From Dehalococcoidales bacterium (GTDB lineage: Bacteria; Chloroflexota; Dehalococcoidia; Dehalococcoidales; UBA1222), in assembly GCA_016286345.1 (NCBI GenBank), contig JAEESL010000005.1:1-53548 (forward strand): DNA of 53,548 nt, read 5' to 3'. Shown here piece after piece: positions 1-53,548 of this stretch. Numbering within the stretch: the stretch's first letter is position 1; each line of letters begins with the position of its first letter. The notes below the pieces were generated by a model. The model was given only the letters and a program-made list of their open reading frames with translations, was not told the origin of the DNA and made no database searches. A program made the position numbers and the translations under genes.

Positions 1-129
1 AAACAGAGTAAGCATATGATCCATAAAGCCTATTCCGGTATCGATCGTGCCTGTTCCTTTTCCGTCAAGGTCAATACACAGATATATTGAAGTTTCTTTT
101 GTATCTCTTTTTATCTCTGCTCTTCTCAT
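1..129 (-). CDS. hisB: Imidazoleglycerol-phosphate dehydratase, N-terminal part (cut by window edge)
   Basis: Only the first 43 codons are in the window; the gene runs off the left edge. The translation begins [20 protein letters not shown] and reaches the family motif GIGFMDHML, which holds metal-binding residues of the di-manganese active site of imidazoleglycerol-phosphate dehydratase (sixth step of histidine synthesis). The ATG overlaps the hisC stop codon as ATGA, so it is translationally coupled and the last visible gene of the hisZG-hisD-hisC-hisB operon. It is below the length limit of the ORF track. Whether the gene is fused to a phosphatase domain cannot be seen. Confidence 0.9.
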
Positions 130-1178
130 AGTAATTCCTCAAGAGCCTTAATAAGTGCTTTTATTTCTTCCATACTTCCGACAGTTATTCTGTTGAAATC
201 TTTAATTCTGTCTTCATCAAAATGTCTTACAAGAATGCCTTTTTCCTTCAGCTTTAAATAAAGGTCTTTTCCACCGCAGGCAGGGTGTTTTGCAAGAACA
301 AAATTGGCGGCCGAATCTGTCAGAATGAACCCCAGTCTTTTGAGTTCTGAAACCATATAACTGCGGTTTTCTATTATTGTCTGACAGTTTTTGCTGAAAT
401 AATAATCATCACAGAGAGCACCGATTCCGCACTGCATAGTCATTCTGTTGATGTTATATGGATTATTTGAATACTTTATCGTGTTTAAATCATTTATTAC
501 ATCTTTGCATCCGACACCGAATCCCAGCCTTGCACCGGCAAGAGATCTTGATTTGGAGAAAGTCTGGGTGACAAGCAGATTGGGATACTTGTTTATCAGA
601 GCGATCGCACTGTTGCCGCCGAAGTCGACATATGCCTCATCGACTATGACCATGTTGTCAGGATTGCCGGCAACGATCTTTTCAATATCTGACAGAGAAA
701 GATTGATGCCGGTTATTGCATTGGGATTGGCAATAAAGATGGTTTTGTTTATGCCGATATAATCATTGATATCGATCGAAAAATCATCTTTCACAGGTAT
801 TTCTGAATAAGGCACACAGTTCACATCAGCGAAAACTTTGTAGAAACCGTATGTGATATCCGGAAATACTGCAGGATTATCTTTATCGCAGAATGCTATG
901 AATGCATAATTAAGGACCTCATCCGAACCATTGGAAAAAATGATCTGGTCTTTATCTATGCCAAGTTTTTCGCATGCGGCAGCAACAAGGTCAGAACAGG
1001 TGGGATCCGGATACAGATTCTGTTTTCCGGCTTCCTGTCTTGCCAGTCTCTGAGCAACAGGTGAGGGCGGGAAAGGAGATTCATTGGTATTGAGTTTGAT
1101 ATATGTCCTTTCCTTAGGCTGTTCACCAGGAGTATAAGGTGTAAGTTTATTCAGTTTTTTACTTAAAAAACGGCTCAT
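126..1178 (-). CDS. hisC: Histidinol-phosphate aminotransferase
   Basis: A PLP-dependent fold-type I aminotransferase of 350 aa that converts imidazole-acetol phosphate to histidinol phosphate with glutamate as amino donor. Visible motifs are the substrate loop [11 protein letters not shown] near the start, the PLP region IVDEAYVDF, and the Schiff-base lysine motif [14 protein letters not shown]. The ORF track starts 24 codons upstream inside hisD. I chose the ATG at 1178 because the protein then begins [20 protein letters not shown] as in the family, and because it lies 1 nt after the hisD stop. The gene overlaps hisB by 3 nt (ATGA). Length and motifs are ordinary for the family; the operon context makes a biosynthetic HisC more likely than a generic aminotransferase. 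Confidence 0.95.
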
Positions 1179-1179
1179 A

Positions 1180-2454
1180 TCAGTTATCCGATCTGCTGAG
1201 GACACTTCGTGCATGTCCTGTAAGTCCTTCTTTTCTGGCAAAGGTTGCAATGTCTTCAGCTACATTTGCCAGTGCATCCTTTGTGTAATAAATAAACTGG
1301 GTCTTCTTAATGAAATCATCCACTGAAAGCGGGCTTGAGAACTTTGCTGTTCCGCTGGTCGGAAGGGTGTGGTTCGGACCGGCAAAGTAGTCACCCAGTG
1401 CCTCAGGGCAGTTCCTGCCCATGAACACTGAACCGGCATGTCTGACTGCATCAAGGTAATCAAAAGGATTGTCAACGCATAATTCAAGGTGTTCAGGAGC
1501 TATCTCATTTGCTATATCTATTGCATCCATGAGTGTATCGGCAACTATGATCTTGCCGTTGTTGTCGATAGATGCACGTGCGATTTCGTATCTTTCAAGT
1601 TTAGGCAGCTGTACTTCTATTTCTTTCTGTACTGCATATGCCAGATCAATTGAATCAGTTACCAGAACAGCTGTTGCCATTTTGTCGTGTTCGGCCTGTG
1701 AAAGAAGATCTGCAGAAATGTGTACAGGATTAGTCTTACCATCGGCTACTACGAGGATCTCACTCGGACCGGCGATCATATCGATCGAAACCTTGCCGAA
1801 GACCTGTTTTTTAGCCTCTGCCACAAATGCATTTCCGGGACCTACGATCTTATCGACACAGGGGATGCTTTCGGTTCCGTATGCAAGTGCTGCAATTGCC
1901 TGGGCACCACCGACTTTGAATACTCTGTTGATTCCGGAAACATATGCTGCTGCAAGGATGGAAGGATTGACTTTGCCTTCAGAATTGGGAGGAGTGACCA
2001 TGACTACTTCCTTGACACCTGCAATCTTTGCAGGGATGGCGTCCATCAGAACTGTTGATGGGTAAGCTGCAGTTCCGCCGGGAACATAAAGACCGGCTTT
2101 ATCAACAGGAATGATCTTCTGCCCCAGCACGATTCCGGGTTCATCATTCAAAACAAAACTGTTTCTGATCTGTTTTTTGTGGAATTTCTGAATGTTTGCT
2201 GCAGCTCTTTCAAGAACTCGTATAAAGTCAGGACCCACAATATCGATTGCTTCCTGGATTTCTGCCTCGGAAACCTGTAATTCAGTCAGATCAGCCTTAT
2301 CGAATTTCTTATTGTATTCGAAAATTGCTTTGTCACCGTTGGCTCTGACATTAGCAATAATATCCGATACTATTGCTTCAACATTTACAGAGGACTGACC
2401 TCTGGAAAATATTTCATCGTTTGATACTTCACCGCATTTTAAAATCTTTATCAT
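1180..2454 (-). CDS. hisD: Histidinol dehydrogenase
   Basis: A 424-aa zinc enzyme that oxidises histidinol to histidine in two NAD-dependent steps, the last steps of the pathway. The sequence shows the typical KIIPVDKAGLYVPGGTAAYPS segment, the NAD-binding region around KVGGAQAIAALAYGTESIP, the signature VDKIVGPGNAFVAEAKKQVFG, and the C-terminal metal and substrate region GPNHTLPTSGTAKFSSPLSV. Length is standard. It starts 6 nt downstream of the hisZG stop and ends 1 nt before hisC, so it is the middle of a tightly packed operon. No separate promoter is visible. Confidence 0.97.
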   Translation of the reverse strand: MIKILKCGEVSNDEIFSRGQSSVNVEAIVSDIIANVRANGDKAIFEYNKKFDKADLTELQVSEAEIQEAIDIVGPDFIRVLERAAANIQKFHKKQIRNSFVLNDEPGIVLGQKIIPVDKAGLYVPGGTAAYPSTVLMDAIPAKIAGVKEVVMVTPPNSEGKVNPSILAAAYVSGINRVFKVGGAQAIAALAYGTESIPCVDKIVGPGNAFVAEAKKQVFGKVSIDMIAGPSEILVVADGKTNPVHISADLLSQAEHDKMATAVLVTDSIDLAYAVQKEIEVQLPKLERYEIARASIDNNGKIIVADTLMDAIDIANEIAPEHLELCVDNPFDYLDAVRHAGSVFMGRNCPEALGDYFAGPNHTLPTSGTAKFSSPLSVDDFIKKTQFIYYTKDALANVAEDIATFARKEGLTGHARSVLSRSDN

Positions 2455-2460
2455 TTTTAT

Positions 2461-4032
2461 TTACTCCTTGGATATAGAAGACAAAGTCTGCATTATTTTA
2501 TTAATATTTGATTCTTTAAATTTAAAAGATGCTTTGTTTGAAATCAATCTTGCGCTTATCGGAACTATCGTTTCAACTATTTCAAGATTGTTTTCCCGGA
2601 GAGTTGTGCCGGTTTCCACGATATCAACAATGACATCCGAAAGACCAAGCAGCGGAGCAATCTCAATTGAACCGTTCAGCTGAATGATGTCAATATCGTA
2701 TCCCTTTGACTGGTAATATGCTCTGGCAATGTTGGGATATTTTGTTGCCACTCTGAGTCTTCTTTCGGATGAATATTTGAAACCTTTGGGACCTGCAACA
2801 ACAACTTTGCATTGTCCGATGGTCAGATCAAGAAGCTCATAAATATCGGGAGTGTATTCCAGCAGAGTGTCCTTGCCGATGATGCCGACATCTGCTGCAC
2901 CTCTTTCAACGTATATTCCTACATCAGACGGTTTGACCCAGAAAAATCTGACTTTCTTTTCCTTGTTCTCAAATATCAGTTTTCTGTTCTCATCGAGATC
3001 TTCAGGACAGTTATAGCCTGCCTGTGAAAACAGAGAATAAACTTTTTCGCCAAGTCTTCCTTTGGGGAGTGCAATATTCAGATATTCAGATATTTCTGTA
3101 TTTGAGTCATCTTTATCGAAGTCGATTCTGTCGAGAAGGTCTGTATATATGGCAAAACCGATTGCACGTGAAGTGCGGTCCATCTTTTTCATCAGTTTGT
3201 CATACTGACCGCCGGAGAGAACTGCAGAAGGAACTTCATTAATGAAACCTTTAAAGACAATTCCGTTGTAATAATTGATATCGTCGATGACTGAAAAATT
3301 GATGAAGATATTGTCAGCATACTTGCTGGATGCGAGTTTTCTGATGATATCCCTGAAGTCATCAAATGAATTATCATCGCCGATTATCCGGCTAAGTTCA
3401 TTATATGCATCGGACACAGATGTATTGATTAGAAGAAGTTTCTTCAGAAAAGAAAGCTTGTCCTGTGCCCTGGTATTCACGCAGAGTTTGTTTATCTCCG
3501 GAATATTCTTTTCTTCGATTGCTTTATAAAGTGAATTGATGTTCTCACTCTCAATATCCAGATCATCAATTATGCTTTCGATCAGATCCAGATTTGATAA
3601 TTCAAGGAAGTATTTGTCTGAAAGCATTTCAAGGGCTTCTGCTGCAACCAGGATCGTTTCTGTAACCTGTTCATTGCCGATATTACCGAAACATTCCACA
3701 CCAGACTGCATCATTTCACTGAATGAATTTGTTCCCTTGGAAACTCTGTATACGTTTTCGTTGTAATAAACTTTCTGTATCCTGTCTGAGCGGTCTTTGC
3801 TGTTCTTGATGATAGACAGGGTGACATCCGGCTTCAGTGCCATTAGTTTTCCTGTAGTATCGGTGAAGGTTATGACATTGTCGGATACCAGAAAATCCTT
3901 GTTTCTGGCGTACAGGTCATATTCTTCAAATTTACTCATCCGATAGGGGATAAACCCGTGAGCCGAGTATATCGATCTGAGTGCGAATATTATTTTTTCG
4001 TTTCCCTGAAGGATAATATTATTTACTTCCAT
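2461..4032 (-). CDS. hisZG: HisZ-HisG fusion: ATP phosphoribosyltransferase regulatory plus catalytic subunit
   Basis: A 523-aa protein for the first and feedback-controlled step of histidine synthesis (ATP + PRPP to phosphoribosyl-ATP). Residues about 1-305 are a HisZ module, the catalytically dead histidyl-tRNA-synthetase paralogue: MALKPDVTLSI (class II motif 2-like), NENVYRVSKG, VLSGGQYDKL and AIGFAIYTDLL. Residues about 316-523 are a complete short-form HisG: YLNIALPKGRLGEKV, DVGIYVERGAADVGIIGKD, and the PRPP loop DIVETGTTLRENNL. Short-form HisG normally needs a separately encoded HisZ; here both are one continuous frame with a roughly 10-residue linker (FDKDDSNTEISE). It is the first gene of the his operon, behind a sigma-A-like promoter. 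The HisG half lacks the C-terminal regulatory domain of long-form HisG, as expected. Confidence 0.93.
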   Translation of the reverse strand: MEVNNIILQGNEKIIFALRSIYSAHGFIPYRMSKFEEYDLYARNKDFLVSDNVITFTDTTGKLMALKPDVTLSIIKNSKDRSDRIQKVYYNENVYRVSKGTNSFSEMMQSGVECFGNIGNEQVTETILVAAEALEMLSDKYFLELSNLDLIESIIDDLDIESENINSLYKAIEEKNIPEINKLCVNTRAQDKLSFLKKLLLINTSVSDAYNELSRIIGDDNSFDDFRDIIRKLASSKYADNIFINFSVIDDINYYNGIVFKGFINEVPSAVLSGGQYDKLMKKMDRTSRAIGFAIYTDLLDRIDFDKDDSNTEISEYLNIALPKGRLGEKVYSLFSQAGYNCPEDLDENRKLIFENKEKKVRFFWVKPSDVGIYVERGAADVGIIGKDTLLEYTPDIYELLDLTIGQCKVVVAGPKGFKYSSERRLRVATKYPNIARAYYQSKGYDIDIIQLNGSIEIAPLLGLSDVIVDIVETGTTLRENNLEIVETIVPISARLISNKASFKFKESNINKIMQTLSSISKE

Positions 4033-4064
4033 TTTTCTATCCGTTTAAAGTAATACAGTTTAGT

Positions 4065-4093
4065 AGTTTATAACTTTATCATAATAAAGTCAA
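4065..4093 (-). promoter_or_regulatory. Sigma-A-type promoter of the his operon
   Basis: On the minus strand, TTGACT (4093-4088) and TAAACT (4070-4065) are separated by 17 nt. The predicted start site gives a leader of about 25 nt before the hisZG ATG, too short for a T-box or a histidine attenuator. Promoter call by eye from consensus. Confidence 0.6.
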
Positions 4094-4144
4094 TTTGCAG
4101 GATAATTCTGATGTCAGGGTATTTATGAATCGAATGAGATAAGG

Positions 4145-4915
4145 CTATTTTCTCAGCATGAGATAGTGATTGTTATGATTGATGATATCGATATCTCCGT
4201 AGATTATCGACATTTTTTTCTTAATTTCAGTTTCATCGGTGTTGTGCATATCGATTGATGATGCAAGCAAACCGTCCTTGAGCAGGAAGAGCTTGTCACA
4301 GTATTCCATGGCAAAATTCGGGTCATGCAGTGTGATAAGTCCGCCTTTGTTTCGCTCTTTTATCACATTGCTTATTTTTTCCATAACGACATGTTTATTC
4401 ACAAAATCAAGAGCGCTGTCAGGTTCATCCATAAGCATTACTGGTGAATTCTGGACTATGCATCTGGCGATGATCACAAGCTGTTTCTGTCCCTGACTGA
4501 GAGTGCCGAAGTCACGGTCTTCCCAGTCAGCACAGCCGATTTCCCTGAGTGCCTGCCTGGATATTTCCTTTTCCTTATCTCCGGGGAAGGAAAGAACTCC
4601 GATTCTGGGGTTAAATCCCATGAGAACTGCATCAAGAACGCTTCTTCCGCCCTGCAGTCCGCAGACCTGTGCTATGAAGGAAACCATCTGCGCACGTTTT
4701 TTCTCGTTAAGCCTGGTGCAGTCCTGATCATCCACGACAACTGAACCTGTCATCGGGATAAAACCGCAGATGGCATGAAGAATCGTTGTTTTTCCGCTTC
4801 CGTTCAGACCGAGAAGTGCACAAAACTGACCTTGTTCAATTGCAAAGGACACGCCTTTCACAATTTCATTGCTGCCATATGATACATGCAGATCTTTAAT
4901 TTCAAAAAATGACAT
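4145..4915 (-). CDS. ABC transporter ATP-binding protein, iron-complex/cobalamin (FecE/BtuD) type
   Basis: A 256-aa ATPase subunit of an importer, expected on the cytoplasmic face of the membrane in complex with the permease encoded just upstream. It shows Walker A GLNGSGKT near residue 36, the ABC signature as LSQGQKQL, Walker B VMLMDEPDSALD and the switch histidine in LITLHDPN. Its ATG overlaps the permease stop (TGATG), implying translational coupling. The substrate cannot be fixed from this subunit: the family carries ferric siderophores, haem, cobalamin and related chelates. No terminator is evident between it and the his promoter, so some read-through into the histidine operon is possible. 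Confidence 0.88.
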   Translation of the reverse strand: MSFFEIKDLHVSYGSNEIVKGVSFAIEQGQFCALLGLNGSGKTTILHAICGFIPMTGSVVVDDQDCTRLNEKKRAQMVSFIAQVCGLQGGRSVLDAVLMGFNPRIGVLSFPGDKEKEISRQALREIGCADWEDRDFGTLSQGQKQLVIIARCIVQNSPVMLMDEPDSALDFVNKHVVMEKISNVIKERNKGGLITLHDPNFAMEYCDKLFLLKDGLLASSIDMHNTDETEIKKKMSIIYGDIDIINHNNHYLMLRK

Positions 4916-5928
4916 CAGAACCTGTCCTTCTTTGCTGTTACCATGAAGTAAACCAGCAACGGTACGCCGATTACTGTTGTGAGAATTGAAATAGGAAGTT
5001 CAGCGCTGTATATAGTTCGGGCAAGAACGTCCGCAGACAGTACAACAAAACTGCCTACTACTCCGCTTAACATCATCGTGGTTGCATTGTTACGTTTAAG
5101 TATCAGTCTGGCAATATGGGGAGCAATCAGACCGGCAAATGATACAAGTCCGGTTACTGAAACTACAGATGAAACCATCAGTGTGGATAAAACAAGAATG
5201 CTGATCCTGATCGGCCTTATTCTCACTCCCAGTGCTTTGCATTCATTGTCGCTCATGGACATAAGTTCGATCTGGCGTCTGAGGAGTATGAGACCGATTA
5301 AACCTACAAGGAAAAATGGAAGAATGGACAGAAGCTTTGAACTCGTGATGTTTCCGAAAGAGCCCATTTCCCAGTATTCGATTGCTGCCAGTTCGTTTTC
5401 AGAATCCGCAAAATATTTCAGTGTCATGATCAGTGCTTTTGACATTGCATTTATCACGATACCGGCAAGAACATAAGTCGCTGTTGAATGTGAATGAGTT
5501 GCCTTGACCATAGCCATTACACCGAGAACCGCAAGCAAACCGCCCCAGAAAGAACCGGTAGTTATGGCTGCCATTGCCGATGATGAAAATGCAACAATGG
5601 ATATTGCGGCTCCGAGGTTTGCACCTCCGGCGATACCGATGATATCAGGAGATGCCAGAGGATTTTTAAAAATAATCTGATATACACATCCGGCCATTCC
5701 GAGTGCAACTCCGGAGATGATCGCCATGAATGTTCTCGGAAGGCGTAATGTGAAAAATACATTTTTGGTCAGTGAAGAGACTTCGCTGTTATTTGTGATG
5801 ATATTGAATATATCGTTGACTGAAATGGAGTATTTACCGTTACAAATGGAAACCACAGCGATGATGAGCACCATCGCTGTGGTAATTGCAAATAGCCAAA
5901 AGTTTTTATTAAAAGTCTTACTAACCAA
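4915..5928 (-). CDS. FecCD-family ABC permease
   Basis: A 337-aa integral membrane permease with about ten hydrophobic segments. FecCD landmarks are LRLPRTFMAIISGVALGMAG near residue 65, the following GCVYQIIFKNPLASPDIIGI, and GLVSFAGLIAPHIARLI, which contains the coupling-helix region that contacts the ATPase. Such proteins form homodimers that move ferric siderophores, haem or corrinoids. The first codon is TTG, 6 nt after the lipoprotein gene stop, with only a weak GGAAAAT as ribosome site. The next plausible internal start would remove the first transmembrane helix. It is followed directly by its ATPase. Confidence 0.92.
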   Translation of the reverse strand: MVSKTFNKNFWLFAITTAMVLIIAVVSICNGKYSISVNDIFNIITNNSEVSSLTKNVFFTLRLPRTFMAIISGVALGMAGCVYQIIFKNPLASPDIIGIAGGANLGAAISIVAFSSSAMAAITTGSFWGGLLAVLGVMAMVKATHSHSTATYVLAGIVINAMSKALIMTLKYFADSENELAAIEYWEMGSFGNITSSKLLSILPFFLVGLIGLILLRRQIELMSMSDNECKALGVRIRPIRISILVLSTLMVSSVVSVTGLVSFAGLIAPHIARLILKRNNATTMMLSGVVGSFVVLSADVLARTIYSAELPISILTTVIGVPLLVYFMVTAKKDRF

Positions 5929-5934
5929 TTGAGG

Positions 5935-7053
5935 TTATTTTCCAGTTACGACTGACTTGTCGAAATCAAAACCATAGAATTCCTTGTAGAAATTATATGC
6001 ATCGTCAGCAAATTGTTCCATAGTATAGACTTCAGGATGCAGAAGGGCTGTCATCCAGAGTAAACCGAGTGAACCGGAAGGAACAGGGGAATCCCATGCT
6101 TCATAACCGACAGGCATGTTGTATACGGCCTTGTTCTTGACTGCTGTAATTTCTGCCAGCTGGGGATCAGCAAGTATTTCTTCTGCTGAGAATGACGGCT
6201 GACCGTCTGCCATGTTGTTGGTAGGAATGACGATGATATCGGGATTCATAGAAAGAAGCTGTTCGTATGAAACATTTGTCCATGAATCACCATCAAGAAT
6301 ATCGCCTGCATTTTTGCCGCCGGCGCTCTTGATAAGAGATCCCTGATACATGTCCTTAGGTGCGGTGCTGAGATATGTTGAGTTGTTGCACATATAGACA
6401 ACCGGTTTGTCAGCATCAGAAATCTTATTTGTGAGTGATTCAACCTTGGCAAGGTTATCATTATATGTTTTGATCAGTTTTGCTGCTTCTGCATCATGAC
6501 CGGTTACTTTTCCGATCAGTTCAAACATTTCGCAGATATCTTCGTGGTTTTCAGGAACTACGACGATTACTTTGATTCCGAGATCTTCAAGAGACGGAAT
6601 ATAGTCCTTGGCTTTTTTAGGAAGGATCACCAGATCAGGTTTGGAAGCTATGCATGCTTCAAGATCAAAAGCTTTGGCTGAACCTGTGTTGCCGATTTTT
6701 CCGATAAGCTGAGGTGCTGCAAGCTTGTAAATAGGTCGTTTCTCGATCTTTTCTTCTGCAGCTACGATGCAGTCTTCTAGGCCCAGTGCAATACATGCAG
6801 ATGACGAAATGTAGTAGCAGGTTGCCAGTCTTGTGGCAGGTGCGTCAAGAGTAACTTTTCGACCGAGCTGGTCTGTTACTGTTAACGGGAAAGCAGGAGT
6901 GGGTGTATTTGTGATGGTTGTGGTTGTTGTTTTTGTAACTGTTGTTGTGTTGGTAACTGTAGTTGTTTCAGTTTTTGCTGAACACCCGATGGCACTGAAT
7001 ATCATCAATGCCGACAACAAAACGGATGAAATGATCTTTGCGATTTTTCTCAT
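5935..7053 (-). CDS. Substrate-binding lipoprotein of iron-complex/corrinoid ABC importer
   Basis: A 372-aa solute-binding protein. Residues 1-24 are a lipoprotein signal (MRKIAKIISS, hydrophobic core, lipobox SAIGC), so it should be acylated and anchored outside the membrane. A threonine-rich linker of about 30 residues (TETTTVTNTTTVTKTTTTT) precedes a periplasmic-binding fold beginning FPLTVTDQLGRKVTLDAPA. The two-lobe hallmark phrases are ACIASKPDLVILPKK and LSMNPDIIVIPTNN. The C-terminal PVPSGSLGLLWMTALLHPE resembles binding proteins for iron chelates and corrinoids. An SD of GGAGGT precedes the ATG. It is first of three genes. The ligand is unknown; iron-siderophore or cobalamin are the best guesses. 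Confidence 0.87.
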   Translation of the reverse strand: MRKIAKIISSVLLSALMIFSAIGCSAKTETTTVTNTTTVTKTTTTTITNTPTPAFPLTVTDQLGRKVTLDAPATRLATCYYISSSACIALGLEDCIVAAEEKIEKRPIYKLAAPQLIGKIGNTGSAKAFDLEACIASKPDLVILPKKAKDYIPSLEDLGIKVIVVVPENHEDICEMFELIGKVTGHDAEAAKLIKTYNDNLAKVESLTNKISDADKPVVYMCNNSTYLSTAPKDMYQGSLIKSAGGKNAGDILDGDSWTNVSYEQLLSMNPDIIVIPTNNMADGQPSFSAEEILADPQLAEITAVKNKAVYNMPVGYEAWDSPVPSGSLGLLWMTALLHPEVYTMEQFADDAYNFYKEFYGFDFDKSVVTGK

Positions 7054-7205
7054 TTTAATACCTCCGCTTAAAACAAGTTTTTATGATTTCTATTATGTAT
7101 TTTCTAAGTATAATATAAATATGTCAATATTATAAAAAATGTTTATAAATCAATTGTTCCTGTTTACTTATTACAAATAGTGATTGTATGTTAAAATTTT
7201 TAATT
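7054..7205. promoter_or_regulatory. Divergent intergenic region of importer operon and rsmI
   Basis: This 152-bp AT-rich stretch must hold both promoters. For rsmI an extended -10, TG-T-TAAAAT (7189-7197), stands out. On the minus strand a TTGACA followed by AT-rich sequence with TATACT is present, but no pair with ideal spacing could be settled. I saw no clear Fur- or DtxR-type palindrome, so metal regulation of the importer is not supported by the sequence. Confidence 0.4.
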
Positions 7206-8030
7206 ATGAAAACATTGTATCTGGTGGGAACACCAATCGGCAATCTGGCGGATATCACTTACAGGGCAGTCAGTATACTCAGTGAAGTATCCCTGATTGC
7301 TGCTGAAGATACCCGTAATACAAGGGTTTTGTTAAAGCATTATGATATCAAGACTCCGTGTGTGAGTTTCCACGAATACAGTGATCAGTCAAAAATAGAT
7401 TATCTTCTTGAAAAGCTTGATTCAGGTGATGTTGCTCTTGTCACTGACGCAGGTATGCCCTGTATTTCCGATCCGGGCTACGAACTTGTCACAGCAGCTG
7501 TAAACAAAGGCATCAATGTCGCAGTGATTCCTGGTCCGTCAGCATCTGTTTCTGCGATTGCCCTTTCAGGCATATCAGCCGAACATTTTACATTCCTTGG
7601 ATTTCTTCCGCGCAAGGCAAAGGAAAGAAATGAATTACTGGAAAATGTTAAGGGTTATCACCATCCGATTGTTATTTATGAAGCTCCACATCGCATAATA
7701 AAGACATTACATGATATAATGACTGTTCTTGGAAATAGAAAGATATCAGTTGCGAGAGAACTGACTAAGGTGCATGAAGAGTGTTACCGAGGTACAGTGA
7801 GTTCTGCGATTGACTATTTTTCCGATCCGAAAGGTGAATTCACTGTGGTTATTGATGGTGCATTGACGGACGGAGATGCATGCGAAGACAACGCAGATGA
7901 ATTTATAGAAAAATACATAAAAACAGGAAAAACATTTAAAGAATCTCTGCCTTTACTGAGTGAGACCGGACTTGATCGGAGAGAACTTTACAGAAGATGG
8001 CTTGAGATAAAAAAGGAGCTGGAAAAATGA
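7206..8030 (+). CDS. rsmI: 16S rRNA (cytidine-1402-2'-O)-methyltransferase
   Basis: A 274-aa SAM-dependent tetrapyrrole-methylase-fold enzyme that 2'-O-methylates C1402 in the decoding centre of 16S rRNA. The family signature is complete: LYLVGTPIGNLADITYRA at the start, IAAEDTRNTRVLLKHY, LVTDAGMPCISDPGYELV, VIPGPSASVSAIALSG and TFLGFLPRKAKER. The ORF track begins 6 codons earlier, but the ATG at 7206 gives the family start MKTLYLVGTPIGN. There is no Shine-Dalgarno; an extended -10 ends 8 nt before this ATG, so the message may be leaderless. The stop overlaps the next ATG (ATGA). Confidence 0.95.
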   Translation: MKTLYLVGTPIGNLADITYRAVSILSEVSLIAAEDTRNTRVLLKHYDIKTPCVSFHEYSDQSKIDYLLEKLDSGDVALVTDAGMPCISDPGYELVTAAVNKGINVAVIPGPSASVSAIALSGISAEHFTFLGFLPRKAKERNELLENVKGYHHPIVIYEAPHRIIKTLHDIMTVLGNRKISVARELTKVHEECYRGTVSSAIDYFSDPKGEFTVVIDGALTDGDACEDNADEFIEKYIKTGKTFKESLPLLSETGLDRRELYRRWLEIKKELEK

Positions 8031-8257
8031 GACGAGGATGTATTGCACAGGGTCTTATTTATTGTTCAAAATGCGGTGGTGAAATCAATCCCGCCAACCG
8101 TTATCTTGTGATCGATGAAGATGAAAAGGGTAATGAAGTAGAAGAAAAAGGCATCTCACACATCTACTGTGTTGAATGTGCCCTTGAAAAAGGATATGCC
8201 CATTACCGAGAAAGCAAAGGGGAAAGAATCTTATCATTCCTTCCTGATTCTGAATAG
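8027..8257 (+). CDS. Small zinc-ribbon-like protein of unknown function
   Basis: A 76-aa hypothetical protein. Two cysteine pairs, CSKCG (from about residue 13) and CVEC (near residue 49), suggest one zinc site. The stretch between them is acidic (VIDEDEKGNEVEEKG), and the tail is YRESKGERILSFLPDSE. I do not recognise a named family. It is translationally coupled to rsmI (ATGA overlap) and sits 14 nt before metG, so it is probably co-expressed with rRNA-modification and tRNA-charging genes. Its codon use looks like that of its neighbours. No transmembrane or signal segment. Confidence 0.75.
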   Translation: MRRGCIAQGLIYCSKCGGEINPANRYLVIDEDEKGNEVEEKGISHIYCVECALEKGYAHYRESKGERILSFLPDSE

Positions 8258-8271
8258 TTAGGGAGTTTTTA

Positions 8272-9942
8272 ATGTCTGAGAGAATTTTAATAGGTGTTGC
8301 ATGGCCGTATGCAAACTGTGATTTGCATTTGGGACATGTTGCAGGTGCATACCTGCCTGCAGATATATTTGCGCGTTATAACAGAGCAGCAGGCAATGAA
8401 GTCCTGATGGTATCAGGTTCTGATCAGCATGGTACTCCGGTAACTATCAGTGCGGAAAAAGAAAACACAACGCCTAAAGAAGTTGCAGCAAAATACCATG
8501 AGAGTTTCTGCAGATCATGGGAGCAGCTCGGTATTTCATGGGATCTTTTTACAACAACGGAAACAGATAATCACAAAAAAGTGTCTCAGGATATCTTCCT
8601 TAAGCTTCTTAAAAACGGATATCTTTATAAAGAATCAGTCAAGCAATTCTACTGCTCTTCATGCAAGAGATTCCTTCCTGATCGATATGTTGAAGGCGTA
8701 TGCCCGAACTGCGGCGCCCCCGGTGCCAGAGGAGATCAGTGTGACAGCTGCGGAAAGCCTCTCAACGGTATCGATCTTAAGCAACCGAGATGCAAGATTT
8801 GTTCTACTGTTCCTGAAATCAAGGAATCCGAGCATTTCTTTTTAAAACTGAGCGCATTCCAGGATGATCTTCTTGCCTGGGTTTCCAAACAGAAAGAGGA
8901 ATGGCGTCCTAATGTACAGCGATTTACCCAGAGATATCTTGAAGAAGGTCTTCACGACCGTGCAATTACAAGAGATCTTGACTGGGGTATTCCTTTGCCT
9001 CTTGATGGATATGACGGAAAATGCCTTTACGTCTGGTTTGAGGCTGTAATCGGTTATTTTTCTGCCAGCATCGAATGGGCAGAGAGAAAAGGCGACAAAG
9101 ACGCCTGGAAACCGTTCTGGCTTGATAAATCCACCAAAGCCTATTATTTCATTGGTAAGGATAACATTCCTTTCCATACTATTATCTGGCCGGCAATGCT
9201 GATGGGATACGGGGATCTCAATCTCCCGTATGATGTTCCTGCAAATGAATTCCTGACTATAGAAAGTCAGAAGTTCTCCAAGAGCAGAAATCTTGCGATC
9301 TGGGTCAAGGATTACTTCGAACGTTATTCAGCCGATCCCCTGCGATATTTACTGTCGATCAACATGCCTGAGACTGGAGATGCTGATTTCTCATGGAAAG
9401 AATTTGTAAGAAGAAACAACGATGAGCTTGTTGCAACATACGGAAATCTTGCCCAGCGTGTTTTGACTCTTACTTATAAGAATTTTGACGGTAAAGTCCC
9501 TGAAAAAGGTGAACTGGATGAGGCTAGTGAGAACCTCATCAAGCTGTCTGAGGAAACAATCGTAAAAGTAGGAGAACTGCTTTCACATTGTCATTTCAAG
9601 GATGCCATCAGAGAAACGATGGATCTTGCCCATGCAGCAAATAAGTATCTTGATGATGCAGAACCGTGGAAGGTAATTAAAGTTGACAAGGAAAAGGCAG
9701 GATCATCACTGTATACTGCCATCTGTGTTATTGCGGCTCTTAAGACAATGTTCTATCCGTTCCTTCCTTTCAGCTCACAGAAGTTACATGAATATCTGGG
9801 CTTTGACGGCAAGGTCGAAGATGCAGGTTGGAAGATCGTAGTACCGCAGGAGGGACAGCAACTGCGCCAGCCTTCTGTGTTGTTCACAAAACTTGATGAA
9901 AAAATCGTGGATGAAGAACGCGAAAGAATGGGTATCGGATAA
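8272..9942 (+). CDS. metG: Methionyl-tRNA synthetase
   Basis: A 556-aa class I aminoacyl-tRNA synthetase that charges tRNA-Met. It opens RILIGVAWPYANCDLHLGHVAG with the HIGH-type motif HLGH near residue 20. Four CxxC/CxxxC-type knuckles (CSSC, CPNC, CDSC, CKIC) at about residues 127-183 form the zinc-binding connective insertion. The KMSKS-type loop is KFSKS at residues 334-338. The anticodon-binding helical domain follows. There is no C-terminal dimerisation EMAP/Trbp111 domain; the protein ends soon after the anticodon domain. The style VAWPYAN...HLGH with KFSKSRN is, as I recall, seen in Chloroflexota and some other phyla more than in Bacillus-type MetRS. It is followed with no gap by the prenyl synthase gene (TAAATG). 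Confidence 0.97.
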   Translation: MSERILIGVAWPYANCDLHLGHVAGAYLPADIFARYNRAAGNEVLMVSGSDQHGTPVTISAEKENTTPKEVAAKYHESFCRSWEQLGISWDLFTTTETDNHKKVSQDIFLKLLKNGYLYKESVKQFYCSSCKRFLPDRYVEGVCPNCGAPGARGDQCDSCGKPLNGIDLKQPRCKICSTVPEIKESEHFFLKLSAFQDDLLAWVSKQKEEWRPNVQRFTQRYLEEGLHDRAITRDLDWGIPLPLDGYDGKCLYVWFEAVIGYFSASIEWAERKGDKDAWKPFWLDKSTKAYYFIGKDNIPFHTIIWPAMLMGYGDLNLPYDVPANEFLTIESQKFSKSRNLAIWVKDYFERYSADPLRYLLSINMPETGDADFSWKEFVRRNNDELVATYGNLAQRVLTLTYKNFDGKVPEKGELDEASENLIKLSEETIVKVGELLSHCHFKDAIRETMDLAHAANKYLDDAEPWKVIKVDKEKAGSSLYTAICVIAALKTMFYPFLPFSSQKLHEYLGFDGKVEDAGWKIVVPQEGQQLRQPSVLFTKLDEKIVDEERERMGIG

Positions 9943-10923
9943 ATGATATCTAAAATGAAATTCAAAGAAGCACATGATCTTGTAAAGGATGACCTGGACA
10001 GAGTTATCGATGGTTTCCATGAGATCATAGAAGAGAGAAGCGATTTCTCTGAAATGCAGAAAATGCTTGAGCAGATTCTTGTAGGTGGAAAGGTTCTCCG
10101 TCCTACACTTGTTTTTCTGACAGGCGGTATGCTGGGCGGAGATAAAGAGCTGCTGACCAAACAGGCTATTTCCTGTGAGACGATGCACATTGCAACTCTC
10201 GTTCATGATGATGCGATTGATTCTGCCGATCTCAGACGCGGAAGACCTACCATAAATTCTGTTTACGGAGTAGATCTTGCAGTGCTTCTTGGTGATTACC
10301 TGTTTGCTACTGCCGGGAAATATTCGGCAATGAATGACAATATCCGTACACTCAAGCTGTTTACAGAAACGCTGGCTATTATTGCCAAGGGAGAAATCAA
10401 GCAGGCATTTTCATCATATGTTATCAATCAGACGTATGATGAATATATTCAGAGAATGGCCGGGAAAACATCTGCACTATTCCAGTTATCGACAAAAAGT
10501 GCTGCTATTTTATCAAATGCTTCCGAAGATCAGATCAATAATATTGATAAGTTTGCGTATTATCTTGGTCTGGCATTTCAGATTGTAGACGATATATTGG
10601 ACTATACCGGTAGTGAATCAGATGTAGGCAAGCCTGTGGGTGCTGATCTCAGACAGGGCACACTTACTCTTCCGGCTTCCATGCTTATGGAAAGATATCC
10701 AGATGATAATCCTGTAATTGAGATATTCAATCACAGAGATGTGGAAGAGAATATTAAGAAAGCTGTTCAGATGGTCAGAGACTCTGACATCATCGAAAAG
10801 TGTTACGCAGAAGCTGAAAGATTTGTTAATAAAGCTTTGGAATATTTGTATAAGCTTCCTGATAATAAATACAGAGACGGACTTGAAGCGCTGTCACGCT
10901 ACGTCATAGAACGCCGTAAATAA
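9943..10923 (+). CDS. Trans-polyprenyl diphosphate synthase (IspA/HepT-type)
   Basis: A 326-aa all-helical prenyltransferase that condenses isopentenyl diphosphate with allylic diphosphates to make an isoprenoid chain for quinones or lipid carriers. The first aspartate-rich motif is LVHDDAIDSADLRRG (DDxxD) near residue 88, and the second is IVDDILDYTG near residue 211, with KPVGADLRQGTLTLP after it. Product length cannot be read from sequence alone. A 326-aa HepT/IspB-like length and the bulky residues before the first motif suggest a long-chain (C35-C50) rather than farnesyl product. The ATG abuts the metG stop; an alternative start is the Met at 9955. A strong bidirectional terminator follows. 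Confidence 0.88.
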   Translation: MISKMKFKEAHDLVKDDLDRVIDGFHEIIEERSDFSEMQKMLEQILVGGKVLRPTLVFLTGGMLGGDKELLTKQAISCETMHIATLVHDDAIDSADLRRGRPTINSVYGVDLAVLLGDYLFATAGKYSAMNDNIRTLKLFTETLAIIAKGEIKQAFSSYVINQTYDEYIQRMAGKTSALFQLSTKSAAILSNASEDQINNIDKFAYYLGLAFQIVDDILDYTGSESDVGKPVGADLRQGTLTLPASMLMERYPDDNPVIEIFNHRDVEENIKKAVQMVRDSDIIEKCYAEAERFVNKALEYLYKLPDNKYRDGLEALSRYVIERRK

Positions 10924-10939
10924 AAACCATATATCAGTT

Positions 10940-10970
10940 AAAAAACCATGTGTCTCACACATGGTTTTTT
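10940..10970. terminator. Bidirectional intrinsic terminator
   Basis: A 14-bp perfect stem (AAAAAACCATGTGT / ACACATGGTTTTTT) with a 3-nt loop, flanked by A and T runs on both sides, lies between the convergent prenyl synthase (+) and proA (-) genes. Confidence 0.93.
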
Positions 10971-10975
10971 AATAA

Positions 10976-12208
10976 TCAGCGGATATGTCCGTTTCCCTTG
11001 ATTATGTATTTGTATGTGCAAAGTTCCTGAAGCCCCATTGGTCCTCTGGCATGTAATTTCTGGGTTGAAATTCCCATTTCACAGCCAAGTCCGAATTCAC
11101 CGCCGTCTGTGAAACGTGTTGAAGCGTTCCAGTAAACTGCAGCGCTGTCAATCGTCTGCAGGAAAAGATCTGCGGTGTCTTTATTTTCAGTGACAATGGA
11201 TTCACTATGGTGGGTGCTGTGTTTCTCAATGAAACTGATTGCATCTTCCGCACTGTCAACGATGCCGACAGCCAGGATATAATCCAGATATTCAGTATAG
11301 AAATCCTTTTCACCTGCTGGTGTGCCTTCAATGATCTCTGCGGCTCTTTTATCCAGTCTGAGTTCCACTTCAGGTATTTCTTTCTTCAGCAGGGGAAGGA
11401 ACTGATCAGCTATATCTTTATGGACAAGGCATGTCTCGCATGCATTGCATACGCTGGGACGGCTTGTTTTGGCATTCCTGACGATTGATAATGCTTTTCC
11501 GATATCAGCTTCTTTATCTACATAAATGTGGCATATTCCTGTTCCGGTTTCTATACATGGAACAGTGGCATTCTCCACACATGCTCTTATCAAACCTGCT
11601 CCGCCCCGGGGAATGAGAAGATCTATTCTTCCATGTGCTTTCATAAGTTCATTGGCACTTTGTCTGCTTGTATCTTCAATAAGATTAATGGCATCAGTCG
11701 GAATATCGGCAATTTCCAGACCGTGTTTCATTGCTTTAACAATAGCGGCAGAGCTCTTCCATGCTTCTTTGCCGCTTCTCAGAATACATGCGCTTCCTGC
11801 TTTGATGGACAGGGCGGCAGAGTCTGAAGTCACATTGGGTCTGCTTTCATATATGATCGCAATTACTCCCATAGGAGCGGTCACTTTGTCTATTTCCAGT
11901 CCGTTCGGGCGGAACGTTCTTTTCAACAGTACATTGACCGGATCAGGCAGTTCTGCAACTTCCCTGATGCCGTTTGCCATTCCATTGATTCTGTCTTCGG
12001 TGAGACGAAGTCTGTCGATCATGACATCGCTTATGGTTCCTTTTGCATTTGCGATATCTTCTTCATTTGCTTTCAGGATGGAATGACGCTGTTCTATCAG
12101 TTCATCAGCGATAGCAATCAGAGCAGCATTTCTTTTACTGGATGATGCAAGTGCGACTGCATGTTTGGCCTGAACGGCTTTATTGATTATCTCATCAGTT
12201 GACTGCAT
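10976..12208 (-). CDS. proA: Gamma-glutamyl phosphate reductase
   Basis: A 410-aa NADPH-dependent aldehyde-dehydrogenase-fold enzyme, the second step of proline synthesis from glutamate. Visible features are the [20 protein letters not shown] segment of the cofactor domain, [26 protein letters not shown], and the catalytic-cysteine region [13 protein letters not shown]. The C-terminus shows [21 protein letters not shown]. Standard length. Its ATG overlaps the proB stop as TGATG. Gene order proC-proB-proA on the minus strand is a full glutamate-to-proline operon. Confidence 0.97.
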
Positions 12209-12990
12209 CAGTTTTTCCTTCCAAGAAACTTTGTTCCGGCTGGTTTGCCTTCAATAACATCATACAGAAGTTCAGGGTTATTGCCATTGATGATAACCAT
12301 ATCACATCCGGTTTTATTGACGATCTCAGCAGCCTTAAGCTTTGTTGTCATTCCGCCAGAACTGAGGTTGCTTCCTTTTCCGTGTGCAAGAGCCATTATT
12401 TCAGGAGTTACTTCTTCAACGACAGGAATGAGCTTTGCATTTTTATCTTCATGAGGATTGGATGTATATAAACCGTTTATATCTGAGAGAATGATCAGAA
12501 TATCAGCCTGAAGCAGACTGGACACAATTGCAGAAAGAGTGTCATTTTCTCCGATCGTAGTTTCCACTCCGATTTCGTCTGTTGATACGGCATCATTTTC
12601 ATTGATGATAGGGATGGCCTTAAGTTCAAGAAGCCGTGAAATACTGTTTTTAATATTTATGCTGCGCTTTTCATTATGGATGTCTTCACTTGTAAGCAGA
12701 ATCTGGGCGACATTGTGATTGAACTGGTTGAATAACTTGTCATATGTGTACATCAGCTCGACCTGACCGACTGCGGAAGCTGCCTGTTTGGTCGGCATAT
12801 CATCAGGACGTCCCGAAAGCATTAATTTGCCGACACCCATGCCGATAGAGCCGGATGAGACAAGAATCAGTTCGTGTCCGAAGTTTTTCAGATCGCTCAA
12901 TACCTTTACAAGATTTTCTGCACGTCTGATATTGAGCATGCCGGTTTGGTGCGTCAGTGTTGATGTTCCGATTTTAACAACTATACGCAT
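12208..12990 (-). CDS. proB: Glutamate 5-kinase, short form without PUA domain
   Basis: A 260-aa amino-acid kinase that phosphorylates glutamate to gamma-glutamyl phosphate, the proline-regulated first step. Motifs: [11 protein letters not shown] at the N-terminus, [35 protein letters not shown]-like [20 protein letters not shown] and [19 protein letters not shown]. coli ProB is about 367 aa with a C-terminal PUA domain; this one stops at the kinase domain (KFLGRKN). Short ProB proteins are known in several lineages. It lies 4 nt after proC and overlaps proA by 1 nt. Confidence 0.95.
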
Positions 12991-12994
12991 ACAT

Positions 12995-13798
12995 TTATCC
13001 TTTCAGTTCAATCGTTTTGTTATATGAAGCAATCACTGCTTCCATACATGCAGAACGGAACTTTCTGTTCTCCAAAGCTCTGACGCCCTGTATTGTTGTT
13101 CCGCCAGGGGAGCATACTTTATCCTTCATTACTTCAGGGTGTTCCTTTGACTGGATATACATTGAGCCGACACCCTGTATCGTCTGTGCCGCATATAAAA
13201 GGGCCTTGTCTCTTGGAAGTCCGCATGCAACTCCGCCGTCTGCAATGGATTCGATCATCATTGCGACAAAGGCAGGACCACATCCCGAGACTGCACTGGC
13301 AGCATCGATTTTGTCTTCAGGAATTTCATCGATGATACCGCCTTTATCAAGAAGTTTTCTGAATGAATTGGTTTCTTCCTCTGCAGTGCCTTTATTACAC
13401 ATCAGTATCATTCCCTGTCCGATTGAAACCGGAGTATTCGGCATTATTCGGATGATGGGGTATTTGCCTGATGCCATCTTCAGTATCGTATCCATTGAGA
13501 GGCCTGCGGCCATACTGACAAGAACAAATCGGTCTGTTCGTTTTTTCAGATCGGGAGCAATCGATTTCAGCATGTCTGCCATGACCTGCGGTTTGACCGC
13601 AAGAAATATGAGATCACATTCGGCAGCGATCTTTTTATTGGTGGAACTTTTGCAGCCGTATTTTTCAACAAAATCCTTTGTTTTATCTTTGTCCGGGTCG
13701 GCAAGACATACCTTTTTGCCGTATCCGTTTTCGCAGACAGCCTTTGCAATAGCGCTGCCCATATTCCCGCATCCAATGAAACCGATTTTGTTAAACAT
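12995..13798 (-). CDS. proC: Pyrroline-5-carboxylate reductase
   Basis: A 267-aa NAD(P)H-dependent reductase, last step of proline synthesis. The N-terminal Rossmann motif is IGFIGCGNMGSAIAKA. IIRIMPNTPVSIGQGM, SGCGPAFVAMMIESIADGGVACG and the C-terminal signature VCSPGGTTIQGVRALE identify the family. A good SD (GAGGAG) precedes the ATG. It is the first gene of proC-proB-proA, with a -10 TATAAT about 30 nt upstream. Confidence 0.97.
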   Translation of the reverse strand: MFNKIGFIGCGNMGSAIAKAVCENGYGKKVCLADPDKDKTKDFVEKYGCKSSTNKKIAAECDLIFLAVKPQVMADMLKSIAPDLKKRTDRFVLVSMAAGLSMDTILKMASGKYPIIRIMPNTPVSIGQGMILMCNKGTAEEETNSFRKLLDKGGIIDEIPEDKIDAASAVSGCGPAFVAMMIESIADGGVACGLPRDKALLYAAQTIQGVGSMYIQSKEHPEVMKDKVCSPGGTTIQGVRALENRKFRSACMEAVIASYNKTIELKG

Positions 13799-13827
13799 TT
13801 AATTTGCTCCTCATCTGTATTATGCCG

Positions 13828-13836
13828 ATTATAGCA
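13828..13836 (-). promoter_or_regulatory. Extended -10 promoter of proCBA
   Basis: On the minus strand TG-C-TATAAT is a perfect extended -10 element. No good -35 is visible, which is usual for this class. The predicted leader is about 22 nt and contains GAGGAG before the proC ATG. Confidence 0.6.
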
Positions 13837-13859
13837 TTCTTTAGACTGTAATAATTAAA

Positions 13860-13891
13860 AAAGGTGTATCACATTCGCATGATACACCTTT
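13860..13891 (-). terminator. Intrinsic terminator of ftsH
   Basis: On the minus strand AAAGGTGTATCA and TGATACACCTTT form a 12-bp stem with an 8-nt loop, followed by a T run (CCTTTTTTAATT). It lies 22 nt past the ftsH stop and also insulates the proC promoter. Confidence 0.9.
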
Positions 13892-13913
13892 AATAGCAAT
13901 CAATTATATTTGG

Positions 13914-15848
13914 TTAAAGACCATTCTCTGATTCTTTAGGTTCATCATCAGCGGTTACACCGGCAGGCTGATCATCAGCAACCGGTTCAGCAGGAGTTTC
14001 ATCTGGCTGTGTAGTGGTTCCTGCAATTTCTGCGTCAATTTCCTTCATGGTTTCAGGAACAGGTGCACCGAGAACTCTGTAAAGATCTTCACCTTCAAGT
14101 GTTTCGTATTCAAGAAGTCCGTTTGCCAGTCGGTCAAGCATATCACGGTTTTCCAGCATCAGCTTTTTACCATTTTCATAACATTCGGTGATAATTCGGT
14201 TGACTTCTTTGTCGATAAGGTTGGCTGTATCTTCGGCATAGTCCTTCTGTTCAGTGATTTCTCTGCCGAGGAATACAGTATCTTCTCTGTTTCCGAATGA
14301 TCGGGGACCGAGGAGTTTGCTCATACCGTATTCTTTGACCATTGAAACAGCAATGTTGGTTGCCTGTTTGATATCGGAAGAAGCACCTGTCGAAAGCTGA
14401 TTGAAGACGATTTCTTCAGCAAGTCTTCCGCCCATTGCCATGGTGATGGTATCCAGCAGCTGTTCACTGGTGTTGATATCTTTATCTTCAGAAAGGGGTT
14501 TGGTATAACCAAGAGCCATACCTCTGGGGATGATGGTAACTTTTCTGGGAGGATCAGCATGAGGAAGAAGATGTGCAAGAATAGCATGTCCTGCTTCATG
14601 ATAAGCGGTGACTTTCTTTTCTTTTTCATCAAGCTTATGGCTTCTTCTCTCAGGACCGAACATTACACGGTCGATCGATTCTTCGATTTCTGCCATGCCG
14701 ATCTTTTCCTTATTTCTTCTTGCAGCAAGTATGGCAGATTCATTGAGAAGGTTCTCGAGATCCGCACCTGAGAAACCGGAAGTAAGTTTGGCAATGACTG
14801 AATATTTAATATCGCTTTCAAAAGGTTTATTTTTGGCATGGACCTTAAGAATGGCCTCTCGGCCTTTAACATCAGGACGGGTGAGAACGATACGTCGGTC
14901 AAATCGTCCCGGTCTGAGAAGGGCAGGGTCAAGAATGTCAGGTCTGTTAGTCGCAGCCATTACGATAATGCTCTGGTCTGTTTCAAAACCATCCATTTCA
15001 ACCAGGATCTGGTTTAATGTCTGTTCTCTTTCATCATGTCCGCCGCCGAGACCTGTGCCTCGCTGTCGTCCTACTGCATCGATTTCATCAATGAAAATAA
15101 TGCAGGGTGCAGCCTTTTTGGCTTCGTTAAAGAGGTCTCTAACACGGCTGGCACCGACACCGACAAACATTTCGACGAACTCAGAACCTGAGATGGCAAA
15201 GAACGGAACACCTGCTTCGCCGGCGACAGCTTTGGCGACCAGTGTTTTACCTGTTCCCGGAGGACCGATAAGAAGTACTCCACGGGGAATCTTTGCACCC
15301 ATTTTCTGGAACTTGGTTCGGTCTTTGAGGAATTCTACGATTTCAGTAAGATCCTGCTTGGCTTCTTCTATGCCTGCAACATCTGCGAATGTAACAACTT
15401 TGTCTGAGTCAGAAAGCTGTTTTGTTCTCATCTTTCCGAATGAGATTGCCTGATTATTTGATTTCGATGCCTGTCTGAACATCCAGAAAATAAACAGACC
15501 AAACAGAATATAAGGCAGGAAACTGATCAGCAGTACGCCGATTGAAGAAGAAGTATCTGCAATTTTTACATTAACGCCATCAAGTTCAAGCCCTTCAATT
15601 TCATAGATTGAAACACCGTTTTCCTTGACGCTTTTGTATGTTTTTCCATCTTTAGCAGTAATGATTAATTTGACATCTTCTACTTCAATCTTCTCGATCT
15701 GTCCTTCCTGGGACATTGCTATAACTTCAGATAAGGGAACGTCGGCAGGCTTGTTGCCTTTGTTCAATCCGATAGATTGCAGAAGAACAACTGCTACTGC
15801 TATTAACAGCAGATAGATGATAATACTTTTTTTCCAGTCTATCTTCAT
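13914..15848 (-). CDS. ftsH: ATP-dependent zinc metalloprotease FtsH
   Basis: A 644-aa membrane-anchored AAA+ protease that extracts and degrades membrane and some soluble proteins as a hexamer. Two transmembrane helices at about residues 8-25 and 104-123 flank a small extracytoplasmic domain. Walker A GPPGTGKT is at 195-202, Walker B is [13 protein letters not shown], and the second region of homology is [22 protein letters not shown]. The M41 zinc motif HEAGH is at 417-421. The tail is acidic and proline-rich ([16 protein letters not shown]). An SD AAAGG precedes the ATG, and a strong promoter and a terminator bracket the gene, so it is monocistronic. Confidence 0.98.
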
Positions 15849-15878
15849 ATGAACCTTTCTAATAATATATCTACAATA

Positions 15879-15906
15879 AATATAACATAGCTTTTACGCA
15901 TGTCAG
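15879..15906 (-). promoter_or_regulatory. Promoter of ftsH
   Basis: Minus strand: CTGACA (15906-15901), 16-nt spacer, TG-T-TATATT (-10 at 15884-15879). Both hexamers are 5/6 to consensus, with an extended -10 dinucleotide. The leader is about 25-30 nt. Confidence 0.65.
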
Positions 15907-15938
15907 TGTAAATAGATATTATACCTGAAAACTACATT

Positions 15939-16793
15939 TTAATGCATTGAACTGTTGTAGATGCTCTGAAGCAGCAGCGCATCCTCTTCACGGATCGGGC
16001 TTTCGCAGATTATTTTCCCTTCCAGTTTGTTGTCGGCCCATGCCTGAATGACTTCTTCATACCTTAAATCTGATTCACGCAGAGGAAGGTGGTTCAGTTC
16101 GCCTTTCGGTCCGTAATTGATTCCAGACATATGGAAATGAACATTCTTCGTTCCTTTGTCGCCGAGCCTGTCATGAAGATCTTTCAGCAGCTTATCGAAT
16201 TCTTCATAGCTGTTGAATTTTCCATAACGGGCATGCCAGTGTGCAAAATCAATACATATATTGATCCTGGGATCTTCCAGTGCGAGAGAAGTGAGTTCAT
16301 CAAATGTTCCGAACTGTGAGATTTTACCTGAAACTTCAGGTCTGATCGTTATGGGATTGTTCTCTTCATCAAGCTTGTCCTGAATGAACTTAATCTGTTC
16401 CCTGATCTTCGAATAAACATCCTTTGGGTCCTGTTCAAGATAGTATCCGGCATGAAAAACGACTGTATCCGCACCGCACAGATTGGCTATCTTTGCAGAA
16501 CTGAGGATATATTTCTGTGACATTACAACTTTCTGGTCTTCCTTGGCATTGAGATTGATATAGTAGGGTGCATGACAGCTTAATCTGACATGGTTTTCCT
16601 CTGCTGTTTTCCTTACAGCAGGGGCATCAGCTTCCTTGATGTATACCCCATGGACGAAAGCCAGTTCCATACAGCCGAGACCAAGCTCTGCCACACGTTT
16701 TATACCGCTGAGTGTGCTTTCGTTTGGCATCTTGCTTGATTCATTCACTGCCGTGGATGCAGGAATACCGGATGTTCCAAATAGTAATGACAT
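15939..16793 (-). CDS. Endonuclease IV-like AP endonuclease (archaeal-style TIM barrel)
   Basis: A 284-aa sugar-phosphate-isomerase/AP-endonuclease TIM-barrel protein. It begins LLFGTSGIPAS, as recalled for archaeal-type endonuclease IV, rather than the GAHVSxAGG of E. coli Nfo. Candidate zinc ligands are spread as in the family: SCHAPYYINL, VVFHAGYY, IRPEVSGK, ICIDFAHWHARYG, NVHFHMSGINYGP and IICESP. The predicted job is base-excision repair, cutting 5' to abasic sites. No SD precedes the ATG; a TATACT -10 box ends 6 nt upstream, so the mRNA is predicted leaderless. Divergent from rsfS. An isomerase-like sugar enzyme is the main alternative. Confidence 0.8.
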   Translation of the reverse strand: MSLLFGTSGIPASTAVNESSKMPNESTLSGIKRVAELGLGCMELAFVHGVYIKEADAPAVRKTAEENHVRLSCHAPYYINLNAKEDQKVVMSQKYILSSAKIANLCGADTVVFHAGYYLEQDPKDVYSKIREQIKFIQDKLDEENNPITIRPEVSGKISQFGTFDELTSLALEDPRINICIDFAHWHARYGKFNSYEEFDKLLKDLHDRLGDKGTKNVHFHMSGINYGPKGELNHLPLRESDLRYEEVIQAWADNKLEGKIICESPIREEDALLLQSIYNSSMH

Positions 16794-16799
16794 AGCGAA

Positions 16800-16808
16800 A
16801 GTATACCA
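16800..16808 (-). promoter_or_regulatory. Extended -10 directly before the endonuclease IV ATG
   Basis: Minus strand TG-G-TATACT, then 6 nt (TTCGCT), then ATG. With normal +7 initiation the transcript would start on the A of the start codon. The matching -35 window falls on the rsfS -10 of the other strand, so the two promoters should exclude each other. Confidence 0.6.
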
Positions 16809-16821
16809 TTTTAAAGTGATG

Positions 16822-16827
16822 TATAAT
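16822..16827 (+). promoter_or_regulatory. -10 box of rsfS
   Basis: TATAAT lies 26 nt before the proposed CTG start. It leaves a leader of about 20 nt that contains the TGAGG ribosome site. Confidence 0.5.
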
Positions 16828-16853
16828 AAATAAAAACTATTGAGGTAAATACA

Positions 16854-17198
16854 CTGGATACTTTAGAAAAAGCAAAACGGATCGCAGCCATTGCAAGTGA
16901 TAAAATCTGCAATGACATCATTGTCATGGATACCGGATCAATCGGTGCTTTTGCCGCTTATTTCGTAATCTGCAGCACTGAATCAGAAAGACAGACCGAT
17001 GCTGTAGCTGAAGAAGTGATTCAGCTTTTAAAGAAAGAAAATGAATATCCTCTTCACAAGGAAGGGGAGAATTCCTCCGGCTGGGTCATTGTTGACTATG
17101 GTGATGTGGTATTCCACATCTTTTCAGCAGAGGAAAGAAAAAAATATTCATTGGAAGATGTCTGGAAATCCGCAAAAATCATACTTCAAATGGGTTAG
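16854..17198 (+). CDS. rsfS: Ribosomal silencing factor RsfS, probable CTG start
   Basis: An Iojap-family protein that binds ribosomal protein uL14 and blocks subunit joining. The ORF track starts at 16926 (90 aa) and misses the conserved N-terminus. Reading the same frame upstream gives LDTLEKAKRIAAIASDKI then CNDIIVMDTGSIGAFAAYFV, the family start. No ATG, GTG or TTG is available in that stretch. The in-frame CTG at 16854 sits 7 nt after GAGGT, an ideal Shine-Dalgarno spacing, giving 114 aa, the usual family size. The alternative is ATT at 16839, which has no ribosome site. The C-terminal half shows GWVIVDYGDVVFHIFSAEERKKYSLEDVW, typical of RsfS. Confidence 0.85.
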   Translation: MDTLEKAKRIAAIASDKICNDIIVMDTGSIGAFAAYFVICSTESERQTDAVAEEVIQLLKKENEYPLHKEGENSSGWVIVDYGDVVFHIFSAEERKKYSLEDVWKSAKIILQMG

Positions 17199-17212
17199 CT
17201 GGCCTAGAAAAA

Positions 17213-17242
17213 ATAACACCAAGTGAATCCACTTGGTGTTAT
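17213..17242 (-). terminator. Intrinsic terminator of the 45-aa gene (shared stem with rsfS end)
   Basis: A 13-bp stem ATAACACCAAGTG / CACTTGGTGTTAT with a 4-nt loop. The T run (TTATTTTTT) follows it on the minus strand, so it mainly terminates the small minus-strand gene. On the plus strand it lies 14 nt after rsfS but lacks a T run. Confidence 0.85.
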
Positions 17243-17270
17243 CGTTATGAGCTTTATAAATACTTAAAGA

Positions 17271-17408
17271 TTATTCTTCTGATTTTCGCTTTTTTCTGAT
17301 TACTTCAACTTCAGGTGCCGGTTCTGAAAATTCACCAATTGAAGCTGGTTTGATCGAGCCCTTCTTTGGCTTTTTGGCTTCTTTGCCGCCTTTATCTCTA
17401 CTTCCCAT
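17271..17408 (-). CDS. Small basic protein, 45 aa, unknown function
   Basis: Too short for the ORF track. The protein is MGSRDKGGKEAKKPKKGSIK followed by an acidic-aliphatic centre (PASIGEFSEPAPEVEVI) and a basic tail (RKKRKSEE). Evidence that it is real: a strong SD (GAGGAGAAA) 6 nt before the ATG and its own hairpin-plus-T-run terminator just after the stop. I recall similar MGSRxKGGKExKKPKK peptides annotated as hypothetical in other bacteria, but cannot verify it here. The lysine-rich, disordered composition suggests binding to RNA, ribosome or another acidic partner; this is inference only. Confidence 0.75.
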   Translation of the reverse strand: MGSRDKGGKEAKKPKKGSIKPASIGEFSEPAPEVEVIRKKRKSEE

Positions 17409-17470
17409 AATTATTTCTCCTCTAGTATGTAGATATTAGAATTTTAACAACCTGTTTCATACAAGTAAAG

Positions 17471-18154
17471 TTAACTGAAGCTATTCAATGCGTCTTTTGC
17501 AGCTGCAATTTCTGCTGCTTTTTTACTGTGACCGGTTCCCTGCCCGAGTATATTGTCATTAGCTTTGACTACGGCAGTAAATGTGCGGTCATGTACAGGC
17601 CCGACCTCATTGATGATCGAATATGAAGGCGTTACCTTAAGACGGAGCTGGATAAGTTCCTGCAGCTCGGATTTATAATCGGTTTCTTTCTGGGCTCTCT
17701 CCTGAGTTGCCATTTCATCTGCAAAACAGTTTTCCAATACCTTGAAAATTACATCCCATCCGAAATCAAGATAAACAGCAGCTATAACAGCTTCCATTGC
17801 CCCTGCCAGATTTCTGGCATTGGATCGTCCTCCGCAGTTCTCTTCGCCTTTTCCCATTATAAGAAGTTCATCTATATGAAAGTGTTTGGCGAGGTCAGCC
17901 AGAGTGCTTCTTCTGACCAGTATACTTCTGATTTGTGTAAGAACTCCTTCATCAACGATATCATATTTTTTGAAAAGAACGTCTGCCAGAACGGCTCCCA
18001 GAATGGCATCTCCGAGAAATTCGAGACGTTCATTTGATTTGGTTCGTGCCGTTTCATTCAGACATGAACTGTGTGTAAGAGCCTCTTCTATATTTGTGTG
18101 GTCTTTGAATGTCAGACCGATTGTTTCTTCAAGTTTGGAAATATCTATACTCAA
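17471..18154 (-). CDS. rnc: Ribonuclease III
   Basis: A 227-aa double-strand-specific RNase for rRNA processing and mRNA turnover. The catalytic signature NERLEFLGDAILG is at residues 41-53, and the second metal-binding region is ARNLAGAMEAVIAAVYLDFG near 115-134. The C-terminal dsRNA-binding domain reads DYKSELQELIQLRLKVTPSY ... FTAVVKANDNILGQGTGHSKKAAEIAAAKDAL. The start codon is TTG with an AAGAAGG ribosome site 5 nt upstream. Divergent from tRNA-Gln. Confidence 0.97.
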   Translation of the reverse strand: MSIDISKLEETIGLTFKDHTNIEEALTHSSCLNETARTKSNERLEFLGDAILGAVLADVLFKKYDIVDEGVLTQIRSILVRRSTLADLAKHFHIDELLIMGKGEENCGGRSNARNLAGAMEAVIAAVYLDFGWDVIFKVLENCFADEMATQERAQKETDYKSELQELIQLRLKVTPSYSIINEVGPVHDRTFTAVVKANDNILGQGTGHSKKAAEIAAAKDALNSFS

Positions 18155-18171
18155 TTTAACCTTCTTCTGAT

Positions 18172-18200
18172 TTGCGCCATTTTTCTTTCAGTGATATATT
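18172..18200 (+). promoter_or_regulatory. Promoter of tRNA-Gln
   Basis: TTGCGC (18172-18177), 17-nt spacer, TG-A-TATATT (-10 at 18195-18200). Predicted start about 7 nt upstream of the mature tRNA. Confidence 0.55.
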
Positions 18201-18213
18201 AATATTATCACAT

Positions 18214-18287
18214 TGGAAATTCGTCTAGCGGTAGGACAACAGACTCTGGATCTGTATACCCAGGTTCGAATCCTGGATTTCCAGCCA
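18214..18287 (+). tRNA. tRNA-Gln (anticodon CTG)
   Basis: A full cloverleaf: acceptor TGGAAAT/ATTTCCA with the U1-A72 pair typical of tRNA-Gln, D stem GTC/GAC, anticodon arm ACAGA-CTCTGGA-TCTGT giving CTG (reads CAG), T arm CCAGG-TTCGAAT-CCTGG, discriminator G and an encoded CCA. Confidence 0.95.
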
Positions 18288-18455
18288 TTAACTTCCAATC
18301 TGAACCACTTTTTCGTTTAGTGTTGTAAAAGATTTTTATTTCCCTTTCTGTACGTGTATTTAAATCGACTTAATTATTCCATTCGGTGTAGAATATACAA
18401 ACATTATCTAATTAAACGTTCGCTGGTAGTGCCAGTGAGGAGTGAAAGGAAAAAA
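18288..18455 (+). promoter_or_regulatory. tRNA-Gln to thrS intergenic region with thrS promoter
   Basis: Contains a plausible promoter TCGACT-18 nt-TAGAAT (about 18367-18396) and the thrS ribosome site AAAGG. I looked for a T-box leader (the conserved T-box sequence and a terminator) and found none. Confidence 0.4.
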
Positions 18456-20249
18456 ATGATCGAAGAACAATATCTTCCAATGTATCGTCACAGTCTTGCT
18501 CATATTCTTGCCAAGGCAGTTATCAAATTCTACGGAGATGAAAAGATTCAGATCGCGATCGGACCTCAGATCGACAATGGTTTCTACTATGATTTCGGTC
18601 TTCCCCACGCAATAACTGAAGCGGATTTCCCCGCAATTGAAAAACTGATGAATGAAGCCATCAAAAAAGGTGATGATTTCGTCCGACAGGAAGTTACCAA
18701 AAAAGAAGCACTTGAAATCTTTGCAGATCAGAAATATAAAGTTGAACTCATTAATGACCTGCCTGAAGGTGAAACAATCACAATTTATAAGACCGGTGAT
18801 TTTGTGGATCTCTGCCGCGGACCTCATGTATCAAACACAAAGGATCTTCAGTCTGCAGCATTTAAAATTGCATCAACATCATCAGCATACTGGCGTGGTG
18901 ATGAACACAATGACGTCCTCCAAAGAGTTTATGTTTATGCATATCCTTCCAAGGGCGAACTGAAAGAATATCTTGATTTCCTGGCAGAAGCCAAAGCCCG
19001 AGATCACAAGGTACTCGGTCCCCAGCTTGATCTTTTCTTCTTTGACCAGAATGCACCCGGTATGCCTTACTGGTTGCCTAATGGTCTGAGAATGCTCAAT
19101 ACCATTCTTCAATACTGGAGAGAAGAACACGAAACTCTCGGATATCATGAAGTTGCAACTCCATTGCTGAACAAGAATGCATTATGGGTCACTTCAGGCC
19201 ACTGGGATCATTATCGAAACGGTATGTTTGTCATGGAAGACAAAGATGATGATTCCATCTGGGGTCTTAAACCTATGAACTGTCCTAACTCTGTAGTTAT
19301 CTACAAACGAAAACGACACAGCTATAAGGAATTCCCTCTCAGATATTCAGACAGTGATGTTCTTCACAGAAAAGAAAAATCCGGTGAACTTAATGGTCTT
19401 CTCCGAGTTCAGATGTTCCGACAGGATGACTCGCATAACTATGTGACCGAAGATCAGATTGCAGAAGAAGTAAATAATATTCTTGATATTGCCGACAGAT
19501 TCTATGGCATCTTCGGCCTTACTTACAGACCTGAATTGTCTACCCGACCTGATGATTTCATGGGCGAGATATCTCTCTGGGACAGAGCTGAAGCAGAACT
19601 TAAAGCCATCCTGGACAAGAGATACGGTAAAGATGGATACGATATTAACGAAGGTGATGGCGCTTTCTACGGTCCTAAAATCGATATCATTATGAAGGAT
19701 TGCCTTGGCAGACAATGGCAGATGGGTACCGTACAGCTGGACTTCCAGCTTCCGAGAAACTTTGGTATCGTCTATGTTGCAGCTGACAATACAGAAAAGA
19801 TTCCTGTCATCATTCACAGAGTTATCTATGGTTCCCTCGAAAGATTCATGGGTATCCTTATTGAACAGTTCAAGGGTTCATTCCCATTCTGGCTTGCTCC
19901 TACGCAGGTTGGTATTGTCCCAATCCGTGAAGAACACAATGAATATGCCAGGGAAGTAGCAAAAGTTCTCCGAAAGAATAGCATTCACATCGAACTTGAT
20001 ACTTCCGATACCCATATGAACAATAAGATCAAGAATTACAAGCACTATAAAGTGCCTTATGTAGTCGTTATCGGTAATGAAGAAGTTGAAAACAAAACTG
20101 TTTCAATCAACCTCCGAGACGGCAGACAGGTACACGGTATAAAGATCGCTGACTTTGTAAAAATGTGCAATTACATGAACAGAGTAAAGTGTCTTGATTT
20201 GATTGCCGGTGTGGATGAAGTCATCCCTGAAACAGATTGTTGTTGCTAA
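18456..20249 (+). CDS. thrS: Threonyl-tRNA synthetase lacking the N-terminal TGS domain
   Basis: A 597-aa class II synthetase that charges tRNA-Thr. The ATG at 18456 has an AAAGG site and gives MIEEQYLPMYRHSLAHILAK, directly the editing (N2) domain. Editing-site residues are in RHSLAH and in DLCRGPHVSN. The catalytic domain has motif 2-like FRQDDSHNYVTEDQ, zinc ligands within LKPMNCPN and motif 3 HRVIYGSLERFMGIL. The C-terminal anticodon domain (APTQVGIVPIREEH) is complete. The usual TGS domain of about 60 residues is absent, and the upstream ORF extension does not encode one. The tail VDEVIPETDCCC after the anticodon domain is an unusual extra ending in three cysteines. CGA arginine codons are frequent. 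Confidence 0.95.
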   Translation: MIEEQYLPMYRHSLAHILAKAVIKFYGDEKIQIAIGPQIDNGFYYDFGLPHAITEADFPAIEKLMNEAIKKGDDFVRQEVTKKEALEIFADQKYKVELINDLPEGETITIYKTGDFVDLCRGPHVSNTKDLQSAAFKIASTSSAYWRGDEHNDVLQRVYVYAYPSKGELKEYLDFLAEAKARDHKVLGPQLDLFFFDQNAPGMPYWLPNGLRMLNTILQYWREEHETLGYHEVATPLLNKNALWVTSGHWDHYRNGMFVMEDKDDDSIWGLKPMNCPNSVVIYKRKRHSYKEFPLRYSDSDVLHRKEKSGELNGLLRVQMFRQDDSHNYVTEDQIAEEVNNILDIADRFYGIFGLTYRPELSTRPDDFMGEISLWDRAEAELKAILDKRYGKDGYDINEGDGAFYGPKIDIIMKDCLGRQWQMGTVQLDFQLPRNFGIVYVAADNTEKIPVIIHRVIYGSLERFMGILIEQFKGSFPFWLAPTQVGIVPIREEHNEYAREVAKVLRKNSIHIELDTSDTHMNNKIKNYKHYKVPYVVVIGNEEVENKTVSINLRDGRQVHGIKIADFVKMCNYMNRVKCLDLIAGVDEVIPETDCCC

Positions 20250-20274
20250 TCTGCATTATAAACAAGAAAGATAT

Positions 20275-20303
20275 AACGGACACTCCATGAGTGTCCGTTT
20301 TTC
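20275..20303 (+). terminator. Intrinsic terminator of thrS
   Basis: AACGGACACTC / GAGTGTCCGTT, 11-bp stem with a 3-nt loop, followed by TTTTT. Confidence 0.92.
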
Positions 20304-20352
20304 TATCATTTGGTCTACAATATACAAGTATAGAATTTTTAGGGGTTGAAGA

Positions 20353-21654
20353 ATGAAGACACAGCTCGAATATGCCCGAGAGGGCATCGTCACACCTCAG
20401 CTGAAACATGTTGCTGAGGAAGAGGGCATTCCTGAGGAAGTATTGATAAAAAAAGTTGCCGACGGCAGTGTAGTTATTCCAGCGAATATCAATCATACAA
20501 ATCTTATCCCGTGCGGTATTGGCGAAGGATTAAGAATAAAGATCAATGCAAACATCGGAACATCATCGGATACAGGTGATGTTAATACCGAACTTGAAAA
20601 ACTGAAGGTATGTATTGATTACAAAGCTGATGCAGTTATGGATCTCAGCACCGGCGGTGATATCAATGCAATCAGAAAGACTATTATTGAGAACTGTCCG
20701 CTTACTATCGGCAGTGTTCCTATATATCAGGCATTAGTTGAAACCACAGCAAGTTATAAAGCTGTTGTTAACATGACTGAGGATGACCTATTCAATGCGA
20801 TCGAAGCACACTGCAGAGATGGAATGGATTTCATTACAGTTCATTGCGGTATAACTCGTAGAGCAGTGGAGCTGCTTAAGTATGAAGGCAGAGTTACCGA
20901 TGTGGTATCAAGGGGCGGTGCATTCGTTATTGCCTGGATGCTTCATAATAACAAAGAGAATCCGCTGTATGAACACTTTGATAAGCTTCTCGAAATTGCG
21001 CACAAATATGACGTTACATTAAGTCTGGGAGACGGCCTGCGCCCGGGTTCAACCGCTGATGCGACTGATAGGGCCCAGATAGAAGAATTGATTACTCTGG
21101 GAGAACTTGTGGACAGAGCAAGAGCCGCAGGTGTACAGGCTATGGTTGAGGGCCCCGGCCACGTTCCTTTGAACCAGATCATTACCAATATGCAGCTGCA
21201 GAAAACGATCTGCCACAATGCTCCTTTCTATGTTCTCGGTCCTCTGGTTACAGATATTGCTGCCGGTTATGATCACATCACCGGAGCAATCGGAGGAGCA
21301 ATCGCTGCGACTAATGGTGCCTCGTTCCTCTGCTATGTAACCCCTGCCGAACATATCGGATTACCGGATATTGAAGATGTTAAAAACGGAATCATTGCCT
21401 CCCGTATTGCTGCTCATGCTGCTGATATTGCGAACGGCATTCCGGGTGCTGCTGAACGTGACAGAAGAATGTCTGCAGCACGTAAAAAGCTTGACTGGGA
21501 AGGGCAGAAGGTTGAATGCATAGATCCGGTTAAGTTCTCTGAAATGAGAAGAAATAAGCAGACTGCAACCGAAGCATGCTCAATGTGCGGAAAGTACTGC
21601 GCAATGAAGATTGTTGAAAAAGAACTCGGCATAAGCTGCGGAGATCATTGTTAG
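20353..21654 (+). CDS. thiC: Phosphomethylpyrimidine synthase ThiC
   Basis: A 433-aa radical-SAM-type enzyme that rearranges aminoimidazole ribotide to hydroxymethylpyrimidine phosphate for thiamine. Motifs: [19 protein letters not shown], the substrate region [40 protein letters not shown] and [12 protein letters not shown], and the C-terminal 4Fe-4S cysteine cluster CSMCGKYC near residue 411. The short form without the long plant/proteobacterial N-terminal domain is typical of Gram-positive-type anaerobes. The ATG has GGGG 8 nt upstream. The leader between the thrS terminator and the ATG is about 50 nt and shows no TPP riboswitch. It may be co-transcribed with pepA, whose ribosome site overlaps its stop. 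Confidence 0.96.
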
Positions 21655-21662
21655 GAGTAGAT

Positions 21663-23147
21663 ATGGAAATAACTGTTAAGAGTAAATCATTATTCCGTGG
21701 CGGAGATTACGGAATCATAGTTTTTGGAACACAGGACAAAACATTTTTATATGAGACCAAGGACCAGATTATAAAAGATACCGTAAACAGAGCTTCAAAG
21801 AAAAAGCTCTTCAGCGGAAAGAAGAATCAGGTATGTGTATTTGATACTGCTTCCTCTGAAACAGCACAGGTTGTTGCATTGTGCGGTATCGGGACCATCG
21901 GAAACAATGATGCTGCCCGAAACAACGTAGCTGATGCTATACGTTCTTTACTGAAGCACGGATGCAGCAAAGTCGCAGTAATGATCCCTGAAACAAAAGA
22001 TGCCGGAGCTTTCGCACAGGCAGTTTGTGAAGGTATTCTTCTGGGATCTTATACATTCAACAAATATAAGACTGTGGATAATGATGACAAAGCAATAAAA
22101 TCTGTTGTTTTGTATTCAGATAAGAAATATCTGGCAGATGTGGAGAATGCCGCAAACAAGGCTGAAACTATCACTGAATCAGTTTGTCTCGCACGTGATA
22201 TCGTCAACGAGCCCGGCAATAATCTTGTGCCCGAAGATGTTGCCTCTTTTGCCAGGAAACTTGCCAAGGACAGCAAAAAGCTTAAGGCAACTGTCTATGA
22301 TGTTCCTGCCATGGAAAAGATGGGAATGGGCGGTATACTTGCGGTAGGCAAGGGCAGTGTCAATGAACCCAGACTTATCACTCTTGCCTATAAGGGACGT
22401 CAGAGCGATAAAGTCGACCTTGCGCTGGTCGGCAAAGGCGTAACCTTTGATACCGGCGGTATTTCATTGAAGCCGGATAAGGGTATGGAAGAAATGAAGG
22501 GTGATATGGCCGGAGCTGCATCTGTACTCGCTGCGGTTCATGCCATTGCCAGACTTGGCCTTAATATCAATGTCACAGCAGTTGTCGGAGCAGTTGAGAA
22601 TATGCCGGGAGGAAAGGCTTATAAACCCGGTGATATTATCAAGACATTCAATGGCAAGACAATTGAAGTTATTTCTGCAGATGCTGAGGGCAGAGTTACT
22701 CTTGCTGATACAGTTTCATATGCATTCCGTGAAATTAAGGCAGACCGGGTTATCGATGTCGCAACACTGACTGGTGCATGTGTCGTAGCTCTCGGACATG
22801 TATGTTCCGGATCATATACAAATAATCAGGCTTTTATGGATCTTTATAAGAAGGCTGCAACCGATGTTGATGAAAAGACATGGCAGATGCCGATGTATGA
22901 GGAATACAGAGACCTCAATAAAAGCAGAATTGCTGATGTTATGAATATCGGCGGCGGAAGAGATGCCGGATCCATTACTGCAGCATACTTTATTTACGAA
23001 TTTATCGAGAAAAGACCCTGGATACATCTTGACATTGCAGGCGTTGAGATGGTTAATAAAACGAAAGGTATATACGTATACGGCGGAACAGGTGTTCCTG
23101 TCCGAACTTTTGTTAAACTATCGGAGCTTATTTCTAAAACCCTTTAG
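21663..23147 (+). CDS. pepA: Leucyl aminopeptidase (M17 family)
   Basis: A 494-aa cytosolic metallo-aminopeptidase that removes N-terminal residues from peptides as a hexamer. The N-terminal macro-like domain precedes the catalytic domain from about residue 170. The two-metal site is seen in LVGKGVTFDTGGISLKP, MKGDMAGAASV and the M17 signature SADAEGRVTLAD (usual NTDAEGRL). The ATG at 21663 follows AGGAG by 5 nt, better than the upstream Met of the ORF track, which lies within thiC. The gene lies 8 nt after thiC and 21 nt before the regulator. Confidence 0.93.
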   Translation: MEITVKSKSLFRGGDYGIIVFGTQDKTFLYETKDQIIKDTVNRASKKKLFSGKKNQVCVFDTASSETAQVVALCGIGTIGNNDAARNNVADAIRSLLKHGCSKVAVMIPETKDAGAFAQAVCEGILLGSYTFNKYKTVDNDDKAIKSVVLYSDKKYLADVENAANKAETITESVCLARDIVNEPGNNLVPEDVASFARKLAKDSKKLKATVYDVPAMEKMGMGGILAVGKGSVNEPRLITLAYKGRQSDKVDLALVGKGVTFDTGGISLKPDKGMEEMKGDMAGAASVLAAVHAIARLGLNINVTAVVGAVENMPGGKAYKPGDIIKTFNGKTIEVISADAEGRVTLADTVSYAFREIKADRVIDVATLTGACVVALGHVCSGSYTNNQAFMDLYKKAATDVDEKTWQMPMYEEYRDLNKSRIADVMNIGGGRDAGSITAAYFIYEFIEKRPWIHLDIAGVEMVNKTKGIYVYGGTGVPVRTFVKLSELISKTL

Positions 23148-23168
23148 AATGCTGACTAGGTGGGATTG

Positions 23169-23849
23169 ATGGCACTGTCGGATCACTCAAGAAAGGTAAT
23201 GCTGGAGACCCAGTTCTGCAGAGAACTGGATGACCACAGCGTGAGCCTTTTCATGGAAGAATTGCAGGAAACATCATATTCCCGCCAGACCATGATCATC
23301 AGTGAAGGGGAAACGATCCAAAAGCTGTTCTTTGTAACAGACGGTATTGCCAAAATCAATAAAATATCCCCTGATGGGAAGGAACAGACTATCACCCTGA
23401 TCCGAAATGGTGACTATTTTAATGAGACTACTTTAGTCGACAGTTTCCCATCGATTTACAATGTTGAAGCCATCGTTCCTGTCAGAGTCTGTTATATTCC
23501 GAATGAAAGTCTGTTAAATCTGATGAAAATGAATTCTTCAATAATGAAGGCGACATTACGTCTGTTATCAAACAGAATCAGATATCTTATTTCACTTGTT
23601 GAGGATTTGTCCTTTAGGAGTGTCACAGGACGTGTTGCCAAGATCCTTCTTGCTTACATTAACACAGATGCTCTGCATGCGAAGAACATTACTCAGCGTG
23701 ATATGGCAGCTATGGCAGGCACGGCAAGAGAAGTTGTCAGCCGTGCGCTCAAATCTCTTGAAGACGAAGGGTATATTGAGATCAACCACGGTAAAATAAA
23801 GTTGATTGACATAAAGGGACTTCAGGAACTGGTGGATTTGGTTGAATGA
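23169..23849 (+). CDS. Crp/Fnr-family transcriptional regulator
   Basis: A 226-aa regulator with an N-terminal cyclic-nucleotide-binding-type beta roll (MIISEGETIQKLFFVTDGIA, GDYFNETTLV, VRVCYIPNESLL), a long dimerisation helix, and a C-terminal winged helix (TQRDMAAMAGTAREVVSRALKSLEDEGYIEI). It lacks the N-terminal cysteine cluster of FNR, so direct iron-sulfur oxygen sensing is unlikely; the effector is unknown. I start at ATG 23169, 5 nt after AGGTGG; the track starts at a GTG 3 codons upstream. Its neighbours suggest redox or nutrient control, and it may regulate the ferredoxin gene next to it. Confidence 0.9.
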   Translation: MALSDHSRKVMLETQFCRELDDHSVSLFMEELQETSYSRQTMIISEGETIQKLFFVTDGIAKINKISPDGKEQTITLIRNGDYFNETTLVDSFPSIYNVEAIVPVRVCYIPNESLLNLMKMNSSIMKATLRLLSNRIRYLISLVEDLSFRSVTGRVAKILLAYINTDALHAKNITQRDMAAMAGTAREVVSRALKSLEDEGYIEINHGKIKLIDIKGLQELVDLVE

Positions 23850-23853
23850 TACT

Positions 23854-23889
23854 AATGTTACGTTTTTTATGTAGCATTGTTGATATAAT
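23854..23889 (+). promoter_or_regulatory. Inverted repeat and -10 box before the ferredoxin gene
   Basis: AATGTTAC-N9-GTAGCATT (8-bp arms, one G-T pair) centred near 23866 is followed by TATAAT at 23884-23889. The repeat covers the -35 zone and has no T run after it, which fits an operator better than a terminator. A Crp/Fnr target encoded next door is an inference. Confidence 0.4.
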
Positions 23890-23920
23890 GTTTACTGATT
23901 AAGGATATATAGGATTATCA

Positions 23921-24136
23921 ATGCTTAAACCGATAATAGACTATTCAAAATGTATCACATGCGGAGCCTGTCTAAATGCGTGTCTGCGTGGTGGTCTTGA
24001 GATAATTGATAATAAACTTACATTTGTAAGCGAAGATGACTGCACCTGGTGCGGTGTATGTGAAGATGTATGCCCGACCGGTGCCATCACATGTCCTTAT
24101 ACCATTGTCGCAGCGGATATAGCCGACGAATCATAA
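23921..24136 (+). CDS. 2[4Fe-4S] ferredoxin
   Basis: A 71-aa small electron carrier. Two classical cluster motifs are present: CITCGACLNAC from residue 11 and CTWCGVCEDVCP from about residue 41. The two Cys quartets should bind two low-potential 4Fe-4S clusters, as in clostridial-type ferredoxins. The first motif lacks the usual Pro after the last Cys (CL instead of CP). Preceded by AGGAT 6 nt before the ATG. Downstream of the Crp/Fnr gene and probably transcribed from its own promoter. The electron partner is unknown. Confidence 0.93.
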   Translation: MLKPIIDYSKCITCGACLNACLRGGLEIIDNKLTFVSEDDCTWCGVCEDVCPTGAITCPYTIVAADIADES

Positions 24137-24235
24137 AATTGCATTAACTGATACGTTAAATCAGGTGTTGCATTTCAGTTGCCGACCCATTATAATTTCC
24201 AACTTGTATTGTCAAAAATGGAGTATTAAGTAAAT
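24137..24235 (+). promoter_or_regulatory. Short spacer with candidate promoter of zinc-ribbon gene
   Basis: TTGCAT-17 nt-TATAAT (to about 24195) is a candidate promoter. An imperfect inverted repeat TGCA-TTAA-CTGAT-N7-ATCAG-GTGT-TGCA sits just upstream, without a T run. Confidence 0.35.
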
Positions 24236-24442
24236 ATGGCTAATTGGAAATCAAATCCCTGCCCAAAATGTGGCGGCAGTTTATTTTTAGATATTGATGA
24301 GACCGGTTATTTTGACCATTGTCTTCAGTGCGGTTACACCAGATGCAGATCAATGCAGACCTGCCCTCAGTGTGGTGCGGTGATGGAGTATACGAATTCA
24401 GCTTATCACTGTCTTAACTGTGAAGGCGTTGAAATCCGCTAA
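24236..24442 (+). CDS. Double zinc-ribbon protein
   Basis: A 68-aa protein of unknown function with four CxxC knuckles: CPKCG (residue 9), CLQCG (about 33), CPQCG (about 46) and CLNCE (about 61), which would form two stacked zinc ribbons. Such mini-proteins are often nucleic-acid or protein adaptors. GGAG lies 12 nt before the ATG, a little far. Its TAA overlaps the TAG of the convergent DUF167 gene by 2 nt. No partner gene points to a specific role. Confidence 0.75.
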   Translation: MANWKSNPCPKCGGSLFLDIDETGYFDHCLQCGYTRCRSMQTCPQCGAVMEYTNSAYHCLNCEGVEIR

Positions 24443-24708
24443 TCTGCAGCTTTTGCAAGCCTTTCCAGTATAACTGACTCTTCAAGTCCTTCAACAAGAA
24501 CCGTTTTGATTCTGGAAGTCTGTCCTTTATCGAGGCTGATATTGCTCTTTGCAATATCAAGAACATTGCTGAGGTATTTTATAAGTTCATTATTGGCTCT
24601 TCCTTCGATAGGCTGAGCCTTTATTCGTATCTGCCAGACATCATCAATACATCCTGTGATGGCATTGGCTTTTGCATTGGGTGTTAATTTGATTCGGATG
24701 CGATACAA
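24439..24708 (-). CDS. DUF167/YggU-family protein
   Basis: An 89-aa member of the small conserved UPF0235 family, function undefined. Typical phrases are RIRIKLTPNAKANAI, VWQIRIKAQPIEGRANNELIKYLS and the C-terminal DKGQTSRIKTVLVEGL. The track starts at a TTG at 24723 without a ribosome site. I prefer the TTG at 24708, which has AGGAA 6 nt upstream and gives the short N-terminus usual for the family. Convergent with the zinc ribbon (overlapping stops) and divergent from pncC. Confidence 0.85.
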   Translation of the reverse strand: MYRIRIKLTPNAKANAITGCIDDVWQIRIKAQPIEGRANNELIKYLSNVLDIAKSNISLDKGQTSRIKTVLVEGLEESVILERLAKAAD

Positions 24709-24748
24709 TATAATTTCCTGCAAGCAACACTTTTAAGAGGATGTTAGC

Positions 24749-25285
24749 ATGAATGATGAGATGCGTAAAGAATACTGTGATATCGATGAAGAATTGTCTG
24801 ACCTTGTCGGATATGCTTCCGGACTTCTGATTAAGAACAAGCTTGTGATCGGTTTTTCCGAATCAGCAACAGGTGGCCTTCTTTCCAAACTGTTTACAGA
24901 CCGACCTGGTATTTCTGCATGCTATAACGGATCTGTCTGCGCATACAGCGATTCAGTTAAGAATAAGATTCTCGGTGTAAGTAAAAAGGCCATAGAACAG
25001 TTCGGCGCAGTCAGTGGTCTTGTTGCACAGCAGATGGCTGTCGGAGGACGAAGAGCACTCGGTGTGGATATCTGCATGTCTGAAACAGGAATTGCAGGCC
25101 CCGGCGGGAGTGAATATAAACCCGAGGGTTTATTCTTTTTCGGATTTTCATACACCGGAGAAGCAGAAAGCAGAATGTCTGTCTTCAGCGGAAGCAGGGA
25201 TGAAATACGCAAAATGGCAGCAAAGGATGTGCTGATATGGCTATGCGAAAAATTAGAAGCCATTTCCAGCAAGGAGATACTTTAA
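24749..25285 (+). CDS. pncC: CinA C-terminal domain protein (nicotinamide-nucleotide amidohydrolase, PncC type)
   Basis: A 178-aa stand-alone CinA C-terminal domain, predicted to deamidate NMN to nicotinate mononucleotide in pyridine-nucleotide salvage. Motifs: VIGFSESATGGLLSKLFTDRPG with the catalytic-serine region (usual AESCTGG), YNGSVCAYSDSVKNKILGV, and ETGIAGPGGSEYKPEGLFFFG. It lacks the N-terminal MoCF-like domain of full-length CinA. The first 25 residues are acidic and less conserved. AGAGGA precedes the ATG. Its TAA overlaps the rph ATG (TAATG). Confidence 0.88.
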   Translation: MNDEMRKEYCDIDEELSDLVGYASGLLIKNKLVIGFSESATGGLLSKLFTDRPGISACYNGSVCAYSDSVKNKILGVSKKAIEQFGAVSGLVAQQMAVGGRRALGVDICMSETGIAGPGGSEYKPEGLFFFGFSYTGEAESRMSVFSGSRDEIRKMAAKDVLIWLCEKLEAISSKEIL

Positions 25286-26013
25286 TGGATAGAATTGATA
25301 ACAGAACCAATGATCAGATCAGACCGGTCACAATCACTCCGTCTTTTCAGGAATTTGCAGACGGATCGGTCCTTATTGAATCAGGAAAGACCAGAGTCAT
25401 CTGCTCGGTTTCAGTCGATGATAAAGTCCCTCCGTTTTTGAAGAACAGCGGAAGAGGATGGGTAACAGCAGAATATTCAATGCTTCCCAGGGCAACTCTT
25501 GTAAGGACACCGAGAGATATTACCAAGGGTTCCATTAACGGAAGGAGTCAGGAAATCCAGAGATTGATCGGAAGATCACTAAGATCAGTTGTTGATATGA
25601 ACGCATTGGGAGAAAGAACACTGCAGATAGACTGTGATGTTATCCAGGCTGACGGCGGAACAAGAACAGCTTCCATTACCGGTTCATATGTTGCTGTATA
25701 CCAGGCTCTTTACAACATGGTAAGCATGGGAGTTTTCAATGAGATCCCAATCAAGGATAAACTGGCAGCAATTTCCGTCGGTGTTCTCAAAGATGAAGTT
25801 TTATGCGATCTTTGCTATGAGGAAGACAGCACAGCCGACTGCGACTTCAATGTTGTTATGCAGGGAAGCGGAAAGTTTGTTGAGCTGCAGGGAACTGCTG
25901 AGGGCAATCCGTATTCCAGGGAAATTTTGAATAAGATTATCGATACTGCTGATAAAGCGATCAGGGAACTTTTTGAAATACAGCAGAAAGCTATCGATTC
26001 TTTCACAAAATAA
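25285..26013 (+). CDS. rph: Ribonuclease PH
   Basis: A 242-aa phosphorolytic 3'-exoribonuclease that trims the 3' ends of tRNA precursors. Motifs: TPSFQEFADGSVLIESGKTRV, RATLVRTPRDITKGSINGRSQEIQ region, IGRSLRSVVDM and DCDVIQADGGTRTASITGSYVA. The ATG at 25285 has AAGGAG 9 nt upstream and gives the family start MDRIDNRTNDQIRPV; the track start is inside pncC. Its role fits the tRNA genes nearby that lack encoded CCA. A terminator follows. Confidence 0.97.
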   Translation: MDRIDNRTNDQIRPVTITPSFQEFADGSVLIESGKTRVICSVSVDDKVPPFLKNSGRGWVTAEYSMLPRATLVRTPRDITKGSINGRSQEIQRLIGRSLRSVVDMNALGERTLQIDCDVIQADGGTRTASITGSYVAVYQALYNMVSMGVFNEIPIKDKLAAISVGVLKDEVLCDLCYEEDSTADCDFNVVMQGSGKFVELQGTAEGNPYSREILNKIIDTADKAIRELFEIQQKAIDSFTK

Positions 26014-26039
26014 AAAGCATTATTCGGTTTTAACAAAAG

Positions 26040-26073
26040 AAACCGGCTCTGATACCAAATAGAGTCGGTTTTT
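26040..26073. terminator. Intrinsic terminator of rph, possibly bidirectional
   Basis: AACCGGCTCT / AGAGTCGGTT (10-bp stem with one G-T pair, 10-nt loop) followed by TTTTT on the plus strand. The minus-strand sequence GGTTTCTTTTG could also end the tRNA-His/tRNA-Arg transcript. Confidence 0.85.
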
Positions 26074-26136
26074 ATTTGAAAAGTATATTTGCAGTAAAAA
26101 TAAACAGATAAGTGTGAAATGGATAGAGAATAGATT

Positions 26137-26209
26137 CGCGCCTAGTGGGATTCGAACCCACGACACCCAGTTCCGAAGACTGGTGCTCTATCCGCTGAGC
26201 TACAGGCGC
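26137..26209 (-). tRNA. tRNA-Arg (anticodon TCG)
   Basis: A full cloverleaf on the minus strand: acceptor GCGCCTG/TAGGCGC, D stem GCTC/GAGC, anticodon arm CCAGT-CTTCGGA-ACTGG giving TCG (reads CGA and possibly other CGN), T arm GTGGG-TTCGAAT-CCCAC. No CCA is encoded (GAAT follows). It lies downstream of tRNA-His in the same transcription unit. Confidence 0.95.
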
Positions 26210-26236
26210 ATGTCACGTATTCAGTTCTTAGTCGAG

Positions 26237-26314
26237 TGGGGTGGGTAGAGAGATTTGAACTCTCGATCTCCAGGGCCACAACCTGGCGCCTTAGGCCTCT
26301 CGGCTATACCCACC
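26237..26314 (-). tRNA. tRNA-His (anticodon GTG)
   Basis: Acceptor GTGGGTA/TACCCAC with an encoded extra G-1 opposite C73, the identity feature of tRNA-His. Anticodon arm CCAGG-TTGTGGC-CCTGG gives GTG. T arm GAGAG-TTCAAAT-CTCTC. CCA is encoded. Confidence 0.95.
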
Positions 26315-26328
26315 ACAGACAAATAGAA

Positions 26329-26357
26329 ATTATATAAGATAATTCGGTTTCATGCAA
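26329..26357 (-). promoter_or_regulatory. Promoter of tRNA-His/tRNA-Arg
   Basis: Minus strand TTGCAT (26357-26352), 17-nt spacer, TATAAT (26334-26329). The -35 box overlaps the end of the ygjV-like reading frame. Confidence 0.65.
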
Positions 26358-26910
26358 TTTGACCCGAATTATTCTCATTTTGGGCTCTGTCTTTTACCAT
26401 TGCTCTGTATCTGATCATTGCGATTATAGTTGAAACGATCGATGTGACACTCATGATCAGATTGGTATATGCACCGACACTGAAGTTATATACAATCCAT
26501 GACAGCTGATTGAACAAAATCACCCGTCTGAATTTTTCTGAATTTTCCTGAACTGAAGCAATTGCATAAAGTACTGCACATGCTCCGGAGAATAAATCTT
26601 TCCAGTCTTTGAACACGATTACTGTTCCTGTGATTGTTACAATGACGAATACAATTGCAATTATTATTCTTAGTTTTCTTTCCCCGGCATGCTTGCTTTT
26701 GTTGACAAAGTACATCAGGACTGTCAGGAATGCTGCCACAAAACAGACCCATGCTCCGGACATACCGTCAAGTAAGGCAAATGTAACGACAGCTATTACA
26801 TTGGTCAGAACATGGCTGATAAGGATATGGTTAATATCCTTGAAATGAATGCTTATAATGCCTATTGCTGTAGTAACAAGCCCTAATATCTGGGCAATGA
26901 TGAAATTCAA
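26350..26910 (-). CDS. YgjV-like multi-pass membrane protein
   Basis: A 186-aa hydrophobic protein with about six transmembrane segments (starting FIIAQILGLVTTAIGIISIHF and KINHILISHVLTNVIAVVTF-like) and a cytosolic, polar C-terminus (KDRAQNENNSGQIA). Layout and the opening QxLGLxxxxIGIIS resemble the bacterial inner-membrane YgjV family, whose function is unknown. The start codon is TTG with GGAGAG about 5 nt upstream. Divergent from the metK riboswitch and upstream of tRNA-His. Confidence 0.6.
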   Translation of the reverse strand: MNFIIAQILGLVTTAIGIISIHFKDINHILISHVLTNVIAVVTFALLDGMSGAWVCFVAAFLTVLMYFVNKSKHAGERKLRIIIAIVFVIVTITGTVIVFKDWKDLFSGACAVLYAIASVQENSEKFRRVILFNQLSWIVYNFSVGAYTNLIMSVTSIVSTIIAMIRYRAMVKDRAQNENNSGQIA

Positions 26911-26961
26911 ATTGCTCTCCGCTTTCTAATAACTGGATTATATTACTACATCTGTTTAAAT

Positions 26962-26991
26962 TTGACAGCCTTTTAATACTTCAATTACACT
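26962..26991 (+). promoter_or_regulatory. Promoter of the metK riboswitch transcript
   Basis: TTGACA (26962-26967), 18-nt spacer, TACACT (26986-26991). Transcription would start about 10-15 nt before the riboswitch aptamer. Confidence 0.65.
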
Positions 26992-27007
26992 AAACAAAGC
27001 TGATGTA

Positions 27008-27178
27008 GCTCTATCGAGAGTGGTGGTGAAGGTGATGGCCTGATGATCCACCCGGCAACCTTTAAAGTTAAAGGTGCCAAAGCCATACCCCGTCTGGGGA
27101 ACGATAGGTCGCAGTGCGAAAAATGAAGGTATATTTGTTTGTTAAGCCGCACTGTAGAACTACAGTACGGCTTTTTGT
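27008..27178 (+). promoter_or_regulatory. SAM-I (S-box) riboswitch with intrinsic terminator
   Basis: The core matches the S-box consensus: P1 CTATCG (27011-27016) with CGATAG (27102-27107), then CGAGAGTGGTGG, GGCCTGATGA, CCCGGCAACC, AAGGTGCCAA and a short P4. The expression platform is clear: CAGTGCG (27112-27118) is exactly complementary to CGCACTG (27148-27154), the left arm of a terminator AAGCCGCACTGTA...TACAGTACGGCTTTTTG. With SAM bound, P1 is stable, the antiterminator is lost and metK transcription stops. This gives product feedback on SAM synthetase. Confidence 0.96.
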
Positions 27179-27198
27179 TTTGTAAAAGGGGAAGAAAA

Positions 27199-28353
27199 AT
27201 GGAGTATTTGTTCAGTTCTGAATCTGTTTCAGAAGGGCATCCTGACAAAATGGCTGACCAGATCAGCGATTCTATTCTGGATGCATATATCGAAAAGGAT
27301 CCTTATGCACACGTTGCCTGTGAGACAATGCTTGCAAAGGAACTTGTCATAGTTGCCGGAGAAGTGTCCGGAAAGAATTCGTCCCAGGTGGATTGTGAAA
27401 GAATCGCAAGGGATACTATCAAGGAAATAGGTTATAAATCACCCGATGATGCTATCGATCCTGATAAGTGCAGTGTTCTGCTTTATATCTCTGAACAGTC
27501 CAACAACATCAATGATGCCGTCTCACATAATGACGGTGATCTCGGTGCTGGTGACCAGGGTCTGATGTTCGGATATGCAACAAATGAAACTCCGGAGTTG
27601 ATGCCGCTTCCTATTTCTCTTGCTCATAAGCTGATGTTCCGACAGACAGAATTGAGAAAAGCAGGAGTTATTCCCTGGCTGAAACCGGATGCAAAAGCAC
27701 AGGTGACTGTCCTTTATGATCACAATAAACCTGTATCTGTTAAAAAGGTGGTTCTCTCCACCCAGCATAATCTCGGTATTTCACATGCTGAAATCTCTGA
27801 AACAGTTAAGAAACAGATCATCCTTCCCGTTATTCCTGAAAATCTGGTTGCAGATGATATTGAATACTTCATCAATCCTTCCGGTGAATTCTCAATCGGC
27901 GGACCTATTGCCGATGTCGGCCTGACCGGAAGAAAAATAATTGTTGATACCTACGGCGGAAGCTGTCCTCATGGCGGCGGCGCATTCTCAGGCAAAGATC
28001 CCACAAAAGTTGACCGTTCCTCAGCCTACATGGCCAGATATATCGCGAAGAATATTGTTAAGAGCGGTATTGCCGAAAGATGTATGGTCCAGATCGCTTA
28101 TGCTATCGGTAAAGCTGAACCTGTTTCTGTTATGGTTGATTCCATGGGAACCAGTGATTATTCACCTGAGCAGCTTACCCGAATGGTTACAACGCTTTTC
28201 GATCTCCGACCCAAAGCAATCATTGATACTCTCGATCTGAGAAGACCGATCTATAGGAAAACTGCAACCTGCGGGCACTTCGGAAGAACCGATGTCGAAT
28301 TCCCATGGGAAAAGACTGACCGATGTGCGGAAATTAAATCATTCATATATTAA
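27199..28353 (+). CDS. metK: S-adenosylmethionine synthetase
   Basis: A 384-aa enzyme that joins ATP and methionine to SAM. The start MEYLFSSESVSEGHPDKMAD contains the ATP-binding motif; GAGDQGLMFGYATNE, the phosphate loop-like GGGAFSGKDPTKVDRS and the C-terminal CGHFGR complete the family pattern. The ATG at 27199 has AAGGGGAAG upstream; the track start lies inside the terminator hairpin. Controlled by the SAM-I riboswitch just before it. SAM made here would feed RsmI and many other enzymes. Confidence 0.98.
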   Translation: MEYLFSSESVSEGHPDKMADQISDSILDAYIEKDPYAHVACETMLAKELVIVAGEVSGKNSSQVDCERIARDTIKEIGYKSPDDAIDPDKCSVLLYISEQSNNINDAVSHNDGDLGAGDQGLMFGYATNETPELMPLPISLAHKLMFRQTELRKAGVIPWLKPDAKAQVTVLYDHNKPVSVKKVVLSTQHNLGISHAEISETVKKQIILPVIPENLVADDIEYFINPSGEFSIGGPIADVGLTGRKIIVDTYGGSCPHGGGAFSGKDPTKVDRSSAYMARYIAKNIVKSGIAERCMVQIAYAIGKAEPVSVMVDSMGTSDYSPEQLTRMVTTLFDLRPKAIIDTLDLRRPIYRKTATCGHFGRTDVEFPWEKTDRCAEIKSFIY

Positions 28354-28398
28354 TGTTTCTCTGTTAGAATTAGATTTAGTCCGTTTTTGGAGAAAACA

Positions 28399-29244
28399 AT
28401 GAATATATCGATGAATCCTATAATACTTACGATCGGTTCGCTTGAACTGCGTTGGTATGGCGTGATGGTTGCTCTTGCAATTCTCACTGTAGTTTTTTGG
28501 ACATATTATCAGACAAAGAAAGGTGCAAAGATAACATCCGATCAGGTCCTGAGCGGTTTTATCATCGGTACTATTTCCGGTATTATCGGTGCCCGTCTGC
28601 TTCATGTCGTTGATTACTGGAGCTATTACAGCGCACATCCTGAGAACATCATCGGCGGTGATGGCCTGGCCATATACGGAGGTATATTAGGTGCTGCACT
28701 CGGCCTGCTGATCTACAGTAAGTTTTCAAAGTTCAAAGCACTTTATTTATTTGATGTTATGGCACCCGGCATAGCTTTTTCTCAAGCTGTCGGAAGAATC
28801 GGGTGTCTTATCAACGGATGCTGCTACGGTGCTCAGTGTGATTTGCCATGGGCAATATCATATTCACATCCGGATTCCTTTGCCGAAAGATTAAATGTCG
28901 GTTATCATCCCACACAGGTTTATGAAATGATCTTCATGGTCATTCTCGGACTTGGTCTGATCCTTCTGAAGAAAAAGATCAGATTCATGGGATCACAGTT
29001 CTATATGTATTTCGGATGTTACTCTGTTTTCAGATTTGCAGTCGGGTTCATCAGAGATAATGAGACTGTTGTTGGAAATCTGGTACAGTCGCAGGTAATC
29101 GGTCTTGTCGCATCGATTATATGTTTCGGATTACTGGGTTATAACTATTACAAATACAAGAAAAATGGTTCGGTTGATGCTGAATTGGCAGCAATTGAAG
29201 CCGGTGCTCCGGTAGAAGAAGTAAAAGAAGAAAGCGAAGAATAA
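28399..29244 (+). CDS. lgt: Prolipoprotein diacylglyceryl transferase
   Basis: A 281-aa seven-helix membrane enzyme that moves diacylglycerol from phosphatidylglycerol to the lipobox cysteine. Motifs: LRWYGVMVALAI near the start, the family GLAIYGGILGA, and the signature VGRIGCLINGCCYGAQCDLPW. The C-terminal region has FRFAVGFIRDNE. The track uses a TTG 4 codons upstream; ATG 28399 has TTGGAG 6 nt upstream. The last 30 residues are an acidic cytosolic tail (AIEAGAPVEEVKEESEE). It would process the two lipoproteins encoded in this window. Its TAA overlaps the ppa ATG. Confidence 0.95.
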   Translation: MNISMNPIILTIGSLELRWYGVMVALAILTVVFWTYYQTKKGAKITSDQVLSGFIIGTISGIIGARLLHVVDYWSYYSAHPENIIGGDGLAIYGGILGAALGLLIYSKFSKFKALYLFDVMAPGIAFSQAVGRIGCLINGCCYGAQCDLPWAISYSHPDSFAERLNVGYHPTQVYEMIFMVILGLGLILLKKKIRFMGSQFYMYFGCYSVFRFAVGFIRDNETVVGNLVQSQVIGLVASIICFGLLGYNYYKYKKNGSVDAELAAIEAGAPVEEVKEESEE

Positions 29245-29762
29245 TGGCTGAAGTTGAAAATTTAAAAGTTATGATTGAGATCCCGAAGGGGAGCCGCAAC
29301 AAATACGAATATGATCATGAGCATCATTGCATTCGATTTGACAGGATGCTTTTCTCTGCAATGCATTATCCCAATGATTACGGATTTGTTCTGGATACAT
29401 GGGCAGAAGATGATGATCCTCTTGATGCCCTCGTCATGGTATGGGAACCGACATTCCCGGGGTGTCTTATTGAAGCCAGACCCGTAGGTATGTTCAAAAT
29501 GAAAGATGAACATGGACCTGATGCCAAGATATTATGTGTCCCTCCCGGTGACCCGCTATGGAACTATATCCATACTCTGGATGATGTTCCTCCTCACATG
29601 CTCAAGGAAATCGAACATTTTTTCAGAGTTTACAAGGATCTGGAACAGAAGAAGACCGGTATAGAAGGCTGGGCAGGTCTTGATGAAGCTCTGCAGGTTA
29701 TTGCGGCAGCCAAAAAGCGTTATATAGAACGTCAGAATAACCTCATGAATTTCCTGAAATAG
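29244..29762 (+). CDS. ppa: Inorganic pyrophosphatase, family I
   Basis: A 172-aa soluble Mg-dependent enzyme that hydrolyses pyrophosphate from biosynthesis, for example from MetK and the tRNA synthetases. The signature EDDDPLDALVMV (metal-binding Asp residues) is near residue 52. IEIPKGSRNKYEYD at the N-terminus, PNDYGFV, and EHFFRVYKDLEQK complete the fold. The length is typical. Translationally coupled to lgt (TAATG) and followed by a strong terminator. Confidence 0.97.
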   Translation: MAEVENLKVMIEIPKGSRNKYEYDHEHHCIRFDRMLFSAMHYPNDYGFVLDTWAEDDDPLDALVMVWEPTFPGCLIEARPVGMFKMKDEHGPDAKILCVPPGDPLWNYIHTLDDVPPHMLKEIEHFFRVYKDLEQKKTGIEGWAGLDEALQVIAAAKKRYIERQNNLMNFLK

Positions 29763-29794
29763 ATTTTTGGTTCAGACTATCAATGTTATATGTG

Positions 29795-29827
29795 AGAGAT
29801 TACAGTAGAATGTAATCTCTTTTTTTT
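29795..29827 (+). terminator. Intrinsic terminator of lgt-ppa
   Basis: AGAGATTACA / TGTAATCTCT, 10-bp stem with a 6-nt loop, followed by eight T residues. Confidence 0.94.
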
Positions 29828-29847
29828 AATCAATAAGTTGATTTGGT

Positions 29848-29872
29848 GAGACATTTGCTTATCTCAAACGAC
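29848..29872 (+). promoter_or_regulatory. Possible ECF-type promoter of the sigma factor gene
   Basis: GAGAC (29848-29852) and CGAC (29869-29872) with a 16-nt spacer imitate the short -35/-10 pattern of ECF sigma promoters. This suggests autoregulation. No better sigma-A pair was seen before the gene. Confidence 0.35.
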
Positions 29873-29907
29873 TTATAGATGAAAGGTTTTGTAAAGGAGC
29901 AGATCAT

Positions 29908-30465
29908 ATGGATAACGGTGCAGGTAGCTACCGCCGTTTTCTTGATGGTGATGATGAAGGCATAGTGGAGATCGTAAGAGATTACAAAGACGGACTTATA
30001 CTCTATCTGAATAATCTTGTACAGAACATCTACATTGCCGAAGAAATGACAGAGGATACCTTTTTCCGGCTTATGACTAAAAAACCTAAGTATTCGGGGA
30101 AAGCGTCTTTCAAGTCATGGCTTTACTCTATAGGGCGTAATGTAACTGTCGATTATATAAGACACAATTCCAAATATATAAACACTCCTGTAGAAGATAT
30201 GGAGACATATCTCAGAGATGAATCTGATTTGGAGGAGTCTTACATAAAAGAAGAGCGGAAGTTAATGATCCGCAGACTGCTTGATAAACTTCCGACAGAT
30301 TACAGACAGATCATATGGCTCATTTTCTTTGAAGGTTTTTCAAACGAAGAGTCATCGAAAGTAATGAAAAAAAGTGCCCGTCAGGTAAGAAATCTCCTTT
30401 ACCGAGCCAAACAATCTTTAAGAGGAGAACTTGAAAAGGAGGGATTCGTCTATGAAGAGCTCTAA
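29908..30465 (+). CDS. ECF-type RNA polymerase sigma factor
   Basis: A 185-aa sigma-70 family protein with only regions 2 and 4. Region 2: DYKDGLILYLNNLVQNIYIAEEMTEDTFFRLM followed by FKSWLYSIGRNVTVDYIRHNSK (DNA melting and -10 recognition). Region 4: LDKLPTDYRQIIWLIFFEGFSNEESSKVMKKSARQVRNLLYRAKQ (-35 recognition helix-turn-helix). AAAGGAG lies 8 nt before the ATG. The following membrane protein overlaps it by 14 nt, the usual arrangement of sigma and anti-sigma factor. The inducing signal is unknown. Confidence 0.92.
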   Translation: MDNGAGSYRRFLDGDDEGIVEIVRDYKDGLILYLNNLVQNIYIAEEMTEDTFFRLMTKKPKYSGKASFKSWLYSIGRNVTVDYIRHNSKYINTPVEDMETYLRDESDLEESYIKEERKLMIRRLLDKLPTDYRQIIWLIFFEGFSNEESSKVMKKSARQVRNLLYRAKQSLRGELEKEGFVYEEL

Positions 30466-31309
30466 AGAAATGACAGACAGTCTGTTTGATAGACGAGACG
30501 AATATATGAAACAACAGAGAACCAGAAGGGGTTTGATGACCGCAATCGCCGGCGGTGTAGGATGCGTAGCTCTTGTTGCACTTGTGGGCTTCGGGATCTG
30601 GGGAGCAGTAAATAACGGAATGAATAATCCTGCCCCGACAATATCTGACATGAAAGTGATCTGGGCAGACAGTTCATACATGGAAGTCACTCAGAACGGT
30701 GTCAGTACTAAACTCGAAAACGCTATTAATTCTTTTGGCAAGGATAAGGTCTTTGCAATTCTTGCAATGCCTGAAATTGATTACAGTTTTAAATATCAGG
30801 GTAAAACTCTCGAGGAACTCAGCAATGCCTTAAGAGAGGAAGTAATGCTTCCTGAAAAACTGTGGCAGCTGCTTAAATCAGGTGATTTCCTGAAATATGG
30901 AGAGGCTCTTTATACGACCGGAACACCTGAAGGTGAAAAATGGGATAAAGCCCTTTATGAACAACAGATAAACTTTTTCGGCAAGGATCTTTTGGAAAAA
31001 TATATTGTAGACGGCCAGTTCCTCAGTGAAAAAGTTGAACAGGATATAGAGAAAGCAGAAAAGAACAATACTGCACAGGATGCCTACAATAAAGCGATGT
31101 CAGCTTATCTTGAAAAAATCGCTTCATCAGTCAACGGATCAATGCCGTCCCAAACGGTACCTGAAAGGAATGCAATAATCATTTTTCTGACCGGAGATGC
31201 GTTTTCAGAATTTAAAGCTGACCACTCAGAAGGCTGGATATATGATCTGGCTCCCAAGGGTGGAAATACAACACAGGTTACAGTTGATGTTATGACTGTT
31301 AATCCGTAG
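30452..31309 (+). CDS. Membrane-anchored protein, putative anti-sigma factor
   Basis: A 285-aa protein with a short charged cytosolic N-terminus (about 32 residues, KSSKEMTDSLFDRRDEYMKQ), one transmembrane helix at about residues 34-57 (rich in Ala, Gly, Val) and an extracytoplasmic domain of about 225 residues. I do not recognise the outer domain; it is acidic, Cys-free, with an amphipathic helical stretch (LSEKVEQDIEKAEKNNTAQD). The 14-nt overlap with the ECF sigma gene, and AAGGAGGG upstream of the ATG, support a coupled regulator. It has no zinc-binding HxxxCxxC anti-sigma motif, so the anti-sigma role is inferred from topology and position. A terminator follows. Confidence 0.6.
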   Translation: MKSSKEMTDSLFDRRDEYMKQQRTRRGLMTAIAGGVGCVALVALVGFGIWGAVNNGMNNPAPTISDMKVIWADSSYMEVTQNGVSTKLENAINSFGKDKVFAILAMPEIDYSFKYQGKTLEELSNALREEVMLPEKLWQLLKSGDFLKYGEALYTTGTPEGEKWDKALYEQQINFFGKDLLEKYIVDGQFLSEKVEQDIEKAEKNNTAQDAYNKAMSAYLEKIASSVNGSMPSQTVPERNAIIIFLTGDAFSEFKADHSEGWIYDLAPKGGNTTQVTVDVMTVNP

Positions 31310-31328
31310 TAAAAAAAGGAACTGACAA

Positions 31329-31361
31329 AATGACCTCTTCACCCGAAGAGGTCATTATTTT
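31329..31361. terminator. Bidirectional intrinsic terminator
   Basis: AATGACCTCTTC / GAAGAGGTCATT, 12-bp stem with a 4-nt loop, between the convergent anti-sigma candidate (+) and uvrC (-). T-rich runs on both outer sides. Confidence 0.9.
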
Positions 31362-33169
31362 TACAGATATTGTTTGATCTTCTGCGCTGAACTGTTGCCG
31401 ACGACTTCGGCAAGTTCTTCAACTGATGCCTGTCTGATGTTATCCACTGATCCGAAGGACTTCATGAGTGCCTGTTTTTTCTTTGGTCCGATTCCTGGAA
31501 CCACATCAAGCAGTGAAACGAATGTATTCTTATCTCTGAGGCTTCTGTGGAAACCGATGGCATATCGATGTGATTCATCTCTGACTCTCTGCAGGAGCTG
31601 ACGGGCAAGGGAGGATTCAGGAAGTTTCAGGCTTTCCTCTTCACCCGGAATAAAGATTTCTTCATGCTGTTTTGCAAGGCTGATGAAGGTAATGTTGAAA
31701 TCCCCGAGTTTATGAACGGCTTCCATTACTGAGTTAAGCTGACCTTTGCCTCCATCGATGAGGATGATATCCGGAGTTGTAGCAAAATCTTCTCCGACAT
31801 GGGTAAGACGTCTGGTGAGAACTTCCATCAGAGATGCAAAGTCATTGGGACCCTCAACTGTCCGGATCTTATATTTCCGGTATTTCTTGTTTGCCGGTTT
31901 ACCATCTTCAAAAACCACCATGCTGCCCACACTCTGGTGTCCCTGGGTGTTTGAGATGTCGTAGCCTTCGATTCTGCGGGGGATTTTATCAAGTTTAAGT
32001 ATTTCCTTCAGTTCTTCCAGAGCAGGCTTTATTTGGGAGGGAAGATGAGTGTTCTTGATACGCATCTGGACCAGACCTTTTTCGGCATTTTCCTTCACAA
32101 TCTTAATCAGGCTTTTTCTTGCTCCCTTAGTCGGGACTGACAGTGTGACGGCAGCGTTGCGCTGTTCCCTGAGATAGTCTTTTATGACCTGTTCATTTTC
32201 AACGGGAAATTCGGTGATGATCGTTCCGGGAATGTTGGTTGAAACTGAATAGTATTGCTCGACAAATGACGACATCACCATTGAATCGCTTTCATCCGCT
32301 GTTCCTTTGAGAATGAACTGTTCCCGGCCGAGGATGCTTGAGTTTCTGATCATGAAAACCTGCACACAGCACTGATTGTCGTCCCTGGCAAATGCGATCG
32401 CATCCAGGTTGCCTTTGACCATCACTGACATCTTCTGCCAGTTAAGGATCTTTTCAATGGATTGTATTCTGTCACGTATCTCTGCAGCTTTTTCAAATTC
32501 AAGGTTTTCGGAATAGTTATCCATCTGTTCCTTAAGCTGTTTGAGTATCTGTTTATCCTTTCCTTCCAGAAAGCTGATGACATTAAGGATTATCTTCCTG
32601 TAATCCTCATGTGAGATATAGCCCATGCAGGGTGCAGTACACTTATGCATATCATATTCGATACAGGGACGGGTACGATGCGTGTTGACCTTGCCTTCAC
32701 AGTTTCTGAACGGAAACATATTGCGGAGAGTTTCCACAGTGATCCTTATCGATCTGGCTGATGAAAAAGGACCGAAGTATTTTGCTCCGTCATCGTGCAG
32801 ACTTCTAACAAGGTCCACGGTAGGCCATTCATCATTCAAGTTTATTCTGATATACGGAAAACCCTTGTCATCCTTCAATGCAATGTTGTAATAGGGACGG
32901 TATCGTTTGATAAGGTTAAGCTCAAGAACAAGTGCTTCTGCTTCGGTGTTTGTGACGTAATATTCAATGTCGCATATATGCTTCACCAGTTCATTGGTCT
33001 TAGGTGTATGAGTGTTTCCGGTGAAATATGATTTTACGCGGTTACTGAGATTGATTGCCTTCCCGACATATATGATCTTCCCGTTAATGTCTTTCATCAG
33101 ATAGACACCGGAATTGGATGGAAGGCTTTTGACCTTTGCCCTGACAAGTTCTGAATTAGTATTGACCAT
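31361..33169 (-). CDS. uvrC: Excinuclease ABC subunit C
   Basis: A 602-aa nuclease that makes both cuts in nucleotide excision repair with UvrA and UvrB. The N-terminal GIY-YIG domain reads SNSGVYLMKDINGKIIYVGKA. The UVR motif (YSENLEFEKAAEIRDRIQSI) near residue 210 binds UvrB. The RNase H-like domain (RIEGYDISNTQGHQSVGSMV) and the C-terminal helix-hairpin-helix pair (LLDVVPGIGPKKKQALMKSFGSVD) are complete. There is no Shine-Dalgarno before the ATG; TGATACAAT ends 6 nt upstream, so it is predicted leaderless like uvrA. Confidence 0.97.
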   Translation of the reverse strand: MVNTNSELVRAKVKSLPSNSGVYLMKDINGKIIYVGKAINLSNRVKSYFTGNTHTPKTNELVKHICDIEYYVTNTEAEALVLELNLIKRYRPYYNIALKDDKGFPYIRINLNDEWPTVDLVRSLHDDGAKYFGPFSSARSIRITVETLRNMFPFRNCEGKVNTHRTRPCIEYDMHKCTAPCMGYISHEDYRKIILNVISFLEGKDKQILKQLKEQMDNYSENLEFEKAAEIRDRIQSIEKILNWQKMSVMVKGNLDAIAFARDDNQCCVQVFMIRNSSILGREQFILKGTADESDSMVMSSFVEQYYSVSTNIPGTIITEFPVENEQVIKDYLREQRNAAVTLSVPTKGARKSLIKIVKENAEKGLVQMRIKNTHLPSQIKPALEELKEILKLDKIPRRIEGYDISNTQGHQSVGSMVVFEDGKPANKKYRKYKIRTVEGPNDFASLMEVLTRRLTHVGEDFATTPDIILIDGGKGQLNSVMEAVHKLGDFNITFISLAKQHEEIFIPGEEESLKLPESSLARQLLQRVRDESHRYAIGFHRSLRDKNTFVSLLDVVPGIGPKKKQALMKSFGSVDNIRQASVEELAEVVGNSSAQKIKQYL

Positions 33170-33175
33170 AGAAAA

Positions 33176-33184
33176 ATTGTATCA
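33176..33184 (-). promoter_or_regulatory. Extended -10 directly before the uvrC ATG
   Basis: Minus strand TG-A-TACAAT, then TTTTCT, then ATG. Initiation at +7 falls on the start codon. Confidence 0.6.
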
Positions 33185-33247
33185 CAAAGAAAAATGATTA
33201 ATTGGAATTTACGCACAGATTATTTGATCGTCAGGTATAAAATGCGT

Positions 33248-33277
33248 TTGACGATACGTAAGATTAAATGTTTTAAT
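33248..33277 (+). promoter_or_regulatory. Promoter of tRNA-Glu
   Basis: TTGACG (33248-33253), 18-nt spacer, TG-T-TTTAAT (-10 at 33272-33277). A TATAAT at 33278-33283 is too close to the tRNA to serve. The -35 lies in the right arm of the inverted repeat ATCGTCA-N15-TGACGAT (33227-33255). Confidence 0.5.
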
Positions 33278-33287
33278 TATAATACAT

Positions 33288-33361
33288 GGCGCATTCGTCT
33301 AGCGGCCTAGGACGTGGCCCTCTCAAGGCCAAGATCACGGGTTCGAATCCCGTATGCGCTA
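33288..33361 (+). tRNA. tRNA-Glu (anticodon CTC)
   Basis: Acceptor GGCGCAT/ATGCGCT with a G1-T72 wobble, D stem GTC/GAC, anticodon arm TGGCC-CTCTCAA-GGCCA giving CTC (reads GAG), T arm ACGGG-TTCGAAT-CCCGT, discriminator A. No CCA encoded. The U72 wobble is uncommon but possible. Confidence 0.93.
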
Positions 33362-33392
33362 TTTCCCATTAATAATATTCCTAAGGGCATAA

Positions 33393-34085
33393 ATGAAAGC
33401 AGCTAAAGCTATTGCAAAGGAAGTTGTTCAAACGCTTTTGCCTATACTGCTTGTTGTCCTGGTAATGCAGCTTGTATTTATTCGTCCGGGCCTGATGGAA
33501 TGGCTCGATTTTGTAATAGGTGTTTTGCTTACAGCGGTAGGGATGTTCCTGTATCAGCTGGGCGCAAAACTTGGCTTGCTTCCCATGGGCAATGCCATTG
33601 GTTCCGGTATCTCGCTGTGGGGTACTACCGTATTGATAGTCTTGGTCTTTCTGACTATCGGTTTCGCGATAACGATGTCGGAACCCAATGTGGCGGTATT
33701 GAGCAATCTGGTTGAATCTATCACCGATGGCAGGATCAGCGGTGATCTTCTGCAGTTGTCCGTTGCTTATGGCGCGGGAGTCATGCTTATTGTTGCCATT
33801 ATCTGTATGATCAGAAAGATCTCCTTTAAATATCTCTATCTTATCGGATACGGTGTTGTTCTGATTATTTCTTTCTTCGTTCCTGCGGATTATCTGGCTA
33901 TGGCATTTGATGCCGGAGGATTCTCCTCAGGTCTGATCAGTAATCCGTTTCTTCTCACCACCGGAACCGGTATTGCTTCACTTATGTCCCGCAGAGGCAG
34001 TGCGGCCGCCAATGGTTTCGGTATCATAGGCTTTACTGCTCTCGGACCTATCCTTGCAGTAATGATAATAGGACTGTTCGTATGA
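33393..34085 (+). CDS. DUF1538 membrane protein, first of a pair
   Basis: A 230-aa protein with about six hydrophobic segments. DUF1538 marks are LIVLVFLTIGFAITMSEPNVAVL in the middle and PADYLAMAFDAGGFSSGLISNPFLL near the end. Paired DUF1538 proteins have been reported, as I recall, as a two-component Na+(K+, Li+)/H+ antiporter (UmpAB) in a Halomonas. By analogy this would be one half of a cation/proton antiporter or a related transporter. It overlaps the second DUF1538 gene by 4 nt (ATGA) and sits 31 nt after tRNA-Glu, with AAGGG before its ATG. Confidence 0.85.
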   Translation: MKAAKAIAKEVVQTLLPILLVVLVMQLVFIRPGLMEWLDFVIGVLLTAVGMFLYQLGAKLGLLPMGNAIGSGISLWGTTVLIVLVFLTIGFAITMSEPNVAVLSNLVESITDGRISGDLLQLSVAYGAGVMLIVAIICMIRKISFKYLYLIGYGVVLIISFFVPADYLAMAFDAGGFSSGLISNPFLLTTGTGIASLMSRRGSAAANGFGIIGFTALGPILAVMIIGLFV

Positions 34086-34846
34086 CGATATTCACTGAAA
34101 TATGGGATTATCTTGTTGCGAATATTTCCAGCATTGCGAATGGACTGCTTCCTATTGTCGTATTGTTTCTCATACTTCAGATCGCATATCTGAAAATGCC
34201 TTTCAAGGGTGTTATGAAAATGATCGCCGGAGCACTTATAGCGGCTGTCGGTCTGATGCTTTTCATCGCCGGCGTGAGTATATGTTTTTATCCTCTCGGA
34301 GAAAAAATAGGTGCGGTTATTGCAACGTTTGAATATAAGTGGATGATACCTGTATCAGGTCTTATCCTAGGTTTTGTGGCAGCGCTCAGCGAACCTTCGA
34401 TCCGAATTCTTGCTGATCAGCTGTCTGACTTTACCAGCGGTGTAATTAAACGCAATCAGGTCATTATCACTATTTCCATCGGTGTAGCCATTGCCTGTGC
34501 TGTTGGAATGCTCAGACTGGTTTACGGAATACCGATTCGTTATTTTATCATTCCGGGTTATGTCCTTATCCTCGGACTGATGTTCCTTTGCGATCCGCAG
34601 TACGTGACTATGGCTTTCGACTCGGGTGGTGTAGCCACAGGTCCTCTTCCTGCAGTATTCCTTACTGCTGTAGCGATAGGACTTCTTTCATCAATTAGCG
34701 ATGTACAGTCTTCAGCTGACAGTTTTGGTCTTGTGGCACTTATAGTTATGGCGCCAATTATTGCGATGCTCCTTCTGGGCATTGTGTATAGGATTGCAAA
34801 AAGCAGAAGCAGAAGAAAAGGAATTGAATACAAAACAAGAGGTTAA
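34082..34846 (+). CDS. DUF1538 membrane protein, second of a pair
   Basis: A 254-aa partner with the same architecture: IPVSGLILGFVAALSEPSIRILADQL and PQYVTMAFDSGGVATGPLPAVFL mirror the SEPN and AFDAGG motifs of the first gene, so the two arose by duplication. It has about six transmembrane helices and a basic cytosolic tail (RIAKSRSRRKGIEYKTRG). Overlap with the upstream gene and 5-nt spacing to the PII-like gene indicate one operon. The expected role is one subunit of a heteromeric cation/proton transporter; the transported ion is not visible in the sequence. Confidence 0.86.
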   Translation: MTIFTEIWDYLVANISSIANGLLPIVVLFLILQIAYLKMPFKGVMKMIAGALIAAVGLMLFIAGVSICFYPLGEKIGAVIATFEYKWMIPVSGLILGFVAALSEPSIRILADQLSDFTSGVIKRNQVIITISIGVAIACAVGMLRLVYGIPIRYFIIPGYVLILGLMFLCDPQYVTMAFDSGGVATGPLPAVFLTAVAIGLLSSISDVQSSADSFGLVALIVMAPIIAMLLLGIVYRIAKSRSRRKGIEYKTRG

Positions 34847-34851
34847 AGTGT

Positions 34852-35337
34852 ATGAATACTATGGATGTTTGTTTGATTGTCTCTATTGTGAGAAAAGGCT
34901 GGGCTGAAAAGGTAATCAGTGCAGCAAAAAGTCATGGAGCTACAGGCGGCACAACCATGCTGGGCAGAGGTGTCGGAAAAAGTGATGCACCTAAGATCCT
35001 CGGAATGGAAATAGAGCATGAACTTGAAATAGTTCTTGTTGTGACCCCCAGAGCCGTCAGTGATTCCGTTATACGTGAGATCTCAGACTCATGCGGTATC
35101 AGTGATGACGGACACGGAATACTGTTCGTTGTTCCTGTAGAAAGTGTTATCGGTCTTTCAGAAGCAGTTAATCTCTGGTCTGACGAAGAAATCAAAGCTT
35201 CCAAGAATGACAAAGATGAGAAGAATACTGATAAAAAAGAGAAAGAAGACAAAAAGGAAAAGAAAGATAACAAAAACAAGGAAGAGATTCTCAACATCTG
35301 GCCTGATGATGAACTGATTCCTCCTGAGGCACGTTAG
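34852..35337 (+). CDS. PII-like regulatory protein with charged C-terminal tail
   Basis: A 161-aa protein. Residues 1-105 look like a PII/GlnB-type ferredoxin fold: CLIVSIVRKGWAEKVISAAK, SHGATGGTTMLGRGVGKSD (the T-loop region) and LEIVLVVTPRAVSDSVI. It lacks the classical uridylylation tyrosine context. Residues about 117-143 are a run of Lys, Asp and Glu, followed by EEILNIWPDDELIPPEAR. The phrase NLWSDEE before the charged run is echoed by NIWPDDE after it. It is encoded with two DUF1538 transport proteins, so it probably gates that transporter in response to a small ligand. Confidence 0.8.
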   Translation: MNTMDVCLIVSIVRKGWAEKVISAAKSHGATGGTTMLGRGVGKSDAPKILGMEIEHELEIVLVVTPRAVSDSVIREISDSCGISDDGHGILFVVPVESVIGLSEAVNLWSDEEIKASKNDKDEKNTDKKEKEDKKEKKDNKNKEEILNIWPDDELIPPEAR

Positions 35338-35421
35338 TTTCGTTCTTTGTTGATATTCAGTCAATATCAGTCAGCTAAACTGTAAACGGAAATGATTGAG
35401 TCCATATAAAGGAGGCCTGAT

Positions 35422-36135
35422 GTGAAGAAAATACTATTGAGTATTCTTGTTCTGGCGCTTGTGCTGAGCTCAGCTGCATGCGGAAAAAAGGATGATAAGG
35501 ATAAGGACAACTATCTATACACTTCAGTTATTGAGTATGAGTACAACAATAACGGCAATGCTGTCAAAACCACTTACCGTGATAAAAACGGTGATATAGA
35601 AAGCTGGATCAGAACAGAATATGAACAGGATGGAACAAAGTCGCTTACTTCATATTTCGATAAAAACGGAAATATTCAAAACAGACAGTACTATGAATAC
35701 GATTATGATGGAAATCTGACCAAGGATTCTTTGTATGATGGCTATAATTCTCTCATTTCATACCAGAAATATGAGTATTCAGATGACGGAAAAAGTGTAA
35801 AAACTGTTTATTATAAAAAGACAGTTGCGGAAAGATCTTCATTGACCACATATGATTCATCCGGAAATGTTGTCAGTATAGTTTTATACGATGGTTCCTC
35901 TAAGATTTACGAAAAGGATGAATATCAGTATGATCAGAGCGGGAGGATCAGTAAAATCACTTTCTATGATGGTACGAATACAGTTACCTCATATGAAGAA
36001 TATGAATATGATTCATCCGGAAAAAACATCAAGACTGCAATTTATGATTCCGGCAGCACTATGATTATGAGATCTGAAAACGAATTTGATGCGAAGGGAA
36101 ATGTCATTAAAACAACATTCTATTACTATTCTTAA
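35422..36135 (+). CDS. Lipoprotein with YD/MORN-like tandem repeats
   Basis: A 237-aa secreted lipoprotein. The signal MKKILLSILVLALVLSSAAC carries a lipobox (SSAAC). The mature part is a series of about eight repeats of some 23-28 residues, each with a core like YEYDxxGN, YEYSDDGK, YQYDQSGR, YEYDSSGK, with alternating aromatic residues and Ser/Thr. This is the pattern of RHS/YD-type beta repeats. The start is GTG with AAAGGAGG 6 nt upstream, and a terminator follows. It would sit on the outer side of the membrane; the binding partner is unknown. Very Asp/Tyr/Lys rich. Confidence 0.8.
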   Translation: MKKILLSILVLALVLSSAACGKKDDKDKDNYLYTSVIEYEYNNNGNAVKTTYRDKNGDIESWIRTEYEQDGTKSLTSYFDKNGNIQNRQYYEYDYDGNLTKDSLYDGYNSLISYQKYEYSDDGKSVKTVYYKKTVAERSSLTTYDSSGNVVSIVLYDGSSKIYEKDEYQYDQSGRISKITFYDGTNTVTSYEEYEYDSSGKNIKTAIYDSGSTMIMRSENEFDAKGNVIKTTFYYYS

Positions 36136-36164
36136 TCTATTGATTGTATTCTGTGAGTAAAATA

Positions 36165-36202
36165 AAAAATCTCCTGTTCGTTGAGATGAACAGGAGATTT
36201 TT
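36165..36202. terminator. Bidirectional intrinsic terminator
   Basis: AAAAATCTCCTGTTC / GAACAGGAGATTTTT, 15-bp perfect stem with an 8-nt loop, between the convergent repeat lipoprotein and the 221-aa orphan gene. Confidence 0.94.
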
Positions 36203-36227
36203 GTTTATGTGCTACTGAGTCAGGACT

Positions 36228-36893
36228 CTATCCTGCCTGTGCTTCATCCTTTTTTTCGGCAGCTTTTTCCTGTCGCTCTTTCATTGTCTTTTCATATTCA
36301 TTTCGGACATATTTCTCAAGTTCATCAAGAGCTGGAGGAGAAACATAGAATACCTGGATGTCAGGATCAAACTGCAGCTTATGACCTTCTTCAAGGAAGA
36401 GCAGGGCAGTCTGCTGAGGCCCCAGTTCTTTGTTGATGGTATTCTGCAGATATTCATCCCGTGCTTCAATGCTCTTCTTGTAGTTTTCCGAAACCACATC
36501 ATATACAGATTTAGTCATGATCTGGGAAGTCTGAATGATTCTGTTCCAGTCCATGAATACTTCAAAGAGTTCTCTGTCTTCAATTACCTTGAATTTGGTG
36601 CCTTCTTCCAGGGCACTTTCGATAATCAGATAACTTCCGCATCCATATGATTCAGTTGTTTTCTTAATGTCTTTATCATCGACCAGCATTTCATGGAAGA
36701 TGTAATCTGCCATGCCGATTTTTCCCTGAAGTTCGTATACCTGGTCAAATGCCTGTTTCCAATATCTGTCAACATAATCATTGATAGTTGAATTCTGCTT
36801 GCTGACAAGGAACAGCAACGGGATAAGGATTAATTTTCGATCGTTCTTATACTGATCTGCTGATGGCTTTTCAATTTTACCTAGTTCTGCCAT
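36228..36893 (-). CDS. Conserved-looking hypothetical protein, 221 aa
   Basis: I do not recognise this family with confidence. The protein starts MAELGKIEKPSADQYKNDRK, has a short hydrophobic stretch (LILIPLLFLVS) that is probably buried rather than a membrane helix, a helical centre (VDRYWKQAFDQVYELQGKI), a segment LLFLEEGHKLQFDPDIQVFYV, and a coiled, Lys/Glu-rich tail (EYEKTMKERQEKAAEKKDEA). A very strong SD (GGAGGGGG) precedes the ATG, suggesting good expression. It is monocistronic, divergent from holB. I faintly recall similar MAELGKIEKP starts in Dehalococcoidia hypotheticals. Confidence 0.6.
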   Translation of the reverse strand: MAELGKIEKPSADQYKNDRKLILIPLLFLVSKQNSTINDYVDRYWKQAFDQVYELQGKIGMADYIFHEMLVDDKDIKKTTESYGCGSYLIIESALEEGTKFKVIEDRELFEVFMDWNRIIQTSQIMTKSVYDVVSENYKKSIEARDEYLQNTINKELGPQQTALLFLEEGHKLQFDPDIQVFYVSPPALDELEKYVRNEYEKTMKERQEKAAEKKDEAQAG

Positions 36894-36991
36894 TTCCCCC
36901 TCCTTTTATTGGCTATTAGTTAATGCCTGTATCTAATTATACATTAGAAATTCTATGGTACAATTATATTTTAGTTATAATGGAGTGAAAA

Positions 36992-38053
36992 ATGTGGGGT
37001 GTCACGGGACACGACAAAATAATCAGCCATCTTGAGAATTCAGTTGTCAATTCATCTCTGGCGCATTCTTTTCTGATTACTGGAATAGACGGGGTAGGGA
37101 AAAAAGAACTTGCTGTTGCCCTTGCCCGCAGATTATTCTGTCAGTCAGATGATCCTCCGTGCAATTCGTGCAATGTGTGCAGAAAAATATATGACACATC
37201 TGTACGTGATGAATCTATCCGCTTTAAGCATCCGGATGTGATATACGTTACCTGGATGACTGAGAAAGATGAAGAAGACAGCGAAAAAACTTATCTCAAA
37301 AAGAATGCAATTGTTATCGAACAGATCAGAGACATCAAGGCACAGATGGCAACGGCTCCTTTTGAAGGCCCTGCAAGGTTTTTTATCATTGACCATGCAG
37401 ACAGTATGACGCCGGGTGCTTCAAATGCTCTTCTGAAAATACTCGAGGAACCGCCTGAATATGTTCACTTTTTTCTGCTGTCCGACAAACCGGGAAACAT
37501 CATAGATACAATAGTATCCAGATGTCAGAGAATTGATCTTCTTCCTGTCCCGGTTGAGATAATTGAAAACCATCTCTTTGAAAACCCTGAATATGATCAC
37601 GACAAAGCTGTACTCGCAGCTCATCTCAGCAACGGCGCTCCGGTCAAAGCTGAGAGATTTATGAATGATCAGAAATGGTGGGATACCAGAAACAGCTCGA
37701 TAGCTGAAATGCTTTCTGTGGTTAAACTCTCTCCTGCCGCCAGGTTTGATTATGCTGCTTCTTTTAAGGGACAGGGTGCTGATAAGCGTAATTCAATTAT
37801 CGATACCCTTGATTTATGGCTTACCCTCTGGCGGGATATTCTTCTTATCAACGTCGGATTATCTGATAATGTGATCAACAGAGATTATTTTGCTGACCTA
37901 TCAGGGATAGCGGAGTATACTTTAGCTAAGGATATAAAGAATTTCCTGTTTGCAATAAAACAGAGTATGGGTTTTATTAAAGGAAATGCTAATATGCAAT
38001 TGACGATGGAAGTACTGATAATGGACATGCCGGTACTATCCTCGCAGAAGTAG
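36992..38053 (+). CDS. holB: DNA polymerase III delta-prime subunit
   Basis: A 353-aa AAA+ clamp-loader subunit. It starts MWGVTGHDKIISHLENSV. The P-loop remnant GIDGVGKKELAVALARRLFC lacks the Thr/Ser after the Lys, as expected for the non-hydrolysing delta-prime. A zinc module CQSDDPPCNSCNVC follows near residues 49-62. Sensor-like region LLKILEEPPEYVHFFLLSDK and SRCQRIDL are typical. The C-terminal collar domain is present. GGAG lies 6 nt before the ATG, and TATAAT overlaps that site; an upstream TGGTACAAT may be the true promoter. First gene of holB-ricT-SBD. Confidence 0.93.
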   Translation: MWGVTGHDKIISHLENSVVNSSLAHSFLITGIDGVGKKELAVALARRLFCQSDDPPCNSCNVCRKIYDTSVRDESIRFKHPDVIYVTWMTEKDEEDSEKTYLKKNAIVIEQIRDIKAQMATAPFEGPARFFIIDHADSMTPGASNALLKILEEPPEYVHFFLLSDKPGNIIDTIVSRCQRIDLLPVPVEIIENHLFENPEYDHDKAVLAAHLSNGAPVKAERFMNDQKWWDTRNSSIAEMLSVVKLSPAARFDYAASFKGQGADKRNSIIDTLDLWLTLWRDILLINVGLSDNVINRDYFADLSGIAEYTLAKDIKNFLFAIKQSMGFIKGNANMQLTMEVLIMDMPVLSSQK

Positions 38054-38060
38054 GTGTCAA

Positions 38061-38936
38061 TTGAAACAGTTTATAGGTGTCAGGTTCCGCAGATGCGGAA
38101 AAGTATATACATTCCTTGCCACTGATCTGACATTGGAGGAAGGAAATGTTGTTGTGGTTGATACGGTGAACGGGTTATCTCTCGGAAGTGTTGTCACAAT
38201 CAAGGATGTTGATGAAAACGAAGAACTGCCCGAAGATATCAAGCCTGTCCTTCGTGTTGCCACAGAAGATGATTTTGCTCAGGAAAGAAAGCTCACTGAC
38301 AAAGAGAGCTATGCATTGAATGAATGCGGAAAGATCATCACAAGACTGAATCTTGAAATGAAACTCATTTCAGCAGAGTATAACCTTGATGCAAGTCATA
38401 TCACTATATATTTCAGTGCAGAAAACAGAGTGGACTTCAGAGAACTTGTGAGGGATCTCAGTCACATTCTCCACTGCAGAGTTGAACTCAGACAAATAGG
38501 ACCCAGAGATGAGGCAAAAATACTGGGCGGTTACGGAAGATGCGGAAGAGAGCTGTGCTGTGCAGGTTTTCTGACAGAATTTGCGCCTGTATCCATTAAG
38601 ATGGCAAAAACCCAGGATCTTCCTTTGAACCCTCTGAAAATATCAGGTGTTTGCGGCAGACTGCTTTGCTGTCTGGGTTATGAAAATGATCTGTACAAAG
38701 AACTGCGAACAAATATTCCTAAGAACGGCACCAAAGTCGATACAAAAGTCGGCAGAGGCGTTATAACCGGATCGAATATCCTTTCACAGACTGTTATGGT
38801 TACTTATGAAACAGGTGCGTGTGTGGAATATCCGCTGAAGGATGTTAAAATTGTTGCAGGTGCAAAGGTTGATTCATCAAGTAACGATTTACAGGATGAA
38901 ATAACCGAAGAAGAAATAAAGGATATCATAGATTAA
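38061..38936 (+). CDS. ricT: PSP1-family protein RicT (YaaT)
   Basis: A 291-aa protein of the PSP1 domain family. In Bacillus subtilis RicT joins RicA and RicF in a complex that carries iron-sulfur clusters and stimulates RNase Y maturation of mRNAs, sporulation and biofilm pathways. The Cys-rich motif GGYGRCGRELCCAG and SGVCGRLLCCLGYE near residues 155-205 is the cluster or metal site. The start codon is TTG with AGGTG 5 nt upstream, 7 nt after holB. The holB-ricT pairing is widespread in Gram-positives. Acidic C-terminal tail. Confidence 0.94.
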   Translation: MKQFIGVRFRRCGKVYTFLATDLTLEEGNVVVVDTVNGLSLGSVVTIKDVDENEELPEDIKPVLRVATEDDFAQERKLTDKESYALNECGKIITRLNLEMKLISAEYNLDASHITIYFSAENRVDFRELVRDLSHILHCRVELRQIGPRDEAKILGGYGRCGRELCCAGFLTEFAPVSIKMAKTQDLPLNPLKISGVCGRLLCCLGYENDLYKELRTNIPKNGTKVDTKVGRGVITGSNILSQTVMVTYETGACVEYPLKDVKIVAGAKVDSSSNDLQDEITEEEIKDIID

Positions 38937-38945
38937 GGCGTAAGT

Positions 38946-39440
38946 ATGGCAGAAGAAAAACAGCAGCAAACAGTTGCAAAAAATGTGTCTAAGCATTCAC
39001 TTTGTTTAGCATTACCCAATGGCCACTGTGTCGCGATAATAAGAAAAGGTACCGAATTACCTGTCAAGCGAACAATCAAAGTGACAACTACCGAAGTTGA
39101 TCAGCCTAATATCTGTCTGGATATCAGACTTGGTGAAAACCTGATGGCTGAAGATAATTTCGCTTTCAGTAAGATCAAACTCGATAACATTCCCAAAGGT
39201 GCAGCCGGTGCCCCTGTAATCAGGGTGACATTCAAATCATATATAAACAGCGTATATGATCTGGTTATCCACTATACAGAAAAGGATTCGGGACAGACGC
39301 TTACGGTTTTCCCGTCTTTCGGTCTCTCTCAGGATGAGATCAAGGCCATCCATAAAAAGGTTCAGGAAAAGGCAAAAACCATCGTACCATTCGATATGGG
39401 CGAGACACAGAAAATAATTCCGCTTGGAAAATCCGCCTAG
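38946..39440 (+). CDS. Free-standing Hsp70/DnaK substrate-binding domain protein
   Basis: A 164-aa protein that aligns by eye with the beta-sandwich substrate-binding domain of DnaK but has no nucleotide-binding domain. KHSLCLALPNGHCVAIIRKG matches DnaK PLSLGIETxGGVxTxLIxRN, and GTELPVKRTIKVTTTEVDQP matches NTTIPTKKSxVFSTAxDNQ. GENLMAEDNFAFSKIKLDNI matches GERxxAxDNKSLGxFxLxGI, and APVIRVTFKSYINSVYDLVI matches PQIEVTFDIDANGILxVxA. GLSQDEIKAIHKKVQEKAK matches the start of the helical lid (GLSxDEIxxMVxDAE), then the protein stops. The first 15 residues are a polar leader. It lies 9 nt after ricT with AAGG upstream and overlaps the tandem DnaC gene tail-to-tail by 4 nt. Role unknown; peptide or protein binding is inferred. 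Confidence 0.85.
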   Translation: MAEEKQQQTVAKNVSKHSLCLALPNGHCVAIIRKGTELPVKRTIKVTTTEVDQPNICLDIRLGENLMAEDNFAFSKIKLDNIPKGAAGAPVIRVTFKSYINSVYDLVIHYTEKDSGQTLTVFPSFGLSQDEIKAIHKKVQEKAKTIVPFDMGETQKIIPLGKSA

Positions 39441-40837
39441 TTTCTTCTGAACGTTTGTTTCTTTTCCGGTATTTCCTGCTCAGGGAACCTGTAATCCGAT
39501 GCAAGAATAGTAAAGACGATACCGACTTTAGGATCTGCCAGTCGGGATGATATACGTCTGTCCATATCGTTCAGGGATACTGATGATGTGATAACCGTCG
39601 GAAGTTTAGAGTTATATCTTGTATTGATTATTCTGTACAGTTCATCCTGATTCCATGCCGATGAATTAACGGCACCAAAATCATCCAGAACAAGCAACGG
39701 AGCTTTCTTTACGCGTTCAATGACATCATTGTAGGACGTGTCACTATTGCGGTTGAAAGAGGATTTAAGCTTGTTCAGCAGTTCTGAAACATCCACAAAG
39801 ATCGCCGGTTTATTATGCTCATACTGATAATTGACTATGGATGCTGCCAGATGAGTTTTTCCGCAGCCGATCTCTCCGATGAATACAAGCCATCCTTCAG
39901 GATTCCTTGCATAATCCAGAGCTGTCTGGTAGGCTCTTTCAAGATTTTCCTGTATATCTTTCGGAAGATTGGGGAGTTTGTAATCAAAACTCTCAAATGT
40001 CATTGATTTCTGAAGCTGATAGTCACTCGGCCATGCATACTGTTCGTCATTCGCAGCTGCATTAAGTTCAACAACAATGCAGTTGGCTTCATTCTGGAAA
40101 CGTGCTTTCCATCTTTCATCAAGATCATTTGGGTGGGTACTTGATGTTATGACCATTGGCAGATGGTTATTCAGACGATATGAGAAGATCTGATCCAGTT
40201 TTTCACGGGACCATTGGTTATCTGCCTGAAGTCCGAAATCATCAATGATGAGAAGGGGAGTGTTGCGGATCCCGTCAAGAACATCATCATAGGAATTCTC
40301 TGAATCAAACTGGGTACTGCTTTTGATTTTATCCAACAGGTCGGATGCACTGTCATAGTAGAAGTACTGGTTCAGAGTATATCTTCTGTTGCCTATGGCA
40401 GCTGCAAGCTGTGTTTTGCCTGTACCGGGTCCTCCGTAAATATAAAGCCACCCTTTGGGATCTTCTGCATATTCTCTGCATTTAATGAATGATGCGTTGT
40501 ATTTTTCCTGGTTCTGTTTTTTCAGACTAGTTCCATTCGGATCAAGGCTGGCAAAAGTTACATCTATAAGCATTCCTATATTGGAAAGCTTCTGGATATA
40601 CTGCTGTCGATGGGCACGGTTAATGGCAATCGTACAGTCACAGGGTTTGGCGGCAGAATAATCCACAGAACCGTCTTCTCGTCTTGGATACAGGTAACCT
40701 GCTCCGTGACATTTCGGACATGCTGCTCTTATTGCATCTTCATCACTAGTGTCTGCTGATGCTTCCATATTTTCCAGTGAGGAATCGCTTGGGGTCATGC
40801 TGCGCATTACTTTGTCCAGTTGTTCCCATTCTGCCAT
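39437..40837 (-). CDS. Tandem DnaC/DnaI-type AAA+ ATPase (helicase loader-like)
   Basis: A 466-aa protein made of an N-terminal zinc motif and two consecutive DnaC-type AAA+ modules. CPKC...CDC (Cys 40, 43, 66, 68) forms the zinc site. Module 1: Walker A GGPGTGKT (135-142), Walker B LLIIDD (195-200). Module 2: Walker A GEIGCGKT (321-328), Walker B LLVLDD (381-386) and the canonical arginine-finger phrase RISSRL (428-433). The two modules are related (DPKGWLYIYGGPGTGKTQLA against NPEGWLVFIGEIGCGKTHLA), so it is an internal duplication. Module 1 has lost the SRL motif (ERWKARF). The ATG at 40837 has AGAGG upstream and overlaps the DnaD-like gene by 92 nt. Last gene of rplI-dnaB-dnaD-like-dnaC2. 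Confidence 0.88.
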   Translation of the reverse strand: MAEWEQLDKVMRSMTPSDSSLENMEASADTSDEDAIRAACPKCHGAGYLYPRREDGSVDYSAAKPCDCTIAINRAHRQQYIQKLSNIGMLIDVTFASLDPNGTSLKKQNQEKYNASFIKCREYAEDPKGWLYIYGGPGTGKTQLAAAIGNRRYTLNQYFYYDSASDLLDKIKSSTQFDSENSYDDVLDGIRNTPLLIIDDFGLQADNQWSREKLDQIFSYRLNNHLPMVITSSTHPNDLDERWKARFQNEANCIVVELNAAANDEQYAWPSDYQLQKSMTFESFDYKLPNLPKDIQENLERAYQTALDYARNPEGWLVFIGEIGCGKTHLAASIVNYQYEHNKPAIFVDVSELLNKLKSSFNRNSDTSYNDVIERVKKAPLLVLDDFGAVNSSAWNQDELYRIINTRYNSKLPTVITSSVSLNDMDRRISSRLADPKVGIVFTILASDYRFPEQEIPEKKQTFRRN

Positions 40838-41411
40838 CTTTTTTACCCTCTGTCTGCCAATTTTGTAAAATTGCCTTGATATATTTCCAATTTCGTTTGT
40901 TTAATGAGACTGCTTCTTTAAATGCTTCATTGATCCATGATTCAGGATATTCTTCACTGGCCATCTTCAGCTCTTCTACGATTATCGGAGTAAGTCTGCC
41001 GATGTTGTTTTCATATAAAACATAAATCGTAGGCTTTATATCAGGCTCACTGAAATCATCTTTTACCAGCTCCGATGTTATGTATCCGTTCTTTTTCAGC
41101 TCATCAGCGAGTCGCTTCCCATTACTGTTGTTCAGGATGTAAAGAGTATCAGATTCATTTGTCATGGAAATAAACAAGCCGAATCCGACACCTTTGTCCA
41201 GTGCAACTTTGATCCTTTCAGAATCTTCAAATGATATATCGTCTGCTTTGCAGAATTTTGATCCGTTCGGTTTCTGATATATGATGTTGAATGCCTGCAA
41301 AAGAATGTTGATCTCATCTGCATTCCTGATCTGTTTGACGATATCTGTGATAAACACTCTCGGTACCGGAGTGAAATCCATATTGTTCTGGGTATTTGTC
41401 ATGCCGTTCAT
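40746..41411 (-). CDS. DnaD-domain replication initiation protein
   Basis: A 221-aa protein. The N-terminal half (about residues 10-110) resembles a winged-helix DnaD-N region (RVFITDIVKQIRNADEINIL, KALDKGVGFGLFIS-like). The C-terminal half carries the DnaD/DnaB_2 domain: IYVLYENNIGRLTPIIVEEL then EEYPESWINEAFKEAVSLNKRNWKYIKAILQNWQTEG, with the family YxxIxxxLxxW-type ending. In Bacillus, DnaD recruits the helicase-loading complex to the origin. It starts within the dnaB stop (ATGA) and overlaps the tandem loader by 92 nt. The last 25 residues are low-complexity and basic. Confidence 0.85.
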   Translation of the reverse strand: MNGMTNTQNNMDFTPVPRVFITDIVKQIRNADEINILLQAFNIIYQKPNGSKFCKADDISFEDSERIKVALDKGVGFGLFISMTNESDTLYILNNSNGKRLADELKKNGYITSELVKDDFSEPDIKPTIYVLYENNIGRLTPIIVEELKMASEEYPESWINEAFKEAVSLNKRNWKYIKAILQNWQTEGKKDGRMGTTGQSNAQHDPKRFLTGKYGSISRH

Positions 41412-42796
41412 GGTGTACCTAAGTTTTCTGTTGCCAGATTACCGAACTTTGTATATTCAGGTTTGAAATGTACGCGGACGGAACCTGTTGCACCATTTCT
41501 GTTCTTTGCAATTATGATATCGGCAAGCTCTCTGGGATACTCTTCACCGGGATGTTGTCTTGCCCATTCTTCTTCTGTTCTGTAATACATTGCTTCTCTG
41601 TGTACAAACAGTACCAGATCAGCATCCTGTTCGATACTGCCGCTTTCTCGAAGATCCGAGAGCTGGGGGATCCTGGTTTTGTTGCTTTGATCACCTCTTC
41701 TGTCGACGGCTCGGCTTAACTGAGAAAGGGCAATGACAGGAACATTCAGTTCTCGTGCGATCGATTTCAGTGCTCTGGTGAAATTACCGATTTCAAGAAC
41801 TCGGTTTTCTGTTTTACCTTCACCTTGCAGAAGCTGAAGATAATCAAGAATGATCAGATCAACAGGGTGGTCGGCATGAAGTCGTCTTGCCTTGCTTCTC
41901 ATTTCCGAGATTCTAAGCATGGATGTATCATCAATGAATATTCTGGCATCTCCGAGTTTTCCGATCGCATCCATTCGCCTTATTTCTTCTTCATCAGTGA
42001 AATTGTAATCAATGAATTTTCTGGAGTTGATTTCAGCTTCACCGGCAATAAGTCTGTTAGCCAGCTGTCCCCGGGACATTTCAAGACTGAATATTGCAAC
42101 AGTTGCGCCGTAATTGAGTGCTGCGTTCTGTGCGATATTCAATGCCAGACTTGTCTTACCCATACTTGTACGGCCTGCGAGGATGATCAGATCTGTTCGC
42201 TGAAACCCTCCGATATAGTTATCCAGGCCATCAAGACCTGTTTTGATTCGTGTGAGCTCCTGGTTATCAGAATCTTTTTTATGAGCTTCTTCTTCCGCAA
42301 GTTCAGTAAGGATTTTTCTCAGTTCCACAAAGTCCTGGGAACCGCGTTCCTGTCTGACTTTATACAGGATGTCCTCTGCCTCGCTGATGGCAGCAGATGT
42401 ATCAGGATTTGCTGCATATCCGACGTTCTGAATGTCATTTGCAGCAGTGATAATCTGTCGGGCAATTGAATTTCGGTATACATCACGTGCATAGTCTTCA
42501 ACGTTCTGGTAGGTGGGCGTTGATGCAATCAGATTATTCAGGTATGCATAACCGCCGGCTTTTTCAAGGTTTCCCTGACGGTCAAGCTCTGCCGAAACGG
42601 TTGTTATATCGATGGATTCACCGCGGTTATCTATGTTTACGCAGGCCTGATAAATAAACCTGTTGCGTTCTGACAGAAAGTCTTCAGGACGCAGTATGTT
42701 TGAAATACGGCTGATAACTTTTCCGTTGAGCAGAAGGGAACCGTTTACTCCTTCTTCTGACTCAAGATTATGCGGCAGCTGACGAGATTCAGGCAC
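41408..42796 (-). CDS. dnaB: Replicative DNA helicase DnaB
   Basis: A 462-aa hexameric helicase. The N-terminal DnaB-N domain reads NLESEEGVNGSLLLNGKVI. The RecA-like core has Walker A GRTSMGKTS near residue 215, Walker B LIILDYLQLL, and QLSRAVDRRGDQSNKTRIPQLSDLRESGSIEQDAD. GTG start with GGAGAA 11 nt upstream. The second residue of the N-terminal SEEAVLGS motif is V (SEEGVNGS), slightly divergent. It lies 5 nt after rplI and is coupled to the DnaD-like gene. The operon links the helicase with both loader proteins. Confidence 0.97.
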   Translation of the reverse strand: MPESRQLPHNLESEEGVNGSLLLNGKVISRISNILRPEDFLSERNRFIYQACVNIDNRGESIDITTVSAELDRQGNLEKAGGYAYLNNLIASTPTYQNVEDYARDVYRNSIARQIITAANDIQNVGYAANPDTSAAISEAEDILYKVRQERGSQDFVELRKILTELAEEEAHKKDSDNQELTRIKTGLDGLDNYIGGFQRTDLIILAGRTSMGKTSLALNIAQNAALNYGATVAIFSLEMSRGQLANRLIAGEAEINSRKFIDYNFTDEEEIRRMDAIGKLGDARIFIDDTSMLRISEMRSKARRLHADHPVDLIILDYLQLLQGEGKTENRVLEIGNFTRALKSIARELNVPVIALSQLSRAVDRRGDQSNKTRIPQLSDLRESGSIEQDADLVLFVHREAMYYRTEEEWARQHPGEEYPRELADIIIAKNRNGATGSVRVHFKPEYTKFGNLATENLGTP

Positions 42797-42801
42797 AGGA
42801 A

Positions 42802-43248
42802 CTATTCTCCACCGACAACATTCAGTTTAATTTTGGATGTGACATTCTTGTGAAGTTTAATGGTTGCAACGTATTCACCGGCTTCTTTGATCGGTTCGAC
42901 TTCAATCTTTCTCTTGTCTATTTCGCATCCAACCATTCCGGAAAGCTCTTTTGCAATATCTGCTGTAGTCACTGAACCGTACAGCTTGTTGCCGGCTCCG
43001 AGTTTTCCTTTTATGGTGACGGTGAGTTTTTCAATCTTTTCGCCGAGTTCCTTCATCTTGCTTTCATGTTCGGCCTCAGCCTTTTTCTGGGCTTTTACCT
43101 GTGCTTCATGATGCTTGGTTACATTTTCAGTTGCAGGTACTCCCAGCTTCTTCGGAATAAGAAAGTTACGGGCATATCCGTCGGAGACTTCTTTTATCTC
43201 TCCGCTCTTTGCTACATTAGGTACATCTTTTAAAAATAATAATTTCAT
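42802..43248 (-). CDS. rplI: 50S ribosomal protein L9
   Basis: A 148-aa bL9 protein with the two-domain layout: the N-terminal 23S-binding domain ([36 protein letters not shown]), a long connecting helix (Lys/Glu/Ala rich, [20 protein letters not shown]) and the C-terminal domain ([20 protein letters not shown]). GAGAGAGG precedes the ATG. First gene of the rplI-dnaB operon, a linkage common in Bacillota and relatives. Confidence 0.97.
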
Positions 43249-43291
43249 TTACTGACCTCTCTCTAAACACCTTAATTTTACCAAATAATAG

Positions 43292-43379
43292 TGCCATTTT
43301 CCTGCCTTTGTGGCTAAAGAAAAATGGCATCTAATCAGATTTCTCGTTAAGTAAACTAAATATATAACAGATTATATCA
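43292..43379 (-). promoter_or_regulatory. Promoter and structured leader of rplI-dnaB
   Basis: Minus strand TG-A-TATAAT (43379-43371) is a perfect extended -10. The transcript of about 115 nt before the ATG contains a hairpin TGCCATTTT / AAAATGGCA (43292-43329) with an inner GCC-TTTGT-GGC stem-loop. No T run follows, so it is not a simple terminator. It may be a ribosomal-protein leader element. Confidence 0.45.
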
Positions 43380-43417
43380 TCAACAATACATGCCAGAATG
43401 ATCGGATCGATAAACTG

Positions 43418-43439
43418 TAGAGTTTATGCCTGAACTCTA
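43418..43439. repeat. Short inverted repeat at the trxB stop codon
   Basis: TAGAGTT-N8-AACTCTA overlaps the trxB stop. Seven-base arms and no T run: at best a weak terminator. Confidence 0.4.
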
Positions 43440-44354
43440 TGACAGTTTGTTCTTTATTGATACTGCAGCCGTTGCTCCGTCACCGCAGGCAGATATCACC
43501 TGTTTAATGGAATTGGTCCTGACATCACCAACGGCATAAACACCCGGAACGCTGGTCTCCATGTTGACGTCAGTAATAATTGATCCGTCAGTACTCAGAT
43601 GAACAAGATCTTCCACGCATTTGGAGTTCGGGGTTATTCCGACTGCTACAAAAACAGCATCAACAGCAAGAGTTTTCTTGCTGCCGTCCAGCTTGTTTAC
43701 TAGGACGATATCTTGTACTTTTTCGCTTCCTTCAATTCGCTCTACAGTATATCCGAGCTGAGTTTCTATCTTGGGTTCCTGTGCAATTCTGTCTGCCACA
43801 AGTTTGGTTGCTCTGAACTCATTCCTTCTGTGGATCAGATATACCTTGGATCCGAACTTTGCCAGATGCATCGCTTCCATCAGTGCAGTGTTGCCGCCTC
43901 CGACTACTGCTATTACTTTGTCTCTGAAGAAGGGGGCATCGCATGTGGCACAGTATGAGACTCCCAGACCCTTCAGTTCCTGTTCACCGGGAACATTGAG
44001 TTTGTTTTTGGCAGAACCGGTGGCAACTATAACGGTTTTGCAAAGGAAGTGATTGTCTGTTGTTTCCACATCGAATAAGTTGTCTGTTTTCTTAACTGCT
44101 GTAACTTCAGCCATCTCTGATTTCATTCCGAAAGATACAGCCTGATCATATATCTTGGAAGAAAGATCATAACCGTTTATTCCTGTGGGGAATCCCGGAT
44201 AGTTTTCTATCAGTGTTGCTTCGTTCACCATTCCGCCCATCAGCATCGGCTCAAACAGAATGGTTTTCATCTGATCTCTGCAGCAGTAAAGTGCAGCAGT
44301 AAGTCCGCCCGGACCTCCGCCGATAATCCCTACATCATATATTTCTTCTTCCAT
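43437..44354 (-). CDS. trxB: Thioredoxin reductase
   Basis: A 305-aa flavoprotein that passes electrons from NADPH to thioredoxin. FAD motif VGIIGGGPGGLTAALY at the start, redox-active disulfide CATC in YCATCDAPFFRDK near residue 138 (usual CATCDGFF), NADPH motif VVGGGNTALMEA and the C-terminal FAD motif GVYAVGDVRT. The ATG at 44354 has AAAGGAAAG upstream; the track starts 18 codons earlier without a ribosome site. Low-potential ferredoxin-dependent variants exist, but the NADPH motif here looks normal. Confidence 0.93.
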   Translation of the reverse strand: MEEEIYDVGIIGGGPGGLTAALYCCRDQMKTILFEPMLMGGMVNEATLIENYPGFPTGINGYDLSSKIYDQAVSFGMKSEMAEVTAVKKTDNLFDVETTDNHFLCKTVIVATGSAKNKLNVPGEQELKGLGVSYCATCDAPFFRDKVIAVVGGGNTALMEAMHLAKFGSKVYLIHRRNEFRATKLVADRIAQEPKIETQLGYTVERIEGSEKVQDIVLVNKLDGSKKTLAVDAVFVAVGITPNSKCVEDLVHLSTDGSIITDVNMETSVPGVYAVGDVRTNSIKQVISACGDGATAAVSIKNKLS

Positions 44355-44497
44355 TTTCTTTCCTTTGGTTCCTGGTGACATGTTTGTTTTCAGATATAAA
44401 ACGTACAAGAAACAGTCTAACTTGGAACCGGTATTTTTATATACCTTGCAAATATCTATTACAGGTTAATTATAACTGTAGCATTTTCCATTTCAAA

Positions 44498-44520
44498 AAT
44501 GTCACGGAATTTCTGACATT
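44498..44520. repeat. Perfect inverted repeat between trxB and uvrA
   Basis: AATGTCA-N9-TGACATT, a 23-bp dyad with perfect 7-bp arms. It lies 144 nt upstream of trxB and 130 nt upstream of uvrA, in a 295-bp region with no gene. The length and symmetry fit a dimeric repressor or Crp-type site; no T run. Confidence 0.45.
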
Positions 44521-44561
44521 AAAATAGCATGTGATCTGGTTCTGTATCTTAAAATTATGCC

Positions 44562-44583
44562 TGAACGTATAAGAAAACGTTCA
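44562..44583. promoter_or_regulatory. SOS-box-like palindrome upstream of uvrA
   Basis: TGAACGT-N8-ACGTTCA, perfect 7-bp arms. GAAC/GTTC half-sites are those of Gram-positive LexA boxes, but the spacing differs from the GAAC-N4-GTTC consensus. It lies about 67 nt upstream of the uvrA ATG, a gene often under SOS control. Confidence 0.45.
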
Positions 44584-44636
44584 ACAAAAATGCGGCTTGA
44601 CTGCAATTATTTTCATTCTTGTACACGGTCTTGTTG

Positions 44637-44642
44637 TATAAT
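44637..44642 (+). promoter_or_regulatory. -10 box directly before the uvrA ATG
   Basis: A perfect TATAAT followed by 7 nt (GTTCGCT) and the ATG. No Shine-Dalgarno is present. A TTGACT at 44597 is too far (34 nt) to pair with it. Confidence 0.6.
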
Positions 44643-44649
44643 GTTCGCT

Positions 44650-47484
44650 ATGTCCAATAAATATATAGTGATAAAAGGCGCCCGTGAACATAACCTTAAA
44701 AATGTTGATCTGACATTTGAAAGAGATAAGTTCGTTGTTATTACAGGAGTATCCGGTTCAGGGAAATCATCCCTGGCATTTGATACCCTTTTTGCAGAGG
44801 GACAGAGACGTTATATGGAGTCCCTTTCTGCTTATGCAAGACAGTTTCTCGGAAGGATGGAGAAGCCTAATGTTGATTCCATTGACGGACTGAGCCCTGT
44901 CATTTCCATTGACCAGAAGGGAACTGTAAGAAATCCCAGATCCACAGTCGGTACCATTACTGAGATATATGATTATCTGAGACTGCTTTTTGCCAGGACC
45001 GGACATCCTCATTGTCCCAGGTGCGGAAAAGAGATTTCTGCCCAGACTGTCCAGCAGATGGTTGATACAGTTATCAATATGCCTGACAGAACCAAACTTA
45101 TCATTCTTTCACCGATCATCAGAGACAGAAAAGGAGAGTACAGGGATCTTTTTGCAGGTCTCAGAAAGAATGGTTATGCACGTGTAAGAGTTGACGGCAA
45201 GATGTTTGAACTTGCTGATGATATTGTTCTGGACAAGAACAAAAAGCATAAGATCGATGTTGTTATTGACCGTCTGATCATCAATAAAGGCGACTGTGAT
45301 ATATCACGAATTTCTTCGTCGATTGAAACTGCCTTAAAGCTTTCCGAAGGAACAGTGCTTCTGAGTGTGGTAGACGGTGAAGAAATACTGCTCTCAGATA
45401 AATATGCATGTGCTGAATGCGGTATCAGCATCGGTGAGATCGAACCAAGATCCTTCAGTTTCAACAGTCCCCATGGTGCATGCCCTGAATGTACAGGACT
45501 CGGTTTTAAAATGGAGTTTGATCCTGATCTTATTATCCCAGACAAGTCACTTTCTTTGTCTGAAGGTGCTATTTATCCTTACAGAACTCAGTCTAATGCG
45601 TTGAATCAGATTGCGGAGCTTGCTTATCGTTTCGGCGAATCTGTTGATACTCCTGTTGAGAAACTTTCAAAGCGGTTTGTAAACGCTCTGCTTTATGGAG
45701 AGAATCCCGATCACCATTATTACAGAAACCAGTTCGGTAAGCTCAGGATGGCAGGCTGGGGATTCGAAGGTGTCATTCCCAGACTGGACAGATTATACAA
45801 AGATACTGAATCGCAGCTTGTAAGAGATCAGATCGAAGAATATCAGGTTGCCAATGTATGTACTGCCTGCAAAGGTACCAGACTGAAACCTGAGGTTCTC
45901 AGTGTGACCATCGGTGACAAGAACATTGTTGACATATGCAATCTTTCCGTACATAAATTCCTTGATTGGGTAAAAATGCTCCAGAGTGAAGATTCTGTTT
46001 TCTCCGAAACAGAGAAGATAATTTCCAGGGATGTACTCAAGGAAATAAAGGCGCGTTTAAACTTCCTGGTTGATGTCGGCGTTGATTATCTGACCATGCA
46101 TCGTGCCAGTTACACCCTGTCGGGCGGGGAAGCACAGAGAATAAGACTTGCAACTCAGATCGGTTCAGGCCTTGTCGGCGTTCTTTATATCTGTGATGAG
46201 CCGACCATAGGACTTCATCCTGCGGACAGTCACAGACTTATCAAGACTCTCAAGGAACTGAGGGATCTCGGAAACAGCGTTGTTGTGGTTGAGCATGATG
46301 AAGCCATCATGAGAGCAGCTGATTACATCGTTGATATGGGACCGCGTGCTGGTATATACGGCGGAAGAGTCGTGGCACAGGGAACCATTGATGACATTAT
46401 GAAGGATGAGAACTCTCTGACAGGTGCATATCTTTCAGGAAGAAAGAAGATCCAGTATCCGAAGAAGCGCAGAAAAGGAAACGGCAAAAGCATTATTATC
46501 CGCGGCGCAAAACAGAATAATCTGAAAAACATTGATGTAAAGTTTGACCTCGGAAAGATGATATGTGTTACCGGCGTTTCGGGATCCGGCAAATCATCCC
46601 TGGTCAATGAGATTCTTATGAAAGCTCTTTCCCAGCATTTTTACAGGTCAAAGGATAAACCTGGTGATTATGATTCGATTGAAGGTCTTGAGAACATTGA
46701 TAAGGTTATCAATATTGACCAGACTCCGATCGGAAGAACACCTCGTTCTAATCCGGCGACATATACAGGAATGTTTACTCCGATAAGAGAACTGTTTGCA
46801 TCTATGCCTGAAGCCAAGGCAAGAGGTTATACTGCTGGACGGTTCTCCTTCAACGTCAAAGGCGGAAGATGTGAAGCCTGCAGCGGTGACGGTTACAAGA
46901 AAATCGAAATGCAGTTCCTTGCCGACGTGACTGTCCCATGCGAAGTCTGTCATGGGAAAAGATATGACAGGGAAGTCCTGGAGGTCCTTTTCAAGGGCAA
47001 GTCTATTGCAGATATTCTCGATATGTCTGTGGATGAGGCTATTCCTCTCTTTGAAAACCATCCCAGGATCATTTCACGGCTTCAGACCATGCAGGCTGTA
47101 GGCCTTGGCTATATGAAACTAGGTCAGCCTGCAACAACTATGTCAGGCGGTGAAGCACAGAGAGTTAAGCTGTCCACAGAACTTTCCAAGAGAGCTACCG
47201 GAAAGACTCTGTATATTCTTGATGAACCGACCACAGGTTTGTCTTTTGCGGATGTCGATGCATTGCTCACGGTCCTGCAGAAACTTGTTGATGTCGGAAA
47301 TACAGTTGTTCTTATTGAGCATAATCTTGATGTTATCAAGTCATCTGACTGGATCATAGATCTTGGCCCGGGAGCAGGGGATGAAGGCGGCAAGGTTGTC
47401 TGTGAGGGTACACCTGAGACGGTTTCAAAAAACACCAGGTCGCTTACTGGGAAGTTTCTTAAAGAAATACTGACTAAGTCCTAG
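44650..47484 (+). CDS. uvrA: Excinuclease ABC subunit A
   Basis: A 944-aa damage sensor of nucleotide excision repair with two ABC ATPase modules. Walker A1 GVSGSGKSS near residues 33-41; signature 1 YTLSGGEAQRIRLATQIGSG and Walker B YICDEPTIGLHP; Walker A2 GVSGSGKSSLVNE near 645; signature 2 TTMSGGEAQRVKLSTELSKR with LDEPTTGL. Zinc modules CPRCGKE...CAECG-CPEC and CEACSGDGYKKIEMQFLADV. The ATG at 44650 gives the family start MSNKYIVIKGAREHNLK; the track start adds 31 spurious codons. Predicted leaderless. Its end overlaps the convergent sbcC by 11 nt. Confidence 0.97.
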   Translation: MSNKYIVIKGAREHNLKNVDLTFERDKFVVITGVSGSGKSSLAFDTLFAEGQRRYMESLSAYARQFLGRMEKPNVDSIDGLSPVISIDQKGTVRNPRSTVGTITEIYDYLRLLFARTGHPHCPRCGKEISAQTVQQMVDTVINMPDRTKLIILSPIIRDRKGEYRDLFAGLRKNGYARVRVDGKMFELADDIVLDKNKKHKIDVVIDRLIINKGDCDISRISSSIETALKLSEGTVLLSVVDGEEILLSDKYACAECGISIGEIEPRSFSFNSPHGACPECTGLGFKMEFDPDLIIPDKSLSLSEGAIYPYRTQSNALNQIAELAYRFGESVDTPVEKLSKRFVNALLYGENPDHHYYRNQFGKLRMAGWGFEGVIPRLDRLYKDTESQLVRDQIEEYQVANVCTACKGTRLKPEVLSVTIGDKNIVDICNLSVHKFLDWVKMLQSEDSVFSETEKIISRDVLKEIKARLNFLVDVGVDYLTMHRASYTLSGGEAQRIRLATQIGSGLVGVLYICDEPTIGLHPADSHRLIKTLKELRDLGNSVVVVEHDEAIMRAADYIVDMGPRAGIYGGRVVAQGTIDDIMKDENSLTGAYLSGRKKIQYPKKRRKGNGKSIIIRGAKQNNLKNIDVKFDLGKMICVTGVSGSGKSSLVNEILMKALSQHFYRSKDKPGDYDSIEGLENIDKVINIDQTPIGRTPRSNPATYTGMFTPIRELFASMPEAKARGYTAGRFSFNVKGGRCEACSGDGYKKIEMQFLADVTVPCEVCHGKRYDREVLEVLFKGKSIADILDMSVDEAIPLFENHPRIISRLQTMQAVGLGYMKLGQPATTMSGGEAQRVKLSTELSKRATGKTLYILDEPTTGLSFADVDALLTVLQKLVDVGNTVVLIEHNLDVIKSSDWIIDLGPGAGDEGGKVVCEGTPETVSKNTRSLTGKFLKEILTKS

Positions 47485-50053
47485 TAATGTGAGAAATCCC
47501 GTCTGATTTTTCGACAACGATCTTGTCAGGGAATGCTTCACGTAAAGCATCGATATGAGTTATCACCATGATCAGGTTGAATTCGTTCCGGATGGAGTTG
47601 ATTGCAGAGATTACTTTTTCGATACCTTCCTCATCCTGAGTTCCGAAACCTTCATCAATAATGAGGGTCTGCATCGGAGCGCCCACTCGGTTTGTCAGTA
47701 ATCTTGACATGGCTATTCGGCATGCAAGGTCGATCCTGAATCTTTCACCGCCGGAATAAGTGGTGTAATCCCGGTCCATTCCGTTCTGCCAGATCGTGAT
47801 CGTTATTTCTTCTGAAGTGCCTTTAGTTGTCTGACGCTGGGAGGCGAAGTTGATGGACATCTCATTGTTTGTCATCTTTGAAAGTATATTGTTTGCTTCG
47901 CGGTTAAGTTCAGGAAGTGAAGAATCAATAATCAGTGCCTTGATTCCTTTGTCACCGAATATAGTGACCAGCTGGTCATAAACTCCAGATTCATTTCTGT
48001 ATCTTTCAATATCCTTTGTACTGGATTTCAGCTGTTCAGTATCTTTTTCAAGCTGTTCTTTCTGCTGAATGAGCTGTCCTTTTGTTTTATCGCATATAGA
48101 CAGTTCTGCCTGGATAGTATCAAGCTGTGCCTGTAATTTCTTTTGTTTATCCTTCTGAAGAGCAATGTCATCCGGATTATAAGTGTTTACTTTGATCTGA
48201 GCCTGGATTGCATCTTTCTCTCTGTTGTATTTCTCCAGCTCCGATTGTGCATCTTTCATGGCAGCTGTAACTGTTGGTATGCGCTGGGATGCATTTTCAA
48301 GTTTAAACTTGAGAGTTTCAAACTCCTTCAGATCGTTTGTCTTCTTGATTGCCTCATTGAGGATAGTGCTATCAAAGCCGATCAGCTGTATTTCCTTATT
48401 CAGATTGTCAATTAGAACACGCTCTTCCTGACAGAACTCTTTTTTGCTGATCTTTTCTTCAATAGATTTTTTGTTTTTTTCAAGATCTGACAGAGTGGAA
48501 TATTCGTCTTCCACTTCTTTCTTTTTGATTGAAAGGCCTGTCATTTTCTCCTGTATTTCTTTCCGTTCATTTTCAACGTTTTGATAGGTTTTCAGTTCCT
48601 GCTCTGTATTTGAAAGATTGTTTTGCTGCAAGGAGAGCTGATACTTAAGGTTCTTGATCGCATCTTCAGCGGAAGATTTTTCATCAGTGAGCTTCTGGGT
48701 GACCTTCTGAAGGTTTTCTTCACCCAGTTCGCTTTCACAAAGAGGACACTTTGCGGTGTCATGTTCGTGGTGACTGAGAAGGGTAAGTTTTTCTTCTATT
48801 CCAGCCAGGATGTCATTCTGTGCAGTAATATTCTGCTGGATAAGAGCAATTTCCTTTTTGCTGTTAGATATAGAATCAGTCTTTTCTTTTCTGAATTCTA
48901 TTTTTTCAGAAAGATCCTTTTCCTTTTCTGTATATTCTGCAAGTTTCTGTTCTATGCCCGGGAGTTTGGCATAGGAAGATTTTATTTTTTCGATTTGTTC
49001 TTCGAGATGTCTGATCTGTGATTTCAGATTGTCTTCTTCTCTTATGATTTTGTTGTTGATTTCTGACTTTTTATTGTTTTTTTCTTGTAACAGGATTCGT
49101 TTTTCAGTTTGTTCTTCTTTGGTCTTTCTTGCTTTTTCAAGTTCATCAAAGTTTGACTGAATATCTTCGGACTTGCCGGTTATTTCGTTAAGATCCCTGA
49201 GCTCTGCCTCATAAGTTTTAATCCTTCTGCCGGTGTTCAGAACTAGATCTTCATTGGTCTTGAGTTGAGTCTGGAGGTTGTTGTATAAATCTCTGCTTGC
49301 TTCAAGTTTTGAAACTGCAGAGTTTATAGCTATGAGTGCATCATTTGTTTCTTTCTGTCTTCTGATGATATCAGAATATGCGTTGTTGTTTTCCTGAATC
49401 TTCTCATCAATTCCGGAAAGCAAAGAAATGGAATTCTGAAGATTTTTTATCTGAGAATCCAATGCAGCGACATTCTGTTCAGCTGTATTCTTCTTTTCTT
49501 TTGCTATCCTCTGGTATTCATCATACTTTTCCAGTGAAAGGATTTTGCTGAGAATTTCCTTCTTTTCACTGTTGGATTTACTGTTGAATTCATCGGAATG
49601 TCCCTGCTGGATAAAGGCACTGCTGATAAACGTCTTGTAATCCAGATGAAGCAGGTCAGAAATGGCTTTTTCAGTCTGAGTTTTAGTCTGACCATTCAGT
49701 GAACTTTGTTTTTCGTTGCCATCATTGTCATATGATAGCCTCATGAAATTCAGCACTACGCTGCCGCTTGATTTTCCGTTTTTGGCTTTACGCTTGCGGA
49801 TGACTCTGTATCTGTCATTGTTGAATTCAAAATCCAGCTGGACTTCGACGTCTTCCTTGTTTTTATGGACAATCGAGTCGACGTCGGTCATGGACATGGC
49901 GTTTTCCCATAAAGCCCAGGTTATGGCGTCGACAATACTTGTTTTGCCGGCGCCATTGTTTCCGCTTATGGCAACGGTATTCAGTCCTTCAAATGATATA
50001 TCTTCATCTGCAAAAGACTTGAAGTTATGCAGTTTGAGCGCGACGGGGATCAA
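47474..50053 (-). CDS. sbcC: SbcC/Rad50-type SMC-like ATPase
   Basis: An 859-aa coiled-coil ATPase for double-strand-break processing, normally with the SbcD/Mre11 nuclease. The N-terminal half-ATPase has LHNFKSFADEDISFEGLNTV and Walker A GNNGAGKTS near residue 31. Two long coiled-coil arms flank the zinc hook CPLC near residue 434. The C-terminal half has the signature YSGGERFRIDLACRIAMSRL, Walker B TLIIDEGFGTQDEEG and ITHIDALREAFPDKIVV. The start is TTG with GGAG 6 nt upstream, 3 nt after the rpoD stop, so it is co-transcribed with rpoD. No sbcD lies in this window. Confidence 0.92.
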   Translation of the reverse strand: MIPVALKLHNFKSFADEDISFEGLNTVAISGNNGAGKTSIVDAITWALWENAMSMTDVDSIVHKNKEDVEVQLDFEFNNDRYRVIRKRKAKNGKSSGSVVLNFMRLSYDNDGNEKQSSLNGQTKTQTEKAISDLLHLDYKTFISSAFIQQGHSDEFNSKSNSEKKEILSKILSLEKYDEYQRIAKEKKNTAEQNVAALDSQIKNLQNSISLLSGIDEKIQENNNAYSDIIRRQKETNDALIAINSAVSKLEASRDLYNNLQTQLKTNEDLVLNTGRRIKTYEAELRDLNEITGKSEDIQSNFDELEKARKTKEEQTEKRILLQEKNNKKSEINNKIIREEDNLKSQIRHLEEQIEKIKSSYAKLPGIEQKLAEYTEKEKDLSEKIEFRKEKTDSISNSKKEIALIQQNITAQNDILAGIEEKLTLLSHHEHDTAKCPLCESELGEENLQKVTQKLTDEKSSAEDAIKNLKYQLSLQQNNLSNTEQELKTYQNVENERKEIQEKMTGLSIKKKEVEDEYSTLSDLEKNKKSIEEKISKKEFCQEERVLIDNLNKEIQLIGFDSTILNEAIKKTNDLKEFETLKFKLENASQRIPTVTAAMKDAQSELEKYNREKDAIQAQIKVNTYNPDDIALQKDKQKKLQAQLDTIQAELSICDKTKGQLIQQKEQLEKDTEQLKSSTKDIERYRNESGVYDQLVTIFGDKGIKALIIDSSLPELNREANNILSKMTNNEMSINFASQRQTTKGTSEEITITIWQNGMDRDYTTYSGGERFRIDLACRIAMSRLLTNRVGAPMQTLIIDEGFGTQDEEGIEKVISAINSIRNEFNLIMVITHIDALREAFPDKIVVEKSDGISHITRT

Positions 50054-50056
50054 AGA

Positions 50057-51619
50057 CTACTCCAGATAATCTTTAAGTTTCTTGCTTCTGGTAGGATGTC
50101 TCAGTTTTCTGAGTGCTTTGGCTTCGATCTGTCGGATTCTTTCTCGGGTAACGTTGAATTCCTTGCCGACTTCCTCAAGAGTTCTGCTTCTGCCGTCTTC
50201 CAGACCGAATCTCATTGTCAGAACACGTTTTTCACGCGGGGACAGGGAATTGAGAATGGAATCTATCTGTTCTCTTAATAACTGTCTTGCTGCTACATCA
50301 GGGGGTGCAACTGCATTCTGGTCTTCAAGAAAGTCGCCAAGATGTGAATCTTCTTCTTCGCCAATAGGTGATTCTAGTGAGATAGGAAGCTGTGATACCT
50401 TGATGATTTCACGTACTTTTTCGGCAGGAAGATCCATCTGTTTACCTATTTCCTGAGGAGTTGCTTCACGGCCGAGATCCTGTGACAGCTGTCTTCCGAC
50501 TGAAAGAAGCTTGTTGATGGTTTCGACCATATGAACAGGAATTCGTATTGTTCTGGCCTGGTCTGCAATTGCTCGGGTAATTGCCTGTCTGATCCACCAG
50601 GTTGCATATGTGGAGAATTTGAAACCTCTGTGGTAATCGAATTTCTCAACTGCACGGATAAGACCGATATTGCCTTCCTGAAGAAGGTCAAGCAGAGGCA
50701 TACCCCTGCCTATATGTTTCTTTGCAACACTGACCACCAGTCTTAAGTTTGCCTCGATAAGATGATCCTGTGCATCATTTGAATCCTGTTCAATCTTCTT
50801 GAAGTCTTCTTTTATAAGGATTTCACGTGATTTCAATGCGTCAATGAAGGCCTGATCCTGTACTACGTCTGCCAGACCTTCAAGTGTCACTTTCTTATCA
50901 ATGTTTCCGATTGCAACATCGGGAAGAAGCGCCATGTTCATGGAAAGATTGATGATCTGATTTTCACCGATGGCGGTTTCAAGTTTGAGATCCTTGCTGA
51001 TCTTATCAATGAATTCAAGGTTAAATTCACCTGTAATCTGTTCCCTTATGGTTTTGTCATTGTACAGTCTGATAAAGGAATCATAAGGTTCTATCTCAAG
51101 TTCTTTCTGGATAAATTCCACCAGTTTTTTCTGCTGGCTCAATTCCAGCATTGCTTCGATGACAATTTCTGACGGTGTAGGTTCAAAGCCGTTCTTGTCA
51201 TTAAGTGATTTCTTGATCTCTTTCAGGCGTTTGCCGAGTTCCATCTTCTGGGCAAGTTCTTTTTCATCACTTGCTGTGAGCAGGGGAACACGTCCGATTT
51301 CATGAAGATACATTCTGACAGGATCATCTACTGCTCCGCTGTCATCAATTTCACTGAATGACAGTGAAAGATCATTGACTTCTTCCTCGTCACTGAGATC
51401 TTCATCGGTCGGAAGTTCATCAATGTCGTCCAGTTCATCGATGTCTTTGTCATCTACTTCTGCACCAAGATCATCAATATCCGGATTGCTGGCTGCTGCC
51501 TCTGCCGCTGCTTCGGCTGCAGTTTCATCATCAGCTTCTGTTATTCCATCGTCTTTGTTATCCTGCAGATCTTCAAGATCTTCTATTTCTTCTTTTTTAA
51601 CTGCTTTCTTTCTGGCCAT
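50057..51619 (-). CDS. rpoD: Primary RNA polymerase sigma factor (sigma-70/SigA)
   Basis: A 520-aa housekeeping sigma factor. An acidic N-terminal region of about 95 residues (runs of Asp/Glu, with [12 protein letters not shown]) corresponds to region 1.1-like sequence. Region 1.2: [24 protein letters not shown]. Region 2: [62 protein letters not shown] in consecutive blocks. Region 3 and region 4.2 with [25 protein letters not shown] precedes the ATG, which overlaps the dnaG end by 23 nt. Explains the TTGACA/TATAAT-type promoters in this window. Confidence 0.97.
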
Positions 51620-53306
51620 AGTAACTCCTATTACGTGATGCTAGTTTTTCTTTATCTGTCAAAAGTTTTTCCAATTCACGGCCTTCATTGACGGCAAGAT
51701 CCGGTGCGGCCATAGCTGATTTCTTAATAAACTCTAAACGCAGCCGCAATATTACTTCTTCCAGCTTGTCTTCAACCAGTCCGTCTGCTTTGGTGTTTTC
51801 TCCCAGTTCTTCATAGTAAGGCTTAAGTAACGGATTGAGTTCTTCTATTTCTCCGCGGAGATATCTCAGTATCTCCTTATTCTCCGTGTTCACAAGATAT
51901 TCTTCTTTTAATTCTTCCGCCTTATCTATTATTTCCGGGTGTCTTATTAAAATAGACAAACCAAAACTCTCAACCGGTCTTGATGCAATCGACGATGATA
52001 CCTTTTGCTTTTCCACCGGTTGAGTGGAATAACTTACAACTTTATTCTGATTTAGTCTGTTAATAATAGCATTTTTATCAATGCCTGTTGTGCTGGCTAA
52101 TTTATCAACATAAATCATCTGCCTGATCGGATTATTGATGTTTGATAAAATCGGGCAGAGCTTATCTACTGCCGCACTTTTTCCGGCCACTGAGTTCATA
52201 TCCAGTTGACTGAATGTCAGCGTGAAAATATGATCTACCAGTGGTTCGGCATGATCAATCAGTGAAGGCCATATCGATGAATCCTTAAGCATCAGTTCAT
52301 CGGGATCTTTTCCTTCCGGAATCGTGACCATCCTGATCTCATTGTCTATATCATTTTCAAGGGGAACAGTTCTGATCATACCCTGTTCACCGGCCTGATC
52401 TGCATCCAGGGCAAGAATGATATTCTTGGTCAGTTTTTTGATAATGGAGCAGTGCATCGGACCGATTGCAGTTCCCATGGATGCCACCACGTTTGTGTAA
52501 CCGAACTGGTGAGGCATGATAACATCCATATATCCTTCGACGATCACAATCCTGTCCTGTTTTCTGATTTCATCCTTGGCAAAGTCAAGACCGTAGAGCA
52601 GGGACCCTTTGGAAAACACCGGAGTATCGGCCGAATTAAGATACTTCGGAAGTGAGTTATCCAGCGTTCTGGCTCCGAATCCGACTGTTTGTCCCTTTAT
52701 ATTTCTGATCGGAAACATCAGTCGCCCGCGGAAACGGTCGATATATGTTCCGTCGTCTTTCTTGTTTATAAGCCCAGCTGCAAGCATTTCTTCTTTTGTA
52801 TAGCCGTGGTCTCCGAGGTATTTCTGAAGTTCTGCCACGCCTTTCGGACTGTATCCCAGTCTGAAGTGTGCTATTGACTGTGCGGTCAGTCCTCTTTTGG
52901 ACAGATAATCCCTTGCGATCTGAGCCTCCAGAGAGCTGTTCAGCTGGTCATTGAAAAACTGTACTGCAAGTTCGTTTGCGGATATAATCCTGGAATTTGC
53001 CTCACGGTCGGAGACGGGAGCTTTACTGGGAATGACAACTCCGACCTGATCTGCCAGGAATTGAAGAGCTTCGGGAAAGGTCAGATTTTCTTTCTTTTCA
53101 ATAAAGCTGATGATATCTCCGCCGGTTCCGCAGGCTCCGAAACAATGCCAGCTCTGCTGGTCAGGATATACGACAAATGATCCGTGTTTTTCCTCATGGA
53201 AAGGACACAGACCGGTGAATATCTTTCCTGCTTTTTTAAGAGATGTATAGCGTCCGATAACGTCTACTATATCTGTCTTCTGCTTGATTTCTTCAACTAT
53301 ATCCAC
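51597..53306 (-). CDS. dnaG: DNA primase
   Basis: A 569-aa primase that makes RNA primers for replication. Zinc domain: [20 protein letters not shown] then [14 protein letters not shown] (CHC2 type). TOPRIM core: [20 protein letters not shown] and [12 protein letters not shown]. The C-terminal helicase-interaction domain, expected to touch DnaB, is present but divergent. The start is GTG with only a weak ribosome site 3 nt after the dgt stop. Part of the dgt-dnaG-rpoD-sbcC unit; dnaG-rpoD linkage is classical. Confidence 0.96.
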
Positions 53307-53308
53307 TT

Positions 53309-53548
53309 TTAAACTCTGCCGTTTATGTTCTTGTATGCGTTAAGGGCATAGTAATCCGTCATTCCGGATATATAGTCTACTACATATCTTTCTGCGTCTT
53401 CCTGTCCTTTATAATATTCGCCGGGCATTTTTTCAGGATGTTCCAGATAATAATCATACAGAGTGTATATGAGTTTTTTTATATCGATCGGATTGTTCAC
53501 TTCCGAGCCGATACTGTAAACATTTTCAAACATGAAACTTCTCAGTTC
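53309..53548 (-). CDS. dgt: dGTPase (HD-family dNTP triphosphohydrolase), C-terminal part
   Basis: The last 79 codons of a gene that enters from the right edge. The reading frame is open to the end of the window (ELRSFMFENVYSIGSEVNNP), so the track call with an internal Met is not the true start. LRSFMFENVY and EDAERYVVDYISGMTDYYAL match the C-terminal part of the dGTPase-like HD proteins usually found before dnaG. These enzymes hydrolyse dNTPs to deoxynucleosides and triphosphate. The catalytic HD motif is outside the window. Confidence 0.8.
   Translation of the reverse strand, partial: ELRSFMFENVYSIGSEVNNPIDIKKLIYTLYDYYLEHPEKMPGEYYKGQEDAERYVVDYISGMTDYYALNAYKNINGRV

Follow-up and report, generated by a model that had tools for sequence, protein, structure and literature searches.

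A DUF1538 gene pair kept together with a PII-like gene in Bacteria and Archaea: a candidate PII-controlled cation/proton antiporter

A three-gene locus in a Dehalococcoidales genome and its surroundings

The window, by which we mean the whole stretch of 53,548 nucleotides analysed from a Dehalococcoidales bacterium (contig JAEESL010000005.1), carries three genes arranged head to tail on the forward strand. The first two code for DUF1538 proteins, A (230 aa, the UmpA-like half; 33393..34085, +) and B (254 aa; 34082..34846, +), both assigned from Pfam PF07556 (E=2.9e-52 and E=1.7e-60; 177.5 and 204.3 bits, cut-off 22.6, with profile positions 1-211 of 211 covered in each). The third, starting 5 nt past B (34852..35337, +), codes for a 161-aa PII-like protein (Pfam P-II, E=3e-7, 31.2 bits, cut-off 25), the proposed regulator of A/B on the strength of its PII fold and of co-occurrence in both directions. 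The start of B and the stop of A overlap in an ATGA (34082..34085, +), from which translational coupling of the two can be inferred. Coordinates and Pfam matches agree with the preliminary description of this DNA, which had reported the DUF1538 pair, the ATGA overlap and the PII-fold gene 5 nt further on. A and B are the only DUF1538 genes of the genome (G000), which has two PII domains: that of the PII-like protein and a canonical one at the C-terminus of a 573-aa Amt-PII fusion (contig C66, L003:1468-3189).

A tRNA-Glu(CTC) gene (33287..33362, +; ARAGORN) ends 30 nt before A, a layout also found by ARAGORN in the sister species G001; other tRNA genes lie 5' of the DUF1538 pair elsewhere (Val in L008, Asn and Glu in L009). 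A scan for sigma-70-like promoters between tRNA-Glu and A gave no site, an uninformative outcome given that chance yields six. Just 3' of the unit lie a lipoprotein-like reading frame with RHS/YD repeats (35422-36135) and, on the reverse strand, a gene for a 221-aa protein matching no Pfam or NCBIfam model (36228-36893), a relative of which also adjoins the unit in G001 (L010:277-948). Complete small genomes of a sister family hold 24-53 reductive dehalogenase matches each, from which Dehalococcoidales is the probable order.

Distribution and variants of the DUF1538-PII unit

Among 61 genomes around the order, seven have the DUF1538 pair, with the PII gene directly behind it in six and, in the seventh (G005), a PII-like gene kept on another contig. 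A profile-based census of 399 genomes of the phylum found DUF1538 in 33 and a strong PII-like match, i.e., at least 53 bits with the PII-like profile (next best, 37 bits), in 32, all of them among those 33. The nominal Fisher p of this co-occurrence, about 2e-46 uncorrected for relatedness, is to be read as a description and not as a probability, since related genomes are not independent. The sole DUF1538 genome of the 399 that lacks the PII-like gene, G376 (L170), has a pair that is fragmented and broken by a stop.

Beyond the phylum, a scan of GTDB bacteria and archaea found a PII gene beside the pair in 74 of the best 80 matching loci, which belong to Firmicutes, Deltaproteobacteria, Balneolaceae, Aminicenantes, Spirochaetaceae, Bradyrhizobium, methanogens and others. 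Taxonomic sampling is uneven throughout, and the GTDB scan, seeded with a pattern and limited to the best 80 matches, may have passed over more divergent DUF1538 genes free of PII, a bias that the profile-based phylum census does not share. The six loci with no adjoining PII gene are either at a contig edge (L057, L076, L122) or intact (L067, L074, L086). In two Bacillaceae genomes with intact pairs a search of the whole genome gave no PII-like gene, and an archaeon with an intact pair and no adjoining PII yielded only a weak, canonical-like PII match, so the PII protein is dispensable in some lineages. In Pseudomonadota, PII is present at all of the best 30 UmpA-like loci and at 19 of 19 further loci of one order, from which one locus at a contig end was left out, making 49 of 49 intact UmpA-like loci checked, none of them from a genome over the UmpA cut-off and thus probably none from Halomonas. 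The preliminary description had staked its reading on a conserved linkage and on a PII fold of the third protein; the linkage is indeed very strongly conserved, in 32 of 33 phylum genomes and 74 of 80 GTDB loci.

The composition of the unit varies. A and B are frequently fused into a single chain of ~500 aa, and the PII gene lies upstream of the pair in G184; fusion of DUF1538 with PII was not seen in the loci examined, where the long frames are A-B fusions. Two PII domains, in tandem or as two genes, are present at 57 of the 74 GTDB loci with PII, and one at the other 17. Where PII is doubled, most conserved positions are gone from the first domain but preserved in the second (L043-L122), a pattern which suggests a pseudo-heteromeric partner; single PII proteins and second domains alike retain GxG, GGT and GRG, residues that surround the canonical ligand cleft. 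A recurrent third neighbour that might hint at the substrate was not found, the largest gene cluster covering 4 of the 80 loci, and genes resembling MgtE or CDF, identified by eye, adjoin it at single loci. As no other family recurs beside the unit, A, B and PII can be regarded as the working unit.

Conserved genetic linkage between PII and transporter, a trait of PII-regulated transporters, is therefore present here, and the trio being kept together across bacteria and archaea argues that the PII-like protein is probably a dedicated control of the A/B exchanger. A search of the open literature (subscription journals fell outside its scope) found no work joining DUF1538 with PII, and the link is apparently undescribed before.

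The DUF1538 pair as a distant relative of UmpAB

A function for a DUF1538 pair comes from UmpAB of Halomonas zhaodongensis, a Na+(Li+,K+)/H+ antiporter assayed in everted vesicles (Meng et al. 2017, PMC5484666), so the cation/proton antiport given in the preliminary description for such pairs proves correct. E. coli KNabc becomes tolerant of Na+, Li+ and alkaline conditions only when it has both UmpA and UmpB, and the two co-precipitate as a heterodimer (PMC5484666). UmpAB homologues have also been listed among marine-adaptation genes in a study of cable bacteria (PMC10030654). The window proteins share with UmpAB the Pfam family and the arrangement as adjacent, overlapping genes for two homologous membrane proteins, the joint requirement for both being a feature of UmpAB. 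However, against the equivalog models NF041627 and NF041628 (cut-offs 490 and 500) A and B reach 55-98 bits, with 84-98 bits for the two against the UmpA model (83.8 for A; cut-off 490), and are thus distant relatives of UmpAB to which no equivalog assignment is given. For this reason the substrate of the window pair may differ, and the exact cation is inferred.

Hydropathy and the charge of the loops speak for seven membrane segments in each protein, in place of the six helices proposed at first, in line with the seven predicted for both UmpA and UmpB (PMC5484666). When Lys+Arg are counted loop by loop over 115 distinct unfused pairs and that of the window, the means alternate in opposite sense in A and B at all eight compared segments (e.g., 2.59 in A vs 0.37 in B at the N-terminus, 0.46 vs 3.14 in the first loop and 0.12 vs 4.14 at the C-terminus). 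By the positive-inside rule, this opposite bias suggests that A and B are antiparallel with seven segments each, A having its N-terminus inside and its C-terminus outside, and B its N-terminus outside and its positively charged C-terminus inside.

The best candidates for cation/proton sites are an invariant Glu and an invariant Asp in each half, as judged from two alignments used for residue conservation (A1 and A3). In A these are the membrane Glu-Pro E97-P98 (33681..33686, +), whose equivalents are invariant in A3, and D173 of the FDAGGFSSG motif (33906..33932, +), the equivalent of which is likewise invariant in A3; in B they are the Glu-Pro E104-P105 (34391..34396, +), invariant in A1 and A3, and D180 of the FDSGGVATG motif (34616..34642, +), of which D, G, G and T are invariant in A1. 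The transporter model was built not for A/B of the window but for a fused homologue from Clostridium sp. N3C (L119:3221-4714; 497 aa, pLDDT 90.8, pTM 0.89), and shows helix breaks at the invariant Glu-Pro in both halves. DUF1538 sequences had no match among PDB sequences, and the modelled fold no significant match in the PDB (best E 0.024, TM at most 0.2); the fused DUF1538 pair would thus possibly represent a new transporter fold.

The PII-like protein and its proposed role

An AlphaFold2 model of the PII-like protein, made from 25 aligned sequences, has a beta-alpha-beta-beta-alpha-beta ferredoxin-like core (strands 6-14, 32-37, 58-66 and 89-95; helices 18-26 and 67-81); outside the T-loop, pLDDT lies mostly at 82-97. 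The top 50 matches of a PDB fold search are all PII proteins (GlnB/GlnK, plant and algal PII, SbtB), which confirms the second point on which the preliminary description depended. The T-loop (residues 38-57; 34963..35022, +), delimited by alignment with the canonical Amt-PII of the genome and by the strand limits of the model, is ~5 residues shorter than that of the canonical PII and lacks the tyrosine of YYRG. In the same alignment, the B-loop equivalent GISDDGHGI (residues 82-90; 35095..35121, +) keeps GxG and has GHGI for GDGK, with loss of the lysine, and the C-loop RTGE of the Amt-PII is absent. A charged C-terminal tail of low confidence (residues 105-161; 35164..35334, +; pLDDT about 47-65) holds a pair of short motifs resembling each other, NLWSDEEI and NIWPDDEL, of which the latter recurs in G001 as DIWPDPEL; these are possibly a tethering motif. 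Residues G29, T34, R39, G40, G42, G87 and G89 are conserved in the subfamily and are presumably the surroundings of the canonical PII ligand cleft.

Two known identities can be set aside: the protein is not a canonical GlnB/GlnK, lacking the T-loop tyrosine, GDGK and RTGE, nor an SbtB, lacking the C-terminal CGPxGC R-loop, which is conserved in some SbtB homologues (PMC8352866). SbtB and SbtA, a PII-like control of a Na+/bicarbonate transporter (PMC8352866), nevertheless resemble the present system in that a PII-fold gene adjoins a secondary transporter, and SbtB figures among the top fold matches, whereas SbtA belongs to another transporter family and the window protein has a shorter T-loop. 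With GlnK-AmtB the system has in common the genetic linkage of a small PII protein with a transporter, and the plug serves as a working analogy; AmtB is, however, of another family, and this genome encodes a canonical PII separately, as the Amt fusion, which has the motifs missing from the window protein. PstA, a PII-like protein binding c-di-AMP, is similar in its PII fold and its signalling outside nitrogen, but no diadenylate cyclase was detected in this genome or in eight relatives.

The latter point bears on the ligand. The diadenylate cyclase (DAC) domain was not found in the window genome (91% complete) or in those eight relatives of the same order or class, which include G001 and the closed genomes G154 and G278, and c-di-AMP is accordingly unlikely as the native ligand here. 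One of six Pseudomonadota genomes checked has DAC (G466, as opposed to G523, G729, G755, G450 and G836), as do some other genomes that carry the trio. The metabolite-controlled antiporter of the preliminary description is upheld in part, in its PII fold, its linkage and the antiport of UmpAB, while c-di-AMP, one of its suggested ligands, loses ground. By analogy with SbtB, the best remaining guess is an adenine nucleotide; absence of the phosphate-binding lysine and of the C-loop RTGE means that nucleotide binding is not assured.

We regard it as fairly probable that A/B is an antiparallel monovalent cation/proton antiporter and that the PII-like protein is its ligand-responsive cytoplasmic regulator, slowing antiport. 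A and B would form a pseudo-symmetric heterodimer of the DUF1538/UmpAB kind, and the PII-like protein a ligand-responsive trimer that would dock through its short T-loop on the inner, cytoplasmic side of A/B, slowing antiport or bringing it to a halt, as GlnK does on AmtB and SbtB on SbtA. This reading builds on the genes, folds and co-occurrence described above and on the published antiport of the related UmpAB free of PII: the UmpAB constructs held umpA and umpB alone, and PII is unmentioned in the paper (PMC5484666). As antiport was measured with no PII partner, PII is not catalytic in UmpAB and is probably a regulator, a role which the intact pairs lacking a PII partner also fit. Against docking, no A/B trimer is known, unlike the usual PII target transporters; in passages of a 2023 review of transporter regulation, PII targets are seemingly limited to transporters working as trimers. 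Those passages give Amt, nitrate, urea and SbtA transporters as being under PII control, and DUF1538 is absent from them.

It is unlikely, though worth weighing, that A/B carries another substrate under PII control, a divalent metal or small anion for instance; Na+/H+ exchange by UmpAB would then be specific to its branch. The window pair lies far under the UmpA and UmpB cut-offs, growth-based screens pick up side activities, and an MgtE-like or CDF-like gene adjoins the unit at single loci; yet everted vesicles with UmpAB showed antiport of Na+, Li+ and K+, the acidic residues within the membrane do not vary across the DUF1538 family, and metal-transport genes do not recur beside the unit. 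Somewhat less likely still, the PII-like protein might read out A/B, being recruited or released by ion flux and then acting on other targets, much as sequestration of GlnK at the membrane by AmtB is described as established in passages of the 2023 review; a doubled PII with one degenerate copy would allow docking and signalling to be distinct roles. However, in the 399 genomes the PII-like subfamily is never found apart from DUF1538, and the loci have no third gene in common, so there is no obvious other PII target. That the PII-like protein serves to assemble or stabilise the A/B heterodimer and is not a ligand switch is very improbable: adjacency is near-universal and the first of two PII domains has lost the conserved cleft motifs, but UmpAB forms and functions in E. 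coli with no PII, and the GxG, GGT and GRG cleft residues persist wherever PII is single and in the second domain where it is doubled.

Regulation of A/B by the PII-like protein thus being preferred, there is, as a more tentative proposal, a nearly even chance that the trio represents an undescribed class of PII-gated ion antiporter in bacteria and archaea, combining an antiparallel two-gene or fused transporter, of a fold so far unseen in solved structures, with a separate PII subfamily that frequently couples a conserved domain to a degenerate one. Judging from the modelled homologue, the DUF1538 transporter may be a new structural class. PII proteins are known for their control of nitrogen and bicarbonate transport. 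If the present reading is true, PII control would extend to cation and pH homeostasis, and exchange of Na+, K+ and H+ controlled by PII through a widespread trio would directly couple metabolic state to pH and ion balance.
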